Shown here one piece after another: positions 1 through 64,000 of a stretch of 64,000 nucleotides of DNA (its first letter is position 1; each line of letters starts with the position of its first letter). The stretch is from Actinomycetota bacterium (lineage in GTDB: Bacteria; Actinomycetota; Thermoleophilia; Solirubrobacterales; JACPNS01). The position numbers and the translations under genes are program-made. The DNA lies in contig JACQZY010000018.1 in NCBI GenBank assembly GCA_016213645.1, positions 1 to 64,000 of the forward strand, written 5' to 3'. Below the pieces are notes generated by a model. It did not search any database. It saw only the letters and a list, made by a program, of their open reading frames with translations, and was not told where the DNA came from.

Positions 1-1331
<1,331 letters not shown>

Positions 1332-1611
1332 GTTCTCCTCCTGAACGAGCGATATGTCGTTTAGCTACACGGTTGGACCGCGGGCTTGGGCTGTCGGATT
1401 GATCGGCCGAACCGAGAATGTTTGGGGCGATCGAACCATTCAGCCGATCGTACTCTTAATTAGGTAATGGCGCTTTGCCCGTGAAACCAGATGACGACAG
1501 GGATTCGCGTCGCGCGAAATCGTTCGGCACGTGACCGGCTTCGACTGCCGATCGGCGATGGCGCTCGCGGAGCTCACCCTTGCGCTTGTTCGCGCCGCGG
1601 CATGCGACCTT

Positions 1612-2676
1612 TCACTCGTACAGCGTCAACGCCGCCAAGATCACATAGAGCCCGGTCAGCGCCCAGCCCTCAAAGGCGGCGGCTTCGCCGTCGTCGGTGA
1701 TCTGCCAGACCGCCAACGCGGTGAACGCAAGCGCGCCCACGTAAACAGGTTCGATCGCGAAGGTGAGGTGCGATTCGAACGCGAGCGACACCAGCACGAG
1801 CACGGGGAACAAAAACGCCGCGATCTGCGCCACCGAGTTTTTGACGACCGAGATCGCCGTTTCGCTGCGGCCCTTCGCCGCCAGCACGAATGCGGTGAAG
1901 TTCTCGACCGCGTTTCCGGCCACACCCACAACCACCAGACCGGCGAAGGCTTCGCTGACGCCGACGGCATCGATTGCCGGTTCCAGCGCTGCCACGAACC
2001 ATTCGGACACAAACGCCGCCGCCACCCCCGCCACGCCCAGCAACGCCAACGTGGCCACCAGCGAGAGTCGAGGCGCGCCGGCCTCGATGTGCCCGTGTTT
2101 TACACCCTCACGTGCGAACGGGATCACCCACGCGGCGTAAACAGCCAGCAGCACGATCGCGCCGATCACGGAGATCGATTGCACGTCGCCACTGGCGCGA
2201 TCCTGCGCGGCCAATGAGATCCCGATCAGCACGATCACGAATGTTGCGACCAGCAACAACGTGGCGGTGTCCTTCGGCAGGCGGTGCGAAAAGCGCATGT
2301 AGCCGTCCTCCGATCGGCGGGCGCCAATCACGATCGTCACGCCCAGCACCAGCAGCGCGTTGGCGAAGATCGAGCCAAGGATCGACGTCTGGGCCACGAC
2401 CACTTGCCCCTCGCGCAGCGCGAACAACACCACAAAGAGTTCCGGAAGGTTGCCGAGTGTGGACTGCAGCAGTCCGGTCGGTCCGGCGGGCAACCGTGTG
2501 CCCAGTTCCTCGGTGCCGAACGAAACCATCCACGCCACACCGGACAACGCCAGCGCGGCCAGCGCAAACGCCAATACGGCGTTGAACTTGGCGTAGTGCG
2601 CGATGCCGGCGGTCGCCGCAATCACGGCTGTAGCCGCAAAAGCGGCGAGATCACGTTTGCCGATCGCTTTGACCAT
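1612..2676 (-). CDS. Ca2+/H+ antiporter-like CaCA family exchanger
   Basis: A 354-residue hydrophobic protein with about ten membrane segments. The two CaCA alpha-repeats are visible: GNLPELFVVLFALREG followed by QTSILGSIFANALLVLG (residues ~75-112), and VAGNAVENFTAFVLAAKG followed by KNSVAQIAAFLFPV in the C-terminal half. The Gly-Asn and Glu residues of both repeats, which form the cation site in this family, are present. It should exchange cytosolic Ca2+ (or another cation) for protons across the plasma membrane. The ATG at 2676 (MVKAIGKRD) is preferred; an upstream extension to 2781 would add a polar, arginine-rich leader atypical of the family. It is divergent from the DUF2339 gene at 2864. 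Confidence 0.85.
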   Translation of the reverse strand: MVKAIGKRDLAAFAATAVIAATAGIAHYAKFNAVLAFALAALALSGVAWMVSFGTEELGTRLPAGPTGLLQSTLGNLPELFVVLFALREGQVVVAQTSILGSIFANALLVLGVTIVIGARRSEDGYMRFSHRLPKDTATLLLVATFVIVLIGISLAAQDRASGDVQSISVIGAIVLLAVYAAWVIPFAREGVKHGHIEAGAPRLSLVATLALLGVAGVAAAFVSEWFVAALEPAIDAVGVSEAFAGLVVVGVAGNAVENFTAFVLAAKGRSETAISVVKNSVAQIAAFLFPVLVLVSLAFESHLTFAIEPVYVGALAFTALAVWQITDDGEAAAFEGWALTGLYVILAALTLYE

Positions 2677-2863
2677 GCGCACACGGTACGGATCGGTGCA
2701 GCGGCAATCTGGCTGGTTGCGACGGGAGGCGGGAGGCGAATTGCGCGCGGCGCGCGGCAAGTGGCGCGCGGAGAAAGGCAAGCGGCGAGTGGCGCCGGGT
2801 GTAACCGCGATGCCGACAATTGCGTAGTCGCAATCAAGGAGTCGGCCGGATCGAGCGAAAGGG

Positions 2864-5545
2864 ATGTTCGTGGAAGGGCAAGATCAGAGAACCGAGATCG
2901 CGCAGCTTCGCCAGTGGGTCGATTGGCTGAACTGGCGAGTGGGAGAGCTGGAGCGGCAAGGGGCCGCGCAGGCGCAGGAAGCAATCCAGCCGCAGCAGTC
3001 GGCTCAGGCGCCGCAACCGATCCAGCCGCCGCCGGTGTACGTGCCGCCGCAGGTTCAGCCTGAACCGCTGTATTACCCGCCCGCATCCCAGCCGGCCGCG
3101 TACACCGCCCAGCCGCAAACCGGCGCCGGCGGATACCCGGCGTCCGCCCAGGGACCGGCACGACAGCCACGGCAGCGAAAGCCGTTTTCCCTGGAAGACC
3201 TGCTCAGCCCGCAACGCCTGGCTTGGGCCGGCGGCGTGATGCTGCTGGCCGGAATCGGTTTCCTCGTTTCCTGGGGCATTCACAAGGGCTGGATCACGCC
3301 GACGATGCGCATCGTCGCGGCTGCGATCACGAGCGTGGGACTTGGCGTCGGCGCGCTGGTTCTACGCGAACGCGGCGACGAGGGTGATGGGCCCAAAGCG
3401 ATGGCCGCAGTCTCGGTGTCCGGCACGTACGCCACGCTCACCGCCGCCTGCCAGATGTACGACATGATTCCAAGCCCGGCGCTCGCGCTGGGGCTGGCCG
3501 CCGCAACGGCCGTGGCGGGAGTGTTCTTCGCCCTGCGCTGGAACTCGGAGATGCTCGGCGGGCTGGCGCTGCTTGGCGCGCTGCTCGCGCCGGTGCTAGT
3601 GGACGTGCCAAACAACGGTGAGGTCTTTGGATTTGTGATCGTGGCCTACACCGGCGCGATGGTGGTGTGCGCCGCGCGCGGATGGCGAACCGTGACGTTG
3701 CTGGCCGGGTTGATCGGCATTCCGATGTCGCTCGACGGCATCAGCAACGTGGACTCCGTGACGGTCTCCGTGATCGACCTGACGTTGCTGTGGGCGGCTA
3801 CGCAGATCGGCGCGTTCTCGTTCTCGCCGAATTCCGCCGACCGCGTGCTGCTCGCGGCCATGAAGTCGCTGAGCACGATCGTGCTCGCGTCCGCCGGAGC
3901 GGGTCTGCTTTATGACCAGAGCCACGACGCCGCTAACGGCTGGCTGTGCGGGCTGGCGGTCGCGCACGTACTGCTCGCCGTGATCGGACAACGCCTGCCG
4001 ACGACCGGTGAGCGAGCCGATGTCGAAACGTCCTCACGTGGGCTGGCGCACAACATTCGCGAACGGCTCTCGCTACTCCGGCGCGTTATCGAAGTCGACT
4101 GGATTCTGGCGGGCGGGCTAAGCACGGTCGCGATCTCACAGATCCTCTCCGGCCCGAGCGTCGCGGTTGCGTGGTGCGTGCAGGCGGCGATGATCGCGTG
4201 GTTCACGCATCCTCGCCGTTCGGTCACGACCCGCGCGATAGCTCGCATCGGCGCCGGCCTGCAACTTGGGCTTGCGGCGATCCACATCCTCAACATCGAT
4301 GCCGTGCCGCATCTGCTGGAACTGCAGGCCCGCTCGCTGTCAAGCACCGGCACGCTCAACTCCGTATTAGCCATCGTCGCATTCATCGCGGCGAGCGCGG
4401 TCTGGATGTGGCGTGACCGCTCGCCCGAAGGCAAGATCAACGCCGCGCAGACCGTCCCGTTCGCGGCGATCACCGCGGCGACCGCGTATTTGGCCGCGGT
4501 GTTACTGGACGGAGTCGAACTTGTCGGCGCGTTTGCCGCCATGTCCGCGCTTGCGATGTTGCTGACCCCAAAATCCAACGTTTCGTGGACCGCGATGCTT
4601 GTCCGCTTCGGCGGCATGACGATGCTGGCGCTTGCGGTGTCGCACACGCTGATCTACGAAGCGACGCCGGACATGCTCACCCATCACGTCGACGCAATCG
4701 CGACGGCGAAACTGACCGACGCCTCAATCGCGATCAGCGCGGTGATGGCGGCGGCGGCCGTGTGGCTTTGTCTTATGCCGTCCGAGCCGGATAAACGCCA
4801 GGAGAACCTGGCCGTGCCGTTCGGCCTGGTCGCACTCGGCGCTGCGTATCTGGCCGCGTTCTGGCTGGACGGCGCCGCGCTGGTATTCGTGATCTGCGGA
4901 CTTGCGGCGGCCACGCTGGCTCTCACACCACCGTCGCTGATCCGGCTTGGCCAGGGAGGCTCGCTGGCGCTGATTTCAATCGCCGTGCTGCACACGCTCG
5001 GTCACGAAGCACCACCGATCGAAGCTCTGCGCGACGGCGTGCCCGACATACTCGACGCCGCCGTCGCGCTGGCGGGAATCGCGGTGGCCGTGGCGTTGCA
5101 CGCGGGCGGAGCCTCTCGCCGCATACGCACCGCCGCGCTGGGAGGCGCGGCGCTGACCCTGGTCTACCTGGGTTCGGCGGCGATCGTCTTTGCTTTTGCG
5201 CCAGACCCGGCACAGGCGCATGACAACTTCGAAATCGGCAAGATCGGCAGCGCCCAGACCGGCCAGGCGCTGCTCTCGGCATTCTGGGCGCTGGTGGCGT
5301 TTGCGTCGGCGGTCGTGGGATTGCGTTTGCGTGTGAAGGAACTGCGCATCGCCGGATTGTCTCTGCTGGTGGTGGCGACCGGCAAGATTCTGCTCTTCGA
5401 CTTGTCGGAGCTGGACGTGGCCTACCGCACGATCTCGTTCATCGTCGTGGGCGCCGTATTGCTGGCGGCCGCCTTCGCGTTCCAGCGACTGAAGCGCGAC
5501 GATCCGGACGCGGCCGACCAGCCGGACGCGGATTCAGTGGTCTGA
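2864..5545 (+). CDS. DUF2339 family polytopic membrane protein
   Basis: An 893-residue protein. The first ~35 residues form a short amphipathic or coiled-coil helix (IAQLRQWVDWLNWRVGELER), followed by a Pro/Gln-rich linker to about residue 105. LEDLLSPQRLAWAGGVMLLAGI then opens a very long series of more than 20 hydrophobic helices running to the C-terminus. This order is typical of DUF2339 predicted membrane proteins, whose function is not established. The gene stands alone, divergent from the antiporter. Its last 12 bases overlap the end of the convergent VOC gene. The tail is acidic (DDPDAADQPDADS). Confidence 0.85.
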   Translation: MFVEGQDQRTEIAQLRQWVDWLNWRVGELERQGAAQAQEAIQPQQSAQAPQPIQPPPVYVPPQVQPEPLYYPPASQPAAYTAQPQTGAGGYPASAQGPARQPRQRKPFSLEDLLSPQRLAWAGGVMLLAGIGFLVSWGIHKGWITPTMRIVAAAITSVGLGVGALVLRERGDEGDGPKAMAAVSVSGTYATLTAACQMYDMIPSPALALGLAAATAVAGVFFALRWNSEMLGGLALLGALLAPVLVDVPNNGEVFGFVIVAYTGAMVVCAARGWRTVTLLAGLIGIPMSLDGISNVDSVTVSVIDLTLLWAATQIGAFSFSPNSADRVLLAAMKSLSTIVLASAGAGLLYDQSHDAANGWLCGLAVAHVLLAVIGQRLPTTGERADVETSSRGLAHNIRERLSLLRRVIEVDWILAGGLSTVAISQILSGPSVAVAWCVQAAMIAWFTHPRRSVTTRAIARIGAGLQLGLAAIHILNIDAVPHLLELQARSLSSTGTLNSVLAIVAFIAASAVWMWRDRSPEGKINAAQTVPFAAITAATAYLAAVLLDGVELVGAFAAMSALAMLLTPKSNVSWTAMLVRFGGMTMLALAVSHTLIYEATPDMLTHHVDAIATAKLTDASIAISAVMAAAAVWLCLMPSEPDKRQENLAVPFGLVALGAAYLAAFWLDGAALVFVICGLAAATLALTPPSLIRLGQGGSLALISIAVLHTLGHEAPPIEALRDGVPDILDAAVALAGIAVAVALHAGGASRRIRTAALGGAALTLVYLGSAAIVFAFAPDPAQAHDNFEIGKIGSAQTGQALLSAFWALVAFASAVVGLRLRVKELRIAGLSLLVVATGKILLFDLSELDVAYRTISFIVVGAVLLAAAFAFQRLKRDDPDAADQPDADSVV

Positions 5546-6421
5546 CGCGGTCACCACAGCCCGTAGCCGGTTGCCCCACGGGTCAGTGGTGAAGAATCCG
5601 TAGGCGGCTGCGGACACGGAAGCCCCTCCACGGGCCAGCCGCTCACGCAGATCATCAAGATCGCGCTCGCTCGCAAGCTCGATCGTCCAGTGGCGAAGAC
5701 CAACGGCGTCCGCCGGGGCCGCGTCTACGCCCTCGCCCTTCCAGATGTTGAAGGCGAGGTGATGGTGATACCCGCCCGCGCTGACAAACACCGCGGTGTC
5801 AACGCGGGCGACGAGATCAAAACCGACAAGCCCGCGATAAAAAGCGAGCGCCGCCTCGATGTCGCCGACGTGCAGGTGCATGTGCCCGATCCGCGTCTGC
5901 GGGTCGGCGCGCAGCTCCGGCGCCCGTCCGCTGGTGAGATTGAAAAGTCCGCCCATGTCAAGCGGACGCGGCGCGATCGCCTCCACGCTCGTGACGTCAG
6001 GCCACTGTTCGCGCGGCCGGTCGACAGCAAGCTCCAACCCGTTCCCGTCCGGGTCGGGTAGATAGATCGCCTCGTGGGTGCCGTGATCGGACGCACCCTG
6101 CGTGCGCACCCGCCCCTGGGCGATGCGCTGCGCCGCCCGCGCAAGCTCAATCCGAGACGGGTAAAGCACGGCGGCGTGATAAAGCCCCGCATGCCGGCCC
6201 GCCGGCCGCGCGCCCGGCTGTTCACGCAGTACGAACAGATCGCTTACCCCGTCCGCCGACACGCGCGCAGTCGGCGCGCCGCTCACTTCCTCCCGCACGC
6301 GCAGACCCAACCCCAAGACATCTTCATAAAACGAAATCGAGCGATCAAGATCAGTAACCGCCAGCTCAACCTCCCCAAGCCGCAACCCGTCCGCCAGCAA
6401 CCGCCGCCGCTCACCCTTCAT
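5534..6421 (-). CDS. VOC family protein with two glyoxalase/dioxygenase modules (CatE-like)
   Basis: About 295 residues with two vicinal-oxygen-chelate modules. Module 1 starts LGEVELAVTDLDRSISFYED and contains GLYHAAVLYPSR and DPDGNGLELAVDRP. Module 2 starts IGHMHLHVGDIEAALAFYRG and contains HHHLAFNIW and HWTIEL. The histidines and terminal acidic residues fit a metal site in module 2. The layout resembles CatE-type catechol-2,3-dioxygenase-like proteins, but the substrate cannot be told from sequence. The ATG at 6421 is chosen; a GTG at 6457 preceded by a G-rich stretch is an alternative giving 12 more residues. Its end overlaps the DUF2339 gene by 12 bp (convergent). Confidence 0.8.
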   Translation of the reverse strand: MKGERRRLLADGLRLGEVELAVTDLDRSISFYEDVLGLGLRVREEVSGAPTARVSADGVSDLFVLREQPGARPAGRHAGLYHAAVLYPSRIELARAAQRIAQGRVRTQGASDHGTHEAIYLPDPDGNGLELAVDRPREQWPDVTSVEAIAPRPLDMGGLFNLTSGRAPELRADPQTRIGHMHLHVGDIEAALAFYRGLVGFDLVARVDTAVFVSAGGYHHHLAFNIWKGEGVDAAPADAVGLRHWTIELASERDLDDLRERLARGGASVSAAAYGFFTTDPWGNRLRAVVTASDH

Positions 6422-6493
6422 CGCCGAAGCCCGCTCCACCTCAATCGAATCCGTCACACCCCCCAACCTACCGCCCCGGCACCGCTGACCAGT

Positions 6494-8755
6494 TCATTCA
6501 AGCCCAGCGATATCCCCTGGCCGGTCTTCAGGATCCGAGTCGCGCTCGCCCGCCACGCGCCGTCCGCGAATGTCGCGATTGGGCATCGCGGAGACCGAGC
6601 CTCGCGCCGAAGCGGCATCAAGCTTGAACTGCCCCATCATCTCCCGCAGCCGATCGGCTGTGGCAGCCAAGTTTTCGGCAAACGCGCTCACTTCTTCTGC
6701 GGTGGCGTTTGTTTCCTCGGTGGAGGCGGACATCTCTTCCGTTGATCCAGCCGTCTGCTCGGCGACCGCGGCAACGCCGTCAACGTGATCGCCCACCGCC
6801 ACGGCGGCGGACTGCATCTCGATCGCCAGCTCCGCGGCGCGCGAAGAGTTTTCCTGCAAAGCCGCGATCGCAGCCTGGATGTCGGCAAACGCCGCCTTGT
6901 TGTCCGACGCCGCACGAAGCCCGTCCGCGGCTCGCTGATCGCCGGCCTCGACGGCACTTGTGACATTGAGAGTCTCCAGCTTGACCTGGCGGATTATCTC
7001 CGCGATCTCCCCCGCTGCCTCACGCGATTGCTCGGCCAGAGCCCGCACCTCATCCGCCACAACCGCAAAGCCCTTGCCCTGTTCACCGGCACGAGCGGCT
7101 TCGATCGCCGCATTCAGCGACAACAGGTTCGTCTGATCGGCGATCGCCTGAATAGACGTCACGATCTGGTCAATGTTCGCGGACTTCTGGCTAAGCGACC
7201 GGATCGCCTCCGCCGAATCCGCGGCACTTGCCGAGACGGACTCAATCGATTGCTCAACCACTTCAGCCTGACGCATCCCTTCGCGCGCAAGTTCGATCGC
7301 CCCGGCCGCTCGGTGCCGGCCGTCTTGGGAGATTTCCGCCGACGTGTGAATCATCCGTTCGAGTTCGTCAATCGTTTCGCGCGACGTGGAAACAAGTTCG
7401 ACCTGATTTGACGTGCCCTGGGTGATGTGCTCCATGGCCAGCGCCACCTCGCCGACCGCGCGGCCGGCTTCGTTTGAACTCTTGGCCAAATCTCCAGACG
7501 CGTTTTGCAGGCCGGTCGCCGTGTCTCCGATCCTCCCGACAATCCCACGCAACGACACGATCAAGGCGTTGAACGCCGAACCGGAACGACCGACCGCGTC
7601 GCTGCCCAGCGGCGGCACCTCCAGGGTTAGATCCCCGCGAGCCACGCTCTCCATCGAATCCCGCAGGAGTTTCAGTCGGCTGTTGACACCAGCCCAAACC
7701 CGCTGCACGGTCAGCAGCGGAATTGCGAACATCAGGATGCCCAGCAGCAGCCAGTCGCGCAGCGTCGGGATCACCGTCAAACCCGCCGTCGCGGCCTCGT
7801 GCGGCACTACGACGGCAACGCGCCAGTCAATATCTCCGCCGCGCTGCGCCACGACTTTCTCGACAGCTTCGATTTCGTCTTCTTCGTCGGACTCGGCCAT
7901 TCCCGCGTTTGCCTCCGCCAGCTTGGCGTCGCCGACCTTTTCGAACGGCTGATTGACGGGCGCCGCGCGGTCGCTGTCCAGAATCGCGCGACCGGCGTCA
8001 TCCATCACAAGCACGCGCTCACCAGAACCCTTTACGGAATCGGTGACCGCGCGGTCGGCGTTGCGCGCGAGACGCCACATCGCGTTGAGGTTGATTTCGA
8101 AGTGCCAAACCAGCGCCGGCTTACCGTGAAGGTAAAGCGGCGTGGCGCTGGACAACACCCAGCGATTCGTGTCGCCGGAGATGTAGAGGCTCTGATACAC
8201 GCGGCCACGGCCGGCGCGCGCAGCCTTCTGAAAGAAGGCGCTGCCCCACTCGCCGGAACCTCCGACCGAAAGGTCCGAGTCCGGAGCACGCTTGCCGTAC
8301 ACGTAGCGCGCCATCTCGGGCGCGTACGCGCCGTGTCGAGAACCGAGTCCGTATCCGGCCGCGCCCTTCGGTCTGCCGCGGCCATCCGAAACCCACGCGA
8401 TCGCGCAGTTCTCGTCGATCACGCCGCTGTTTGCACGCGCAAGCACGCTCATCTCCTCCCAAACCGCACGCAATTCGGAAGACCTGCTTGCAGGATTGGA
8501 GATCGCATCGATCAACGCGTCGTTGGTGCCCGAAAACAGCAACTGCTTGCGATACGTGTCCAGTTCATCCGACAGCCGCGCCGCCAGCTTGCCGGATTCG
8601 GCCCGCGCCACCGCCGTGGCGCGATCAACCCTACGCTCGCGCTCCGACCGGTATCCCGAGAGCATCACCACCAACAGCAGAATCCACGCCGCCCCAAGCA
8701 GCAACGCGAGGCGCACGCGAAAATCAAGGCGTGTCGTGTGAGTTCGTTTTTCCAC
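6494..8755 (-). CDS. Methyl-accepting chemotaxis protein
   Basis: 753 residues from a GTG start. TM1 is [20 protein letters not shown] (~16-35). A ~290-residue extracytoplasmic sensory region (Cache-like, ligand unknown) follows, then TM2 ([18 protein letters not shown]). A HAMP region ([20 protein letters not shown]) leads into a long coiled-coil signalling domain. The conserved hairpin tip is present ([20 protein letters not shown], then [17 protein letters not shown]), where CheA and CheW dock. No C-terminal CheR-tethering pentapeptide is seen. No che genes are nearby, so this is an orphan receptor. Confidence 0.92.
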
Positions 8756-8995
8756 GATGTGCAGTGGAACCGGCGCGTGGCCCCATATTGCCGGCCGTCC
8801 ATTACCTACTATCGGCTACGCACGGCACAAAGGTGACCCCTGCAGCGATTTGCACGAAGCGGATCGGCGAGCCGCGAGATGCGCAGAACCAGGACGCCTT
8901 CGTACAGAACCTCACCGGTCCTCGGCAATCGGCGAACCTCGCCGACTATTGCGGAGTCACACCCCAACAACTCGGCGGCTAACCTGTATTGCCTT

Positions 8996-9070
<75 letters not shown>

Positions 9071-9081
9071 CTTTCTCTCCT

Positions 9082-10326
9082 TTAGCTCCAAAGCCCGCTC
9101 AACGGAACCGCCGCGAGGCGATCTCCGAAGGGCACGGTGCTGGCGCCCGTGTACAGGAGTGCGCCTGCTTTGAAAGACGAACCCAGTTTGTCGCGCAGCA
9201 GCGCGAGCCCACGAAAATCGCTCCGGTGAACGGTTGCCGCGGACTTCACTTCCACCGCGGTAACGGATCCATCTCGGTGTTCGAGGACGATGTCGACCTC
9301 TCTTTGATCACGATCGCGGAAGTGGTACATCTGAGGACGATCGTCGAGCCAGGAGATCTGGCGCTCGAGTTCCATCGCGACGAAACTCTCAAAGAACATT
9401 CCCCCGAGCTGCGCGTCGGCGGCGATGCGGCGATCATCTGCGCCTACAAGATAGGCCAGCAATCCGGTGTCGGTGATGTGAATCTTTGGGCGTTTGATCG
9501 ACCGCGCAAGCAGGTTGCTGCTCCATGCCGGAATCCTGCGCACCAAGTACAACGTTTCAAGCAACTCGACATGCCTACGCAATGTCGTCGCGGGAGCGCC
9601 GATCTTTTGGCTGAGTCCCTCGATATTGAGTTCCTGAGCTGAAATCGACGCAACGGCGCCAAGCAGGCGTCTCACGAGCGCACGGTCGGTGACATCTCCC
9701 AGAGTCGCAAGATCCCTGTCCATGACACCATCGACGTAGCTCTCGAAGAATCGGACGCGCCGGTTTTGCGACCTGGCCTGCGCTTCCGGGAATCCGCCGC
9801 GAGCAATTCTCTCAATAAAGGCTTTGCGCCCGGCCGGAGCATCAAACACAGCTGGAAATCGTCCGTTGGCGAGATCCGGAATGAATGTCTCGCGCACAGC
9901 GGAAAGTTCTCCTTGACTAAACGGATGAAGACGTACGTACTCTGCCCGCCCGGCAAGGGACTCCTTGACCTTCTTCATCGCCAGCAGATTCGCTGAGCCC
10001 GTAATAACGAATTGGCCCGGCGTCTTGTCGCGATCGACTCGAAGCTTGATTTCGGTAACCACTTCCGGAACGCGCTGCACTTCGTCTATCGCGACCGGCG
10101 TGTTGAGTTCGGCGATGAAACCAGCGGGATCCGAAGCTGCCGCTGCGCGTACCGCCTGATCGTCGAATGTAACGATCTCGCGAGCGACCCGTTCAGTGGA
10201 TGCGATCTGCTCGAGCAGGGTGCTCTTGCCGACTTGTCGGGCGCCAAGTACCGCGACAACGCGGGTGTCCTTCATCGCATCTGCGACAGCATGCTGTACG
10301 TGCCGGGTGACGAGCGGAGCGTCCAT
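9082..10326 (-). CDS. AAA ATPase with DUF4143-type C-terminus
   Basis: 414 residues. Walker A is VLGARQVGKST (~29-39); a Walker B-like strand VAIDEVQRVPE and sensor-like FVITGSANLL follow. The middle has a winged-helix-like part (LSQKIGAPATTLRRHVELLE). The C-terminus carries a DUF4143/restriction-like fold with FESFVAMELERQI, VDIVLEHRDG and VEVKSAA; the D...E.K pattern is that of a nuclease-like core. This family is widespread and often horizontally moved; its cellular role is poorly defined. A homologue lies at 46705-47970. The stop is 12 bp from the tRNA, so the gene abuts the left att copy inside the island. A pair of 17-bp direct repeats lies just upstream of the start. Confidence 0.88.
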   Translation of the reverse strand: MDAPLVTRHVQHAVADAMKDTRVVAVLGARQVGKSTLLEQIASTERVAREIVTFDDQAVRAAAASDPAGFIAELNTPVAIDEVQRVPEVVTEIKLRVDRDKTPGQFVITGSANLLAMKKVKESLAGRAEYVRLHPFSQGELSAVRETFIPDLANGRFPAVFDAPAGRKAFIERIARGGFPEAQARSQNRRVRFFESYVDGVMDRDLATLGDVTDRALVRRLLGAVASISAQELNIEGLSQKIGAPATTLRRHVELLETLYLVRRIPAWSSNLLARSIKRPKIHITDTGLLAYLVGADDRRIAADAQLGGMFFESFVAMELERQISWLDDRPQMYHFRDRDQREVDIVLEHRDGSVTAVEVKSAATVHRSDFRGLALLRDKLGSSFKAGALLYTGASTVPFGDRLAAVPLSGLWS

Positions 10327-10347
10327 GAGATCAGGCTAACGAATGGA

Positions 10348-10387
10348 TCCGACAAATCCACCACGTATTGTCCGACAAATCCACCAC
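10348..10387. repeat. Pair of 17-bp direct repeats upstream of ATPase
   Basis: TCCGACAAATCCACCAC occurs at 10348-10364 and 10371-10387, 23 bp apart, ending 22 bp before the ATPase start codon at 10326. The two-turn spacing fits a protein-binding site such as an autoregulatory operator. That role is inference. Confidence 0.6.
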
Positions 10388-10546
10388 CGACCGCCCGTCA
10401 ATTCCTCCAACCAAGATCGACGCGGCGACTTCGGTTTGGATCGCATCGGCGACGGATACGCCTGCGAATAGCACTCGTTAACTCGTAGCGAGGTCCTTGG
10501 CCTTCCGGTCCGTCCAGCCTCTCGGACGGCGCCTCGTCGACTCAAA

Positions 10547-10858
10547 CTACTCAGCTCCGATCGGTGATGTCATGAACGACCCGACGTCCAACGTCCCGAC
10601 CTCGCTAGACCAAAGCTCCGACGTTCGTGCCACGTGACCACCCGGCTGTCCGACGCCGACGACGCGAAGGTCGCTAAGTGTTTCGAGTTCAGACCGCATA
10701 TCAGCCGTGAGTTCCGAAGGCGCTTCCGAGCGGGGGTCTGGATTTGATATCGCCGCGATCATCACGATCTGCCCGTACGACAAATGGTCAGTTATTCGAT
10801 GCAGCAAGTGAGCGTGATCTAGCTGGATTTCTTCCTTGAACAGCAGCGATGCGCGCAT
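10547..10858 (-). CDS. Hypothetical protein, probably 5'-truncated at the att copy
   Basis: 103 residues beginning MRASLLFKEEIQLDHAHLLH and continuing LLHRITDHLSYGQIVMIAAI. The opening looks like the inside of a helical domain rather than an N-terminus. The frame upstream meets a stop inside the att repeat at 10868-10907. This suggests that the 5' part was cut away when the neighbouring segment integrated. I do not recognise the family. It lies in island segment 1 on the same strand as the ATPase. Expression is uncertain, and it may be a dead fragment. Confidence 0.4.
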   Translation of the reverse strand: MRASLLFKEEIQLDHAHLLHRITDHLSYGQIVMIAAISNPDPRSEAPSELTADMRSELETLSDLRVVGVGQPGGHVARTSELWSSEVGTLDVGSFMTSPIGAE

Positions 10859-10867
10859 CGTCGCCTG

Positions 10868-10907
<40 letters not shown>

Positions 10908-10932
10908 TTTCGCACGAGGATGCGTGCGGCTC

Positions 10933-11183
10933 TCAATCCGGCAGGAGCCCCAGATCGCGTGCCGTCGCGTGCGCCCGCTCGGCCGTCGGGGTGACGGCAA
11001 GCGTCCCCGGATCCATTTTTTGGACCAGCAGGCCACGATTCCGTCTGCAACCGAGACGTACATGCTCGTCGGCTCGTGCAGTACGCCGCCAGGAGGGGTT
11101 GGCGTGGCCCCCTCGGGTGCCGGGAACAGTGCGGCGGTGCGAACGTTTTCGCCAAATCGTTTGGTTGCGTCGCTGCGAGACAC
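10933..11183 (-). pseudogene. Possible frameshifted coding remnant, family unknown
   Basis: One minus frame reads HEPTSMYVSVADGIVA and, just after, the neighbouring frame reads GLLVQKMDPGTLAVTPTAER and continues to a stop at 10933. Joined at about 11028, they give a plausible protein C-terminus, so a single-base slip in a once-functional gene is likely. I cannot name the family. The trace lies directly right of att copy 2, in segment 2 of the island. Confidence 0.25.
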
Positions 11184-11241
11184 ACGCCCATGTAGCAGTC
11201 ACTAGGCCAAAGTGTCTAGAACCGAAGCGGTAAGTGTGTGA

Positions 11242-12915
11242 CTACCTGGTGGCGTCGATTTCGCTTGCAAGCTCTTGGGCCAGTTCGATCAGGTGCGTTG
11301 GCGCGCCGGGCGGATCTGACTGAAGTGAACTGACGAGCTCATTGACAAGTTCCAAGTCCGAGCCATCCAACGACACCATGTATGCACTCGCTCGCGAATC
11401 ACCGGCCGCCGCCCAACCCGCAATCTTGCCTAACGAGATTGGTGATCGGTCATCTGGGATCCTGAGCGAGTCAGAGTCGAATGCTCCGAACTGAGCGAGA
11501 CGTCGGTACTGGGCAAACGCTCCAAACGCCTCCACGACGACGACTCCAGTGCCCTCGCTTACTACTCCGGCCCTCTGCATCAGCACCGCGCCCACCAGAG
11601 AGTAAAGGTCCCACACGAAGTTGACAAACTGCGTCGCGTCATCGTCAACATCCTTATAAAAATGCGGAGCAAGGTGTATGCCATCACGCGTTGCCAGTGA
11701 CGTGGCCCAATCCGGCGCGCGATCCGGCAGCTTGGCGCTGATGAACAACCTCATTTCGGGGTCAAGCCATTCGATCGCATCGACTACCACCGACGCAACT
11801 GTTTCTAGAGCGTCGCCGAGTTCGGGGTCGAGATCGAGCCGCTCGTCGAGTTCAGGTCTCAAAATCCGACGAGGGAGGTTCTGCGCGACAGGAGACTCGA
11901 ACTGGGGCAGCCCATCTGCATGCCAACGGCTCGACCCACGATCTTGAAGTTGCGCCACAGCTGAGTCGAATGGATCCGAGAATGCCCCAGGATTATTCGG
12001 GAGCAGCGGCCAGCCTTGTGCAATCTCAGCGTCCTGCCGAATGAGCGCACGAACGACGGCTTCTAACTCATAGAAGGCGACGGTAAGGTCGCCGTGATCC
12101 TCGACCCCGTGATGCACGATCTTGCCTCGGAGGCCGAGCAGCGGACCTAGCTGAACCGGAAGGCGCTCTACATCTACCCCTGCGCGAACTAGGGCATCCT
12201 TTATTTGACGCTTGTCGGCCGCGGGTTTCTCGCTGAAGCATTCCGCCGCGATGAAGAGCATGACGAATGCGTCCGCCGTCGGGCCTTCGACCATCGCGCG
12301 GCGATACAAGCGCGCTGCACGCGCGGCGGCTGTGGACTCAGACAGCGAAATGCTTTCGAGGAGATTTAGCGCTTCCAAATCTGATTGCCGCACTTCCAAT
12401 GGTAAATATGACCGCACGCCGGTGCGCATATCAACGCCACCAAGTACGTCATCGTTCTTGAAAAGCACGGCGTCCTCAAGTAACTCGGACCCAACCACGC
12501 GCTCGTCAAGGACGCTCGCGACCAAGCCAGCGGCTGCCAGCGCCCGACTTCGCCAAGAAGTGAACGCGCTGTCGATGTCCGCCGGGACGGGAGAAGCTTC
12601 GATACTCAGTAGCGCGATCCGTAGATTGGCGCCAACATCCTGACGTCGCATCGATTTATCGAATTCGATAGGCAATCCGTGCCGCTGCCGCATCTCCGTA
12701 ATTTGAGTCCGGATCGGTCCGTCAACGAACTCGATCGTCACATCGTCGACTTCCACTTTGTCCGGCAATCCGGGCACCTGGTCAGACTGCAGCCCAAGCC
12801 GGTAGAGCACCCTGGTCGCGTCCTCAGTCGAATTCGAGTCCTGCGCATCGCGCGGCTCCTCGTTCAACGGTGGCATCAGGTCCCGATGATCCATGCACTC
12901 AATGATTCCAGACAT
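11242..12915 (-). CDS. Large protein with Apea-like HEPN domain
   Basis: 557 residues. The middle (~200-295) reads like an ApeA-type HEPN four-helix domain: RAARLYRRAMVEGPTADAF, VMLFIAAECFSEK, then LRGKIVHHGVEDHGDLTVAF. The Rx4H signature of HEPN ribonucleases is R263-GKIV-H268. The N-terminal ~200 and C-terminal ~250 residues are unrecognised; the latter is acidic and contains no obvious membrane segment. HEPN proteins frequently act in abortive-infection and toxin systems as RNases, and this one sits inside a tRNA-associated island. A defence role is plausible but inferred. No partner antitoxin or nucleotidyltransferase is adjacent. It starts at ATG 12915; M8 (12894) is an alternative. Confidence 0.7.
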   Translation of the reverse strand: MSGIIECMDHRDLMPPLNEEPRDAQDSNSTEDATRVLYRLGLQSDQVPGLPDKVEVDDVTIEFVDGPIRTQITEMRQRHGLPIEFDKSMRRQDVGANLRIALLSIEASPVPADIDSAFTSWRSRALAAAGLVASVLDERVVGSELLEDAVLFKNDDVLGGVDMRTGVRSYLPLEVRQSDLEALNLLESISLSESTAAARAARLYRRAMVEGPTADAFVMLFIAAECFSEKPAADKRQIKDALVRAGVDVERLPVQLGPLLGLRGKIVHHGVEDHGDLTVAFYELEAVVRALIRQDAEIAQGWPLLPNNPGAFSDPFDSAVAQLQDRGSSRWHADGLPQFESPVAQNLPRRILRPELDERLDLDPELGDALETVASVVVDAIEWLDPEMRLFISAKLPDRAPDWATSLATRDGIHLAPHFYKDVDDDATQFVNFVWDLYSLVGAVLMQRAGVVSEGTGVVVVEAFGAFAQYRRLAQFGAFDSDSLRIPDDRSPISLGKIAGWAAAGDSRASAYMVSLDGSDLELVNELVSSLQSDPPGAPTHLIELAQELASEIDATR

Positions 12916-13064
12916 CGGTCTCGGACACCGCGAGCGACCCCGCCACCGGGGTCGGAGGCGGTTTCGAGCGTTCTCCGGCGGTCACTTGCGGAACCGGCAT
13001 TCTCCCCGCAAATGACCGACTGTTGGCTTACCAGTCGGCCCGCTGTGCGAACCCTCCTAACGCC

Positions 13065-13107
<43 letters not shown>

Positions 13108-13173
13108 TGAAGACCCTTTGGCGCTAGGGATGGTCATGCCGACTGGACTGCTCTTGCGGCAGTCAGCCGTGCC

Positions 13174-13606
13174 TCAGCCCGCAGTCAGAGCATCTGCATG
13201 CGATGAGTCCACGACTGCGGGCCGGATACCGACCAACAGCAGATACCCGATCATCCAAACCTCACCAACCGTCACCGGGATCGCGAATACGTCGACGAGC
13301 GACGTAGGCGCATCGAAGACGAATTCGACGAAGGCGCTCACGACATAGCCGATGCCGCCGAAGACGAGAATCCAGCCCAGCGCCGTCGGGAAGCGGCCGG
13401 ATGTCGTCGCGGCCCATCCCATCGGGATCAGCCAGAGCCCGAAGAAGAGGGCGCCGACGCTCCAAAAACTCTCGCTCAGATTGAACAGCAGTTGCGTCGT
13501 CGCGGCGGCATCGCTGCTTTCGAGGATCGACACCATTGCACTGACGCCGGAATACCGCGTCAAGTTCCAGCCAGATCGCCGCGCCGACCACCCATCCAAG
13601 CCGCAA
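13174..13606 (-). pseudogene. DUF4386 membrane protein fragment (5'-truncated, frameshifted)
   Basis: The 3' part reads as the C-terminal half of a DUF4386 protein: SFWSVGALFFGLWLIPMGWA, ALGWILVFGGIGYVVSAFVE and a last helix VGEVWMIGYLLLVGIRP. A neighbouring frame at the 5' side supplies RLGWVVGAAIWLELDAV, so a frameshift near 13550 separates the two. Family members have roughly 220-240 residues and five or six helices; the first ~90 residues are missing. The fragment lies just outside att copy 3. Confidence 0.65.
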
Positions 13607-13746
13607 GTCAGAAACGTAAAGCCTCCGATCGCGCGGTTAGCTTGTCGCTATGCAAGCCACCCAGATCGGTGCGGCAACCCTGCGGGCATGTCAACCCTTT
13701 CGGGCGGCGCCCGGCGGCGGAGCGCCACTGTTGAGGGGAGCGCAAC

Positions 13747-14397
13747 ATGACCGACGAGACTTCTCCGTCCAAGGACCTTCTCGGCGTTGCGGTTGAGCAC
13801 GCGACAGACCGCATTCCGCATGCTGAAAAAACAGCTACGGCCGGAGATGTGCTTGCGACACTGATCGGCGCCCGGTTCGAATACGCAAACGAGATCGCCG
13901 TGCTGGATGACTCGAAGCTCGTGGGTCTGCTGCCGATCGAGCAGTTGCTCGACGCGCTGGAAGACGCACGCATCGACGGTCTGATGGATGCCGACCCACC
14001 GGTGGTGGCACCGGGTGACGATCAGGAACGGGTTGCGTGGAAAATGGCGCGGCATGGCGAGTCCGGGATCGCCGTGGTTGACGATCAAGGTGCACTGGTT
14101 GGTCTGATCCCGCCGAACCGGATGCTTGCGGTGCTGCTGGAGGAGCACGACACGAACATCGCGCGTATTGCCGGATACCTCTCCGGCACACGACGTGCGC
14201 GCGACGCGGCCGAGGAGGATGTTGCCCATCGACTGTGGCACCGGCTGCCGTGGCTGCTGATCGGACTGGCCGGCGCGATGGGATCTGCCGGGTTGATGGG
14301 AGCGTTTGACCGGCAGTTGGAAGACAAAGTGCTGATCGCGTTCTTCGTTCCCGCGGTCGCATACCTTGCGGACGCGGTCGGTGCTCACGACTTATAG
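13747..14397 (+). pseudogene. mgtE: Truncated MgtE-type Mg2+ transporter (CBS pair plus first helices)
   Basis: 216 residues. A CBS pair (ANEIAVLDDSKLVGLLPIEQ; ESGIAVVDDQGALVGLIPP) is followed by RLPWLLIGLAGAMGSAGLMG and VLIAFFVPAVAYLADAVG, the first two transmembrane segments of MgtE. In intact proteins YLADAVG is followed by a conserved TQTE stretch and three more helices that form the pore; here the sequence switches at VGAHD and stops at TAG 14395-14397. The cytosolic MgtE_N domain is also absent. It cannot form a channel alone. The same reading frame continues after the stop into a PIN-domain tail, so this is a recombinant junction. Confidence 0.75.
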
Positions 14398-14493
14398 ATT
14401 GCCGCCACCGCGCTCGCTCGTGGACTTAGCGTCGCAACACGAGATCGCGATTATTTCGCGCGGGTGCCTGGGGTGACCGTGACCTCGGCATAG
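14383..14493 (+). pseudogene. VapC-type PIN domain 3' fragment
   Basis: In the frame of the broken mgtE, the bases after GTCGGT read AHDL-stop-IAATALARGLSV followed by ATRDRDYFARVPGVTV and a stop at 14491-14493. IAATAL.RGL and TRDRDYFARVPG are the usual last helix-strand of VapC toxins, where the sequence is commonly D-L-x-I-A-A. A single change in the TAG at 14395 would restore the reading. The catalytic N-terminal part is missing. Confidence 0.6.
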
Positions 14494-14511
14494 CCAACCA
14501 AGTCGTGTCGC

Positions 14512-14988
14512 TCACACCTCGCGCGGCACATTGCCGCTCAGCGTCAGCATCCCGCGCATCACTTTGTGACCAAAGTCCGCCGTGGGATTGAACATGCACG
14601 GACAACCGCCGTCGATCACGGCGATTCCGTGCGCTCGGCCGAATTCGGCGGCCTCTTTGGACACGCTGCCCGGACCCGGGCCGCGGTGCATCCACACGTG
14701 GTCAATCCCCAGGTCGGCGCACTGCCGCATCGTCTGCTCGGCCGTTTCCGGCCGTGTGGCGATCACGACCGCGTCGACTCCTCCAGGAATCGCTCCGAGG
14801 TCCGGAAAGCACTCATGACCGTCGATCTCGTCGGCATTCGGGTTGACCGCGAAGACCTCGTACCCGCGATCGGCGAGCCGCTTGATCACGACGTTGGCGC
14901 CGTGGTCCTTCGGCGATCGGGAAACGCCGGTGACGGCAATCCGCTTGTTGGCAAGAAACTCCGCCGCCGCGTCTTTGATCTTCTTCAT
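14512..14988 (-). CDS. CoA-binding domain protein (YccU-like)
   Basis: 158 residues forming a single Rossmann-type CoA_binding_2 domain: ANKRIAVTGVSRSPKDHGAN, then GYEVFAVNPNADEIDG, DAVVIATRPETAEQTMRQC and IDHVWMHRGPGPGS. A C-terminal cysteine pair (GGCPCMF) is present. Family members bind CoA or a related nucleotide; the cellular role is not settled. A good ribosome site (GGAGGG) precedes ATG 14988 at normal spacing. Its 5' end faces the stop of the secreted protein gene at 15015, 26 bp away on the same strand, so it may be the last gene of that unit. Confidence 0.88.
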   Translation of the reverse strand: MKKIKDAAAEFLANKRIAVTGVSRSPKDHGANVVIKRLADRGYEVFAVNPNADEIDGHECFPDLGAIPGGVDAVVIATRPETAEQTMRQCADLGIDHVWMHRGPGPGSVSKEAAEFGRAHGIAVIDGGCPCMFNPTADFGHKVMRGMLTLSGNVPREV

Positions 14989-15014
14989 TTTTCACCCTCC
15001 CCGCGGCGATCCGA

Positions 15015-16691
15015 TCACTGTTTCACAAAGCTGACCTTCTGCGCCGCATTGTCGCCAAATTCGCTGACCGCTTGGATATCCACGCCAAGCGATTCGCCCG
15101 AATTCCACGTTATACCGGCTGCGGCCAGGCACTGCGTGAGGTTGACGGCGAAAGTCAGCGTATTTGCCGGATCCGCCGGACTGTCGTCGGCGGTGTCCTG
15201 TGGACTTTGCCCGGAGAGCGTCAGATTGGGATCGCTCGTGGTGTAAGTGGAGGCCGCGCAGTTACCCGGACCACGGACGGACGACGGGGATCCGCCGGAC
15301 GGACCGTTGGGGACGTCGGCGGTGTAACGCAATCGGCCGATGTCCACCCATCCGCTGCCCTCACCCGACCCGTCAATCGCTTTGCGCTGTGGACGCCAGA
15401 ACGTGAGCGTCGCAATCGCGTCGCCGCCGGCCGCGACGGGAATTGGATTGCCCGGCGTGCCGACGTCGTTCGGCCCGACCGGGTAAGTCGGCGATCCGCT
15501 GCCGGCCGTCGTCGACCAGGTCTTGAGGGCCGGGGTGGTGGAGAAGATGTAGTTGAGCACGCCGGGCAGTTGCGTCTCTTTGCCGTCGCTCGTGACGTGC
15601 TCGATGAAGCTGTCGCCCGATCCAATGTCGGCCGCGTTTGCGCCGGGATGTAGCTGAAAGTCATTGGTAGATCCCGGGGTGATCGTGCCGAAACCATTGC
15701 CGTCCGCGTCGCAACAGCCGGGGAAGGGGTTGTTGCCTTCCAGCGTTGTGCCGGTGCCGCCGGCCGAGCAATAAGTGAGCCCACCACAGTCGAGTTGCGC
15801 CTCGGACCCGCCCGCAACCTGGATCGCCAGTGTGGCCGAGCCCGACATCGCCGCGTCGATCTGAGCATCGGTCACAGTTCCAGCGTTGGCGTTCAGTGAC
15901 TGCTGCATGCTCAGCTTGAGATTGGAAAAGAGTCTGAAGCTTTGGGCCGCGTCGCCGGGCGGCGGTGGCTGGTCCGGCCCGGGCTGACCCGGCGCCGGTT
16001 GTCCGGGCGCGGGCTGACCGGGTGGCGGCTGCACCGGCGGCGGAAGAATGTCGAACGATTTCAGGCCCGTGGCGCCGGTGCCGGTTGTCCGCTCGAAGTT
16101 GTCAAGCACCAAGTTGCCGTTGTCGTCAACGTCGAACGCGCCGGGAATGCCGTCAAGATCCGCATCTCGTCCCGATCCGTCGGAAGATTTCTTGTTCGAC
16201 TTGACACGGCCGAAAACGCCTACGCCGATCGGCACGCCACGCTTGGCCTGTGACCGAACGCTCTTGTTGATGAAGCGAGCCGGCAGCGCCGACGCCGGTT
16301 GGGCGTATCCCCGCTTGATCTTGATCAGGCCGAGTTTTGCTCCGGACTTCACGCCAAGCCACGCCGTGGCGCCTTTGCCACCGACCACTACCGGCCCGGC
16401 ATACGCGCCGTCTTTCGCACGTAACTGCAAGGTGACCTTGTTCGCCGGCGGAACGAGCTTGAACGCACCGCGCGTTGCCACGGTCGACGTGGCCTTGCCG
16501 TTGCTAGCAAGTGCGATGACGGTCAAACCCGGTTTGCTGAGCTTTCCGGTGATCGGCTTCTGCCTGGCCTGGGCCGGGGCGGCCGCCAACAGAGCGGTGG
16601 CTACGGAAAGGACGATGGTGAGCTGCAAAAGGCGTGCTGACGAAGCGGCGGCGCGTCGTGGCAGGCCGTGGCGTGAACGATGGCGGAGCAC
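15015..16691 (-). CDS. Secreted protein with Pro/Gly/Gln linker
   Basis: 558 residues. A signal peptide (LLQLTIVLSVATALLAAAPA ending AQA, ~22-42) is followed by a beta-rich domain with KLSKPGLTVIALASNGKA. A basic stretch with a calcium-loop-like DADLDGIPGAFDVDDNGN comes next. A PPPGQPAPGQPAPGQPGP linker leads to a ~300-residue C-terminal region with two cysteine pairs, no recognised fold and likely surface exposure. The GTG at 16691 is the most upstream start compatible with the leader. It forms a same-strand block with two other secreted proteins. Family not recognised. Confidence 0.75.
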   Translation of the reverse strand: MLRHRSRHGLPRRAAASSARLLQLTIVLSVATALLAAAPAQARQKPITGKLSKPGLTVIALASNGKATSTVATRGAFKLVPPANKVTLQLRAKDGAYAGPVVVGGKGATAWLGVKSGAKLGLIKIKRGYAQPASALPARFINKSVRSQAKRGVPIGVGVFGRVKSNKKSSDGSGRDADLDGIPGAFDVDDNGNLVLDNFERTTGTGATGLKSFDILPPPVQPPPGQPAPGQPAPGQPGPDQPPPPGDAAQSFRLFSNLKLSMQQSLNANAGTVTDAQIDAAMSGSATLAIQVAGGSEAQLDCGGLTYCSAGGTGTTLEGNNPFPGCCDADGNGFGTITPGSTNDFQLHPGANAADIGSGDSFIEHVTSDGKETQLPGVLNYIFSTTPALKTWSTTAGSGSPTYPVGPNDVGTPGNPIPVAAGGDAIATLTFWRPQRKAIDGSGEGSGWVDIGRLRYTADVPNGPSGGSPSSVRGPGNCAASTYTTSDPNLTLSGQSPQDTADDSPADPANTLTFAVNLTQCLAAAGITWNSGESLGVDIQAVSEFGDNAAQKVSFVKQ

Positions 16692-16854
16692 TGTATATCC
16701 CTTGAATTAGCTTCCGCGCCGGCGTGGCACGGCTTCTACAAAGTTGGTCGGCAGCCGGTTGCTCGCCCTTGACGGCACGCGTGGACGCCTAGCCGATTCA
16801 AAGTTCAGAGTTCCGAACCTTGTCGCGCGCAATTATGCGGGTGGGGGCATCCGG

Positions 16855-18225
16855 TCATCTCCGCAGCCGGATCGTGCGCTTTTCAGTAGTACTCAGCCCG
16901 GCGGTCGTGGCGGAAACTGTGACCTTGGTCTTGAGTTTTCGCCCCCTGCGCAGCGCGCGTCGGATCACGGCGAGTGTCTTCTTTGACAAGGTCAGCTTGA
17001 GTGTGGCCGTGATGCCGGTAACGATGCTCTTTGTCGCCTCGCGGAACCGGTATAGCTTTGCGGCGCCGGGTACGGACACGCTCGCGCTTGCGGTCGCCGT
17101 GCAGGCTTGATCGCACGTAACGCGAACGGTCACGCCGCGCTGTCGCAGCACGCGCTGACGTGTAGATCCATTTAGCGTCAGCTTGGGCGCGGCCGGTTGC
17201 GCTGCCTGCGGTGTGAACTCGTCGGCGCCGATGTCCGGTGCGGCGGCGAGCACCCGGGCGTCGCCGTCGAAGTCGAGTCCGCCGAGCAACCGATCGGTGG
17301 CTCCGGAGTCGATCGTCGGCGATCCCGCAAGCTGATGAAAGTCCTCGCCGGCCGGGTTTACCAACAGCGGTTCGGCGCTCTGATTACCGCCCAGGTCACC
17401 GAACGCCGCCGCGGCGCCCTGCAAGTTCAGCAGCGACGGGCGGAAGTTGGAATAGGCGAAGTTCGCCGTCGCCGGCACGGCTCCCGAGCCGTTCGATGCA
17501 ACGGAAAGATCTGAATACGTCCCGCGCGCGATCACGTTCTTGGCCGTCAGCGCAGCCGGATGAGTGCCGCCGCTGTCGTTGGCACTGACCAGAATCGCCG
17601 AGCTGTTCGGGGGTGTGGTCGCGTATGCCGAGACGTTGATCGCCGTCGCGTCCGCGTTGCCGCTGACGCCGCCGATCAACAGCGCCCTGCTGTTGGGACC
17701 GGTCGCCAGGGCCACGCTGTCACGCAGCAGCACCCCACTCGCCTGTGCGGTCACGCCGATCCCGATGGCGGTGCCAGTACTGATGATCCCGACCGAATTG
17801 ACGACAAGCATGTCGGACACGGTGACCGAGTTCGAGTTGACGGTCAGCGTGGCCGACGCCGACGTGCATTCGAGACGCATGTGCCGGAGCGTGGAACCGG
17901 CTGCATTCTGCATTGAGACTACGGCGACCGGTGCGATCACATTGGGGCGGTTCTGACCGTCTTGCCCGTGAACGTTGAGTGACTTTCCCGACCAAGAAAG
18001 CGTGGAAGAGACGGTGTAGCCGCCCGTGCCCACCACCACCTCATCGCCGTCCTGCGCGACGGTGTTGATCGCGTGCTCGATGTTGCACGGCTGGCTCGCG
18101 GCGCAGTTCAGATCACTGAGGCTGCCCCCGGGCGTGACGTAGCGCGTGGCCGCCGCCGACTCCGGGGCGACCGGCAAAAGCATCCCGATTGCCAGGGCGA
18201 ACACCGCCGCCCAACCGCGTTTCAT
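16855..18225 (-). CDS. Secreted right-handed beta-helix protein (choice-of-anchor Q type)
   Basis: 456 residues. A signal peptide (WAAVFALAIGMLLPVAPESA) is followed by TRYVTPGGSLSDLNCAASQP, the standard opening of pectate-lyase-like beta-helix proteins, and CNIEHAINTVAQDGDEVVVG. Repeated short strands follow to about residue 330. LDFDGDARVLAAAPDIGADE is the common end of this fold. The last ~110 residues form a separate Lys/Arg-rich beta domain (KLTLSKKTLAVIRRALRRGR), a tail seen again in the secreted protein at 36129. Probably a surface carbohydrate-binding or carbohydrate-acting protein; the ligand is unknown. Confidence 0.82.
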   Translation of the reverse strand: MKRGWAAVFALAIGMLLPVAPESAAATRYVTPGGSLSDLNCAASQPCNIEHAINTVAQDGDEVVVGTGGYTVSSTLSWSGKSLNVHGQDGQNRPNVIAPVAVVSMQNAAGSTLRHMRLECTSASATLTVNSNSVTVSDMLVVNSVGIISTGTAIGIGVTAQASGVLLRDSVALATGPNSRALLIGGVSGNADATAINVSAYATTPPNSSAILVSANDSGGTHPAALTAKNVIARGTYSDLSVASNGSGAVPATANFAYSNFRPSLLNLQGAAAAFGDLGGNQSAEPLLVNPAGEDFHQLAGSPTIDSGATDRLLGGLDFDGDARVLAAAPDIGADEFTPQAAQPAAPKLTLNGSTRQRVLRQRGVTVRVTCDQACTATASASVSVPGAAKLYRFREATKSIVTGITATLKLTLSKKTLAVIRRALRRGRKLKTKVTVSATTAGLSTTEKRTIRLRR

Positions 18226-18265
18226 TACTCCAGCCTACCGACGAGTGAGCATGGCCGCACCCCGG

Positions 18266-19561
18266 TCAACGCAGGTCAATCGCGTACGTGTCGTCGTACG
18301 AGTCGCTGGTCGCGAATCGCCCGAAGTACGACGCAAACAAGACCACCCGGCCGTCCCGCCGAACGGTCGCGTGCGGCTCGTCGAAGTAGTCGGCTCGATC
18401 GATCATCTGCGTATGCGCCAGCCTGCGTACGACCGGCGCCTCGACGGTGGACGACAGGCCCAGAGCGAAGACCTCACTCTCGAACGCGGTCGGGCCGGGT
18501 CGTAATCCGATCCCATCCCAGTAGCTTGAGAGGAATGCCCATCCGGGCAGCGCGGTGTTCCGGCAGGAGATGTGCAGCGCGAGGTTGAACACCGGCGCCC
18601 GCCACAGCACGCGGCTCGGCTCGCCGTTGAGCGGCACCGCCTCGACGACCTCGTCGTTGACGTCCGCGCGATAGTGGGCGACGACGAATGATGTCTGGCC
18701 GTTTGCGTCGCGGCAGAAATCGCCGTGCTCATCCCAGTTCGTCAGGCGGCGAACGTATCGCCAGCGTCGCGAGTACAGGTCCGCTCCGTGCGCGGCCCAC
18801 ATCACCATCACGCTCTTGCCGTCCGGCGTCACCGCGACATAGTCGAGGAAGTCGCCGGGGTCGCCACGCGGGCGCCGCAGCACTTTCACCGGTCCGCGCC
18901 GGCCGGTCTTTAGATCGACCACGAACGCCTTGGTCCACGCAAAGCTGCGATCGCGGTATTCGTGCACCGGACCGTGCAGGGCAAAGTACCGGCCGTCGGC
19001 GGATCGCTCTTGCTCGGCTCCCGAGGTCAGCGGGCCGAGACCACGATAACGGCCGATGCGACGGCTGCGGCGCTTGCGCACCGAATACTCGAAGACGCGA
19101 TCACCCAGCACGTACGTGAGCAGATCGGGATCGACCGGCGACCAGCGCGGCTCAACATCGCCGACCGGAATTCGCGTCTTGGCGATCTTGCCGAGCGTCT
19201 GCCCGTCGTAAAGGACCGACGAGCCGTCGGTGCCGCGAAGCAAGAACAGCGAGTCATCCGCGTTCCAGGCCTGCGCCTTTGAATACTCGGGAACGGTGCC
19301 GGCGGCGCCCCCGGCCGAACCCGGCTCGGGCGTCAGCGTGAGCCTGCGCACGCGCGTGTCGAATACCGGATCGACATAGCTGTCGCCAAGGCCCGGCGGC
19401 GACACCGCGGGCGTTGCGAGTACGGCGTCGTCGGCACGAAGCCCGGAATCTCCAAGAAAGTCCGCCGACGCACCGTCCGCGCCAAGCAGCATCGACGCGC
19501 CGATGGCTACGAGCAAAGTGGACACAAGAGCCAGCGCGGTGACGGCCTGTTTGTTGCTCAC
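18266..19561 (-). CDS. Secreted beta-propeller protein (TolB/WD40-like)
   Basis: 431 residues from GTG 19561. A signal anchor or peptide (AVTALALVSTLLVAIGASML) is followed by repeated propeller-like blades: AQAWNADDSLFLLRGTDGSS, VEPRWSPVDPDLLTYVLGDR, YVAVTPDGKSVMVMWAAHGA and PHATVRRDGRVVLFASYFG. The S/T-x-DG-K/R blade signature supports a TolB or WD40-like propeller. Longer in-frame starts to 19678 would run into the upstream treT gene and give no better leader. The start lies 25 bp after the treT stop, so it may be cotranscribed with treT. Function unknown. Confidence 0.72.
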   Translation of the reverse strand: MSNKQAVTALALVSTLLVAIGASMLLGADGASADFLGDSGLRADDAVLATPAVSPPGLGDSYVDPVFDTRVRRLTLTPEPGSAGGAAGTVPEYSKAQAWNADDSLFLLRGTDGSSVLYDGQTLGKIAKTRIPVGDVEPRWSPVDPDLLTYVLGDRVFEYSVRKRRSRRIGRYRGLGPLTSGAEQERSADGRYFALHGPVHEYRDRSFAWTKAFVVDLKTGRRGPVKVLRRPRGDPGDFLDYVAVTPDGKSVMVMWAAHGADLYSRRWRYVRRLTNWDEHGDFCRDANGQTSFVVAHYRADVNDEVVEAVPLNGEPSRVLWRAPVFNLALHISCRNTALPGWAFLSSYWDGIGLRPGPTAFESEVFALGLSSTVEAPVVRRLAHTQMIDRADYFDEPHATVRRDGRVVLFASYFGRFATSDSYDDTYAIDLR

Positions 19562-19586
19562 CGTTCGATTTAAGCGGACCGTGCGG

Positions 19587-21047
19587 CTAGGCGCTTGCAC
19601 GGAACGGCATGTCGTCCCATTCCGAGGCAAGAAGATCGTCGTAAAGCTCGACGTCCTGATGCAGATGGCGCGCGACAAGAAATTCTTCGCGCACGCGTTC
19701 GCGGCCGCCGTCGCCGATCACATCGGCGAATTCCGGCTCGCGAAGCAACAGGCTGATGTGCTCGCCGAACGTAGCGTGATCGGTCGGCTCGTCCACCAAC
19801 ATGCCGGAGAGAAAATGCTCGATCTGGTCCTGGATTCCGCCGACGCCCGATGCAACCACCGGCGTACCCTTCCACATCGCCTCGGACACGGTCAGACCAA
19901 ATCCCTCGGCGAGAGATTTTTGAACGACCACGTCAGAGCGGCGCTGCAGCGCATTGACGATCGCGGCGTTTTCTTCTATGTCTTCCATCGGCAGGCACGC
20001 GATTGCCACGCGATCACGCACGGTGGCCGAAAGCGATGCCAGCGAGGACATCAACTCGTTGAGCACTTCGGCCTGTTCCGGATCGTCGGCCACGGCCGAC
20101 ACAGAAGGACCGGCGAGTACTAGCTGACTTTCATGCGACGGCAAAACATGACCCGCGAAACCGTGCAGCACGCCGACCGGATCCTTCAGGCGGTCCCAAC
20201 GGGAGACCTGGCAGACGATCGGCAGATCGGGATCAAGACGCGCAATGCCGAGCATCTCGGCCCGACGGCCCACCTCGGCCGCCTCGCCGGATTGCCGCGC
20301 AAACGCGGGGTTACCGAGATCAGCACCGCCGGCAGGCAGGATCTCCGCAACGCGCAGGATCGCGTCCACCGACTCCGGTGCCAACCAGTGATTCTTTGAC
20401 GAGCGGTGATCGATCGCAGGCGGCACAATGCGTACACGAGCGGCGTCAATGCCCGTCCATACGTGCTCGGGACGACTGAAGATGAGTTCGTCGGCCGCGT
20501 CCACGTACGGCCGCAAAAATGACCACGTCTCCTCCGCGATCGCGTTCGGCTCGTCGAGGCCGATGTGGCAGCGCCACACCAAATGGGCACCGGTCCCGGC
20601 CAACAACGGGGCCAGACCGGCGGTCTGCGGGTCATGCAGCACGACGATGTCGCCGGGCGAGACGAGTTCGCGCAAGGCGTGACCGCTGAACGCAAGCGTC
20701 GACTCGTAATCCGCGCGCGCCTCGTCACACAGCGCACCGCCGTCTCCGGCCGATCCGTGCAGACGGTTATGAATGCGTTTCGTGATTTCAAAGAACCGCG
20801 GATCGCCACCGATCACGCGCCAGCGCGAGTCGATGCCGGCGCCGCGGGCATAGCCCACCAGCGAATTGAGCATCTCGGCCACGCCGCCACCGCGCGCCGT
20901 GGTATTGACGTGCCACACCACACGGCCTTCAAGCGCCGAACTCGTCTCGGCGATCTGTGCCAGCAGTTCCTCGGACCGCGATTGCGCAAGTTCGTCGACC
21001 GCGTCGGCGATTGGACGAGGAAAGACAGTGACTTCGCTCAATGGCAT
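19587..21047 (-). CDS. treT: Trehalose synthase TreT (GT4 glycosyltransferase)
   Basis: 486 residues. TreT joins NDP-glucose and glucose to trehalose, reversibly, in the cytosol. The N-terminal Rossmann half contains VVWHVNTTARGGGVAEML and IVVLHDPQTAGLAPLL with VWRCHIGLDEPN. The C-terminal half has VCQVSRWDRLKDPVGVLHGF and the GT4 E-x7-E-type stretch SLAEGFGLTVSEAMWKGTPV. The set matches archaeal and bacterial TreT. ATG 21047 follows AGGAGG at ideal spacing. Longer in-frame readings upstream lie antisense-like within the transporter gene and are not credible. The start overlaps the end of the upstream transporter gene by 10 bp, so the two are translationally coupled. Confidence 0.9.
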   Translation of the reverse strand: MPLSEVTVFPRPIADAVDELAQSRSEELLAQIAETSSALEGRVVWHVNTTARGGGVAEMLNSLVGYARGAGIDSRWRVIGGDPRFFEITKRIHNRLHGSAGDGGALCDEARADYESTLAFSGHALRELVSPGDIVVLHDPQTAGLAPLLAGTGAHLVWRCHIGLDEPNAIAEETWSFLRPYVDAADELIFSRPEHVWTGIDAARVRIVPPAIDHRSSKNHWLAPESVDAILRVAEILPAGGADLGNPAFARQSGEAAEVGRRAEMLGIARLDPDLPIVCQVSRWDRLKDPVGVLHGFAGHVLPSHESQLVLAGPSVSAVADDPEQAEVLNELMSSLASLSATVRDRVAIACLPMEDIEENAAIVNALQRRSDVVVQKSLAEGFGLTVSEAMWKGTPVVASGVGGIQDQIEHFLSGMLVDEPTDHATFGEHISLLLREPEFADVIGDGGRERVREEFLVARHLHQDVELYDDLLASEWDDMPFRASA

Positions 21048-22330
21048 GGTGTTGCCTCCTTTGCGACCCGGGCAGCTCGCGCGATCGGCACGCGGGGCTC
21101 CAGTCGCCATGCGACAACCAGGCAGACGCCGGCCATCGCGCTCAGGCCCAAGAAGGGCAGCGTGTACCCGCTTGCGCTGTCGGCCATTGTGGCCAACAGC
21201 AGCGGTGGGACGAATCCGCCGAGTCCGCCTGCCGCGCCGACCACTCCGGCGGCGCGTCCGAGCTCGGCGTCGAACTGTTGCGCGAGCAGCTTCATTGTGG
21301 CGCCGGCCGCCGTGCCGAACGCAAGCGCGAGGGCCGAGAAGGCGGCTAACAACGCGGAACCGTGTTGATAACCGGCGGCCAGGCCGCCGGCCGCCGCGAC
21401 GATCGCCACGAAAGACAAGCGCAATACCGGGCGCGGCCCGACGCGGTCGGAAAGCGTGCCACCGGCGACGCGCGCGCCAACCGAAAGCGCGGCGAATCCA
21501 GCGGCCCAGGTGGCGCCGATCGTGGGCGTGATGCCGAATTCCGAAACCAGCAACTTCGGCATGTAGGCGAAGCAGGCGATGAAACCGCCAAAGGTCACGG
21601 CGTAAAACAACGAAGACGGGAACATTTTCCGCGACTTCACGAGGCGCGGCAGCGAAGCCGAGGTCGCGGCCGAGGTCGATCCGGCGGACCGTTTTACGGG
21701 GATTTCGGAAGTCAACAAAAGAAAGATCGCGCAGGCCAGAGCAGCCGCGGCGGCAAGCACGAAGAACGGTGTCGAGAGGCCGAACCGATGCGCCAGGCGT
21801 GGCGCCACCAGGGCCGTTGCGACCGTGCCGCCGACAGCCATTCCGTAGATGCCGAGCGCGAATCCCTGACGTTGCTTGGGGAAATGTGTCTCGACAAACC
21901 GCACTCCGGCGGCAAACGATGATCCCGCAACACCAAGCAGCACCGCGGCCGCGACGAGCACCATGTACGAGTGCTGGTACAGACCCATCAGGACGAGCGG
22001 CAGCGGCGTGATCGCCAGCAGCGCGGCCAACGTGCGACGTCCACCGAAGCGGTCCGCGAGCACGCCCACCGGAAGCCGCAGCGTGGACCCCATCAACACC
22101 GGCATTGCCATCAGCAGTCCCAGGCGCGTGTCGTCGATCCGTAGCTGACGCTGCAATCCCGGACCAAGCGGCCCGAGCAAAGTCCAGCCGGCGAATGCCA
22201 GTCCGGTGGCCAAGGTCACGACGCCGAGCGCCACACGATCGGCACGAGACGCGCTCCACTGACCGCCTTTCGGCGAATCCTTCACAGGCTCTGACGCGAG
22301 CGGTGGCTGTCCCTTGAATCCAGACACCAT
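21038..22330 (-). CDS. NNP-type MFS transporter (nitrate/nitrite-like)
   Basis: About 430 residues with 12 predicted helices. MPVLMGSTLRLPVGVLADRF carries the MFS loop motif. GVAGSSFAAGVRFVETHFPK, then RQGFALGIYGMAVGGTVATA, parallels the NarK/NNP signature, and AAGVVGAAGGLGGFVPPLLL matches the second NNP glycine-rich motif. Nitrate or nitrite is therefore the likely substrate, yet no nitrate reductase lies in the window. The start could be ATG 22330 or GTG 22357. It is coupled to treT by a 10-bp overlap, an unusual pairing. It is divergent from the B12-GGDEF gene; the ~300-bp gap shows no convincing promoter by eye. Confidence 0.8.
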   Translation of the reverse strand: MVSGFKGQPPLASEPVKDSPKGGQWSASRADRVALGVVTLATGLAFAGWTLLGPLGPGLQRQLRIDDTRLGLLMAMPVLMGSTLRLPVGVLADRFGGRRTLAALLAITPLPLVLMGLYQHSYMVLVAAAVLLGVAGSSFAAGVRFVETHFPKQRQGFALGIYGMAVGGTVATALVAPRLAHRFGLSTPFFVLAAAAALACAIFLLLTSEIPVKRSAGSTSAATSASLPRLVKSRKMFPSSLFYAVTFGGFIACFAYMPKLLVSEFGITPTIGATWAAGFAALSVGARVAGGTLSDRVGPRPVLRLSFVAIVAAAGGLAAGYQHGSALLAAFSALALAFGTAAGATMKLLAQQFDAELGRAAGVVGAAGGLGGFVPPLLLATMADSASGYTLPFLGLSAMAGVCLVVAWRLEPRVPIARAARVAKEATPCH

Positions 22331-22633
22331 GCTGCCGTTATCGACACCTTGGTCCACCCTTACGACACAGGTCGGATACGTCGAACAAACGTCCAGAACG
22401 GGCTGATTCCGCCGCGGTTTTTCGGCTACTCAATTTCGAGCTTGGTTCTTCCCCGATCACGGGTAGCGTGGGAATCCGCGGTTGGAACCCGACGCTGATC
22501 GCCGGCCGGGCGACGTGCTTGGGCGCTTTGTCGCGAACAGCCGTCCATTTGCCGTCGCATTCCGCGCGAGCCTGTGGGACAATTGTCGCGTGCCTGGATT
22601 GAGCGAGTTGGCCTGTTTCTGCACCGATCGAGA

Positions 22634-24481
22634 ATGGACCAGGAAGGATCGGGTTTGAAAGATCAAGGGAAGCGGAACGGCACGCCACGCCGAGCCACCG
22701 ATTCACTGGCGGCCGCGCTGGCCGACGAGTACCTGGACAGACTTCTCGCCGCCGACCGCCAAGGCGCCGACGAGGTGATTGACCGCGCCCTGCGCGGCGG
22801 CATCGAACCCGCGGCGATTCACGTGCTTGTGATCGGCGCCGCGATGGAAAACATCGGCCGGTTGTGGGAAGTGGACAAGATCACCGTCGCGGACGAGCAT
22901 CTGGCCACCGCGATCAGCCATCAGGTGCTGATCCGCCTAATCGAAGCGCTGCACACCGCGGCGCCCGGTTCGCGCGAAAACGTTTTGCTTGCCGCGATCG
23001 AGGGACAGCACCACGTCCTTGGACTGCGCATGGTCGCCGACGTGCTGGAGGGAGCGGGTTACAACGTGCTCTACCTGGGACCAGATGTGCCCGTGGACTC
23101 GTTGCGCGATTTCGCCGCACAGCACAATCCGGTCGTCACCGGCCTGTCTTACGCGGTACCGCTGAACGTGAACAATCTCGCGGAGTCGGTTTTCGCGGTA
23201 CGAGAGGCAGCGCCGATGACCCGCGTCATGCTCGGCGGCCGCGCGGCGCCGCGCGATCTCGGCGCCACGGGTATTCCCTGGATCGCAAGCAGCCTGGACG
23301 TGCTGGATCGCGTGCGGCGGCTGATTGACGAGCCGCCACTGGAGATTCCGGCGCTTTTTCACGTGCTTCGCACCAAGCTCGCGCACACGCCGGAGCCGGT
23401 CGAACAGCAAACGGCGGAGTTGGAGGTGGCCGAGCGACTTGCGAACATCGCCGCCCAGTCCAGCGAGATCTCCCGCGAGTACGCGCGCCGCGCCGAGACC
23501 TATCGCGATCTCTCGTTGCGCGACCCCGTCACGGATCTCGCCAATCGCCGCGCCTTCGACGACAAAATCCACTCACACACTCGCGATTCCGCCGGGCAGG
23601 GCGCGCTACTGCTGATCGACGTGGACGAGTTCAAGTACGTCAATGACACCTTCGGCCACGACGAAGGCGATCGCCAACTCGTGCTGGTCGCGCACGCGAT
23701 TGCGGACACGGTGCGTCCGAACGACTTCTGTGCGCGCATCGGCGGCGATGAATTCGCGGTACTTCTGCCGGTGGCAACGTTGCGCGAAGCCCATGAGGTT
23801 GGCGAGCGCGTGCGCCGCGCGGTGGCCGAGCGCGCCGACCGGCCGCTGACCGTGAGCGTCGGCGCAACGCCGGTCACAAGCGACGCGCGCGCCACGCTGA
23901 TGGCGGTGGACGAGGCGCTTTACGCGGCGAAGTCCGCCGGACGCGACACGGTCATAGCGTCGGGCTTGAACATCGTGGCGAACGGCAACGGCAACGGCGG
24001 CGGCGAATCCGATGGAGCGCGCACGGACATCGGCGCAGGCGGAAGTTCCGGCGTCTCAAAGGTCGCACGCGCACGTTCCAATGCGGGTGTCGGCAGCGAC
24101 ACGGCGGCCGATGCCGGTGCCGGTGCAGATGTAGACGCACGCGCGGAAAGCGACAGCGGCGAAAGCGGCTCGATATACGTCTCCATGTCACGTCTGCAGG
24201 TTTCCAAGCAACGCGCCGACGAACTGGTCGAGGCGTTTCGCCGCCGCGCCGGTCTGGTGGACGGAGCCGACGGATTCCTGGGCTTGGAGGTTTGGCAGTC
24301 AGATCGCGATGAGGGCGAGGTGCTGATGGTCAGCCACTGGCAAAACCGCGATGCCTTCAAGGCCTACATGAAGAGCGGTGAGCATCAAGAGTCCCACGGA
24401 CGCATCGACCCGGACCTCAAGGCCGCGATCAAGCTGATGCGTCTGGAGCACATGCACACCTACAAGGTCGTCGCCACGTGA
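22634..24481 (+). CDS. Cobalamin-binding / GGDEF / ABM fusion, candidate B12 photoreceptor diguanylate cyclase
   Basis: 615 residues. A helical cap (~25-110) and Rossmann B12-binding domain (~115-235) resemble CarH: W78-x9-E88-H89 in the cap and H127-VLG in the lower-ligand loop, with VLYLGPDVP after it. A short coiled coil leads to a GGDEF domain (~295-445) with RIGGDEF at 370-374 and an inhibitory I-site R361xxD364 five residues before it. A Gly/Ala/Asp/Ser-rich linker (450-512) joins a C-terminal ABM/IsdG-like domain (513-615; VWQSDRDEGEVLMVSHWQ, SGEHQESHGRI). It should make c-di-GMP under control of cobalamin. ATG 22634 is chosen; GTG 22574 or a TTG at 22655 are possible. The gene is coupled to the next gene by 4 bp. 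Light sensing and the ABM role are inference. Confidence 0.85.
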   Translation: MDQEGSGLKDQGKRNGTPRRATDSLAAALADEYLDRLLAADRQGADEVIDRALRGGIEPAAIHVLVIGAAMENIGRLWEVDKITVADEHLATAISHQVLIRLIEALHTAAPGSRENVLLAAIEGQHHVLGLRMVADVLEGAGYNVLYLGPDVPVDSLRDFAAQHNPVVTGLSYAVPLNVNNLAESVFAVREAAPMTRVMLGGRAAPRDLGATGIPWIASSLDVLDRVRRLIDEPPLEIPALFHVLRTKLAHTPEPVEQQTAELEVAERLANIAAQSSEISREYARRAETYRDLSLRDPVTDLANRRAFDDKIHSHTRDSAGQGALLLIDVDEFKYVNDTFGHDEGDRQLVLVAHAIADTVRPNDFCARIGGDEFAVLLPVATLREAHEVGERVRRAVAERADRPLTVSVGATPVTSDARATLMAVDEALYAAKSAGRDTVIASGLNIVANGNGNGGGESDGARTDIGAGGSSGVSKVARARSNAGVGSDTAADAGAGADVDARAESDSGESGSIYVSMSRLQVSKQRADELVEAFRRRAGLVDGADGFLGLEVWQSDRDEGEVLMVSHWQNRDAFKAYMKSGEHQESHGRIDPDLKAAIKLMRLEHMHTYKVVAT

Positions 24482-24882
24482 ATCTGCGCGCGCCCAGCGG
24501 TACGCCTCCCCCGGCCGGCGCCGAATTCGCCGGTAAACGGCTGGACCTGGTCGCGCTAGCGAGCGAAATCTGCGACCGCTACCACCACGAGTTCGACGAC
24601 GAACACGATCGCTACGGCGACGCCGGCGCAGAGTGGTGCCGACACGACAACCGCTGGCTGCTGGCCTGGGCGGTGGACGACGCGCTGGGCGCGACCGACC
24701 TCGGCGAACAGGTCGCCTGGCTGACGCGTGTGCTGCACGGCCGTGGGTTTCCCGTGGAGCGACTGGCGCGCGATCTGGAGATCGCGGCGGACGTGATTAC
24801 GGAACGGCTTGGCGAAGGTGGCGCGCCGGTGTCCGAACGGCTGCGCACCGCGGCGGCGAGTGTGTCGGTGCCGGAGTCGTAA
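24478..24882 (+). CDS. Hypothetical helical protein coupled to the B12-GGDEF gene
   Basis: 134 residues starting at a GTG that overlaps the upstream stop (GTGA), so translation is coupled. Mostly alpha-helical and acidic: LVALASEICDRYHHEFDDEH, WLLAWAVDDALGATDLGEQV, AWLTRVLHGRGFPVERLARD, LEIAADVITERLG. The second half resembles the helical cap seen in front of B12-binding domains, but no Rossmann part follows. I do not recognise the family. The coupling suggests a partner or regulator of the preceding signalling protein. Confidence 0.65.
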   Translation: MNLRAPSGTPPPAGAEFAGKRLDLVALASEICDRYHHEFDDEHDRYGDAGAEWCRHDNRWLLAWAVDDALGATDLGEQVAWLTRVLHGRGFPVERLARDLEIAADVITERLGEGGAPVSERLRTAAASVSVPES

Positions 24883-25076
24883 GGCGCACGGTGAAATCCA
24901 CCTGCAGGCAACTAGGCCTTCTTCTCGGCGAGGACTCGTATTGCTTGGAAATTCGCGGCAGTGCCGTCGAGCGGTGGTTGAACTTGTTTTGTGGCGGAGA
25001 TTGCGACCCGAGCGGCTCCGGCCGAACGCCGTACCGGTAGCTTGTTTTGGCAATCACCGATCACTCTGGAGGCGAC

Positions 25077-25598
25077 ATGCACAACGTGAACGTCGAGGCC
25101 GTCGAGGCGACCGCCGCGAAGGCCGCGTCAGATCCGGCCGCGGTTATCAACCCGATCAAATTCGAAGGCGTGTTTCAGACGCGGGACGGCGCGCCGCAGT
25201 TTCGCGGCACGATTCCCTTTCCCGGCGGTGAGACGATTTTTGAGGCGGACTTTCCACCCCCGATGGGCGGCACCGGCTCCGCGCCCAACCCGCTCGCCTA
25301 CTGCTTCTGGGGCGGGCTCGCCTGTTACGCAATGACTTACGCGCAAGAGGCCGCCCGCCAGGGCGTTGAACTTCGCGCGCTGCGCGCCCGCGTGACCACG
25401 GACGTGGATCTCAGCCGCGCGCTGGGCGTGACCGAGAATCCTCCGGTCGACCGGATCGACTGGTCACTTGAAGTGGATGCCGATGCCGGGTCGGACAAGC
25501 TGGACGAACTCAAGCGATTCGCGGACGAGCGTTGCCCAGGGGCATATTGCATTCGCAACCCGATCGAGTTGCACACCAGCGTGACGGTCGTCGGCTGA
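25077..25598 (+). CDS. OsmC family protein
   Basis: 173 residues from ATG 25077, preceded by GGAGG at 6-nt spacing (a longer frame from 25047 lacks this). The OsmC fold is recognised from MGGTGSAPNPLAYCFWGGLA-C and DERCPGAYCIRNPIEL. The two cysteine sites of OsmC/Ohr-type thiol peroxidases are present, although the second region holds two cysteines. OsmC/Ohr proteins reduce organic hydroperoxides, but this divergent branch (FEADFPPPMGG) is not biochemically defined. It runs convergent to the monooxygenase gene, 13 bp away. A second OsmC gene lies at 29320. Confidence 0.85.
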   Translation: MHNVNVEAVEATAAKAASDPAAVINPIKFEGVFQTRDGAPQFRGTIPFPGGETIFEADFPPPMGGTGSAPNPLAYCFWGGLACYAMTYAQEAARQGVELRALRARVTTDVDLSRALGVTENPPVDRIDWSLEVDADAGSDKLDELKRFADERCPGAYCIRNPIELHTSVTVVG

Positions 25599-25611
25599 AC
25601 GAAAGGTGGCG

Positions 25612-27129
25612 TCAGGCCACAGCAGGTGCGGCGGCGTCGGCTGTCCCGGACGCCGCAACCCCGCCCCCGCGCAGAAAGTCGATCGCGCCGTCCTCGATCT
25701 CTCCGCCCTTGAACACGCGCACGTCGCGCGGGTAGTTCTGGTGCAGGCGCCACGGTCCGCTGCGTCCCTGCTTGGGGAGATCGTCAAGCGCGCGCAGCAC
25801 GTAACCGGCGTTCAGATCAAGAAACGGCACCACGTCGTCCGGCGAACTCGGCGCGCGCGGAGTGCAGACCATGTAGCCGCTGGCGTTCATGTGATTGAGC
25901 AGTCGGCAGACGTAATCGGCCACCAGATCGGCCTTCAACGTCCATGAAAGATTTGTGTAGCCAACCGTCAGGGCGAAGTTCGGCAGGCCGCTGAGCATCA
26001 TGCCCTTGTAGGCGACGGTCTTGGAGAGGTCGATGTCTTCGCCGTCGATCGCCACGCTCATCCCGCCCATCAGCAGCACGTTGAGCCCGGTGGCCGTGAT
26101 CACCACGTCGGCCGGCAGTTCGGCCCCCGAGACCAGTCGCAGGCCGTTCGCGGTGAAGCGCTCGATGCGGTCGGTCACGATCGACGCACGTCCCGCGCTG
26201 ATCGACTTGAAGAGGTCGCCGTCGGGAACCAGGCAAAGGCGTTGGTCCCACGGGTCGTACGACGGCTTGAAGTGCCGGTCAACTTCATACTCGCTGGGCA
26301 GATGCCGCCGCACGCCGCTGCGCAGCAGGCGCTTCATCAGGCGGGGGGCGCGACGGCTGGCCTGGAACAGCGCGGTCGCGATCACGACGTTCTTCCATCG
26401 CACGGCGGAGTACGCGGCCTTTTCCGGCAGGATGCGCCGAAGCACATTCGCGATTGGATCGCGCGCCGGAACCGAGAGGATGTAAGTGGGTGAGCGCTGA
26501 AGCATCGTTACGTGGGCGGCCTGCTCGGACATCGCGGGCACCAACGTGACGGCTGTCGCGCCGCTGCCGATCACGACCACGCGTTTTCCGTCGTATTTGA
26601 GGTCTTCGGGCCAGTGCTGCGGGTGCACGATCCGGCCCGTGAAATCTTCAGCGCCTTCAAAATCCGGCGAATAGCCCTCGTCGTAGCGGTAATAACCGCT
26701 ACAGCAGAAAAGAAAATCGCACGTGATCTGGACCGTCTCTCCGGTTTCGGGGCGAGCCGCCGTCACCGTCCACCGCGCGTCCCGCGAGGACCACTCCGCC
26801 CGCGTCACGCGATGGCCGAAGCGGATCGCCTCGTCTACGCCGTGATCGCTCGCGGTCTCAATGATGTAGTCGCGGATCGAGGGGCCGTCCGCGATCGCTT
26901 TGGCCTCGAGCCACGGTTTGAACGAGTAGCCCAGCGTGAACATGTCCGAATCCGATCGCACGCCGGGGTAACGGAAGAGATCCCACGTGCCGCCGATCGC
27001 GTCGCGGCTCTCCAGGATCGCGAAGGTCTTGCCGGGGCACTTCCTCCGCAGGTGACACGCGGCGCCGATGCCCGAGAGGCCGGCGCCGACGATCAGTACG
27101 TCGACGTGTTCGTGATGTTGCGCAGACAT
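25612..27129 (-). CDS. Flavin-containing Baeyer-Villiger monooxygenase (EthA-like)
   Basis: 505 residues. The FAD dinucleotide fold is VDVLIVGAGLSGIGAACHLR; GGTWDLFRYPGVRSDSDMFT follows, as in EthA-like enzymes. The BVMO fingerprint FxGxxxHxxxWP is FTGRIVHPQHWP. The NADPH fold is KRVVVIGSGATAVTLVP. It should insert oxygen into ketones using NADPH and O2. The start is M8 of the longest frame (MSAQHHEHV, 27129), which precedes the FAD fold by the usual distance; GTG 27150 is possible. The Ala-rich tail is not conserved. It is divergent from the ThDP enzyme across a 316-bp gap containing a palindrome at 27358. Confidence 0.9.
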   Translation of the reverse strand: MSAQHHEHVDVLIVGAGLSGIGAACHLRRKCPGKTFAILESRDAIGGTWDLFRYPGVRSDSDMFTLGYSFKPWLEAKAIADGPSIRDYIIETASDHGVDEAIRFGHRVTRAEWSSRDARWTVTAARPETGETVQITCDFLFCCSGYYRYDEGYSPDFEGAEDFTGRIVHPQHWPEDLKYDGKRVVVIGSGATAVTLVPAMSEQAAHVTMLQRSPTYILSVPARDPIANVLRRILPEKAAYSAVRWKNVVIATALFQASRRAPRLMKRLLRSGVRRHLPSEYEVDRHFKPSYDPWDQRLCLVPDGDLFKSISAGRASIVTDRIERFTANGLRLVSGAELPADVVITATGLNVLLMGGMSVAIDGEDIDLSKTVAYKGMMLSGLPNFALTVGYTNLSWTLKADLVADYVCRLLNHMNASGYMVCTPRAPSSPDDVVPFLDLNAGYVLRALDDLPKQGRSGPWRLHQNYPRDVRVFKGGEIEDGAIDFLRGGGVAASGTADAAAPAVA

Positions 27130-27445
27130 CGACGCGAAGCGTACCGGCACGACGTCGAATAGGCGCCGCTTCCGCTTGGGGTGGCGCTCAGCCGCGCGGT
27201 GTGAGGGTCAGTTCGCCGTAATGGGCGCGGCGCGGCGCGGCGTTCGCATCGCTACGCGGCGCGGTCCGCCTCGTCGCGGCGTGCGGTCCGCCTCGCTACG
27301 CCGATCGCCGCAAACAGATATGACTACGGCTAACATGCCTGATGAACTTCATTCAGTATTACATGAATTGATGTAATCGTTATTTTCCGGCCCGACGCCG
27401 CCCTTCGGCGGGGCGGCCGGCCGAACACGAGGGATTGGAGAACAC
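27130..27445. other. Intergenic region with GC-rich direct repeats and a 20-bp palindrome
   Basis: Between divergent genes. At about 27224-27300 the segment GCGGTCCGCCTCG and related CGCTACGC-type words recur in short direct repeats. From 27318 composition becomes AT-rich, ending in the palindrome at 27358-27377, about 68 bp before the ThDP gene start. No ORF is credible here. Confidence 0.55.
27358..27377. promoter_or_regulatory. Palindrome ATTACAT-N6-ATGTAAT, candidate operator
   Basis: Seven-base perfect arms around GAATTG, 68 bp upstream of the ThDP enzyme start. The same architecture, GTTACAT-N6-ATGTAAC, occurs at 49378. Two matching 20-bp palindromes in front of unlinked genes suggest a common dimeric repressor of the TetR or GntR kind, not encoded in the window. 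Confidence 0.6.
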
Positions 27446-29163
27446 ATGAGCGAGATCACCGGCGGCGAGCTGCTCGCGCGCGCGATGCAGGCGGAGGGAA
27501 TCGAGATCCTCTTCGGTCTGCCGTCCCCCGAGATCGACCCGCTGCTCGCGCAGCTTGAGGCGCACGGCATCCGACTCTTCCCAATGCGCCACGAGGCCGC
27601 CGCCGTGCATATGGCCGAGGGTTACTACAAGACCACCGGCAAGGTGGCCGCGGTGCTGGGCAATCCCGGCCCCGGCTCGGCCAATCTGATCCCCGGCGTC
27701 GCGACCGCCCTGCACGAGGGCGTGCCGGTGCTGGCGATCAGCTCACAGCACCGTTTGGGCATCGCCTATCCCTCGCCGCCGACCACCTTCCAGGGTCAAG
27801 ACCAGCTCGACATGTTCCGGCCGGTCGTGAAGTGGAACGGGCCGATCTTTCAGTGGGACCGCATTCCGGAAGTCGTGCGTCTGGCCTTCAGAGAGATGTG
27901 GAACGGCCGTCCCGGACCGGTGCATATAGACGTTCCGGCGCCGATCCTCTACGAAACCGGCGACGACGCGAGCGTCGCGATCATTCCTCCGAGCGCGTCA
28001 CGCGCCGCCGGTCCGCTGGCGAACTCCGGTCAGATCGCGCAGGCCGCCGAACTACTGGCCGGCGCCCAGCGCCCGATCGTGATCGCCGGCACCGGCGTGG
28101 ACCGCGCCCGCGCCAACGCCGCTTTGCTCGAGGTTGTCGAGCTGCTGGGCTGCCCGGTGCTAAACACCCAGGCAGGTCGCGCGACCGTGCCTCATGACCA
28201 TCCGAACTTCATCATGGGCTTCGGCGAGGCCGGAGACCTGGTGCGCGGCGAGGCCGACGTGATCCTCGTCGCCGGTTCGCGCATGGGCAACCTGGATCTG
28301 CCCTACGACAAATACTGGGGCGACCCGGCTGGGCAGAAGCTGATCCAGATCGACGTGGACCCGCGCAACATGGGCGTCTCGCGCCCGCTGACGCTGGGCA
28401 TCGTGGCCGACGCGCGCGACGCGCTGGCGCAACTGGCAGTCACGCTACGCGAAAGCGGCGTGCCCGAGCGCCCCGACGCGGCCGACGATCTCGCCCGCTA
28501 CCGCGAGGCGTTCGACGCGATGCGCATGCTCCAAGCAAAACCACTGATGGAATGGCCGGGACCGGGTATTCACCCGGCCCACGCCATCGGCGTGATCGGC
28601 GCCGTGTTCGGCCCCGACGCTGTCTACACGTGCGATGGCGGCAACACCAATCTCTGGGCCTACGCGCTACTGCCGTCTACAAAACCCAACTCGTACCACA
28701 CAATTCTCGAGCTGGGCATGCTGGGCACCGGTATCCCGCAGGCCGTCGGCGCCAAGCTGGGCGAGCCCGACCGCGAGGTCGTATGTGTGACCGGCGACGG
28801 TGCCGCCGGCTTCAACATCATGGAGATGCAGTCCGCCGCGCGCGAGGGCGTCAGCATCACGACGATCGTCTTCGCCGAGGGTTCGTGGACGATGGAGGAG
28901 CCGAACGAACTGGCTTTCTGGGGCAAGACTTTCGGCACCGCCCAGTGAGAAATCCACTGGGACAAGGTCGCGGAGGGACTGGGCTGCCATGCCGAGTACG
29001 TGGACGCACTGGAGGATCTGGAGCCTGCGCTGCGCCGCTGCCAGGAACACGACGGACCCAGCTTGGTCTGCCTGCGCTCCGACCACGACGCCAACCTCGC
29101 CGTCCCGGAAGACATGATGGCCCGATTCTTCGAGGTCTACTCCGGACCCATGCCGGCAAGCTG
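27446..29163 (+). pseudogene. ThDP-dependent enzyme (acetolactate synthase-like) interrupted by in-frame TGA
   Basis: The frame from ATG 27446 gives 500 residues, then TGA (28946-28948), then 71 further in-frame codons that read as a normal ThDP-enzyme C-terminus (EIHWDKVAEGLGCHAEYVDA, DGPSLVCLRSDHDANLAVPE) to a TGA at 29161. Domain order is standard: N-terminal Pyr domain (EIDPLLAQLEAHGIRLFPMR HEAAAVHMAEGYY), central domain, and PP domain with GDGAAGFNIMEMQ. The in-frame stop lies in the ThDP-binding half after FWGKTFGTAQ and could arise by one change from GGA. The protein would lose about 12% of its length. Options are a recent pseudogene, read-through or a sequence error. Substrate unknown. 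A palindrome precedes the gene; palindromic repeats follow it. Confidence 0.75.
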
Positions 29164-29205
29164 ACGGTCGGCGGGACGGCCGCGCCGCCAATCCCGCGGC
29201 CGCCA

Positions 29206-29266
29206 AGATGTCGAACATCTACGCAGCTTCCGCCTCACCCATCGCGTAGATGTCGAACATCTACGC
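29206..29266. repeat. Two copies of a GCGTAGATGT/ACATCTACGC palindromic repeat
   Basis: A complete copy at 29244-29266 has ten-base perfect arms GCGTAGATGT and ACATCTACGC around CGA. A shorter copy at 29206-29224 keeps AGATGT-CGA-ACATCT and the right arm. They lie between convergent genes (the ThDP enzyme ends at 29163, the OsmC gene at 29320). The same family occurs at 40315-40444, also between convergent genes. Confidence 0.85.
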
Positions 29267-29319
29267 ACTGCCCGCGGACGCGGGGAGGGGCGGACGAAGA
29301 GGCGCCGTGCCGTCGGCGT

Positions 29320-29754
29320 TCAGTCCACGAGCGTCGCCACCAGGCTCATTTCAGGCACGCCCGCCAGCGCCCGCGAAACAATGCAGCCGTCTTTTGCCTC
29401 GATCGCGTGCTCCTCGAAATGCTCCTGCGTGATGCCGGGGATCTTGCCTTCGGTGGTCAGCTGAATCTCAGCGATCGTCGCCTTGCCGTCGATCTGACGT
29501 ATCGACACCGCGGCCGTCGTCCGGACGTACTCAACCTCGTGTCCGTGACCGGCCAGCATGTTGCTGAGCGCCATCGAGAAACAAGCGGCGTGCGCCGCCG
29601 CAATCAGCTCCTCGGGGTTTGTTCCGTCGCCCTCCTCAAAGCGAGAGGTGAACGAGTATCCACCTCTGAACACTCCGTCGCCGACCGTCAAATCGCCGGA
29701 TCCGGTCTTCAAATCTCCGCGCCATTCGGCGCTGCCGTTGCGTGCCGCCATCAT
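29320..29754 (-). CDS. OsmC/Ohr family peroxiredoxin-like protein
   Basis: About 144 residues from ATG 29754 or the adjacent ATG 29751, with GAGGTGGA just upstream; the longer frame to 29799 lacks such a site. Motifs of OsmC: GSGDLTVGDGVFRGGYSFTS, TNPEELIAAAHAACFSMALS with the first reactive cysteine, and HAIEAKDGCIVSRAL with the second. These reduce organic hydroperoxides with thiols in the cytosol. The gene is convergent with the ThDP enzyme, with palindromic repeats between them. Confidence 0.9.
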   Translation of the reverse strand: MMAARNGSAEWRGDLKTGSGDLTVGDGVFRGGYSFTSRFEEGDGTNPEELIAAAHAACFSMALSNMLAGHGHEVEYVRTTAAVSIRQIDGKATIAEIQLTTEGKIPGITQEHFEEHAIEAKDGCIVSRALAGVPEMSLVATLVD

Positions 29755-30112
29755 TCCACCTCGCTCGTGCAGATTGTCGGGAAACGACGATTGTTTCACG
29801 GTCCACGCGTAGTCGGGCCGCTTGTCGCCGGAGCGCGGGAGCGCTCACGGGGCACCGCCGTAAGCCCGCGCCGGAACCGCCACGACTGCGGACTAAAGGC
29901 GCAACACCCTGTATAAATGTGTGCGGGCGACACCTGCGCCGATCCCGACGATCAGGTCGAATCGAGTCGCCCGGTCTCAGACGATTCACGACGCCGTTGC
30001 GATCGGCCCCATGCCGATGCTTACGACGGCCACGCGGATGGGCGCATGTTCAGAAACGGTGTTTTCGCCCTTCGGAAGACGTACCGCCACACACGAACAG
30101 GAGACCTTCGAA

Positions 30113-30529
30113 ATGCGATTCATGATCATCCGCCGCGCCGACGCCGACACCGAGGCGGGCGTGATGCCCACAGAAGAACTGCTCACATCGATGTTCGCCT
30201 ACAACCAGAGAATGCTCGACGCTGGAATCCTCGTCAGCGGCGACGGACTGCATCCAACATCCAACGCCACACGGGTCAGGATCGTTGACGGCACGCCGAC
30301 GTTCACCGACGGCCCGTTCACGGACATCGGCGAACTGATCGCCGGGTTCACGATGATTCGGGTCGATTCGCGCGAAGAGGCGCTGAACTGGCTGCGTCAG
30401 TGGCCCGAGCCAAACGTCGACCTGGAGCTGCGACAGGTATTCGAAGCGGCGGATTTCGGAGACGAGTTCACCCCCGAACTGCGCGAGCAAGAGGAGCGCA
30501 TGCGCGAGCAGGCGGCACAGAACGCCTAA
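30113..30529 (+). CDS. YCII-related (DGPF domain) protein
   Basis: 138 residues from ATG 30113, preceded by AGGAG. The frame is open upstream to 29921 but that stretch has no protein-like composition. The single YCII domain reads MRFMIIRRADADTEAG, TFTDGPFTDIGELIAGFTMI and DSREEALNWLRQWP; TDGPF is the family signature. DGPF proteins are often linked to ECF sigma factors or solvent stress, but none is adjacent. Function unknown. The acidic C-terminal helix (ELREQEERMREQAAQNA) is extra. Confidence 0.88.
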   Translation: MRFMIIRRADADTEAGVMPTEELLTSMFAYNQRMLDAGILVSGDGLHPTSNATRVRIVDGTPTFTDGPFTDIGELIAGFTMIRVDSREEALNWLRQWPEPNVDLELRQVFEAADFGDEFTPELREQEERMREQAAQNA

Positions 30530-30673
30530 CGGCGCAACCTTCAAGAGCAGGGCGCACAAAGGCACAGCGTCGATCGACGGTGCCGATCGTGGCGCTCGCG
30601 GCGAGTCGACATCGGACAACCACCGGTCGCCCGTCGGCAGACGCCACGCGCGGGGCCGCTAGCGTCCTCTGCC

Positions 30674-31456
30674 ATGCCCACGGCGCTCGAAATCACGAAA
30701 CTGACAAAGCGGTACCCGACTGGGGTCGACGCCCTTAAAGGCGTTTCGCTTTCGATCGAGGACGGTGAGTTCTTCGGCCTGCTCGGCCCCAACGGTGCCG
30801 GCAAATCCACGCTGATCCACTGTGCGACCGGGCTTGCGCAGCCAACCAGCGGCACGATCGAGATCTTCGGCAACGACGCAATCCACCACTACCGCGAGGC
30901 TCGCGCGGCCGTGGGCCTGGCCCCGCAGGAGCTGAATCTCGACTGGTTTCTGACGGTCGAGGAGTCGCTTGACTACCACGGCGGATACTTCGGCATGCCC
31001 AAGCGTGAGCGCCGCGAGCGCGTTGCCGAACTGCTCGACACGTTCAGCCTGACCGACAAGCGCGACGACCGCACCCGCACGCTGTCCGGCGGCATGAAAC
31101 GCCGACTGATCCTCGCACGGGCGATGCTGCACCGCCCCCGGCTGCTGATCCTGGACGAGCCGACCGCCGGCGTGGATGTGGAGTTGCGGCTGGAACTGTG
31201 GCACTACGTTCAGAGGGTCAACGCCGAGGGAACGACGATCCTGCTGACAACGCACTACCTGGAAGAGGCCGAACAGCTCTGCAATCAGATCGCGTTCATC
31301 AACGACGGCGAGATCGTTGCCCAAGGCACCAGCGCCGAACTGGCCGATCGCTACGGCACGGCGAGCCTGGAAGACGCATACCTCACGCTGGTCGGACGCA
31401 AGGAACTGTCGCGAGCGCACATCGCCGACGCGGGCGAAGCCGAGGGAACGACATGA
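30674..31456 (+). CDS. ABC transporter ATP-binding protein (drug/polysaccharide export type)
   Basis: 260 residues with Walker A GLLGPNGAGKST, Q-loop VGLAPQE, signature LSGGMKRRLILARAML, Walker B LLILDEPTAGVD and H-loop LLTTHYLEEAEQL. It energises the permease encoded immediately downstream, whose ATG overlaps its stop (ATGA). The C-terminal LEDAYLTLVGRKEL is typical of the NodI/DrrA-like branch. Substrate unknown; antibiotics, lipids or glycans are all exported by this type. Confidence 0.93.
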   Translation: MPTALEITKLTKRYPTGVDALKGVSLSIEDGEFFGLLGPNGAGKSTLIHCATGLAQPTSGTIEIFGNDAIHHYREARAAVGLAPQELNLDWFLTVEESLDYHGGYFGMPKRERRERVAELLDTFSLTDKRDDRTRTLSGGMKRRLILARAMLHRPRLLILDEPTAGVDVELRLELWHYVQRVNAEGTTILLTTHYLEEAEQLCNQIAFINDGEIVAQGTSAELADRYGTASLEDAYLTLVGRKELSRAHIADAGEAEGTT

Positions 31457-32301
31457 ACGGCAAACCGGAGATCGGCGATCCCCCGCACGACGGACAAGCG
31501 CGCGGCGCCACCCGGCGCCCGCGATCCGGCCGCCTCACCCCCGGCCAAATTCGCTTCATCACGCTTGTGCGCCGCGAAATCACGCGCTTCGTGAAGATCA
31601 AACGACAAACGCTCGGCGCGCCTTTGCTGGAGACTTTCCTTTATATCTCCGTCTTCGGCGCGGCGCTCGGCTCGCGCATCAAACAGCTGCACGGCGTGGA
31701 CTACGTGGTCTTCATCATCCCCGGACTGATCATGATGGCCTGGGCGACCAACGCCTTCAGCAACAACTCGTCGTCGATCCTGCAACAGAAATTCCAGGGC
31801 GCGATCCAGGACCAGCTTTCGTCGCCGGCCTCACCGGCCGAGCTGCTGCTGGGATTTTCGCTCGGTGGTTTTTTGCGCGGAATGATGGTCTCGTCGATCA
31901 CCTTTGTCGTGGCCTCGCTGATGATCGACTTACCGGTCGACCACCCGTTCGTGCTGTTGGCCGGGATCTTCCTGGTGGGCTTCTTCTTCTCGCAGCTTGG
32001 CGTGCTCGTTGGCGTGCGCGCCGAACAGTTCGACGACGTTGCGTTTTACCAGACATTCGTGCTGCAGCCGTTGATCTTCCTGGGCGGCGTCTTCTACTCA
32101 GCCGCGTTACTGCCGGAGCCGTTCCAAACGCTCACGCAGTTCAACCCGGTCTACTACATGATCAACCTCGTGCGTTACGGATTCATCGGATACTCCGAGG
32201 CCAACATCGCGCTCTCGCTCGGCTTTCTGACCGTGGCCACGGCCGCGCTGTTGGCCGTTAATTTGCGCCTGTTCAGGAGCGGTTACCGCCTGCGGGCGTA
32301 G
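31453..32301 (+). CDS. ABC-2 type permease
   Basis: 282 residues, six helices, preceded by a 35-residue polar tail. ETFLYISVFGAALGSRI, VVFIIPGLIMMAWATNAFS and the ABC-2 stretch FQGAIQDQLSSPASPAELLL identify the family; the loop GGVFYSAALLPEPFQTLTQF-NPVYYMINLVRYG is its usual end. It starts at the ATGA overlap with the ATPase. A second ATPase/permease pair of the same class lies at 57961-59765. Confidence 0.92.
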   Translation: MNGKPEIGDPPHDGQARGATRRPRSGRLTPGQIRFITLVRREITRFVKIKRQTLGAPLLETFLYISVFGAALGSRIKQLHGVDYVVFIIPGLIMMAWATNAFSNNSSSILQQKFQGAIQDQLSSPASPAELLLGFSLGGFLRGMMVSSITFVVASLMIDLPVDHPFVLLAGIFLVGFFFSQLGVLVGVRAEQFDDVAFYQTFVLQPLIFLGGVFYSAALLPEPFQTLTQFNPVYYMINLVRYGFIGYSEANIALSLGFLTVATAALLAVNLRLFRSGYRLRA

Positions 32302-32427
32302 GCCCGTCCCGGCGAGACGGCGGCCCGACCGCCGCGCTGCCACGCCGCCAACGGCCGGGATGCATCTCCCGGCAAATCCCAATATGTTGCGCCTGCACAC
32401 ACTGTCAATTAGGAAGGGTTGATCGAC

Positions 32428-32958
32428 ATGAGGCCATTTTCAGCGGGAAACCCGGCTTTTCGAATGAGTGCCGTTCGTTCGCGTGTCACGATCGCCGCGA
32501 TCTTCATGCTCGCCGCGACTGTGGTCGTAGGCGGATGTGGAAAATCGAAGAGTGCGTCTTCGGCGGCCAGCCCGGCGACATCGTCAGCGACTCCCGCCAC
32601 GGCGCCCGCGAACGGCACGGTCAACGTCGCGCTCGACGAGTACACGGTCAAGCCGTCGCCGACCAGCGCAACTGCGGGAAAAGTGACTTTTAAAGTCGAG
32701 AACGTCGGCACGATAAATCATGAGATGGTCGTCTTCAAAACCGACCTGGCCGAAGACAAGCTGCCGACGAAGAAGGATGATTCGAGCCGGGTCGACGAGG
32801 AGGGTCCAGGGCTGAAAGCGATCGGCGAAGTTCCGGAGCTCAAGCCGGGCAAATCGGGATCGGTTTCGCTCAAGCTCCAGTCCGGCAAGTACGTGCTGAT
32901 CTGCAACATGCCCGGGCACTACGCCTCGGGTCAGCGCACCACCTTTCAAGTGCGATAA
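32428..32958 (+). CDS. Cupredoxin-like lipoprotein
   Basis: 176 residues from ATG 32428, with AGGAAGG upstream (TTG 32419 is also in frame). A lipoprotein signal ends at VVVGGC37-GKS, so the protein is probably anchored outside the membrane. An Ala/Ser/Thr/Pro linker follows to about residue 60, then one cupredoxin domain. Copper ligands by position: H98 (GTINHEMVVF), C159 and H164 (ICNMPGHYASGQ). The usual axial methionine five residues after the second His is replaced by Q169, as in stellacyanin-type sites. No oxidase or copper transporter is adjacent. Monocistronic, with a terminator at 33079. Confidence 0.85.
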   Translation: MRPFSAGNPAFRMSAVRSRVTIAAIFMLAATVVVGGCGKSKSASSAASPATSSATPATAPANGTVNVALDEYTVKPSPTSATAGKVTFKVENVGTINHEMVVFKTDLAEDKLPTKKDDSSRVDEEGPGLKAIGEVPELKPGKSGSVSLKLQSGKYVLICNMPGHYASGQRTTFQVR

Positions 32959-33258
32959 CAAACCGCCGGTTCCGCCGGCCTTCACACCACTTCGTCGGCG
33001 CCGCGCCGGCGAGGTCGGCCGCGAACGCGAATCGGCCTCCACGCGACGACCACAAAATTCCCGCAATTTGCGAGAAAAACGCACGGGCTTTTGCCCAAAA
33101 TGCGGTTTTTTTCTTTATGTTGGCCAACTTACCCAGCGGTTCACCGGCCAGACGGCCGACGCGAAATCGACTGGGCGGACCCGCACGGCTGCAGGTCCGT
33201 GACCCGCCGGATGGATCCTTTGGACGGAATCAACCAACAACAGGAGGCGAGACAGAAC
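32959..33258. other. Intergenic region with terminator and long leader of the small gene
   Basis: Holds a small palindrome CGCAATTTGCG (33062-33072), a terminator-like hairpin with T-tract (33079-33112), and about 140 bp of GC-rich, hairpin-prone leader before the 64-residue gene. The leader ends TTTGGACGGA...CAGGAGGCGAG. A similar TGGACGGAGG precedes the second small gene at 33842. Confidence 0.5.
33079..33112 (+). terminator. Rho-independent-like terminator after the cupredoxin gene
   Basis: GGGC-TTTT-GCCC stem-loop (33085-33096) inside an outer CGCA/TGCG pairing, followed by seven T residues (33106-33112) and CTTT. Lies 121 bp after the cupredoxin stop. Confidence 0.6.
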
Positions 33259-33453
33259 ATGATGCAGTTCGCATCCTCCGCCATGCTGATCATCGCGACG
33301 ACGGTCGTTGCGGTGATTCTCGCGACAATGCCGACCCTGAACGCACTCGTCGTTCTTGTGCCGGTTGCGTTGATCGCCCTGTTCGTAGGAGTCTCGGCCG
33401 GCGAACGGAAGGAAATCGCTCACCAGGAAGAGGACAACTGGCGCCACTGGTAG
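33259..33453 (+). CDS. Small membrane protein ending in EDNWRHW (paralogue 1)
   Basis: 64 residues with CAGGAGGCGAG upstream of ATG 33259 (a second ATG follows directly). Two hydrophobic helices, MLIIATTVVAVILATM and VVLVPVALIALFVGVSA, are followed by a charged tail GERKEIAHQEEDNWRHW. The last seven residues recur exactly in the next small protein (33842), which has a different hydrophobic part. I know no named family for this. Conservation of the tail across two otherwise different peptides argues that both are real and that the tail has a specific partner. Confidence 0.75.
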   Translation: MMQFASSAMLIIATTVVAVILATMPTLNALVVLVPVALIALFVGVSAGERKEIAHQEEDNWRHW

Positions 33454-33841
33454 CCAGGGAAACATAGGCAAGGCCGGTCGCGAAGCGCGCACTCGGTCCG
33501 TCGCGTTCACAGCCCGCGGCGGCGCTTCCGGCCCTTGGCCGCTAAATACCGGTCGATCGGCTTCCAGCCGTTCGACCAAAGGCCGCTCAACCATCGGCCA
33601 CTCGACCGGATCCACCTTTTTTCCGATCGGTCGAAGTCGGATTCTGAATACCGGCCCCACCACGCAATCGCCCGGCGGCGCAATCGGCCAAGCGCCGCCG
33701 AGCCAAATCAACGCCATGCAACATCTCCTGCAAATTCAGTTGTTTTGCAGGGATTTCTCTATCTTGCTTTTTGCTCGTGAACCGTGGCAGGGCCGCCGTC
33801 TGGCCGGTCCACGGCAATTCAATGGACGGAGGTAACCCCCC
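33454..33841. other. Intergenic region between the two EDNWRHW genes
   Basis: 388 bp. It contains several short words around GGTCGA/TCGACC at 33550-33630 able to pair, and a hairpin CTGCAAA...TTTTGCAG (33728-33750) followed by a T-rich stretch. GCCGTCTGGCCGGTCCACGG precedes the second gene; its core is the reverse complement of CCGGCCAGACGGC in the leader of the first. No further ORF of credible composition. A structured leader or attenuator is possible. Confidence 0.45.
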
Positions 33842-33967
33842 ATGCTTTTCGTTCTCCCGATCATCGCCAGTTCCGCGCTGTGCCTGCTTTACGTGGCGAC
33901 CGCCAAACCAGGCGAAGACAACGACCATCCTCAGCGCGAGGACAACTGGCGCCACTGGTACCGGTGA
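33842..33967 (+). CDS. Tiny membrane protein ending in EDNWRHWYR (paralogue 2)
   Basis: 41 residues from ATG 33842, with GGACGGAGG eight bases upstream, a strong ribosome site. A single hydrophobic helix FVLPIIASSALCLLYVATA is followed by KPGEDNDHPQREDNWRHWYR. It shares REDNWRHW/EEDNWRHW with the 64-residue protein 388 bp upstream on the same strand. Too short for routine gene calling. The DNA of the shared tail (gaggacaactggcgccactgg) is identical in both genes, suggesting duplication or conversion of the 3' end. Confidence 0.7.
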   Translation: MLFVLPIIASSALCLLYVATAKPGEDNDHPQREDNWRHWYR

Positions 33968-34124
33968 CCGGAGGCCGAAGTCCAGAGTCCAGTCACCAGC
34001 GGCAGCGACACCGGCGGCGACCAGTGAAGCGGTCGAGCACGCGGCCGCAAACGTAACCCCGCCGCGCCCACGTCGATTGCAAAAAAGCGTGAGTGCGACG
34101 GCACGCACAGCCGGACCGCACCGG

Positions 34125-35912
34125 TCAGCCGTCGTCGTACCGACGCTGCCCGACCTGTTCGTTCATCGCGCTCTTCGCGATCCTGTCGGTGATCGCCGCC
34201 GGCATCACGTAGGAAAGCGCGATCCGCGCGCGCTCCTGAAGCGGAAAGTGAATGCGAGCGCGGCGCTTGAGCGTGGCCTCGTGGATGCGCTCGGCCGCCT
34301 CGCGCAGGGGCACAACGTACGGGTGCTTGTACGCGTTGGCCCACATCAGTGGCGTGTCGATGAAACCGGGAAAGACCGTGGTGAAGGTCACTCCGGTGCC
34401 GCGCAGCTCGCCGCGCGCAGAGTCCATCAGTCTTGAAAGCGCGGCCTTCGTGCCGCTGTAAACGCCCTCATACGGCGTGCCGATCAACGCGGCCAGGCTG
34501 GCAATCGCCGTGACGTGACCTTCGCCGCGCGCGGCCATTCCGGGCAACAGCCGCTGCATCAGCACCAGATTCGCCAGCGTATTGATGTGAAAGTCGTCAC
34601 GCGCCTGACGCCAGTCGAACTCCAGCATCGACTGATGCCGGTCCACGCCGGCGCCGCTGAAAAGCAGGTCGATGTCGGGGTGGCGCTGGATCAGTTCCAT
34701 CGCGACCGCGTCCAGTGCGTCAAGATCCGCGAAGTCCACGGCGTGGATCTCCACCGGCACCCGTGCGCGTAGTTCTTCGGCCACTTTTTCCAGGCCCGCC
34801 GCGTCACGGTCGAGCAGAATCAGCTGGGTGCCGTCGTGCGCCAGCAGTTTCGCGACTTCGGAGCAGATCCGCCCCGCACCGCCGGTCACAAGCGCCTTGC
34901 GATACGGCCGATGCTTGGTCGCGCGGCGAGCCACGCGCCCCGCGAACGGCGCGAACTTTGGGGTGGCACGCGGCTCAAAGCCAAGCGCACCTTGAACAGG
35001 CTTCGCCGCGTGCAGCAACTCAAAACTGAAGCCGTCGGGATCGTTGAGATAAGTGACCGATCCAGCGCCGACGCGCAGGGGCGGGCCGCTGCCTTTCAAC
35101 CCGGCGGCGCGACAGCGTTTGAGCTGATCCTCGAACGCGGCGCGGCTGTCGAATCCGAAGGCGATGTTGAGCAGGCCACGATCGCTGATGCGGTACTCGT
35201 CCGGCCACGGCCGAGCCTCGGGATGTTGGTATTGCGCGAGCTCGACGATCACGTCATCGGCCCAAAACGCGATACGGCGAGACTCGGCGCCGGGCAGGCC
35301 CCACGCGGCCTCGTGGAACGGTTCATGCAACGGCGCGCCTTGATGCCGCTGAAGACCGAACACCTCTTCAAACATCCGCGCCGAGCGTTCAAGGTCGGGC
35401 ACGCTGAGCGTGACGCTGCGCACCACGGACGGCGCGTCGGCTCGCGGACGGGCGCGTTCGTGCGGCGCGCGTGGGTCGTCCTCCATCAACTCGATCATCG
35501 CTCCGTCGGGATCGCGCACGCATGCCCGTCGCGCGCCCGGCTCGCCGACCGGATCGGCCGGCAGTTCGCTGCCCGCGGCACGGGCGGCGGCGATCGCCGC
35601 GTCGAAGTCCGCGACGTGTACACCCACGGTGGTGTAGCCGATGTCGCTCGGCCGCCAGTCAACCGGCAGCGGGCGCGTGGGCGGACTGTGAAACTCAAAC
35701 AACTCCAGCTGAAAACCGTCCTGCCGGTCAACCAGCCACCAGCAGGTGGACGCCGCGCGCGGCACGCCCTGGACCATCGTGGCCAACGGTCCGAAGAAGA
35801 TGTTCGTACCGCCCGCCGGCTCCAACCCCAGCACGTCGCGATACCAGCGCTGCGAGCGCTTCACATCCGCGACGCTGAGCGCCACTTGGCAAAGCTTGGT
35901 CGGCCGGGGCAT
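34125..35912 (-). CDS. VOC-VOC-SDR fusion protein
   Basis: 595 residues. Two VOC modules: 1-145 (LCQVALSVADVKRSQRWYRD; DPDGAMIELMED) and 160-302 (RSVTLSVPDLERSARMFEEV; YLNDPDGFSFELLHA). After a basic linker comes a short-chain dehydrogenase (338-595) with KALVTGGAGRIC, catalytic Ser472 in IASLAAL and Y485-SGT-K489. The Gly-rich motif lacks the last glycine of TGxxxGxG (I-C follows), so cofactor binding may be altered. A VOC lyase or isomerase joined to an SDR suggests consecutive steps on one substrate, which is not identified. ATG 35912 is chosen; upstream in-frame sequence to 36734 lies antisense to the secreted protein gene and is not real. Confidence 0.82.
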   Translation of the reverse strand: MPRPTKLCQVALSVADVKRSQRWYRDVLGLEPAGGTNIFFGPLATMVQGVPRAASTCWWLVDRQDGFQLELFEFHSPPTRPLPVDWRPSDIGYTTVGVHVADFDAAIAAARAAGSELPADPVGEPGARRACVRDPDGAMIELMEDDPRAPHERARPRADAPSVVRSVTLSVPDLERSARMFEEVFGLQRHQGAPLHEPFHEAAWGLPGAESRRIAFWADDVIVELAQYQHPEARPWPDEYRISDRGLLNIAFGFDSRAAFEDQLKRCRAAGLKGSGPPLRVGAGSVTYLNDPDGFSFELLHAAKPVQGALGFEPRATPKFAPFAGRVARRATKHRPYRKALVTGGAGRICSEVAKLLAHDGTQLILLDRDAAGLEKVAEELRARVPVEIHAVDFADLDALDAVAMELIQRHPDIDLLFSGAGVDRHQSMLEFDWRQARDDFHINTLANLVLMQRLLPGMAARGEGHVTAIASLAALIGTPYEGVYSGTKAALSRLMDSARGELRGTGVTFTTVFPGFIDTPLMWANAYKHPYVVPLREAAERIHEATLKRRARIHFPLQERARIALSYVMPAAITDRIAKSAMNEQVGQRRYDDG

Positions 35913-36128
35913 GGGCGTCCAAAGGTACACGCCGGTTCCCCCGGATGGGCGATAAAGGCAAACGGCCGTCCATGAAGGTTTGCGGTAGTGGCAGCCAGAT
36001 CCCAAACAGTCGCGGGCGTGATGATCGGTCCGCGCGCGATCACGGACTGAGATTGGTTCCCCCACCTCACACCAGGTAGAATCGAAGTCTCTTTGTTCCG
36101 GACGGAACCGAACCGTGGGGGTTCTTGT

Positions 36129-37793
36129 ATGACTCGCTTCGCGCGTCTCTCTGCTTTGCTGCTCGCCATCGGCGCGATATTCGCCGCCGTCGCAACCCAG
36201 GCTTACGCCGTCAACCCGGAGGCCACGATCGGTGGCAAGTGGTTCTCGGGCTCGCTGCTGATGCAGTCGGGCACGAACTGTTCGACGGCGATCCTTGGTG
36301 ATCCGTACTCCGAGACGATGGTCTCGGCGATCGCTTCCTACGGCGGCGACTCCAGCGGTGGCGTGGCGCGTGTCGGCAATCGCTACTACGCGTCGTTGCT
36401 GATTTCCGTGCCGGGCAACCCCTGCGGCAGCGGCACTTCTGTGATCGGCACCGATCTGGTCCTGCCACGCGGCACGACGGTGGACACAAGCGCTCCGATC
36501 CGCTGCTTCGGCAAGCCGCGCAACTCCAACGACTTCGGCGAGCTGACCGGTGGTATTTGGACGATGCCGGCCGACATGGGCGGCGGTAGCGGCGAATACT
36601 GTCCGGCAACGGTGAGCGGACCGCTGACTGGATACGGCCAATACGGCGTGGGCTTCCGGCCGGTGGTGAGCGGGCAGATGTACCAGATCTTCGTGCCGAT
36701 TAAGAGCACGCAGACGCTTGAGGGCGCTGCTCACAGCCCGGCGGATGAGATCACCTGGATACTGAGTTCAAGCGGTACTTATGACCAATTCGGAGCGACG
36801 AAGGTTTGGACGAATGTGTTTTCTTCGGGGGGCGGGAGCGGGCCTTTCCTCTATTTCGCTCGGAATCCGTCTGTAGTGCCGTTCTGGGACAAGACAAAGC
36901 CTGCGGGGCAGGAAAATCGCGCCGAGTGGTTCGCGAACTTGTACAGCGATTTCAAGGCGGGCACGTTTTGCTGGGAGTATTACCCGCACCCAACCGCCAC
37001 CGGCTCACCGCAGTTCACGTGCAACTCCCCGATTGTCACTTGGAACGGCAGCGTGACGAACGCGTCCGATCTTTGGCAAATCTATGGCACCGGCGAAGGG
37101 GCCGGTCCGAATGGTGGATATGTACCTCCACTGGTGTTCGATCCGTCCGAGACTGGCACGGTTCGCTGGACGTTCACCCCAACTTCCCCTCCCGGTCCGA
37201 CCATATTCAAGGACGTAACCTTCACCACTCTCTCCGGCCCCGACAACGACGGCGACGGCGTTGTCGACGCCCAGGACGCCTGCCCTGCCGTCAAGGGAAC
37301 GGAATCCAACGGCTGCCAACCCGCGGTCCAGCCCGACACCGACAAGGACGGCATTTTCGGCGCCGCCGACAAGTGCCCCAACGAAAACGGTGCCGGCAGC
37401 CTTGACGGTTGTCCCAAGGCCGGCGCACTGATCGGCGGTGACGTGGGCCCGATCGCAGGCAACAAGTTCAAGCGCAAGGCGTTGGTCAAAGGCGTATCGC
37501 TACCGCTGACCTGCCGCGTGAACGCCAAGGCGACCGGTCTCCTGACGATCACCGCGAAGGTCGCCAAGAAACTGAAACTGAAGGTCAAGAGAAAAGCCAA
37601 GACTGTCACGATCGGCACCGGCACCGCCGACTGCGCGGGCACCGGTGGCGGCACGCTGACGTTGAAGCTGTCGAAAACGGCCAAGAAGAAGGTGCTGAAA
37701 GCTCGCAAGGGCTTTGCCGCCACGCTGACGATCACGTTTGTTCGCAGCGGATCGACGGATGTGGTCGTGACGCGGCCGTTGAAACTGACATAG
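36129..37793 (+). CDS. Secreted protein with thrombospondin type 3 repeats
   Basis: 554 residues. A signal peptide (LSALLLAIGAIFAAVATQAYA) is followed by a ~330-residue beta-rich region with several paired cysteines and no recognised family. Two calcium-binding TSP3 repeats come next (DNDGDGVVDAQDACPAVKG; DTDKDGIFGAADKCPNENG). The C-terminal ~125-residue Lys-rich beta domain (KVAKKLKLKVKRKAKTVTIG, LSKTAKKKVLKARKGFAATL) is like the tail of the beta-helix protein at 16855. The protein is expected at the cell surface. ATG 36129 starts the signal peptide; an upstream frame to 36093 is also open. Divergent from the VOC-SDR gene. Confidence 0.8.
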   Translation: MTRFARLSALLLAIGAIFAAVATQAYAVNPEATIGGKWFSGSLLMQSGTNCSTAILGDPYSETMVSAIASYGGDSSGGVARVGNRYYASLLISVPGNPCGSGTSVIGTDLVLPRGTTVDTSAPIRCFGKPRNSNDFGELTGGIWTMPADMGGGSGEYCPATVSGPLTGYGQYGVGFRPVVSGQMYQIFVPIKSTQTLEGAAHSPADEITWILSSSGTYDQFGATKVWTNVFSSGGGSGPFLYFARNPSVVPFWDKTKPAGQENRAEWFANLYSDFKAGTFCWEYYPHPTATGSPQFTCNSPIVTWNGSVTNASDLWQIYGTGEGAGPNGGYVPPLVFDPSETGTVRWTFTPTSPPGPTIFKDVTFTTLSGPDNDGDGVVDAQDACPAVKGTESNGCQPAVQPDTDKDGIFGAADKCPNENGAGSLDGCPKAGALIGGDVGPIAGNKFKRKALVKGVSLPLTCRVNAKATGLLTITAKVAKKLKLKVKRKAKTVTIGTGTADCAGTGGGTLTLKLSKTAKKKVLKARKGFAATLTITFVRSGSTDVVVTRPLKLT

Positions 37794-37825
37794 CGGCCGC
37801 GCGGCAACATCCGCGTAGCCACGCC

Positions 37826-39151
37826 ATGAAATCGCCGGCCGGAGACCAAAGCCTTCCCCGCAACGTCAAAGTCCTGTCCTGGGTGAGCTTCTTCCAGGAC
37901 GCCGCGTCGGAGATGCTCTATCCGATTTTTCCGATTTTTATAACGGGAGTACTGGGCGCTCCGGCCGCCGCGCTCGGTCTGATCGAAGGCGTCGCCGAGG
38001 GCACTGCCGCAATAGGCAAGGCGGTCAGCGGCCGATTGGCCGACCGCTTCCGGCGCAAGCCGATGATTGCGCTGGGTTACGGCATTTCGTCGCTTGCGAA
38101 GCCGCTGATCGGACTTGCCGGCGCCTGGCCCGCGGCGATGGGCGGCCGGTTTGTAGACCGCGTCGGCAAGGGGGTGCGCACCAGCCCGCGCGACGCGCTG
38201 CTGGCCGCGGACACTCCACCGGAACTACGCGGACGCGCATTCGGCGTGCATCGCGCGGCCGACACGGCCGGAGCGGTGGTGGGTCCGCTGCTGGGACTGG
38301 CGCTGTACGAGGCGCTCGATCACAAACTACGGCCGTTGTTCTTCGTGGCCTTCATCCCGGCGGCGGTGAGCGTGGGACTGATCATGTTCGTGCGTGAAAG
38401 TTCGCGGACCGGCGCGGGCGATGACATTGGCGCTGAACCCAAGGACGCTGCTCAAGGAACGGCAGACGACGAGTCCGGATCGGACGATCAGCACCGGTCG
38501 GTCGTTGGCGAGCCCGGATCGGGCAATCAGCACCGGCCGGTCGTTGGCGAGCCCGTGCCGACTGCCCCGCGCTCACCCGTCGTCCGTCGTCCGCTACCCG
38601 CCATGTACCGCCGCGTCGTGATCGTGCTCGCGCTGTTTAGTCTGGCGAACTTTTCCGACGCGCTGCTGATCCTGCGGGCGAAGGAGCTTGGGCTCGGCTT
38701 CACGGCGATCATCCTCGTCTACACGCTGTACAACCTCGCTTTCGCCGCGCTCAGCGCTCCAGCGGGAATTGTGTCCGACCGCGTACCGCGACGCGTGGTC
38801 TACGCCGTCGGACTGCTGGTTTTCGCCGTCGCGTACGTGGGCTTGGGTCTGGCGCGCGACGCCGCTTGGGTGTGGTTGTTGCTGCCGCTTTACGGTGCCT
38901 ACACCGCGCTTACCGACGGAGTCGGCAAGGCGTGGGTGTCGGATCTCTTGCCCGCGGACTCAATGGGCACGGGGCTGGGACTGTTTCACGGCATCAGCGG
39001 CGGCTGCATGCTTGTGGCAAGCACCTGGGCCGGACTGGCCTGGGGCGACGGCGGACGTTTACCGCTGGTGGTTTCCGGCGTGGCGGTGGGCGTGCTGGCG
39101 TTGGTGCTGCTTTTGGCGGGCCGATCACTCGACCCGCCGAAAGCTGCGTGA
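37826..39151 (+). CDS. MFS transporter with repeat-containing central loop
   Basis: 441 residues and about 12 helices. The N-terminal half includes WVSFFQDAASEMLYPIFPIF and LADRFRRKPMIALGYGISSL (MFS motif A). VDRVGKGVRTSPRDALLAAD and FGVHRAADTAGAVVGPLLGL are typical of a poorly characterised MFS branch. The cytosolic loop between helices 6 and 7 is expanded to about 65 polar residues. It contains two tandem 13-residue units (DDQHRSVVGEPGS, GNQHRPVVGEP), encoded by a 39-bp direct repeat at 38475 and 38514. Substrate unknown. It is convergent with the SnoaL gene, 19 bp apart. Confidence 0.85.
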   Translation: MKSPAGDQSLPRNVKVLSWVSFFQDAASEMLYPIFPIFITGVLGAPAAALGLIEGVAEGTAAIGKAVSGRLADRFRRKPMIALGYGISSLAKPLIGLAGAWPAAMGGRFVDRVGKGVRTSPRDALLAADTPPELRGRAFGVHRAADTAGAVVGPLLGLALYEALDHKLRPLFFVAFIPAAVSVGLIMFVRESSRTGAGDDIGAEPKDAAQGTADDESGSDDQHRSVVGEPGSGNQHRPVVGEPVPTAPRSPVVRRPLPAMYRRVVIVLALFSLANFSDALLILRAKELGLGFTAIILVYTLYNLAFAALSAPAGIVSDRVPRRVVYAVGLLVFAVAYVGLGLARDAAWVWLLLPLYGAYTALTDGVGKAWVSDLLPADSMGTGLGLFHGISGGCMLVASTWAGLAWGDGGRLPLVVSGVAVGVLALVLLLAGRSLDPPKAA

Positions 39152-39170
39152 GGACGGGGCCCTGTCCGTG

Positions 39171-39701
39171 TCAGCGCTTGATCGCCTTCGCGGCGCGCGT
39201 CTTCAGATTGAACAGTGACTTCAGGCCTTTGTCAGCGAGTGAATCGTGCGGCGGCAACAAGCCCAGCTGGCGCGCGAAATTCATCTGATCGAAAGTCACG
39301 TGGTTGGTGACGATCTGCCCGTCGCGGATCACGAAGTGGTCGACTCCGCCGACTTCAATGCGCGAGCCGGTAGCCGCAATACGCTGAAATTTCTTGCCGT
39401 TGAACGTGCCGGTCATTGTCCAGCGGACGAAGACGTCGTCGCCTTCGGCGATCAGCTTGACGATCTCCAGGTGAAAGTCGTCCGGCATCGCGGCGAAGAC
39501 CTCGTCGAAGTAGGCGGCGATCTCGTCTGGCCCACGGCTGATCGCGTGCGGGAAATACTCGACCGCGTTGGACCAGAGCTGACGCAGCGAGGCGCTGTCG
39601 TGGTCGTTGATGCGGTCGAAGGTCCAGCGAATCAGCTCCTCGGGCGTGGCGCCTTCGGGCGGGTTGTGCTTGGCGTGGGGGGATGTTGCTGTGGTGGTCA
39701 T
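39171..39701 (-). CDS. SnoaL-like / ester cyclase family protein
   Basis: 176 residues from ATG 39701. A single NTF2-like cone: PEELIRWTFDRINDHDSASL, YFDEVFAAMPDDFHLEIVKL, DDVFVRWTMTGTFNG and GGVDHFVIRDGQIVTNHVTF. Polyketide cyclase and limonene-epoxide-hydrolase-like enzymes share this fold, and many members have no known activity. The C-terminal ~35 residues (SLFNLKTRAAKAIKR) are extra. Divergent from the ferredoxin-CDGSH gene with 67 bp between starts. Confidence 0.82.
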   Translation of the reverse strand: MTTTATSPHAKHNPPEGATPEELIRWTFDRINDHDSASLRQLWSNAVEYFPHAISRGPDEIAAYFDEVFAAMPDDFHLEIVKLIAEGDDVFVRWTMTGTFNGKKFQRIAATGSRIEVGGVDHFVIRDGQIVTNHVTFDQMNFARQLGLLPPHDSLADKGLKSLFNLKTRAAKAIKR

Positions 39702-39768
39702 GCTCGCGACCCTACCTGAATCCGGCGGGTACGGCGACCACCGCCGGATAATCGGCCAGAATGCCCTC

Positions 39769-40224
39769 GTGAGCAATGGCGAGCAAGAGCGCAGCCGCAC
39801 CGTGACGGCTTTCGAGGGCAACGGCGTAACGGTGTTTTTCGACCGTGCCCGTTGCACGCAGTACGGCGAGTGCGTGGCCGCGTTGCCGGACGTCTTTGAC
39901 CGTGGCAGTAAGCCGTGGATCCAACCTGAGGACGCCTCGCCCGCGGACGTGGCCGAGGCCGTGCGCAAGTGCCCGACGGGGGCGCTTCACTATGAGCTCA
40001 CCGACGGCCCCGCCGAGGAGCCGGAGTCGCCCACTCGGGTGGACCTTCAGACAGACGGCCCGCTGACGATCCGCGGCGACCTGCGGATCGCGCTCCCCGA
40101 CGGCGAACTCAGCGAGACCCGCGCCACCCTCTGCCGCTGCGGCCGCTCCGGCAACAAACCTTTCTGCGACTTCACCTGCAGCAAAACCGGCTGGCGCTCC
40201 GACTGGCACCCGCCGGAAGACTGA
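39769..40224 (+). CDS. Ferredoxin-like plus CDGSH-type iron-sulfur protein with altered ligand
   Basis: 151 residues from GTG 39769. The N-terminal Fer4_19-type domain has Cys29, Cys35 and Cys68 (FFDRARCTQYGECVAALP; VRKCPTGALHYE). The C-terminal CDGSH-type zinc-finger-like domain reads C122-R-C124-GRSGNKPF-C133-DFT-C137. In CDGSH proteins a [2Fe-2S] cluster is held by three Cys and one His; here the position of that His is Cys137. The protein probably carries two clusters and acts in cytosolic electron or cluster transfer. Earlier in-frame starts overlap the divergent SnoaL gene and are unlikely. Partner unknown. Confidence 0.82.
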   Translation: MSNGEQERSRTVTAFEGNGVTVFFDRARCTQYGECVAALPDVFDRGSKPWIQPEDASPADVAEAVRKCPTGALHYELTDGPAEEPESPTRVDLQTDGPLTIRGDLRIALPDGELSETRATLCRCGRSGNKPFCDFTCSKTGWRSDWHPPED

Positions 40225-40532
40225 CGCAGCGCCGGTTTCCCACACCGGCCCCGTCCTGAAGCACCGTCCCCCTCGTCACTTCGCCCCGCCTGCGGTTCCT
40301 CCCGGTCCCCCAACGCGTAGATGTCGAACACCTACGCGCTTGTTAAGCCAGATGGTGCGTAGATGTCCGACTTCTCACCTGCGAGATGTCGGACATCTAC
40401 GCGGGTTGGGGCGTAGGTACTGCGTAGATGTCGGACATCTACGCAGCCATCAGTGTGGGGTGGCGGCGGGGGGGCGTGCGGGGCGTTCGTGTGGTCTGAG
40501 CTCGGGGAGTGGCCAATGCTGGCGGGGGTGGG
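40225..40532. other. Intergenic region filled by palindromic repeats
   Basis: 308 bp between convergent genes. 40315-40444 holds four palindromic repeat copies; the flanks (40225-40314, 40445-40532) are GC-rich, with G-rich runs near 40455-40480, and contain no credible ORF. Confidence 0.7.
40315..40444. repeat. Four copies of the GCGTAGATGT/ACATCTACGC palindromic repeat
   Basis: Copies at 40315-40337 (one arm mismatch), 40357-40366 (left arm intact, right arm decayed), 40381-40402 (one base deleted) and 40422-40444 (perfect arms around CGG). An extra half-arm GCGTAGGT lies at 40411. Same family as 29206-29266. Unequal decay of the copies indicates an old cluster with at least one recent copy. 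Confidence 0.88.
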
Positions 40533-42947
40533 TCAGCGGGAGCGCTTCGGGCGGAGGGTGAGGTTGTGCCATGGCCCCACGCCGGCCATCGGCTGCATCT
40601 CGCCGTCGCGCCAGCGGTCCATGATGTCGTCGTAGTGCTTGCTCGCGGGGTGGCCGGACTGGCCGGTGAAGGTCTGCCAGCGTGCTCCGATCGGGTCGCA
40701 TGGATCGGCGACCATGCGCCAGCTTGGTGCCCAGATGCCCTTGTACGGATCGACCGGGTTGTAGGCGACTTGACAGACCGTCTCGTGCCCGCCGCCGATC
40801 TCCACGTTGCGCGAGAACAGCCGGTCAAGTAGTGGCGATCCGTCGGCCAGCAGGTGTGGAAAGTCGAGCCGGTGCACAACGCCCCAGCGCCAGGCGGACT
40901 TATCGGCACCGTAGCGCTCGGTCAGATCATCCAGCGCAAGACCAAGACTGGCCAGCGCAAGCTCGTCCCACGAGCCGCCGATCAGCTCGCTGTCGGCGTC
41001 CTCCCACAGCGCCAACAGGTGCGAATGCCAGCGCCACGGCGTTGTGACGTGTTCGATGAATCCGTTGTCGGCGCCGTCCAGGTAGCGGTGCACCAGGTCT
41101 TCGTCGCCGATAACACGTTTGCTGAACTCGCGAGCGAAGCGCATCGTGAAGGCGTTGTAGATCGTTCCGGCGACCGTACTTGGGTCGAGTCGGCCGTCCC
41201 AGCGGCGCAGCCGCTCGATCGCGTCGCGCTCCCGCTCGCCGATCTCGACAGCGTCACCGTCGCGAACACCATCGCCCGGAGCTACCAGCTCCGCCAGCCG
41301 CCGCGCCGTCTCCATCCCCGGGATCGAATACACGTCAGACAGCATGCGCTGAAAGCTGTCGGCATCATGCAGCTCTCGGGACTCGATCAAATCCGTGATG
41401 CGCCGCGCACGATATCCCTCCAGCCAGTCGCTGGTCACGTGGTGCGGATAGTCCTCGTCCACGATCCGGTTGTTCGCGGTCACCAAGTATCCGCACTCCG
41501 GATTGCGCGCCTCCGGCATCTCGTCGAAGGGCACCCAGCCGTCCCACTCAAACTCTCCGGTCCAACCCGGCTTGGGCAGGTCCGGGCAGCCGCCCCGACG
41601 CAACGGCAGCCGGCCGATCATGCGATACCCGATGTCGCCGTCCTTACTGCAATAGAGCAGGTTTGAAACCGGCCCGTTGTACTGCTCAAAGGCCCCGACC
41701 AGAGTGTCGATGTCGTCGAACTCAAGCAGGCGCACTTGCTGATCGCCCAGCGCCGGCATCGCCAGACTGCCCCACGCAAGAGCCAGCGGCTCGGCCGGAT
41801 CGCCGCCCAAGATGTCGGTGACGATCGGACCGTGATGAGTGGATCGAACCTCCAGCACCTCCGGCTGCCGCCGACCACGCACCCTGATCTCCTCGTGACG
41901 TACTTCAAGCGGCAACAGCTCGCCCTCGAACTCATAACGGTCGCCGTCGACGCGCTCGATGAAAAGGTCCATCGTGTCGGCCATCGCATTGGTGATGCTC
42001 CAGGCTCCGTGGTTGATCTGACCCATCCAGAAACCCGGGAAACCGGGCAGCGTGGCGCCACGCGCAAAGCGCTCGCCCACCTGCACGCTCTGCTGCTGCC
42101 AGATACCGGGCATCGACGTGGTGAGATGCGGATCACCGGCAAACAGCGGGTTGCCGGTCACGGTGCGCGCGCCGCTGACGACCCAGTTGTTCGATCCGGT
42201 CGCCTCCGGCGCCAGCCCAATCAACTCGCGCACGGCGTCGATCTGGCCGGCCAGATGCAACGCGTCTCCGCCGAAGCCACGGCCCGGAGTGACGGCGATC
42301 GGGTGGTCCTTCGGATAGGCCGGGTCGATTTTCGCGGCCAGCTCCGGGCCGAGCGCGCGCGTGAGATCGGCGCGCAGCAGCTCCTTCTCCCAATTGCTTG
42401 ACAGACCGAACGACAGAATCCGCACGGTTGTGAGCATGTCAACCGGAAGCCACGGCTCGAAGCCGCCGTCCGTCAGTTGAAGTTCAAACGGCAACGCGCG
42501 CAGACCCTCCACCCCCGCCGCGACACCGGCGCAGTATGCCTCCAGCGCCGCCAGGTGATCGGGCGCAAGCTGAGATACCTCTCGCTCGGCTACGTGGCGC
42601 AGACCGAGTGTGCGCATCAGTCGATCCGAAGGAAGCAACTTCGGCCCGCCGATCTCGGCCAGTCGACCGCACGCCAGTCGCCGCATAAACGCCATAAACG
42701 CCAGCCTGTCCTGGGCGTGCGCGTAACCCTGCCCGAACCAAGCGTCGTGTTCGCTGTCGGCGAGGATATGGGGAACGCCCCAGCGATCCCGGCGGATCTC
42801 GATCGGCGTGGCAAGCCCATCGATCTTGACGGTTCCCGACGTCTTGGGGAGGGGGCGACGGAAGAGCTGCCAGTAGGCCAACGCGCCAAACTGCGCGGCG
42901 ATCGCGCCACCGGCCGCCAGCCATCGGGACCGCTTGCCAAAACTCAT
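40533..42947 (-). CDS. Penicillin acylase family (Ntn hydrolase) protein
   Basis: 804 residues. A membrane anchor or signal (WLAAGGAIAAQFGALAYWQL) precedes IRRDRWGVPHILADSEHDAW and FGQGYAHAQDRLAFM, the usual alpha-chain opening. The autocatalytic cleavage site is G251/S252 in EATGSNNWVVSG; Ser252 becomes the N-terminal nucleophile of the beta chain. Later motifs are PLFAGDPHLTTSMPGIWQQQ and LPGFPGFWMGQINHGAWSIT. It hydrolyses an amide bond; beta-lactams, homoserine lactones or other N-acyl compounds are possible. ATG 42947 follows AGGAGATTC. It is downstream of the DAO oxidoreductase on the same strand (76 bp apart), so they may form an operon. Confidence 0.9.
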   Translation of the reverse strand: MSFGKRSRWLAAGGAIAAQFGALAYWQLFRRPLPKTSGTVKIDGLATPIEIRRDRWGVPHILADSEHDAWFGQGYAHAQDRLAFMAFMRRLACGRLAEIGGPKLLPSDRLMRTLGLRHVAEREVSQLAPDHLAALEAYCAGVAAGVEGLRALPFELQLTDGGFEPWLPVDMLTTVRILSFGLSSNWEKELLRADLTRALGPELAAKIDPAYPKDHPIAVTPGRGFGGDALHLAGQIDAVRELIGLAPEATGSNNWVVSGARTVTGNPLFAGDPHLTTSMPGIWQQQSVQVGERFARGATLPGFPGFWMGQINHGAWSITNAMADTMDLFIERVDGDRYEFEGELLPLEVRHEEIRVRGRRQPEVLEVRSTHHGPIVTDILGGDPAEPLALAWGSLAMPALGDQQVRLLEFDDIDTLVGAFEQYNGPVSNLLYCSKDGDIGYRMIGRLPLRRGGCPDLPKPGWTGEFEWDGWVPFDEMPEARNPECGYLVTANNRIVDEDYPHHVTSDWLEGYRARRITDLIESRELHDADSFQRMLSDVYSIPGMETARRLAELVAPGDGVRDGDAVEIGERERDAIERLRRWDGRLDPSTVAGTIYNAFTMRFAREFSKRVIGDEDLVHRYLDGADNGFIEHVTTPWRWHSHLLALWEDADSELIGGSWDELALASLGLALDDLTERYGADKSAWRWGVVHRLDFPHLLADGSPLLDRLFSRNVEIGGGHETVCQVAYNPVDPYKGIWAPSWRMVADPCDPIGARWQTFTGQSGHPASKHYDDIMDRWRDGEMQPMAGVGPWHNLTLRPKRSR

Positions 42948-43023
42948 CGCAGAATCTCCTTCGAACGATCGGAAGTGCCATCGACTGCCGGTCGCGAGGT
43001 CGGCAAGGCTTCCAGGACAATCG

Positions 43024-44466
43024 TCATCGAACGGCCTCCTTCGACTGCTTGGCGATTCCCCCAAGCTCCGACACACCGGCTGCATCGTCAACCGCCCCGC
43101 GCTCGCGCGCCGCACGCCGATCCGTACGCCGGTCGATCCATTCCAGCGCCGCCGTGATGCCCTTGACCGCCGCCCAGCGGGCCGGCTCCGGAGGCATCGG
43201 CGGACGGCGACGCTTCAGCAGCACGTCCCAGCGATCGTCCGGAGCTTCGCCCGCGGCCAACGTGCCGACCAAGTCACCCGCGAAGCTGGCCATCGCCACG
43301 CCATGCCCGGCGTAAGCGATCGAATACAAGATGTTGCCGCCGGTGCCCACACGGCCGATCGCGGGTAGAAAGTCCAGCGAGAACGCCGTCGGCCCGCTCC
43401 AGCGATGTTCGATCGCCGCGTCCGCCAGCTCCGGAAAGCGCGCACGAAACATGCGCTCTTGCCGGGCAAGCGGCCCGGGCGCGGGCGCACCCGGAATGCC
43501 GTTGCCGTAGAAGTAGCCGATGAATCGCGAGCCGCCGACCAGCCGGCCGTCGGCGCTCAGCCGGTAGCTCTCAAGCACCTCGTGCGCCGTATACACGCCC
43601 TCGCGGCCGGGCCAGCCGATGCGCTCGCGTTGCTGATCGGTCAGCGGCGCGGTGGCGAACATCGAGACGATGATCGGCACGCAGACGCTGCGCAGCATGC
43701 CCAGCTGAGACGTGAAAGCGTTGGTGGCGACGATGCACTTGTCCGCGCTCACCGTGCCGCCCGGCGTAATCAGACGGACCCGCGTGCCGTTTTCGATCGA
43801 CTGCACCGGCGTGTCCTCGTACAACTTCACTCCCGCCGACACCGCCGCCTCCCGCAATCCGCGCACGTATTTGGCGGGCTGCAGCACTCCGCCACGCTCC
43901 TCTATGTATCCGCAGGTGAAGCCACGCGGCAGGTCGCGCTCGCGCATGTCGGCCGGGGAAAGCGATTTCACCGGCGCCCCTGCCTCGCGCGCGGCGGTGG
44001 CGGCCTTTTCCAGCACGGACTCGTGACCCGAGTGAACGCCGGCGAGCACGTTGCCGCTGGGCACGTAATCGCAGTCAATGCCCAACGCGGCGATCTTGTG
44101 CTCGGTGTGCTCGACCGCGTTGTCGGCCAGCGCCACCAGCAACCGCGCTCGGCGACGACCGTAGAAGCGCAGTAGCGAGGGCACGTCCTTTCCGATCGTC
44201 GGCGTGAGGTGCCCGGCGTTGCGGCCGCTGGCGCCAAAGCCCGCGTAGTCGCGTTCGATCACCGCAACCGAGGCACCGCGCTCGCGCAGCGCCAGCGCCG
44301 CCGATAGCCCGGTGTATCCGGCGCCGACGATCGCAACGTCAACGTCCAGATCCTCGGCAAGCGCGGGTCCTGGCCGGGGTTCGGGTTCAAGCCAGAAGCT
44401 CGGCGCGGGGGCATGCGTGACCGGCCCCTCGGAGCCACTGAAATGGCCGGTCTTCGAGTCTGACAT
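43024..44466 (-). CDS. FAD-dependent oxidoreductase (DAO / glycine oxidase-like)
   Basis: 480 residues. The FAD fold is DVDVAIVGAGYTGLSAALAL, followed by ERDYAGFGASGRNAGHLTPT, the usual flavin-linkage region of DAO, PuuB and OrdL-like enzymes. C-terminal motifs are RWSGPTAFSLDFLPAIGRVG and NILYSIAYAGHGVAMASFAG. It should oxidise an amine or amino acid. ATG 44466 has GGGAGGGACG directly before it; in-frame sequence further upstream is antisense to the GST gene. Probably cotranscribed with the penicillin acylase, which suggests that the released amine may be a substrate. Divergent from the GST gene (78 bp). Confidence 0.88.
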   Translation of the reverse strand: MSDSKTGHFSGSEGPVTHAPAPSFWLEPEPRPGPALAEDLDVDVAIVGAGYTGLSAALALRERGASVAVIERDYAGFGASGRNAGHLTPTIGKDVPSLLRFYGRRRARLLVALADNAVEHTEHKIAALGIDCDYVPSGNVLAGVHSGHESVLEKAATAAREAGAPVKSLSPADMRERDLPRGFTCGYIEERGGVLQPAKYVRGLREAAVSAGVKLYEDTPVQSIENGTRVRLITPGGTVSADKCIVATNAFTSQLGMLRSVCVPIIVSMFATAPLTDQQRERIGWPGREGVYTAHEVLESYRLSADGRLVGGSRFIGYFYGNGIPGAPAPGPLARQERMFRARFPELADAAIEHRWSGPTAFSLDFLPAIGRVGTGGNILYSIAYAGHGVAMASFAGDLVGTLAAGEAPDDRWDVLLKRRRPPMPPEPARWAAVKGITAALEWIDRRTDRRAARERGAVDDAAGVSELGGIAKQSKEAVR

Positions 44467-44544
44467 CGTCCCTCCCGTCTCTCGGTCGTTCGAACGAGCA
44501 TCAAAGATATCCTTGCCGCGCAACGTCCACGTTACGCTCGTTTT

Positions 44545-45300
44545 GTGCCCGACGCACGCCTGATCACGATCCCCATCAGCCACTACTGCGAGAAGGCACG
44601 ATGGGCGCTGGATCGCGCCCGCGTGGACTACCGCGAGGAGCGCCATCTTCAGCTTTTTCACCACTGGTACGCGAAGCGCGTGGGCGGAGGATTCACCACC
44701 CCGGTGCTGGTGCTGCCGGATGGACGCGCAATCGGCCAGTCGTCCGAGATTCTGCGCTGGACCGACGCCGTGAGCACAAGCCCCGGTCCGCTTTATCCCG
44801 AACCGATCGCATCGCGCGTGGCCGCCACCGAACGCTGGCTGGACCTCACGCTCGGTCCCGACGGCCGCGCCTGGATGTACGAACAGGTGCTGCCGCACAA
44901 GGAGATCGCCGGCGCCTACGGACTTGACGGCGTGCCGCCGCTGGAGCGCCGAGCGTTCGACTTGATGTTCAAGGCGCTTGGTCCATACATTCGCGCGCGC
45001 GTCAGTGCCTCGGGCGCGAGCACCGACATCTCCCGCGTCTACGGCGTATTCGACGAGGTCGCCGCGCGGCTGGACGCGGATGGGCCGTATTTGTGCGGTG
45101 ACCAGTTCACCGCCGCCGACCTGACCTTCGCGGCACTCTCGGCCGCCGTGTTGCTGCCACGGCGCTACGGCGTGACGCTGCCGCCAGATGATGTGCTGCC
45201 GCCGGAAATGCTCGTTCATGTGCGGCGGCTTCGCGAGCATCCCGCCGGGCGCTTCGCGCAGCGCGTGATCGGCGAGCACCGCCCGCCACCAGACGGCTAA
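44545..45300 (+). CDS. Glutathione S-transferase-like protein
   Basis: 251 residues from GTG 44545. The thioredoxin-like N-terminus reads LITIPISHYCEKARWALDRA with GGFTTPVLVLPDGRAIGQSS and EILRWTD, as in GSTs (the S in GQSSEIL contacts the thiol gamma-Glu). The helical C-terminal domain ends GDQFTAADLTFAALSAAVLL. Since actinobacteria of this type rarely use glutathione, another thiol may be the substrate. It lies 54 bp upstream of the PhaC-like gene on the same strand. Confidence 0.85.
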   Translation: MPDARLITIPISHYCEKARWALDRARVDYREERHLQLFHHWYAKRVGGGFTTPVLVLPDGRAIGQSSEILRWTDAVSTSPGPLYPEPIASRVAATERWLDLTLGPDGRAWMYEQVLPHKEIAGAYGLDGVPPLERRAFDLMFKALGPYIRARVSASGASTDISRVYGVFDEVAARLDADGPYLCGDQFTAADLTFAALSAAVLLPRRYGVTLPPDDVLPPEMLVHVRRLREHPAGRFAQRVIGEHRPPPDG

Positions 45301-45354
45301 CGTCTGGTCCAGGCCAAGAACTTTCCGCCCTCGGCCGATAACGGTCTAAGCACG

Positions 45355-46404
45355 ATGCGCCTGCTCCCCTCTCCCCGATCGCTCACGCGCGCCGCCGAAA
45401 ACGTGGCCGACCGCGTACTGCACGGCCGCCTCGCCGACGTGACACCGCTGCCGTCGACGGTGATCGACGACGGCCCGCAGTGCAAGGTGTTGCGCTACGA
45501 AGGCGCCGCGCGCGGCGCCGAGCCGGTTCTGCTGGTGCCGCCGCTGGCCTCACCCGCGTTTGTCTTCGACATGCGCCGCGGTTGCAGCATGGCCGAATAC
45601 CTATTGGACGCCGGCCGCGCGCCGTACCTGGTGGACTACGGCACGATGACGTTTGACGAGCGCCACCTGGGCCTGGAGCACTGGGTGCGCTACGTACTGC
45701 CGCGCGCGATCGCCGCCGTCAGCGCGGATACCGGCGGCCGCAAAGTTCACCTCGTCGGCTGGTGCCTGGGCGGCACGCTCGCCGCACTCGCCGCGGCCGA
45801 CGACCCAGCTCTTGCGCTGGCTTCCGTGACGCTGGTCGCCAGCCCACTTGATGCCCGGCGCGTGCCGATGTTTGCACTGCTGCGGCCGCTGATCGAGTTG
45901 ACCAACGGAGCCGTTGGCACCGCCATTTATCGCGCGATCGGCGTGGCGCCGGGGCCGGTTGTCAAACGCGCGTTCCAACTGGCCACGTTCGACAAATACC
46001 TGACCAAACCGCTGGCGGTACTGCAAAACCTCGGCGACCGCGATTATCTGGAGCAAGTCGAGGCGGTCGACCGCCTGATGGACAACATGCTGGCCTACCC
46101 CGGCCGCAGCATGGGCCAGCTCTACCACGACGTCTTCCGCGCCAACACCCTGGCCGACGGCACGATCACGCTGGAGGACCGCCGCATCGACCTGCATCGC
46201 CTAAGCGTGCCGGTGCTGAGCGTGGCCGGCAAAGACGACGGCATCGCCCCACCCGCCGCCGTTCACCACATCGGCACGCTCGTGAAGAATGCGCGGCTGG
46301 AGCTTGCGCCGGGCGGACACCTGGGTGTGATCGCGGGTCGTGAGGCGGTAAACACGACCTGGCCGATCGTGGACCGGTTCGTGACCGCAAACGCGAGACC
46401 TTGA
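45355..46404 (+). CDS. PhaC-like alpha/beta hydrolase
   Basis: 349 residues. The lipase-like box is LVGWC137LGGTLAALAA; a cysteine nucleophile in G-x-C-x-G-G is the mark of poly(3-hydroxyalkanoate) synthases. The rest follows that family: LLVPPLASPAFVFDMRRGCS before it, SVPVLSVAGKDDGIAPP with the catalytic Asp and APGGHLGVIAG with the His. It is shorter than class I PhaC (about 560-600 residues), lacking the N-terminal domain, so it may be an atypical synthase or related acyltransferase. Basic-tailed phasin-like proteins lie at 48194 and 48712. Confidence 0.8.
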   Translation: MRLLPSPRSLTRAAENVADRVLHGRLADVTPLPSTVIDDGPQCKVLRYEGAARGAEPVLLVPPLASPAFVFDMRRGCSMAEYLLDAGRAPYLVDYGTMTFDERHLGLEHWVRYVLPRAIAAVSADTGGRKVHLVGWCLGGTLAALAAADDPALALASVTLVASPLDARRVPMFALLRPLIELTNGAVGTAIYRAIGVAPGPVVKRAFQLATFDKYLTKPLAVLQNLGDRDYLEQVEAVDRLMDNMLAYPGRSMGQLYHDVFRANTLADGTITLEDRRIDLHRLSVPVLSVAGKDDGIAPPAAVHHIGTLVKNARLELAPGGHLGVIAGREAVNTTWPIVDRFVTANARP

Positions 46405-46453
46405 CCGACCGCGCTGGATCGCCGGGGGCTGCGATCAACGCCGCCGAGTGCGT

Positions 46454-46609
46454 TCAGTTCTTCTGCGAATAGGCGTGCGAACTGCCCAGGTCCAGCGCCA
46501 CCGCCGCGAGCAACGTGCCCGCCCAGACGTTCACCGGATCGAACGTGAGCGGCTCGTTGGCGCCGACGTTGTTGCAGATCAGCCAGATGATGAACCAAAG
46601 GATGGTCAT
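46454..46609 (-). CDS. Small membrane protein
   Basis: 51 residues: MTILWFIIWLICNNVG, a short loop with EPLTFDPVNVW, and a second helix WAGTLLAAVALDLGSSHAYS. Composition and two-helix hairpin are protein-like. The frame stays open upstream to 46726 but the extension overlaps the ATPase gene end. The ribosome site is weak. Not assigned to a named family. It follows the ATPase gene on the same strand, 95 bp after its stop. Confidence 0.6.
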   Translation of the reverse strand: MTILWFIIWLICNNVGANEPLTFDPVNVWAGTLLAAVALDLGSSHAYSQKN

Positions 46610-46704
46610 GAGGTTGCTCTGCGAGGAGACTACCGGCGGAAGTTTGTGGATGTCGTGGCCAGGCGAATGACCAATAGAACTCAGCCCGAAAACGGCCGCA
46701 ACGG

Positions 46705-47970
46705 TCAGGTCGGTGTTGGAGACCAAAGCGCTTCGATCGGCACCGCGGCCTTTCGATCCCCGAACCGCAGCGTCTCCTTGCCTGCATAGAGCACGACGCC
46801 CGCCTTCAGTTGATCGCCGATTCGATCGGCAAGGAAGTCGATGGCGCGGAAATCGTCCGCTCGAACCGTGGAGGACTTCTTGATCTCGACGGCGACTACA
46901 TCGAGGTTCGCGCGCTCCAGCACCAGATCGACTTCACGGCCGCGAGAATCGCGATAGTGGTAGGCATCTGTTCTCGTGCGCGAAAACGAGCAGACTTTGA
47001 GCAACTCAGTGACGACGAAGCACTCGATCAGTGCGCCGGCCAGAGTCCCCTCCCGAAGCAAGTCGATCGACGCCGGATCAGCGCCGATCAGCGCGGCCAT
47101 CATCGCGCTGTCGGCGACATAGGCCTTCGGAGGCTTGGACTGTCGCTGATCGATGTTGCGTGACCATGCCGGAATCGTCTCGACCAAGAACATGTCCCGC
47201 AGAAGTCGCACGTATCGCTCCGCGGTGAGGCGGTTAACGCCGATGTTCCGCCCGAGCTCGGTGACATTAAGAACGCTCGACGTGCGTGCCGCGACGGCCG
47301 AGAGGATTCGGCGCATGTGGTCCCTGCTGTCAACCCGGGCGATCTCATCTACTTGCTTGCGTACGGATGCCTCAACGTACGAATCGAGCAAGAGCCGGAC
47401 CGCTTCATGCGGCCGGTTCAATGCATCCGGATAACCGCCGGTTGCAGCGCGAGCCATCAACGGTTCAGCACCGGTCTCCACGGCATTAACATCCGCGAAC
47501 TCGCCGCCGAACCACGCATCGACAATTGTTTCGGCGGGGCGAGACTGTCCGGCAATCTCAGCCTGTGAAAGCCCGAACAGCCGGGTGTATACGTTGCGCC
47601 CGGGCAGCGTGTCGGGCGTGGTTTCGAGATCCAGCAGATCCGCAGAACCGGTCAGCAGAAACTGCCCCGGCTTGTTCTCACGGTCCACTCGCTCCTTGAT
47701 CGAGAGCATCAGATCCGGCGCACGCTGAACTTCGTCGATGATCACGGTGGCGGCGCGGTCGGACACAAACGAGGCCGGGTCCTCCCGTGCGGCTTCGCGC
47801 AGTGCCGGATCGTCGAGCGAACGAAACTTCGCGTCGGGTAGGCCGTCGCCGATGGCGCCGACCAGCGTCGTTTTGCCGACCTGACGGGCGCCGAGCACTG
47901 TCACCACTCGCGACAGCGCGAGCAATTCGAGAATCCTCGGTCGTAAATATCGCTGAACCATGAATTCCAC
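46705..47970 (-). CDS. AAA ATPase with DUF4143-type C-terminus (second copy)
   Basis: 421 residues, same architecture as the protein at 9082: Walker A VVTVLGARQVGKTTLVGA, TVIIDEVQRAPDLML, FLLTGSADLLDL, a helix-turn-helix-like VLNVTELGRNIGVNRLTAER, and the nuclease-like end YHYRDSRGREVDLVLERANL with VAVEIKKSS. The two copies are similar only at moderate level, so they are separate acquisitions or old paralogues rather than a recent duplication. No att repeat is found here. The upstream region is unusually AT-rich and carries 13-bp direct repeats (48037, 48059). Confidence 0.88.
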   Translation of the reverse strand: MEFMVQRYLRPRILELLALSRVVTVLGARQVGKTTLVGAIGDGLPDAKFRSLDDPALREAAREDPASFVSDRAATVIIDEVQRAPDLMLSIKERVDRENKPGQFLLTGSADLLDLETTPDTLPGRNVYTRLFGLSQAEIAGQSRPAETIVDAWFGGEFADVNAVETGAEPLMARAATGGYPDALNRPHEAVRLLLDSYVEASVRKQVDEIARVDSRDHMRRILSAVAARTSSVLNVTELGRNIGVNRLTAERYVRLLRDMFLVETIPAWSRNIDQRQSKPPKAYVADSAMMAALIGADPASIDLLREGTLAGALIECFVVTELLKVCSFSRTRTDAYHYRDSRGREVDLVLERANLDVVAVEIKKSSTVRADDFRAIDFLADRIGDQLKAGVVLYAGKETLRFGDRKAAVPIEALWSPTPT

Positions 47971-48036
47971 CGTCGTTGAGCGCGACCGAATCGGTCAACT
48001 ACCGGTTTCGTCATCAACCGGCAATTTCTCAAATTA

Positions 48037-48071
48037 ATGATGGCAATATATCATATTTATGGTGGCAATAT
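48037..48071. promoter_or_regulatory. Two 13-bp direct repeats (ATGRTGGCAATAT), AT-rich
   Basis: ATGATGGCAATAT (48037-48049) and ATGGTGGCAATAT (48059-48071) are 22 bp apart in a distinctly AT-rich island (about 48020-48072) within GC-rich DNA, some 70 bp upstream of the ATPase start. Two-turn spacing suggests a binding site for the ATPase promoter or for an autoregulator. Confidence 0.5.
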
Positions 48072-48193
48072 CACAGCCACCGCTCGATGGCGAAATCGAC
48101 ACCGGGAACTCAGCGCGGGAGGACGACGCGCGGGGCGACGACGCGCGGGACGACGACGGGATTGGTTCGCCGCCGCCCCGCGTGGACCGGCGT

Positions 48194-48619
48194 CTATCGC
48201 TGGCTGCCGGTGCCGGTGCCGAAGCTGCGGCCGGCGCTGCGCACGATGCCGCGGATTGCGTCGCTGCCCGACTCGATCAGGCGGTCGGTCATGTCAAGGG
48301 CGGAGTCCACGAGGTCGTGGCCGCGCGAGGGGCTGGTCTCGTCGCCGCCGACCAGCGACTCGTCGACGCGACCGACGAAGCGACGTACGGCGTCGACTGC
48401 GTTCTGGCCGCCCTGGCGAATCTGGTCCAACACTTCATCGGCGGTCTCCACGCCACGGTCGATGCCTTCGCGGTCGCGGCGGCGGCTGGACGACTGGCGC
48501 GCTGTTGCGCGGGCCGTGGATGAGTCGGCGGCCTTGGCCTTTGTCGCACCGGGCTTCGCGGTCCGAGTCTTTGCGGTCGTCTTTGCCGTCTTCGGCTTGG
48601 CTGTGGTTGCGGTGGGCAT
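48194..48619 (-). CDS. Basic-tailed helical protein, phasin/nucleoid-like (paralogue A)
   Basis: 141 residues. The N-terminal ~48 residues are Lys/Ala/Thr-rich (ATTAKPKTAKTTAKTRTAKP), like histone H1 or the tail of PhaF. The C-terminal ~85 residues form amphipathic helices (DEVLDQIRQGGQNAVDAVRR, FVGRVDESLVGG, LVDSALDMTDRLIESGSDAI). The helical part aligns with the downstream paralogue at 48712 (RRFV..VD..L...., RS near the end). DNA binding by the tail and granule or self-association by the helices are plausible. The function is inferred. Confidence 0.7.
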   Translation of the reverse strand: MPTATTAKPKTAKTTAKTRTAKPGATKAKAADSSTARATARQSSSRRRDREGIDRGVETADEVLDQIRQGGQNAVDAVRRFVGRVDESLVGGDETSPSRGHDLVDSALDMTDRLIESGSDAIRGIVRSAGRSFGTGTGSQR

Positions 48620-48711
48620 GAGGGGTACCTCTTTCTATGTTGGTTGCGGGATTAAGTCGCGCTTTTGCGCAGGGAAATTGGTGCGGGAAGTTCGTCGGCC
48701 GGATGGCCGTC

Positions 48712-49293
48712 TCAGCGTGCGCCTCCGGTCTTGGCCTTGAAAGCGCCCACGTCCGTCGGTACGGACACGTCGACCTTGGTGTCGTTGTTGGCGAAGGCGT
48801 CGACGTCGGTATCCACGTTCACGTTCACGTCCACGTAGACAAGCATCGCGCTCTGCATCGCGCTTCGGGCAAGACCCAACTGGGTCTCGGCGGCCCAGTC
48901 GGCCAGCTCAAATGCACCGTCGATCAACGTGCGGCGGCGCGAGTCTTCTCCACCGCGCACAGGCAACACCTTGTCGACAACATCGACGAACCTGCGCGCG
49001 CGGCCGATCGCGGACTCCTGACGTTCGCGCACCGCGCGAAACCATGCGTCCGAGAGTTCGGTGAACTGCGTGGGCCTGGTGGCCAGGGCGGTTTCTTGAT
49101 GGGCGGCCGCCGTGTCCATCTCATCGGTCGCCGGTCGCGTCGCGCCGGAAACCGCGCGTGTCGCGGCGATTTTGCGTGTCGCGGCGGCGCGACGGGAGGC
49201 CGCGGTGGCCGGTTTTGCTGCCGTAACCTTGCGTGGCGCGCGGCGGGTGCGGACTTTCGTGGGCTGCTGCGTGATTGTTTCGGGGGGAGTCAT
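48712..49293 (-). CDS. Basic-tailed helical protein, phasin/nucleoid-like (paralogue B)
   Basis: 193 residues from ATG 49293 (GAGGAG at good spacing); ATG 49347 is an alternative. The basic stretch comes first (RTRRAPRKVTAAKPATAASR). The helical core follows (AWFRAVRERQESAIGRARRF, VDVVDKVLPVRGGEDSRRRT, LIDGAFELADWAAETQLGLA). A repetitive acidic tail of alternating V-D-V-N-V-D-T-D closes it. The core is paralogous to 48194. A 20-bp palindrome lies 85 bp upstream. The pair is transcribed B then A with about 90 bp between. Confidence 0.7.
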   Translation of the reverse strand: MTPPETITQQPTKVRTRRAPRKVTAAKPATAASRRAAATRKIAATRAVSGATRPATDEMDTAAAHQETALATRPTQFTELSDAWFRAVRERQESAIGRARRFVDVVDKVLPVRGGEDSRRRTLIDGAFELADWAAETQLGLARSAMQSAMLVYVDVNVNVDTDVDAFANNDTKVDVSVPTDVGAFKAKTGGAR

Positions 49294-49377
49294 ATCCGCA
49301 TCTCCTCGCTCGTCCGCGCGGCGAACGAGTCGTTCGTGGGTGGTCATCGCCTGTAAAGACCCCGCGGCCGGTTAATC

Positions 49378-49397
49378 GTTACATCGTTTCATGTAAC
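49378..49397. promoter_or_regulatory. Palindrome GTTACAT-N6-ATGTAAC, candidate operator
   Basis: Seven-base perfect arms around CGTTTC, located 85 bp before the phasin-like gene start (minus strand) and followed by an AT-rich stretch (TATAGATAAAGTAATAA). It matches the palindrome at 27358 in arm length, spacer length and sequence (RTTACAT/ATGTAAY). Confidence 0.6.
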
Positions 49398-49617
49398 TAT
49401 AGATAAAGTAATAACCGTGCGCCAGGCGCTGTTACGAAGGAGGCCGGCCGCCCCATCGGGACGACCGGCCGGATGTGAATTGAGCGGCGTGCGCCGCGTT
49501 GAATACGTCGGCTCCGTTGAGCCGAAACAACTCCGTCAAACGAAACCATGCGGGCGGCGAGGGACCCGCCGTCGGGCAGCCGTGCCCGTATCATCCGGAT
49601 CTCCACGCGGAAGATCC

Positions 49618-49854
49618 TTACGCCGCGGTACGTCCGATCTTCACGCGCCAGGTCTCCGGACCCTCTTCCAAGTAGTCCCACGTGAACTGCCCGGTTCGCT
49701 CGGCCTCAAACTGGTAGTAGAGCGGCTTGGGGTCGTGGTCGTTGACGAGCTCGAAGGACTCGCCTTCGCCGAGACTCTCGAAGATCCCGAAGATCTGCGG
49801 GTGACGCTGCGGCGGCGGGATCTCACGGACGTCGAGTGTGGTGGTTTCGGTCAT
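49618..49854 (-). CDS. DUF2249 domain protein
   Basis: 78 residues from ATG 49854. TLDVREIPPPQRHPQIFGIF, then ESLGEGESFELVNDHDPKPL and FTWDYLEEGPETWRVKIGR are the DUF2249 signature, a TusA-like fold often found with hemerythrin or nitric-oxide-stress proteins. Here it is divergent from a DUF59 protein and near an NnrS-like protein and RIC. The role is inferred from this company. A perfect 12-bp palindrome lies in the shared promoter region. Confidence 0.85.
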   Translation of the reverse strand: MTETTTLDVREIPPPQRHPQIFGIFESLGEGESFELVNDHDPKPLYYQFEAERTGQFTWDYLEEGPETWRVKIGRTAA

Positions 49855-49899
49855 GATCGTTTCTCGCAATCCCTGACGATGGTCAGTTGGTTAAATACA

Positions 49900-49911
49900 A
49901 CACAATTGTGT
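49900..49911. promoter_or_regulatory. Palindrome ACACAATTGTGT between divergent DUF2249 and DUF59 genes
   Basis: A perfect 12-bp palindrome in an AT-rich stretch, 46 bp from one start and 54 bp from the other. It could serve both genes as an operator. Confidence 0.5.
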
Positions 49912-49964
49912 AAAGTATCGGATAAGGGCCGTGGCCCGTTCACCACTTCCAGACCGGAGGGCGC

Positions 49965-50372
49965 ATGGGAATAACACCAGATCAGCACTTCGCGCGCATC
50001 GAGCGTGAGCAGGAACGCGCGGCGCGCGGTCCGCGCATTCCTTCCGGCGGGCCGAACGAGCCGATCGGCGACGCAACTCCCGAGAAGCTGCGCGCTCTTC
50101 TTCGCGAGGTGATCGACCCTGAGCTCGGCGTGGACATTGTTGAACTGGGCCTGTTGCGTGACGTGAAGATCGAAAACGGCGTGGTGGACGTCACCTACAC
50201 CGTCACCACTCCCACCTGTCCGCTTTCCGAGTACATCGAGGACGAGATCCGCTCGGCGATCAGCTGGCTGCCGGATGTGCGCCGCATAAACATCGAACTC
50301 GTGCTTGAGCCGGCGTGGACGCCGGAGGAGATGAGCGAAAAGGCCCGAGCCAAACTTGGCTGGACCGGCTGA
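49965..50372 (+). CDS. DUF59 (MIP18/PaaD-like) Fe-S assembly protein
   Basis: 135 residues. After a ~38-residue polar leader the DUF59 domain reads LRALLREVIDPELGVDIVEL, GLLRDVKIENGVVDVTYTVT and TPTCPLSEYIEDEIRSAISW. The reactive Cys of TxxCP is present. Such proteins help insert iron-sulfur clusters. The ATG 49965 is preceded by GGAGGGCGC. The following membrane-protein gene starts within 40 bp or overlaps, so they are cotranscribed. Near RIC, this suggests a cluster-repair set. Confidence 0.88.
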   Translation: MGITPDQHFARIEREQERAARGPRIPSGGPNEPIGDATPEKLRALLREVIDPELGVDIVELGLLRDVKIENGVVDVTYTVTTPTCPLSEYIEDEIRSAISWLPDVRRINIELVLEPAWTPEEMSEKARAKLGWTG

Positions 50373-50409
50373 CGACTCCCGCGGCGCCGGCCGCGGACCG
50401 TCTCGTCTG

Positions 50410-51519
50410 ATGCGACGGCTGCCGTTGCTGGCACTTGCCGCGGTTTCATTGCTGGCCGCGCTGTGGACCGGACTGCTGCGACTGGGCTTGGACCTGCCGC
50501 AACTTCGCTCGGGCCTGGCGGCGATGCACGGACCGGTGTTTGTGCTCGGCTTCCTGGGAACGCAAATCGGCCTTGAGCGCGCCGTCGCGCTGCGACGGGG
50601 CTGGCCCTACGTGGTGCCGTCGACCGCCGGCGCCGGTTCGCTGTGGCTGATTCTCGGCCTGCCGGAGACGGTCGGCCAGTCGCTGATTTCGGTGGCGGGA
50701 GTTTTGCTGGTGCTTGTTTACGTGGCCGTCCACCGCATGCAACCGAGCCGCCACAACATCGTGATGGGGATGGGCGCCGTGGCCTGGGCGGTGGGCGCGA
50801 TCGCATGGCTGGCCGGAGCCTCGATCGTGGAGACGGTGCCGTGGCTTGTGGGATTTCTGGTGCTGACGATTGTCGGCGAACGGCTTGAACTTTCACGCAC
50901 GATCCGTCCGCCGGAGGCGGCGCAGACGGCGTTGCTGGCTGCCACCGCCGTATATCTCGCAGGCGCGGCAATCGCGATGTGGATATCGCTGGAGGCAGGC
51001 ATCCGCGTGGCGGGTGCGGGCCTGCTGGCGCAGGCGCTCTGGCTGGGCCGCTTTGACGTGGCTCGGCGAACCGTGAAGATGCAGGGCGCGACTCGCTTCA
51101 TGGCTATCGCGCTGATCGCCGGTTACGTGTGGTTGGCGGTGGGCGCGGTGACTTGGATTTCGCAGGGCGCGATGGCGGGTGGTGGTGGCGCCTACGACGC
51201 CATGCTGCACGCGATCTTCGTTGGCTTCGTGTTCTCGATGATCTTCGCCCACGCACCGATCATCGTGCCGGCGGTGCTGGGCGTGGCGCTGCCGTATCGC
51301 GCTTCGATGTACGTACCGCTGGCGCTGCTGCACGCGAGCCTGCTGGCGCGCTTGATCGGCGACGCCACGGAAAACGCGACCGTCTGGCGCACCGGCGGCG
51401 CGGTTAACGAACTTGCGATCGTGATGTACCTGGCACTCGCGGCGTCCAGCGCAGTGCGAGCGTCGCGCGCGAAAAAGGCGGCACGCGGCGGCCGACCCGG
51501 CCCTACACGCTCAAACTGA
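50410..51519 (+). CDS. NnrS-like multi-helix membrane protein
   Basis: 369 residues from ATG 50410 (a TTG at 50356 overlapping the upstream gene is possible). About 12 helices. MHGPVFVLGFLGTQIGLERA, RHNIVMGMGAVAWAVGAIAW, IVGERLELSRTI and HAIFVGFVFSMIFAHAPIIV match the layout of NnrS-type heme/copper membrane proteins induced by nitrogen oxides. Conserved histidines lie at helix ends. Similarity is moderate, so the call is by motif and context: DUF2249, DUF59 and RIC flank it. It ends with a 17-bp overlap into the convergent RIC gene. Confidence 0.68.
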   Translation: MRRLPLLALAAVSLLAALWTGLLRLGLDLPQLRSGLAAMHGPVFVLGFLGTQIGLERAVALRRGWPYVVPSTAGAGSLWLILGLPETVGQSLISVAGVLLVLVYVAVHRMQPSRHNIVMGMGAVAWAVGAIAWLAGASIVETVPWLVGFLVLTIVGERLELSRTIRPPEAAQTALLAATAVYLAGAAIAMWISLEAGIRVAGAGLLAQALWLGRFDVARRTVKMQGATRFMAIALIAGYVWLAVGAVTWISQGAMAGGGGAYDAMLHAIFVGFVFSMIFAHAPIIVPAVLGVALPYRASMYVPLALLHASLLARLIGDATENATVWRTGGAVNELAIVMYLALAASSAVRASRAKKAARGGRPGPTRSN

Positions 51520-52210
51520 GCATCTCCCTCACCCGCTGAAACAGCAGGTTGTTCTCCTCGTGGATGTGCTGGTGCAGGTCCGCCTCCATCTTGGCCAGAG
51601 ATTCCAGCAGCCGGCGGTGCGTGCCGCAGTGGGCACTCTCCTGCGCATAGCCGCCGCCTAGTTCGCGCATTTGCGCGAGCGCGACGCCGGTGTCCGTGTG
51701 GGTGTGTTCCAGCTTTGCCAGCAGATCGGTCCCGACATCGGCGGCGACGCCCGCGGCAATCTTTCGGCACGCCGGAAACAGCTCGTCCTCTTCGAGTTGC
51801 ATGTGCTCGGTCAGTTCGTCGCGAATCGCCACGAACTGTTCGCGCAGCGGCGCCAGCGAGGAGTCGCCATCGCCGTGTACGCGCACGACTTTGTCGAGCA
51901 TTTCGGTGATCTCACCCAGTTGAGCGCGCAACGGGTTGTGATGTTCGGTGACGATGTGATCGGCCAGCTCGCCCGTGGTCATGGCGGCGACGTCGTGACC
52001 TCCGGCACCGGGCGCCGGCGGTGACTCCGCCAGAGACTTCAGCATCACCAACACGGTCGCGGCGTCCAGCCCGCGCTCCTTCACGGCCTCACCAAGCGTG
52101 CGCGAACCGCCACAGCAGAAGTCGAGACCGAGGCGTTCGAAGAGATCCGCCGCCGCGGGCTGAGCCAGCACCAGATCGCCGAGCGTCGACGAGCTGTTGA
52201 AAACGTTCAT
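51503..52210 (-). CDS. scdA: Iron-sulfur cluster repair di-iron protein (RIC; ScdA/YtfE)
   Basis: 235 residues from ATG 52210, with GGAAAGG upstream. The N-terminal ScdA_N domain has LGLDFCCGGSRTLGEAV (Cys pair at 32-33). The hemerythrin-like domain supplies di-iron ligands in HIVTEHHNPLRAQLGEI, EHMQLEEDELFPACR, HTHTDTGVALAQMRE and DLHQHIHEENNLLFQRV. RIC proteins repair Fe-S clusters after nitric oxide or oxidative damage in the cytosol. The gene converges on the NnrS-like gene with a 17-bp overlap. Its upstream region is AT-rich (52250-52290), likely promoter. Confidence 0.92.
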   Translation of the reverse strand: MNVFNSSSTLGDLVLAQPAAADLFERLGLDFCCGGSRTLGEAVKERGLDAATVLVMLKSLAESPPAPGAGGHDVAAMTTGELADHIVTEHHNPLRAQLGEITEMLDKVVRVHGDGDSSLAPLREQFVAIRDELTEHMQLEEDELFPACRKIAAGVAADVGTDLLAKLEHTHTDTGVALAQMRELGGGYAQESAHCGTHRRLLESLAKMEADLHQHIHEENNLLFQRVREMLSLSV

Positions 52211-52325
52211 TGGTCGTCCCTTTCCGAGCTCGCGAACGAGGTCCATTCAAACCGCGAGCTGGAATTATTTTACCAATCGGAGTGTGAAAATAAGCTGGGG
52301 CGGCAAAATCGCCGTCATCCCGCGC

Positions 52326-52748
52326 TCAAACCAACCCCGGTAGCGAACGCAGCATCGCGCCACACACATTCTCCGCCTCGCGGCAGTGGCGGGCACATGC
52401 AGCGCAGTGATCCATCTGGCTGTGCTCCTCGCAAACCAGAGCGCATGCTCCGCAAGCCTCGATCGCCGCGCTCAGCATTGCCGCGACAGTGTCCGGCACG
52501 TACCCGGCCTGGCGGCTGAGCACACGAGCGGCAGTGGAGCAAATGTCGGCGCAGTCTTGGTTTAAGCGAATGCACTTGGCCATGTGGTGCTGCTGGAACT
52601 GCTCGGCCAGGCAGTCATCGGCACACTGAGTGCAGGCCTGGGCGCAGTTGGTCAGGCGCTCCACGCATTCGGCCATCAGTTCGCCTCCGAGACGCGTATC
52701 GGTTGGGCGGCTGGTGAGCATTTCGTTGACGATCGTCGCGGTTGTCAT
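52326..52748 (-). CDS. Four-helix-bundle copper-binding protein (Csp-like, DUF326)
   Basis: 140 residues with about 15 cysteines spaced along helices: ECVERLTNCAQACTQCADDC, CIRLNQDCADICSTAARV, EACGACALVCEEHSQMDHCA, CARHCREAENVCG. This is the pattern of cytosolic Csp3-type copper storage proteins, whose bundle core is lined by thiolates binding many Cu(I) ions. No Tat signal is present, so it is cytosolic. ATG 52748 has AGGAGG seven bases upstream. It lies between RIC and the Nramp-like transporter on the same strand. Confidence 0.9.
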   Translation of the reverse strand: MTTATIVNEMLTSRPTDTRLGGELMAECVERLTNCAQACTQCADDCLAEQFQQHHMAKCIRLNQDCADICSTAARVLSRQAGYVPDTVAAMLSAAIEACGACALVCEEHSQMDHCAACARHCREAENVCGAMLRSLPGLV

Positions 52749-52828
52749 GACGTGCCTCCTGTGCAGGTCGGGACTGTCGAGGCGGACCGAGGCGCCGCCC
52801 TCTCTTCTGTTTTTACTCCGATTGCGCG

Positions 52829-54151
52829 CTACGCGACGGAAAGTACGGCAAGCGCAGTCACCGCCAGCACAATCACAGCCAACGTCAATCCGGCGACAAC
52901 GCGTCCGGCCGTGCCGAGCGTGTATTCACCCATTACGTCTCGGTCACAGGCCAGGCGCCACATGAACACAAGCAACGGAGGCAGCAGCACGGCGTTGAGC
53001 GCCTGCGAGAGAAAGAGAATCGACACCAGCGGCGCGCCGGGCACTAGTACCGCTCCGGCCGCCAATATCACGACCGCCGCGAAGGTCCCGTGCAGCACCG
53101 GAGCCTCGCGAAACGTGTCGTTGACGTCGGCCGGCGAACCGGCTGCCTCCGACGCCGAATACGCAGTTGAAAGCGGCACGATCGCACTTGCCAATAGTGC
53201 GGCCCCCAGAAACCCGAGTCCGAAGAGTTTTGCGGCGAAATCGCCCGCCAGCGGCTTCAGCGCTTCCGCGGCGTCACGCGCATCGTTGATTTCCAGCCCC
53301 GCCGCGTGCAGCGTGGCGGCGCAGGCAACGATCACGAATACGCCGATCACCCCGGTCATCACCGACCCGACCACCACATCGACCGTTTCGTAGCGCAGGT
53401 CCGGCACGTGCAGGCGCTTGTTCACGGCGTAGGACTGAATGAACGCCAATCCCCACGGAGCGAGCGTGGTGCCCAGTGTGGCCACCGCCACCAGCACGGC
53501 GTCGCGCGTGACCGGCATCGACGGCACAAGCAGTCCCTTTGCGGTCGCGGCGGGATCCGGACCGGCCATCAACCCGGAGATCACATACGCCACAAAGACA
53601 GATGACAGCAACAGCAGCACGTGCTCAATGCGCCGGAACGAACCGCGCAACACCAGAGCGGAGACCGCCACCGCCGCGACCGGCACGCTGACATATGCCT
53701 CCGTGCCGAAGAGCAGTTTCGCACCAGCCGCGATGCCGGCAAACTCCGCGCAAAGGGTCCCGAGGTTGGCGGCCATCAGCGCGACCAGCGCGGCGTATGC
53801 ACCCCGGCGGCCGTAGCGTTCACGCACCAGCGTTAGCAATCCCTTGCCGGTCACCAGTCCCATTCGCGCGCCAAGCAGGTGAAACACGATCAGCGCCACA
53901 ACTGAAAGCGCCAGCACCCACAGCAGCTGGTAGCCGTACTTCGCGCCCAGGATCGAATAGGTGGTTATGCCGGCGGGGTCGTCGTCGGAAAGGCCGGCAA
54001 GCAGACCCGGCCCCAGCACGGCCAGTAGCGCGGCGCCGCCGCCCGCGCGCAGCATTTTGCCGCGGCGACGCAGCAGGCGCAGGTGCAGGTGGCGGCCTGG
54101 AGGGCCGTGTTGGTGCGGCGGCCGCGATTTCTGCCGGGATGAAGCCATCAA
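52829..54151 (-). CDS. Nramp-related transporter lacking the canonical metal motifs
   Basis: 440 residues, about 11 helices. It is Nramp-like by GLLAGLSDDDPAGITTYSIL in TM1 and VATLGTTLAPWGLAFIQSYA in TM6. The canonical DPGN is DPAG, and the MPH motif of TM6, whose Met binds transition metals, is absent. Proteins of this kind may carry Mg2+ or other cations rather than Mn2+/Fe2+. The N-terminus is His/Arg-rich (PPHQHGPPGRHLHLRLLRRR); a later start at 54055 is possible. It lies 32 bp after the DtxR-family gene, likely one operon. A canonical MntH is encoded divergently at 55098. Confidence 0.85.
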   Translation of the reverse strand: MMASSRQKSRPPHQHGPPGRHLHLRLLRRRGKMLRAGGGAALLAVLGPGLLAGLSDDDPAGITTYSILGAKYGYQLLWVLALSVVALIVFHLLGARMGLVTGKGLLTLVRERYGRRGAYAALVALMAANLGTLCAEFAGIAAGAKLLFGTEAYVSVPVAAVAVSALVLRGSFRRIEHVLLLLSSVFVAYVISGLMAGPDPAATAKGLLVPSMPVTRDAVLVAVATLGTTLAPWGLAFIQSYAVNKRLHVPDLRYETVDVVVGSVMTGVIGVFVIVACAATLHAAGLEINDARDAAEALKPLAGDFAAKLFGLGFLGAALLASAIVPLSTAYSASEAAGSPADVNDTFREAPVLHGTFAAVVILAAGAVLVPGAPLVSILFLSQALNAVLLPPLLVFMWRLACDRDVMGEYTLGTAGRVVAGLTLAVIVLAVTALAVLSVA

Positions 54152-54183
54152 TTCAGTGGGCGCGGCCGGATTCGCCGCCGAGT

Positions 54184-54966
54184 TCAGGCCACTCGTTCGA
54201 CGCGCATCGCGCGTGCGAGGTTCTGGCCGAGCGTGTGCTGGTGGCCGCCGATCGCGATCGTGGTCGGACCGTCAAACGGCTGGTGCTCGACCAACGTGAG
54301 CTCGTCGCCGATCGCGATCCCCAGCTCGGTGAGATAACGCAGCATGTCGGGGTTGGAATCCGATACGCGAACAAAAGTGGCGCGCGCGCCGGACTCCAGC
54401 TCGGCGAGACGCTCGGTCACGCTTGGTGCGATCGTCAGGTCGCGCGAAGGAATCGGATCGCCATGTGGATCCACCAGCGGATCGCCGAGCTTTTGCGCGA
54501 TCAACTCGATCAGGTGATCGCTCATCGCGTGCTCGAGGATCTCGGCCTCGTCGTGAAGGTCCTCCCACGGCATGTCGAGCGCCTGGGCCAGAAAAAGCTC
54601 AATCAGCCGGTGGCGGCGCAGCACGCGCAGCGCGACTTCGCGCCCCGCGTCGGTGAGCGCGACGCCACGGTAGGGCTCGTGGCGGACCAGACCGTCCTCG
54701 TCGAGGCGCTTGATCATCGCCGAGACTGAACCGCTGGAGAGCCCGAGCCGGTCGGCAAGGTCGTTTGTGGACACGGCCGCGTCGTGCGAGGCGCGCGCGG
54801 CGCCCACGTCGTCGCGTCGCTCGGCACCGGCGCCGGCGCCGGCGCCGCTCCGATCGACGCCGCTTTCGCCGGCGCCGCTTGCTCTCGTCCTGGCGCCGAG
54901 CGAGTAAATCGCCTTCAGGTAATCCTCGACGGCAGGCGAGCGCGGCTGCATGCGAAGTGCCGGCAT
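54184..54966 (-). CDS. DtxR/MntR-family metalloregulator with a low-complexity insert
   Basis: 260 residues. Winged helix (AVEDYLKAIYSLG ... STNDLADRLGLSSGSVSAMI, KRLDEDGLVRHEPYRGVALT), metal and dimer domain (RHRLIELFLAQALDMPWEDL, HDEAEILEHAMSDHLIELIA) and a C-terminal FeoA/SH3-like domain (IAIGDELTLVEHQPFDGP). The first helix is separated from the recognition helices by an insert of about 39 residues rich in Gly/Ala/Arg (25-63), which normal family members lack. ATG 54966 is chosen because a TATAAT box lies six bases upstream, giving a leaderless mRNA. It probably controls its operon partner (Nramp-like) and mntH. Confidence 0.88.
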   Translation of the reverse strand: MPALRMQPRSPAVEDYLKAIYSLGARTRASGAGESGVDRSGAGAGAGAERRDDVGAARASHDAAVSTNDLADRLGLSSGSVSAMIKRLDEDGLVRHEPYRGVALTDAGREVALRVLRRHRLIELFLAQALDMPWEDLHDEAEILEHAMSDHLIELIAQKLGDPLVDPHGDPIPSRDLTIAPSVTERLAELESGARATFVRVSDSNPDMLRYLTELGIAIGDELTLVEHQPFDGPTTIAIGGHQHTLGQNLARAMRVERVA

Positions 54967-54972
54967 GTCGCG

Positions 54973-54978
54973 ATTATA
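54973..54978 (-). promoter_or_regulatory. -10 box TATAAT, leaderless dtxR-type transcript
   Basis: On the minus strand TATAAT is followed by CGCGAC and then the ATG at 54966, so transcription should begin at or next to the start codon. CGGCATGCGG lies just upstream (about 54983-54992) and resembles the GGCATGCC core of the palindrome at 55059. No clear -35 was found. Confidence 0.6.
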
Positions 54979-55058
54979 GGTCCGCATGCCGATAGCGCGG
55001 GGGTACAAGAGATTGACTTGAAGCTCTCACACAATTATTCTACATCAGTCACAAAATA

Positions 55059-55090
55059 TTTCTTGGCATGCCTAGAAATTCCGCTACAAT
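55059..55090 (+). promoter_or_regulatory. mntH promoter overlapped by a 20-bp inverted repeat, candidate DtxR/MntR operator
   Basis: TTTCTTGGCATGCCTAGAAA (55059-55078) is an inverted repeat with one mismatched pair. -35 TTGGCA (55063-55068) lies within it. A 16-bp spacer leads to -10 TACAAT (55085-55090). The ATG at 55098 sits at the expected transcription start. Binding of the metal-loaded regulator here would block RNA polymerase. Confidence 0.65.
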
Positions 55091-55097
55091 GGCATTG

Positions 55098-56438
55098 ATG
55101 CTGCGCGAGGATTCACACGAGAACGCCCCCGCTGTAGCCAAGGCCGGCAGCACGGTGGTGCTTCCGGACTCGCCGCGGCTAGACCCCACAAGCACGCTCT
55201 CGCACGTGCTCTCGCGTGGGCGCTTCCGCGCTTCGCTGGCAATTCTCGGGCCGGCCTTTGTGGCCTCTGTGGCATACGTGGACCCTGGCAACTTCGCCAC
55301 CAACTTCGCCGCGGGCGCACAGCACGGATACCAGCTGGTGTGGGTGATCGTGATGGCGAACCTGATGGCGATCCTCGTGCAGTACCTCACCTCAAAGGCC
55401 GGTCTTTATACCGGGCGCAGCCTTCCCGAGTTGTGCCAACGGCAGTACGGCCGCAAGTGGAACACGATGCTCTGGGTGCAGGCCGAGGTGGTCGCGATGG
55501 CGACCGACCTGGCCGAGTTCGTCGGCGCCGCGCTGGGGCTGTATCTGATATTCGGGATTTCGCTGTTTCCGGCCGGGCTGATCACAGCAGTCGTGGCGTT
55601 TGGCATCCTTGCGCTCGAACAGCGCGGATATCGCAAGTTCGAGCTTGCGATCATCGCTCTTCTGGCGCTGATCGGCGCGGGCTTTCTGTACAACTTCTTC
55701 GCGGTAGGCGGTCAGGATTACGGTGCGCTGGCAGGTGGTTTGGTGCCGGACCTCGGCGGCGATGGCGCGCTGAAACTGTCGGTGGGCATCATCGGCGCCA
55801 CGGTCATGCCGCACGTGGTCTACCTGCACTCCGCACTTCAGAAGAACCGCATTCGGCCCGCCAACAGTGAAGAACTGCGGATGCTGATCCGTTACAACCG
55901 GCTTGACTGCATCGTCGGCCTCGGTCTGGCCGGACTGGTGAACCTCTCGATGCTTTGCATCGCGGCGGCGCTGTTTCACACCTCCGGGTTGACTGGCATC
56001 AGCGACCTCGACCAGATTCACGGCCATCTCGACACGCTCGTCGGCGGCGGTGCGGCACTGGCGTTCGGCGTCGCGCTGATGGCCTCTGGCTTTTCGTCAT
56101 CGAGCGTGGGCACCTACGCAGGACAGGTGGTGATGGCGGGCTTCATGGGCTGGAACATCAAGCTGCTGCTACGTCGCGCGATCACGATGGCGCCTGCACT
56201 GCTGGTGCTGGCGCTCGGCGTGAACACAAGCGCGGCGCTGGTGTACTCGCAGATCGTGCTTTCGTTCGGCATCCCGTTCGCGCTCGTGCCATTGATCCTG
56301 ATCACGCGCAATCGCTCGATCATGGGTGAGATGACGAACGGGCGAGCGGTGACGGCAACTATGTGGGTGATCGCCGCGGTCATCTCGGTGCTGAACTTCT
56401 TTCTGCTTTACGGTGCGTTCGCTGGTTTTTTCAGCTGA
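55098..56438 (+). CDS. mntH: Nramp-family Mn2+ transporter MntH
   Basis: 446 residues, 11 helices, with canonical metal-site motifs: VDPGNFATNFAAGA in TM1 and GATVMPHVVYLHSAL in TM6. It imports Mn2+ (or Fe2+) with protons across the plasma membrane. The start is set at ATG 55098, because earlier ATGs (55068, 55089) fall inside the predicted promoter/operator; the mRNA would be leaderless. It is divergent from the DtxR-family gene. A strong hairpin at 56586 follows. An acidic N-terminal extension of ~35 residues precedes the first helix. Confidence 0.92.
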   Translation: MLREDSHENAPAVAKAGSTVVLPDSPRLDPTSTLSHVLSRGRFRASLAILGPAFVASVAYVDPGNFATNFAAGAQHGYQLVWVIVMANLMAILVQYLTSKAGLYTGRSLPELCQRQYGRKWNTMLWVQAEVVAMATDLAEFVGAALGLYLIFGISLFPAGLITAVVAFGILALEQRGYRKFELAIIALLALIGAGFLYNFFAVGGQDYGALAGGLVPDLGGDGALKLSVGIIGATVMPHVVYLHSALQKNRIRPANSEELRMLIRYNRLDCIVGLGLAGLVNLSMLCIAAALFHTSGLTGISDLDQIHGHLDTLVGGGAALAFGVALMASGFSSSSVGTYAGQVVMAGFMGWNIKLLLRRAITMAPALLVLALGVNTSAALVYSQIVLSFGIPFALVPLILITRNRSIMGEMTNGRAVTATMWVIAAVISVLNFFLLYGAFAGFFS

Positions 56439-56659
56439 TCGGGGCATGAGCATTCGCCGGTTTTTCTGCTGACCGTCGCACGGTCGGCGGCCGAGGAGAC
56501 CAGACCGGCCCGTAAAGAAAGCCGACTCCAGCCGACCCGCGATCCGCCAAGATCTCCGCGCGTAGCGAAGAACTTTGTGTGCTTTATTGCGCTTCCTTTT
56601 CCCGGCCGGGCAAAGGAAGCGCAATCATCCGCACTAGCGCCGCGCCAAACTGCGCCCGC
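56439..56659. other. Intergenic region between convergent mntH and a broken gene
   Basis: 220 bp with one strong hairpin (56586-56625) and nothing else recognisable. Confidence 0.6.
56586..56625. terminator. Perfect 14-bp stem, bidirectional terminator
   Basis: ATTGCGCTTCCTTT (56586-56599) and AAAGGAAGCGCAAT (56612-56625) pair perfectly around a 12-base loop that is itself palindromic (CCCGGCCGGG). The position between convergent gene ends fits termination from both sides; the flanking T-tracts are short. Confidence 0.75.
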
Positions 56660-57275
56660 TCAGCCGACCCCTGCGGACTCCGCGGACTCTCGGACTGTGT
56701 CGAGCAGACCATTGACCAAAACGTGCGCGCCGGAGCCGACGCCGAAGGTCCAGTAGCGGCGGAACCAGCGGCGGGCGTGTTCGTCGGTCGTGGCCGTACG
56801 CATCACGGCGGTCAGCAGCGTGCGGCCGTCGCCGGACGGTTGCAGCCGAAACGCGTAGATCGTTTTCGCAAATCCGGGCTCCGCGAAGTCGGCAAAGTCA
56901 TCGGCCGCAACCGCGCGGTACTCGATCACCGGTTTCCAGAACTTGCCGACCAAACCCAAGGCCAACTCGCTGCCCTCGCGCTCGCCAAGTTTCACCCAGG
57001 TTCCCCTCCCCGGATACCGCGTCGCCAAGGTCGCCCAAACACATCGACGACGGAGCTGGTTCTGGGCTCTCGCCGTGAAGCAGGCCGCTCATCAGCTGCG
57101 GCAGCATCCGCACCGCACCAAGCGCTGCCGACAGCGGGTGTTTCTTTCCGACCTCAAGAAGGTCGGCAGTGAGTAGCGCGTTCCAAGTCGCCTGCTGATC
57201 CGCGGACACAACGACCGCCAGCTCGTCCGAGTTGTCGAACGCCGGCATCAGCTCTTCGTATATCGGCAGGTCCAT
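56660..57275 (-). pseudogene. SRPBCC-like protein gene broken by a one-base frameshift
   Basis: The first frame from ATG 57275 (MDLPIYEELMPAFDNSDELA) is protein-like up to SSMCLGDL at about 57028. The neighbouring frame then continues with ATRYPGRGTWVKLGEREGSE to a natural stop at 56660 (FRLQPSGDGRTLLTAVMRTA; RRWFRRYWTFGVGSGAHVLV). Deleting one G from the GG at about 57027-57028 joins the two into a ~204-residue protein resembling START/SRPBCC-type lipid-binding folds. This could be a genuine mutation or a base error. The convergent gene mntH ends upstream of the terminator. Confidence 0.7.
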
Positions 57276-57367
57276 GAACGCCAGATTATGCGATTCGGCA
57301 AGCCGTTTGCGGCGGCGGCCGACACGGAATCTGCGCAAATCGCGCGGTCACACGGCACAATCTGCTC

Positions 57368-57820
57368 ATGCGCACCCGCGACCGCATACGTCTGGCCGTT
57401 CACAACTTCAAGCGCCGCCGGCGGATCGGCGTGGCCAAAATCCAGAACTTCGAACTGACCTCGCGGCGCAGCGAGATGCTGGCGCGGATGCTTCGCAATC
57501 CCGGACCCACGACCGAATTCGAACGTATGGTGGCCGAGGCGATCGACCGCCTGCCCGAAGAGTTTCAGCAGGCGCTTGAAACAGTGCCGGTTGTGGTGTC
57601 CAACGGCGGACACGAGCGCGGCGCATACGGCATCTACGAAGGAGACACGATCGCGCACGACCACTGGCCCGACCGCATTGTGATCTTTCAGGACACGTTG
57701 ATCCGCGATTTCGGCCACGACCGCGAACTGCTGCGCGCGCAGATCGAACGCACCGTTCGCCACGAACTGGCCCACCACCTAGGATGGAACGAGGACGGCG
57801 TGCGGGGGCTCGGGTTGTAG
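57368..57820 (+). CDS. Minimal zincin-like metallopeptidase
   Basis: 150 residues. The C-terminal active site is VRHELAHHLGWNEDGVRGL, an HExxHxxGxxxD zinc motif of the minimal-gluzincin family (PF06262-like). The preceding core has FERMVAEAIDRLPEEFQQAL, VVVSNGG and RIVIFQDTLIRDF, as in that family. The protein ends right after the zinc motif, which is normal for these small zincins. An Arg-rich leader (RIRLAVHNFKRRRRIG) may bind nucleic acid or ribosomes. Substrate unknown. Confidence 0.88.
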   Translation: MRTRDRIRLAVHNFKRRRRIGVAKIQNFELTSRRSEMLARMLRNPGPTTEFERMVAEAIDRLPEEFQQALETVPVVVSNGGHERGAYGIYEGDTIAHDHWPDRIVIFQDTLIRDFGHDRELLRAQIERTVRHELAHHLGWNEDGVRGLGL

Positions 57821-57885
57821 TTCCCCGCCGCGATTTCGCAACGGCACGGCCGGGCCGCAATGCGGGATCACAGCGGCACGGCTTT

Positions 57886-57917
57886 GCCGCATCGCCGCAC
57901 TGCCGCATCGCCGCACG
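57886..57917. repeat. Tandem 16-bp repeat
   Basis: Two units, GCCGCATCGCCGCACT and GCCGCATCGCCGCACG, are followed by partial GCCGCACTGCCG, between the convergent zincin and ABC permease genes. Confidence 0.7.
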
Positions 57918-57960
57918 GCCGCACTGCCGACGGCGCGTCCGGCACCGGCCGCCTCGCCCC

Positions 57961-58857
57961 TCAGTCGATCAGCCGCCGCCGCATTCGCGCCACGGCGAGC
58001 CGCCACAGTACCAGCGCCAGCGCGACCAAGAACGCCACCCGCAGCAGGTCGGTGGCTTGAAATCCAAAGGCGGCGTGGCGCACCAGTTCAACCAGGTGGT
58101 GCAGCGGATTCAGCTGCGCGGCAATGCGAAGCCCCTGCGGTAGACCGCTGATCGGGAAGAACGTGCCCGCCACCAGAAACAGCGGTGTCACACCGAGGGT
58201 CGTGACGTAGTTGAACTGGTCGATCTTCTCCGCCATCGCGGCGACGGTGATGCCGAACGCCGCGAACGCGCAGGCCGTGATAAACGCGAACAGCGGCACC
58301 AGCAACATGCCCGGCGCCGGGTCCAGGCCGAAGCCGATCGTTACCAGCAGCGGCACGGTGCCGTAGACGCCGGAGCGCAGGCCGATCCAGAGCATCTCCG
58401 CGGTCACCAGCTCTTCCACGTCAACCGGAGCGGCGAGGATCGCGTCGTAAGTGTTCTGAAAATGGTGCTTGACGAAGGTGCCGAACATCGCGGGCAACGC
58501 GCTACTGAAGATCACCGCCGTAGCCACCATGCCGGTGCCGACGAACTGCGCGTAGGGAACCCCTTCAACCTCGCCGACGATTGTCGAGCCGAGTCCGAGT
58601 CCGAACGAGAGCAGGTAGATGATCGGCTCGAGCACGCTGCTGAAGGTGGTGCCCTTCCAAAATGTGCGGAAGTTGGCGACCTCGCGGCTCATCACGCCTT
58701 TGATCGCGGCGGGGTCGAGACGCCTCACGCGAATCTGCTCGCGTGACCCCGGCGCGGTGGCGGGTGCGGACGGCGGCGGTTGTCGCCGACCGTCGGTCGT
58801 TGGCGGCCGCACGCCGTAGGTCGCTTCGCCGTCGGATTCGACCGGATGATCGCTCAT
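57961..58857 (-). CDS. ABC-2 type permease (drug exporter, DrrB/NodJ-like)
   Basis: 298 residues, six helices after a ~60-residue polar N-terminus. GTTFSSVLEPIIYLLSFGLG, VEGVPYAQFVGTGMVATAVI and FQNTYDAILAAPVDVEELVT are the ABC-2 motifs of the NodJ/DrrB branch; TPLFLVAGTFFPISGLPQGL-RIAAQLNPLHHLVELVRHA is its usual end. The start overlaps the stop of the ATPase gene (ATGA), so the pair is coupled. Confidence 0.92.
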   Translation of the reverse strand: MSDHPVESDGEATYGVRPPTTDGRRQPPPSAPATAPGSREQIRVRRLDPAAIKGVMSREVANFRTFWKGTTFSSVLEPIIYLLSFGLGLGSTIVGEVEGVPYAQFVGTGMVATAVIFSSALPAMFGTFVKHHFQNTYDAILAAPVDVEELVTAEMLWIGLRSGVYGTVPLLVTIGFGLDPAPGMLLVPLFAFITACAFAAFGITVAAMAEKIDQFNYVTTLGVTPLFLVAGTFFPISGLPQGLRIAAQLNPLHHLVELVRHAAFGFQATDLLRVAFLVALALVLWRLAVARMRRRLID

Positions 58858-59765
58858 TCGGCTTCCTCCCCCGTCAGCAAAACGAACACATCTTCAAGCG
58901 AAGCGGCCCGACGCACCGCGTATTCGGGCAGCAGTCCGTCGGGCGCGCGCTCCGAGCCCATCACGGCAATCGCCGGTCCGGCCGGTCGCACGCGCAGTCC
59001 GGCATCCTCGGCGCGAGCGCGAAGTGCCGCCAGTTCACCGGCGGGCCCGAACACCTCGGCGGTTTCGCGGCCGGCATGCTCGGCCACCAGATCCGCCGGA
59101 CGGCCGCGCGCAATGATCGATCCGGCCGTCATCACCGCCACTTCGTCGGCCAGGCGCTCGGCCTCCTCGATGTAATGAGTGGACATCAAGATCGTCACCC
59201 CGCGACCGCGCAGATCGTCGATCAGCGACCAGAGCTGTGTGCGGATCTGGGGGTCCAGGCCGACCGTGGGTTCATCCAGCAGCAGCAACCGTGGATCGTG
59301 TACCAGGCCGCGAGCAAGCAGCATGCGACGGCGCATCCCTCCGGAAAGCTCGTCCACGCGAGCCCGGCGCCGGTCGGTCAGCCGAGCGATCGCCAGCGCG
59401 CGATCGACCGCCGCCGGTACGTCGCGCACGCGATAAAGCCGTGCGAAGACCGCGAGGTTTTCCTCCACGGTCACGTCAACGTCGAGGTTGTCGAGCTGTG
59501 GCACCACCCCCATCTCGGCGCGCGCCGCTTTGGCGTTTCGCGGCAGTTCATGGCCAAGAACGCGGATCGATCCCGTGTCGGCGATCGCCTGACCGGTGAG
59601 CAGACGCATCGTCGTGGATTTGCCTGCGCCATTAGGACCGAGCAGGCCCAGACAGACGCCCGACGGTACGTCGAGATCAAGACCATTGACGGCGGTGATC
59701 GGACCGAACGTCTTGACGACCGATCCCATTTCTATCGCGGGCGCAGACACGTAAACGGCATTCAA
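58854..59765 (-). CDS. ABC transporter ATP-binding protein (DrrA/NodI-like)
   Basis: 303 residues. Walker A GLLGPNGAGKSTTMRLL, Q-loop MGVVPQLDNLDVDVTVEENL, signature ELSGGMRRRMLLARGLVHD, Walker B LLLLDEPTVGLDPQ, H-loop MSTHYIEEAERL. The C-terminal LEDVFVLLTGEEAE is typical of DrrA-type drug exporters. It energises the permease encoded downstream. Substrate unknown. Confidence 0.93.
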   Translation of the reverse strand: MNAVYVSAPAIEMGSVVKTFGPITAVNGLDLDVPSGVCLGLLGPNGAGKSTTMRLLTGQAIADTGSIRVLGHELPRNAKAARAEMGVVPQLDNLDVDVTVEENLAVFARLYRVRDVPAAVDRALAIARLTDRRRARVDELSGGMRRRMLLARGLVHDPRLLLLDEPTVGLDPQIRTQLWSLIDDLRGRGVTILMSTHYIEEAERLADEVAVMTAGSIIARGRPADLVAEHAGRETAEVFGPAGELAALRARAEDAGLRVRPAGPAIAVMGSERAPDGLLPEYAVRRAASLEDVFVLLTGEEAE

Positions 59766-59882
59766 TCAGCAGCGCCAAGGAGGATTGCCGAATGTTGGAC
59801 GGGCGGCCATCGACGGTCGCGAAGCGCTCGATGTCAATGGGCGCGCAGCTCGCCCCGCTGGTGACCCGCGTTCAATGCGACC

Positions 59883-60392
59883 TCAGCCTTCGTCCGCCGG
59901 CGAAAGCACCATCACCGGAATGCGCCGCTCCGTGCCGGCCTGGTAGTTCTCGTACCCGCCGTAAAGCCCCACGGCCAGCGCGAACAATTCGTCCCGCTCG
60001 TCCGGACCGGCCTCGCGAGCCACGTAACGCCCGCCCTTCCCGCGCGAAAAAAGCTCCGCGTGTGGGTCGGCGCACAGTTTCAGATACCAGGCCGGATGCG
60101 CGTCGCGCCCAAAGCTAGACGCGATCAGCACGACGTCTTCCCCGCGCGTGAAGTACCGCAACGTCACCGTGCGCAACTCGCCGCTTTTACGGCCGCGCGT
60201 GGTCATGTTCAGCGTCGGCATGCCAAACACGAGCACCACCTTTCCGCGCGTCGCCTTGATCACCTTCGGTTCGATCGGAGCGAGAATTTCGCGGCCGATC
60301 CACGTACCAACTTTTGTCTGGCCAAATGTTCGCGTAAAACGCTCTAGAGGCCTAGGCTGGTGTGTGGGGTCGACCGGGGGGACTTGAGTCAT
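59883..60392 (-). CDS. F420/deazaflavin-dependent nitroreductase family protein
   Basis: 169 residues from ATG 60392. The DDN-type split-barrel motif is seen in FGMPTLNMTTRGRKSGELRT, VTLRYFTRGEDVVLIASSFG, RDAHPAWYLKLCADPHAEL and RDELFALAVGLYGGYENYQA. Members bind coenzyme F420 and reduce quinones, nitro compounds or other acceptors, which supports an actinobacterial origin. A longer frame to 60464 has no ribosome site. Divergent from the GGDEF gene. Confidence 0.87.
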   Translation of the reverse strand: MTQVPPVDPTHQPRPLERFTRTFGQTKVGTWIGREILAPIEPKVIKATRGKVVLVFGMPTLNMTTRGRKSGELRTVTLRYFTRGEDVVLIASSFGRDAHPAWYLKLCADPHAELFSRGKGGRYVAREAGPDERDELFALAVGLYGGYENYQAGTERRIPVMVLSPADEG

Positions 60393-60523
60393 TGCGGCGA
60401 CTCTACAGGAAGTGAGAAGCGTGATCAAACCGCGGGGAGCGGGACGATCACTCTGAAGATTCACACCGGTGCGGCAGGTGGCGGCAGGATGCCCAAGCCC
60501 CGCGAAACCGGGAAACGCAGGAA

Positions 60524-62812
60524 ATGGCAGAAATGCGAAAAGCCCACGGCGCCAGGGACGGCGCGAACGAGGAAACCGGGGACCGGCCGGGCGCCGCGAG
60601 CACCCGTGCGCGAATTCCGACGCCCGCCGTTGATCAGGCGCAACTTCCGGCCACAGCGTTCACCCGCATAACTCGCCGACGTGGCGCCGAGCCGGTCGAC
60701 GAGGTCGGAATTCCCTACCGCGTGCACTATTGGCTCTTGGCGGTGTTCGCGTTCGGGATCGGCCTCTCGACACTGGTCTTTTCGTTCACCGAGATCGGCG
60801 ACGATCTCGCATCGCCGTTTGTACGGGCGATCTGCGTCACCGGGATTCTGCTGGCACCGGCAATCGTGTTGGCCGCCCGCGCTCAGCGGTATCGCTTCGA
60901 CGCGCGGATATTTCACGGCGCGATGCTTTACGCCACGATCGCACCATTCGCGTGTCAACAGGTGATGGTCGAGAGCCGAGCGCAGTATCAGATCCTATTC
61001 GTCGTGGGCGCCATCGGCGCGGCGTTCTACCTGCCGCTGCGTCAGGCCGTCCCGCACATCACGTTGTCCGTGGCGGTGCTGCTGACGATGGGCGCGACGA
61101 TCCACGACGACGAGTCAGTGCTGCGCTCGCTGATCGTTGCGACATTCGTGGTCTGTTCGTCTCTGATGATCAGCGCCGTGCGACGGCAGTTGAAGTTCAC
61201 TGTCAAGCTCAATCACACGCTGGCAGAGTGCGACGGTCTGACGGGCGCATTCAACCTGCGCAGCTTCGAACGGAGGCTGGCCCACGAGATCGCGCGAGCC
61301 CAACGTGGCGGTGGCGGCTTCGCGCTGATCGAGTTTGACCTTAATAGCTTCAAGCAGGTCAACGACCGGTACGACCACAGCACCGGCGACGAAGTTCTGG
61401 TGGCAACGGCCGACGCGATTCGCTCGGCCTTCGGCGGCGCCGACATGCTCGTGCGCAGAGGCGGCGACGAGTTCGTCGTGATCGCACCGGGCGGCCCGGA
61501 CCGCGATCTAAACGAACCGATTCGCAAGGCGTGCAAACGTGTAGCTTGGGCACGGCATCAGATTTGTGACGACGTCGATCCAACGATCAGATGCGCGACA
61601 ACGCGATTTCAGCCGGGCGACACCGCGGAAGACGTTTATCGCCGCGCCGACGAGGCGCTGCACGACGCGAAGCCGCCGGCAGGCGGCAGCGGTGAGCCTG
61701 ACGTTTCGCCACGCTCGGCGGTCGTGCTGCCCTGCCCAACGCCGGACACCGATGAAGTCCGGGAGTTACGCGAGCGGCGGGTCGACGGGGCCGAACTGAG
61801 CAGCGATCCGATCATCGGCGCGCGGCGCGTAATTTGGAAGACCACCGCCGCCGCGATCCTGACGATCGCGGTCGCCGTCGATGCGTGCGCGCTGCTTGGT
61901 CTGAGCAACCTCGCTTTCTCGCTTCGTTCGATCGGAATATCACTGTTCTGGGTTGTCGTGTTTGCTCCTGTGGTCTGGCGAATGGCCTCGCGGCGCGAAC
62001 AACCGGAGCATCTTCTCCACCTTTTAGCGGTCGCCGCGCTGGGGATGATCACGTTCGGCTGCATCGTGGCCGGCAGCAGCGCTCCGGCGCTGGTCGAGAG
62101 CTACCTGCTCGTCGTGCTCGCCGTAGCCGCGATCCTCTCGGTGCGAGCCGCGATCTCATACATGGCGGCCGCGACCGTTCTTTACGCGACGATCCTGTTC
62201 GCCAACGATTACCCGCTGGCCACCATTCAGCTGGTCAACACGGTTCTGCTGATCGGGCTTTCCGCTTGGCTACTGGCATACACGCGCGGTCGCACGATCG
62301 TTGCCGCACGCGAGAAACTTCAGCTCGCCCACACCGACGCACTTACCGGCCTGCCGAATCCTCGGCGGCTGAGCGAACGCCTGACCGCCGAGATTCGCCG
62401 AAGCAAATCGACCGGGCAGCCGCTGGCGATGCTGATGCTCGACCTGGACCACTTCAAGCTCGTCAACGATCTCTTCAGTCACTCCGTCGGCGACGAGGTG
62501 CTGCTCGCCGTCACGGATGCCCTGCTGCGGACGGCGCGGCGCACCGATATGCCGGCACGGCGCGGCGGCGATGAGTTCGCGGTCGTGCTGTCGGACTCCG
62601 ACGCTCGCGACGCCACGACGGCACGCGACCGCGTGGCCGCCGCAATCGCCTCGGCGCGTGCGCGGGTTTGCCCGGAAATCACCCCCACCGCCAGCGTCGG
62701 ATGGGTGGTGTGGCGCGAGGGCGAAAGCACGGAGGACTTCCTGGCCCGCGCCGACGCCGCGCTGAACCTGGAGAAAAAGGCGCGCCGACGGGACCGAACG
62801 CTGGTTTATTAG
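60524..62812 (+). CDS. Dual membrane-GGDEF protein
   Basis: 762 residues with two modules. Module 1: about five helices (66-215) then GGDEF 1 (ECDGLTGAFNLRSFERRLAH; VRRGGDEFVVIAP, motif at 313-317). Its I-site position is G304-GA-D307, lacking the Arg. Module 2: about six helices (~430-590) then GGDEF 2 (HTDALTGLPNPRRLSERLTA; ARRGGDEFAVVL, motif at 681-685) with an intact I-site RRTD (672-675). Both GGDEF signatures are complete, so both may make c-di-GMP, with feedback only on the second. The first ~60 residues are polar and unstructured. ATG 60524 or 60533. Confidence 0.88.
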   Translation: MAEMRKAHGARDGANEETGDRPGAASTRARIPTPAVDQAQLPATAFTRITRRRGAEPVDEVGIPYRVHYWLLAVFAFGIGLSTLVFSFTEIGDDLASPFVRAICVTGILLAPAIVLAARAQRYRFDARIFHGAMLYATIAPFACQQVMVESRAQYQILFVVGAIGAAFYLPLRQAVPHITLSVAVLLTMGATIHDDESVLRSLIVATFVVCSSLMISAVRRQLKFTVKLNHTLAECDGLTGAFNLRSFERRLAHEIARAQRGGGGFALIEFDLNSFKQVNDRYDHSTGDEVLVATADAIRSAFGGADMLVRRGGDEFVVIAPGGPDRDLNEPIRKACKRVAWARHQICDDVDPTIRCATTRFQPGDTAEDVYRRADEALHDAKPPAGGSGEPDVSPRSAVVLPCPTPDTDEVRELRERRVDGAELSSDPIIGARRVIWKTTAAAILTIAVAVDACALLGLSNLAFSLRSIGISLFWVVVFAPVVWRMASRREQPEHLLHLLAVAALGMITFGCIVAGSSAPALVESYLLVVLAVAAILSVRAAISYMAAATVLYATILFANDYPLATIQLVNTVLLIGLSAWLLAYTRGRTIVAAREKLQLAHTDALTGLPNPRRLSERLTAEIRRSKSTGQPLAMLMLDLDHFKLVNDLFSHSVGDEVLLAVTDALLRTARRTDMPARRGGDEFAVVLSDSDARDATTARDRVAAAIASARARVCPEITPTASVGWVVWREGESTEDFLARADAALNLEKKARRRDRTLVY

Positions 62813-62905
62813 CGCTCGATACCGCGAGAGGACTGATTTCGCGAGGCGATCGAATTCACCGAGCAACCGGCAGTTTGAAACAGCCCGACTCGCGTCCCTG
62901 TCGGT

Positions 62906-63880
62906 CTATCGCAAGACGACTTGACGCTCGTCGGCTGCGACCACCGGATCGGCGGGATCAGTTGCGTCAGCAGACTCTTGCTCGTCTCCCGGTGGGACGC
63001 GCAACTTCGCTCGCATCTGGTCCTCGGTGGGACGACGAACGTTCCACGCCAAACCGACCGAATCGAGCATGCGAATAAACACGTATGACGGATCGATCTG
63101 CGTGCGCCGCAGACCGTGGCGCGCGGAGGTTGGAAAGGCGTGGTGGTTGTGATGCCAACCCTCGCCCAACGCGACGAGAGCGACCGCCCAGTTGTTGCGG
63201 CTCTGGTCGCCGGTCTCGAACGGACTCTTGCCGTACATGTGGCAAATCGAGTTCACGCTCCAGGTGGCATGGTGCTGCAAGAAGATTCGCGCCAAGCCGC
63301 CCCAGATGAACGCCGTGAATGCCGCGTACGGCTCGCCGCCCGAGAGGGCGTATCCAAGCGCCGCAGGGATCGCGAGGCCGAGCAGCACCCACACACCGAA
63401 CAGCTTGTCCACCCACACGATCGCCGGATCGTTCTTGAGATCGCGCGCGTAGCGACTGGCCGAAGCGCGCTCGTCGCGGCTGAACAACCAACCCATGTGC
63501 GAGTGCCACCAGCCGGCGGCAACGCCACGCCAGCCGGGACGGCCATGCGTGTGCGGACTGTGCGGATCGCCCGGTTCGTCCGAGAAGTCGTGGTGCTTGC
63601 GGTGATCGGCGACCCAGTGAATCGGCGCGCCCTGCACGGACATCGAACCCGCGATCGCAAACGCCGCGCGGATCCACGGCTTGGTCTCGAAGGAGCGGTG
63701 CGTAAGCAGGCGGTGGTAGCCGGTGGTAACGCCCATCCCGGAGATCAGATACATCAGCGCGAAGATTCCGAGGTCCAGCGCGTCGACCGCGCCACCCCAC
63801 AGCAGATAGACGGCGGTGATGAAACCGATGAAAGGGATGATCACTGCGGCGAGGGTTATGCGACGTTCAAGTTTGCTCAT
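62906..63880 (-). CDS. Fatty acid desaturase (delta-9 acyl-CoA/lipid type)
   Basis: 324 residues. Three histidine boxes bind the di-iron centre: GYHRLLTHRSF, HWVADHRKHHDF and EGWHHNHHAFPTSARHG. About four membrane helices surround them (IIPFIGFITAVYLLWGG; GIFALMYLISGMGVTTG; LFGVWVLLGLAIPAALGYAL; FTAFIWGGLARIF). It introduces a double bond into fatty acyl chains at the cytosolic membrane face using O2 and reduced ferredoxin. ATG 63880 is chosen over an upstream TTG. The ~35-residue acidic tail is variable in the family. Confidence 0.93.
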   Translation of the reverse strand: MSKLERRITLAAVIIPFIGFITAVYLLWGGAVDALDLGIFALMYLISGMGVTTGYHRLLTHRSFETKPWIRAAFAIAGSMSVQGAPIHWVADHRKHHDFSDEPGDPHSPHTHGRPGWRGVAAGWWHSHMGWLFSRDERASASRYARDLKNDPAIVWVDKLFGVWVLLGLAIPAALGYALSGGEPYAAFTAFIWGGLARIFLQHHATWSVNSICHMYGKSPFETGDQSRNNWAVALVALGEGWHHNHHAFPTSARHGLRRTQIDPSYVFIRMLDSVGLAWNVRRPTEDQMRAKLRVPPGDEQESADATDPADPVVAADERQVVLR

Positions 63881-64000
63881 GAGACGGAATTTAGACAATC
63901 CCGCGCGAACTTTGCACAGTCAGCGCTCGGAGGTGCGTTCAGCGCCCCCGTGGCAGGACCGCCGAACTGCGTTTGGAGTGGGCGCTCGGCAACGCCGAAC

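Follow-up and report, generated by a model that had tools for sequence, protein, structure and literature searches.

The locus analysed here raises the question of what might be done by a single protein in which a cobalamin sensor, a diguanylate cyclase and an ABM domain follow one another. The protein is encoded in a stretch of 64,000 nucleotides (the window) from a soil actinobacterium with a genome of 2.42 Mb that is 93% complete. Our preferred reading, to which we assign a probability of about 0.62, is a split photocobilin diguanylate cyclase: cobalamin light chemistry would set c-di-GMP, and the ABM domain plausibly makes or handles the bilin.

An uninterrupted open reading frame was found by translation to encode all 615 aa of the protein. 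The four domains named in the original prediction were all recovered by Pfam, in the order B12-binding_2 (E-value 3.9e-12), B12-binding (5.2e-14), GGDEF (1.7e-35) and ABM (5e-16), and each match exceeds its curated cut-off. The features of the locus are as follows.

22634 to 24481, + strand: cobalamin sensor, diguanylate cyclase and ABM fusion, 615 aa (translation, Pfam)
22721 to 22936, + strand: helical cap, B12-binding_2, aa 30-101, with G75xxW78 and E88-H89 (Pfam, motifs)
22982 to 23245, + strand: Rossmann cobalamin domain, B12-binding, aa 117-204, with the lower ligand H127 (GQHH) and G149xxxP153 (Pfam, PDB match, motifs)
23516 to 23947, + strand: GGDEF domain, aa 295-438, RIGGDEF at 370-374, I-site R361xxD364 (Pfam, motifs)
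23960 to 24169, + strand: low-complexity Gly/Ala/Ser/Asp linker from GGDEF to ABM
24179 to 24478, + strand: ABM domain with a conserved C-terminal strand; Ser519, Trp569 and His588 at the positions of the Asn/Trp/His triad of the IsdG family (Pfam, alignment, structure match)
24478 to 24882, + strand: partner gene D, 134 aa, stand-alone bilin-globin of the photoglobin/phycobiliprotein type with C54-x-H56-D57 and W81

Translation and a motif check placed W78, E79, E88-H89 and H127 exactly where they had been predicted. The cyclase is intact as foreseen, with GGDEF at 370-374 and an I-site (R361-P-N-D364) at the standard distance of five residues from G370. The linker lies at a position which in relatives is a gene boundary or, in genome G628, a similar linker. 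No globin was matched within the 615-aa protein, in which the gap between the Rossmann domain and GGDEF measures only about 90 aa. Among plasmid sequences no place covers 80% of the whole protein.

Cyclase domains are numerous in this genome, with 46 GGDEF matches in 2.42 Mb, many of them paired within a single open frame of about 770 aa. One such double-GGDEF frame is located in the window at 60425-62809 (+), and both of its GGDEF motifs are intact.

The cobalamin sensor

All four published light-response motifs (SignatureFinder) are present in the sensor: G75xxW78 (G75-R-L-W78, followed by E79), E88-H89, G124xxH127 (G124-Q-H-H127) and G149xxxP153. In a comparison of 79 cobalamin domains, the GxxW-x9-EH signature was found in every row of photocobilins, CarH and CtMerR; it is missing from all 12 corrinoid proteins and from the MetH of this genome. 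The sensor scored 74.9 bits with the CarH model versus 52.6 bits with the best corrinoid methyltransferase model, and its best PDB match was the stand-alone photocobilin SasPcob (8J2W/8J2X; E 2e-21), with CtMerR and TtCarH next. In the best tree the sensor groups with relatives from its order in a clade of eight rows (support 96), separate from the clade formed by corrinoid proteins and MetH (support 100), although a forced grouping with the corrinoid proteins was not rejected by the AU test (p 0.17), so that the tree alone is not decisive. The signature, the HMM scores and the position in the tree all disfavor a methyltransferase corrinoid protein. The predicted CarH-type sensor is supported by the sequence comparisons as one of the CarH/photocobilin type, with the AU result as the weak point.

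CarH (TtCarH) and CtMerR share the GxxW, EH, GxxH and GxxxP signature with the sensor; in contrast to them, the 615-aa protein gave no Pfam match to a MerR DNA-binding domain, and no His follows the signature Trp for the bis-His ligation of the light state of TtCarH. The residue at this place is Glu79, and the original prediction had warned that the photochemistry may differ for this reason. This caveat loses weight, because photoactive receptors carry other residues there, namely Arg in CtMerR, Gln in SasPcob and Tyr in AbDPcob (PMC11796333).

An alternative for the whole protein is that the cap and Rossmann domain report the supply of AdoCbl, that apo and AdoCbl-bound states set cyclase activity and that photolysis is incidental. 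Binding of AdoCbl alone lowers the activity of AbDPcob relative to the apo form, the lower-ligand motif is QHH, with Gln two residues before the His where photocobilins have E/DxH, and a light response cannot be demonstrated from sequence. We nevertheless regard this alternative as improbable: the full light-response signature and a bilin-globin partner point to light, and tested proteins with the signature were photoactive, whereas a tested protein lacking it bound only OHCbl. Given a supply of cobalamin, AdoCbl itself can be made, because a PduO-type cobalamin adenosyltransferase is encoded in the genome. A search for a cobalamin riboswitch upstream found none in the 64,000-nt window, only a tRNA.

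The closest relative of the sensor and GGDEF parts (locus L113 in genome G163, 7155-8453) has a degenerate GGDAF motif and neither ABM nor globin adjoining. In Ilyobacter polytropus, a fusobacterium that comes from marine mud, a plasmid carries a GGDEF gene overlapping with the gene of a cobalamin protein that has the signature (L225, 2551-4594); this overlap suggests a pairing of B12 protein and cyclase outside the Actinomycetota.

The partner bilin-globin gene

The fusion gene is coupled to a second gene. The GTG start of the 134-aa partner (24478-24882) overlaps the stop codon of the fusion gene in the sequence GTGA. While the domains of the fusion had been predicted correctly, this downstream gene had been missed, as had the set of ABM, globin and B12 genes to which it belongs.

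The partner belongs to no Pfam or NCBIfam family, and neither the single sequence nor a profile of nine sequences gave a significant PDB match. The nine stand-alone globins, as a profile free of photocobilins, found a globin fused to a haem oxygenase in genome G008 (E 2e-10) and also photocobilin globins (E 3e-8 and 3e-6, in addition to weaker ones), located as expected after the cobalamin domain. After addition of two fused relatives to the profile, the top PDB match was SasPcob (E 0.0045). An AF2 model predicted from two sequences, that of the window and that of L003, reached a pLDDT of 89.2 and a pTM of 0.84. Foldseek matched this model to SasPcob (probability 1.00, TM 0.60), phycobilisome proteins (TM 0.66-0.67) and haemoglobins (TM about 0.55), with weak E-values of 0.07-0.3. 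The treatment of the gene as an unknown was set aside once the fused relatives had been added to the profile and the structures compared. Model and alignments identify the partner as a bilin-globin relative, predicted to have a globin fold with a variant bilin motif. No viral relatives of it were found.

Asp270 and Trp296, which contact biliverdin in SasPcob, align with D57 and W81 of the partner when L153 is used as a bridge, and both are invariant in 11/11 globins. A CXHD motif (C-x-H-D) is present in eight of the nine stand-alone globins. Covalent attachment of a bilin by these globins is possible, because the Cys is in register with that of the CXRD motif of phycobiliproteins and of the CXQD motif of photoglobins.

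SasPcob provides the best match to the sensor and the equivalent bilin contacts in its globin, but its sensor and globin are fused, it has no enzyme domain and it lacks the Cys that CXHD of the partner has at the phycobiliprotein position. A photocobilin (Pcob) is defined by cobalamin and bilin-globin in one chain; here the globin is encoded by the next gene. Split sets of globin and B12 protein are already known, because in the BBAG-2 clusters of Myxococcales a bilin-globin is encoded on its own, next to a B12-binding protein and the genes HO and FDBR for bilin synthesis (PMC10151467). The present locus differs from BBAG-2 by the ABM domain where no canonical haem oxygenase was found, by the fusion of the B12 protein with a diguanylate cyclase and by CXHD in place of the RGMC motif.

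The ABM domain and its gene neighbourhood

The ABM domain gains its meaning from the neighbouring bilin-globin gene and from the conserved set of ABM, globin and B12 genes. A search of 299 genomes of the class revealed eight strong members of the ABM subfamily including the window, the seven relatives being 53-68% identical, and a phylum sample of 397 genomes added one more locus in genome G428. In 9/9 ABM loci the bilin-globin is either the adjacent gene or part of the neighbouring B12 gene. The B12 gene adjoins or is fused in seven of the nine; the exceptions are G201, which lies at a contig edge, and G162, which has none. The outputs vary: GGDEF in the window and in G175 (where the gene is disrupted in the assembly), PAS-GGDEF-EAL in G093, a CarH-like MerR protein in G264 and an adjoining histidine kinase in G110. 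The gene set thus recurs across lineages. An ordinary background ABM domain was rejected as an explanation; the genome has no other ABM, and the subfamily of this domain is associated with globins.

In G428, GGDEF, ABM and photocobilin are three overlapping genes, and in G628, beside a photocobilin, a linker of low complexity connects ABM to the C-terminal end of a GGDEF domain within one fusion. By sequence, both are Rosetta-stone counterparts of the fusion in the window. They bear on a second alternative, according to which read-through into a neighbouring ABM gene produced an accidental fusion with no functional meaning and a light-insensitive cyclase. The low complexity of the linker, the usual separation of the ABM gene in relatives and the same-genus genomes that lack the whole gene set would fit such an accident. 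The recurrence of the GGDEF-ABM fusion in G628, the overlap of the same genes in G428 and the intact signature residues of both sensor and cyclase make it very improbable. As the same-genus genomes are without the whole gene set, we regard the set as an accessory trait.

Counted from the photocobilin side, with neighbour counts ascertained on B12 and kept separate from the ABM-based counts, ABM adjoins in only 3/25 loci and is not adjacent in 22/25. The link between ABM and photocobilins is real but not obligatory, because only these three loci have an ABM neighbour. Further loci of other arrangement were observed. In G226 and G270 (L151 and L152), a bilin-globin gene with neither ABM nor B12 gene beside it directly follows a frame of 770-803 aa on the same strand. 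In G162 (L147, 7084-9842), ABM and bilin-globin are flanked by a ferritin-like diiron protein and an HMG-CoA reductase, and the locus has no B12 gene.

The original prediction had also proposed that the ABM domain could act on a tetrapyrrole. Its AF2 model has IsdI with cobalt-protoporphyrin or haem as top Foldseek matches (E 4e-7). IsdG-family haem oxygenases require an Asn-Trp-His catalytic triad (PMC5557675). The domain shares fold, Trp and His with members of this family (IsdI, IsdG, MhuD, LFO1), but the fusion has Ser-Trp-His instead, and unlike them it is attached to a photoreceptor cyclase. Among the 11 ABM members aligned, Trp is kept in all, His in ten (it is lost in L188), and Asn is replaced by Ser throughout. 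The proposal is hence backed by fold and by Trp and His, and weakened by the exchanged Asn. No canonical haem oxygenase (PF01126) and no second ABM were detected in the genome, whose 93% completeness means that these absences are not proof. Of 17 genomes tested, only G008 encodes a haem oxygenase, and none of the 17 has both ABM and haem oxygenase. At the G008 locus (L154, 7050-9033) the haem oxygenase and a photoglobin-like domain form one fusion; a stand-alone gene for a cobalamin sensor lies upstream of it, and downstream of it there is a histidine kinase.

From this context the domain plausibly serves to make, alter or pass on the bilin, which we consider about as likely as a structural role. 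As a non-catalytic dimer or docking module, ABM would couple the globin, B12 and GGDEF parts, and the bilin would come from elsewhere or be absent. This role for ABM is a serious contender at somewhat under even odds. ABM folds commonly dimerise, most photocobilin loci have no ABM, and the Ser substitution together with the His lost in one member would be at home in such a module; the conservation of Trp and His in the other members, the haem-bound IsdI proteins as closest folds and the lack of co-occurrence of ABM and haem oxygenase in the 17 genomes tested speak against it. A stronger version of the enzymatic reading, which we put forward only tentatively and consider unlikely, is that the subfamily is a new bilin-forming or bilin-modifying enzyme (Ser-Trp-His) dedicated to cobalamin photoreceptors. 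One coupled gene pair would then code for the sensing of light, the output of c-di-GMP, the enzyme for the chromophore and an antenna that binds the bilin, perhaps covalently via Cys54.

A proposed mechanism and its meaning

For a split photocobilin diguanylate cyclase, photochemistry, direction of control and docking may be modelled by analogy with AbDPcob and SasPcob. In the dark, AdoCbl would be bound base-off/His-on (H127) under the cap with W78, E88 and H89 and would hold the cap-Rossmann pair in a CarH-like dimer with low GGDEF output. Green light would break the Co-C bond, adenosine would leave and the E88/H89 helix would move. The released GGDEF dimer would produce c-di-GMP, with feedback through the I-site. 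The 134-aa globin would bind a bilin and dock on the cobalamin domain in trans, like the fused globin of photocobilins, and could in this position extend the sensitivity to red light or stabilise the dark state. The attached ABM domain, from a subfamily that travels with globins, would most likely make, modify or hand over the bilin.

The closest known system is AbDPcob from an Acidimicrobiaceae bacterium, a fusion of cobalamin photoreceptor and diguanylate cyclase in which AdoCbl lowers the dark activity and light raises the turnover more than 10-fold (PMC10979010). Both proteins control a diguanylate cyclase by cap and Rossmann domain within one chain and have a residue other than His after the signature Trp. 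AbDPcob, however, holds the bilin-globin in its own chain and has no ABM, whereas the present locus encodes the globin in a coupled gene of its own and has ABM after GGDEF. The predicted control of c-di-GMP by light or B12 gains from the sensor signature, the intact cyclase and this precedent, but the same precedent shows that it is not new: that a B12 light sensor sets c-di-GMP is already published, AbDPcob being a light-activated cyclase with a cobalamin sensor. Our literature search for cobalamin, diguanylate cyclase and ABM in combination found nothing within its scope, outside of which lies a photoglobin survey (PMC8717448) that may contain an earlier mention of the ABM link. As far as the literature covered shows, the replacement of haem oxygenase by ABM, the fusion of ABM with a cyclase and the use of a cyclase as output by a split set are new.

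Light-gated cobalamin cyclases were shown in 2024, and the source of the bilin and the action of a globin in trans are the questions that this locus addresses. The two-gene system physically links sensor, output, globin and candidate chromophore enzyme, and both questions are addressable with two proteins. The system would widen the green/red optogenetic toolbox for c-di-GMP. If the ABM domain is catalytic, it adds a haem-to-bilin enzyme with an altered triad, and the gene set may make its own second pigment.
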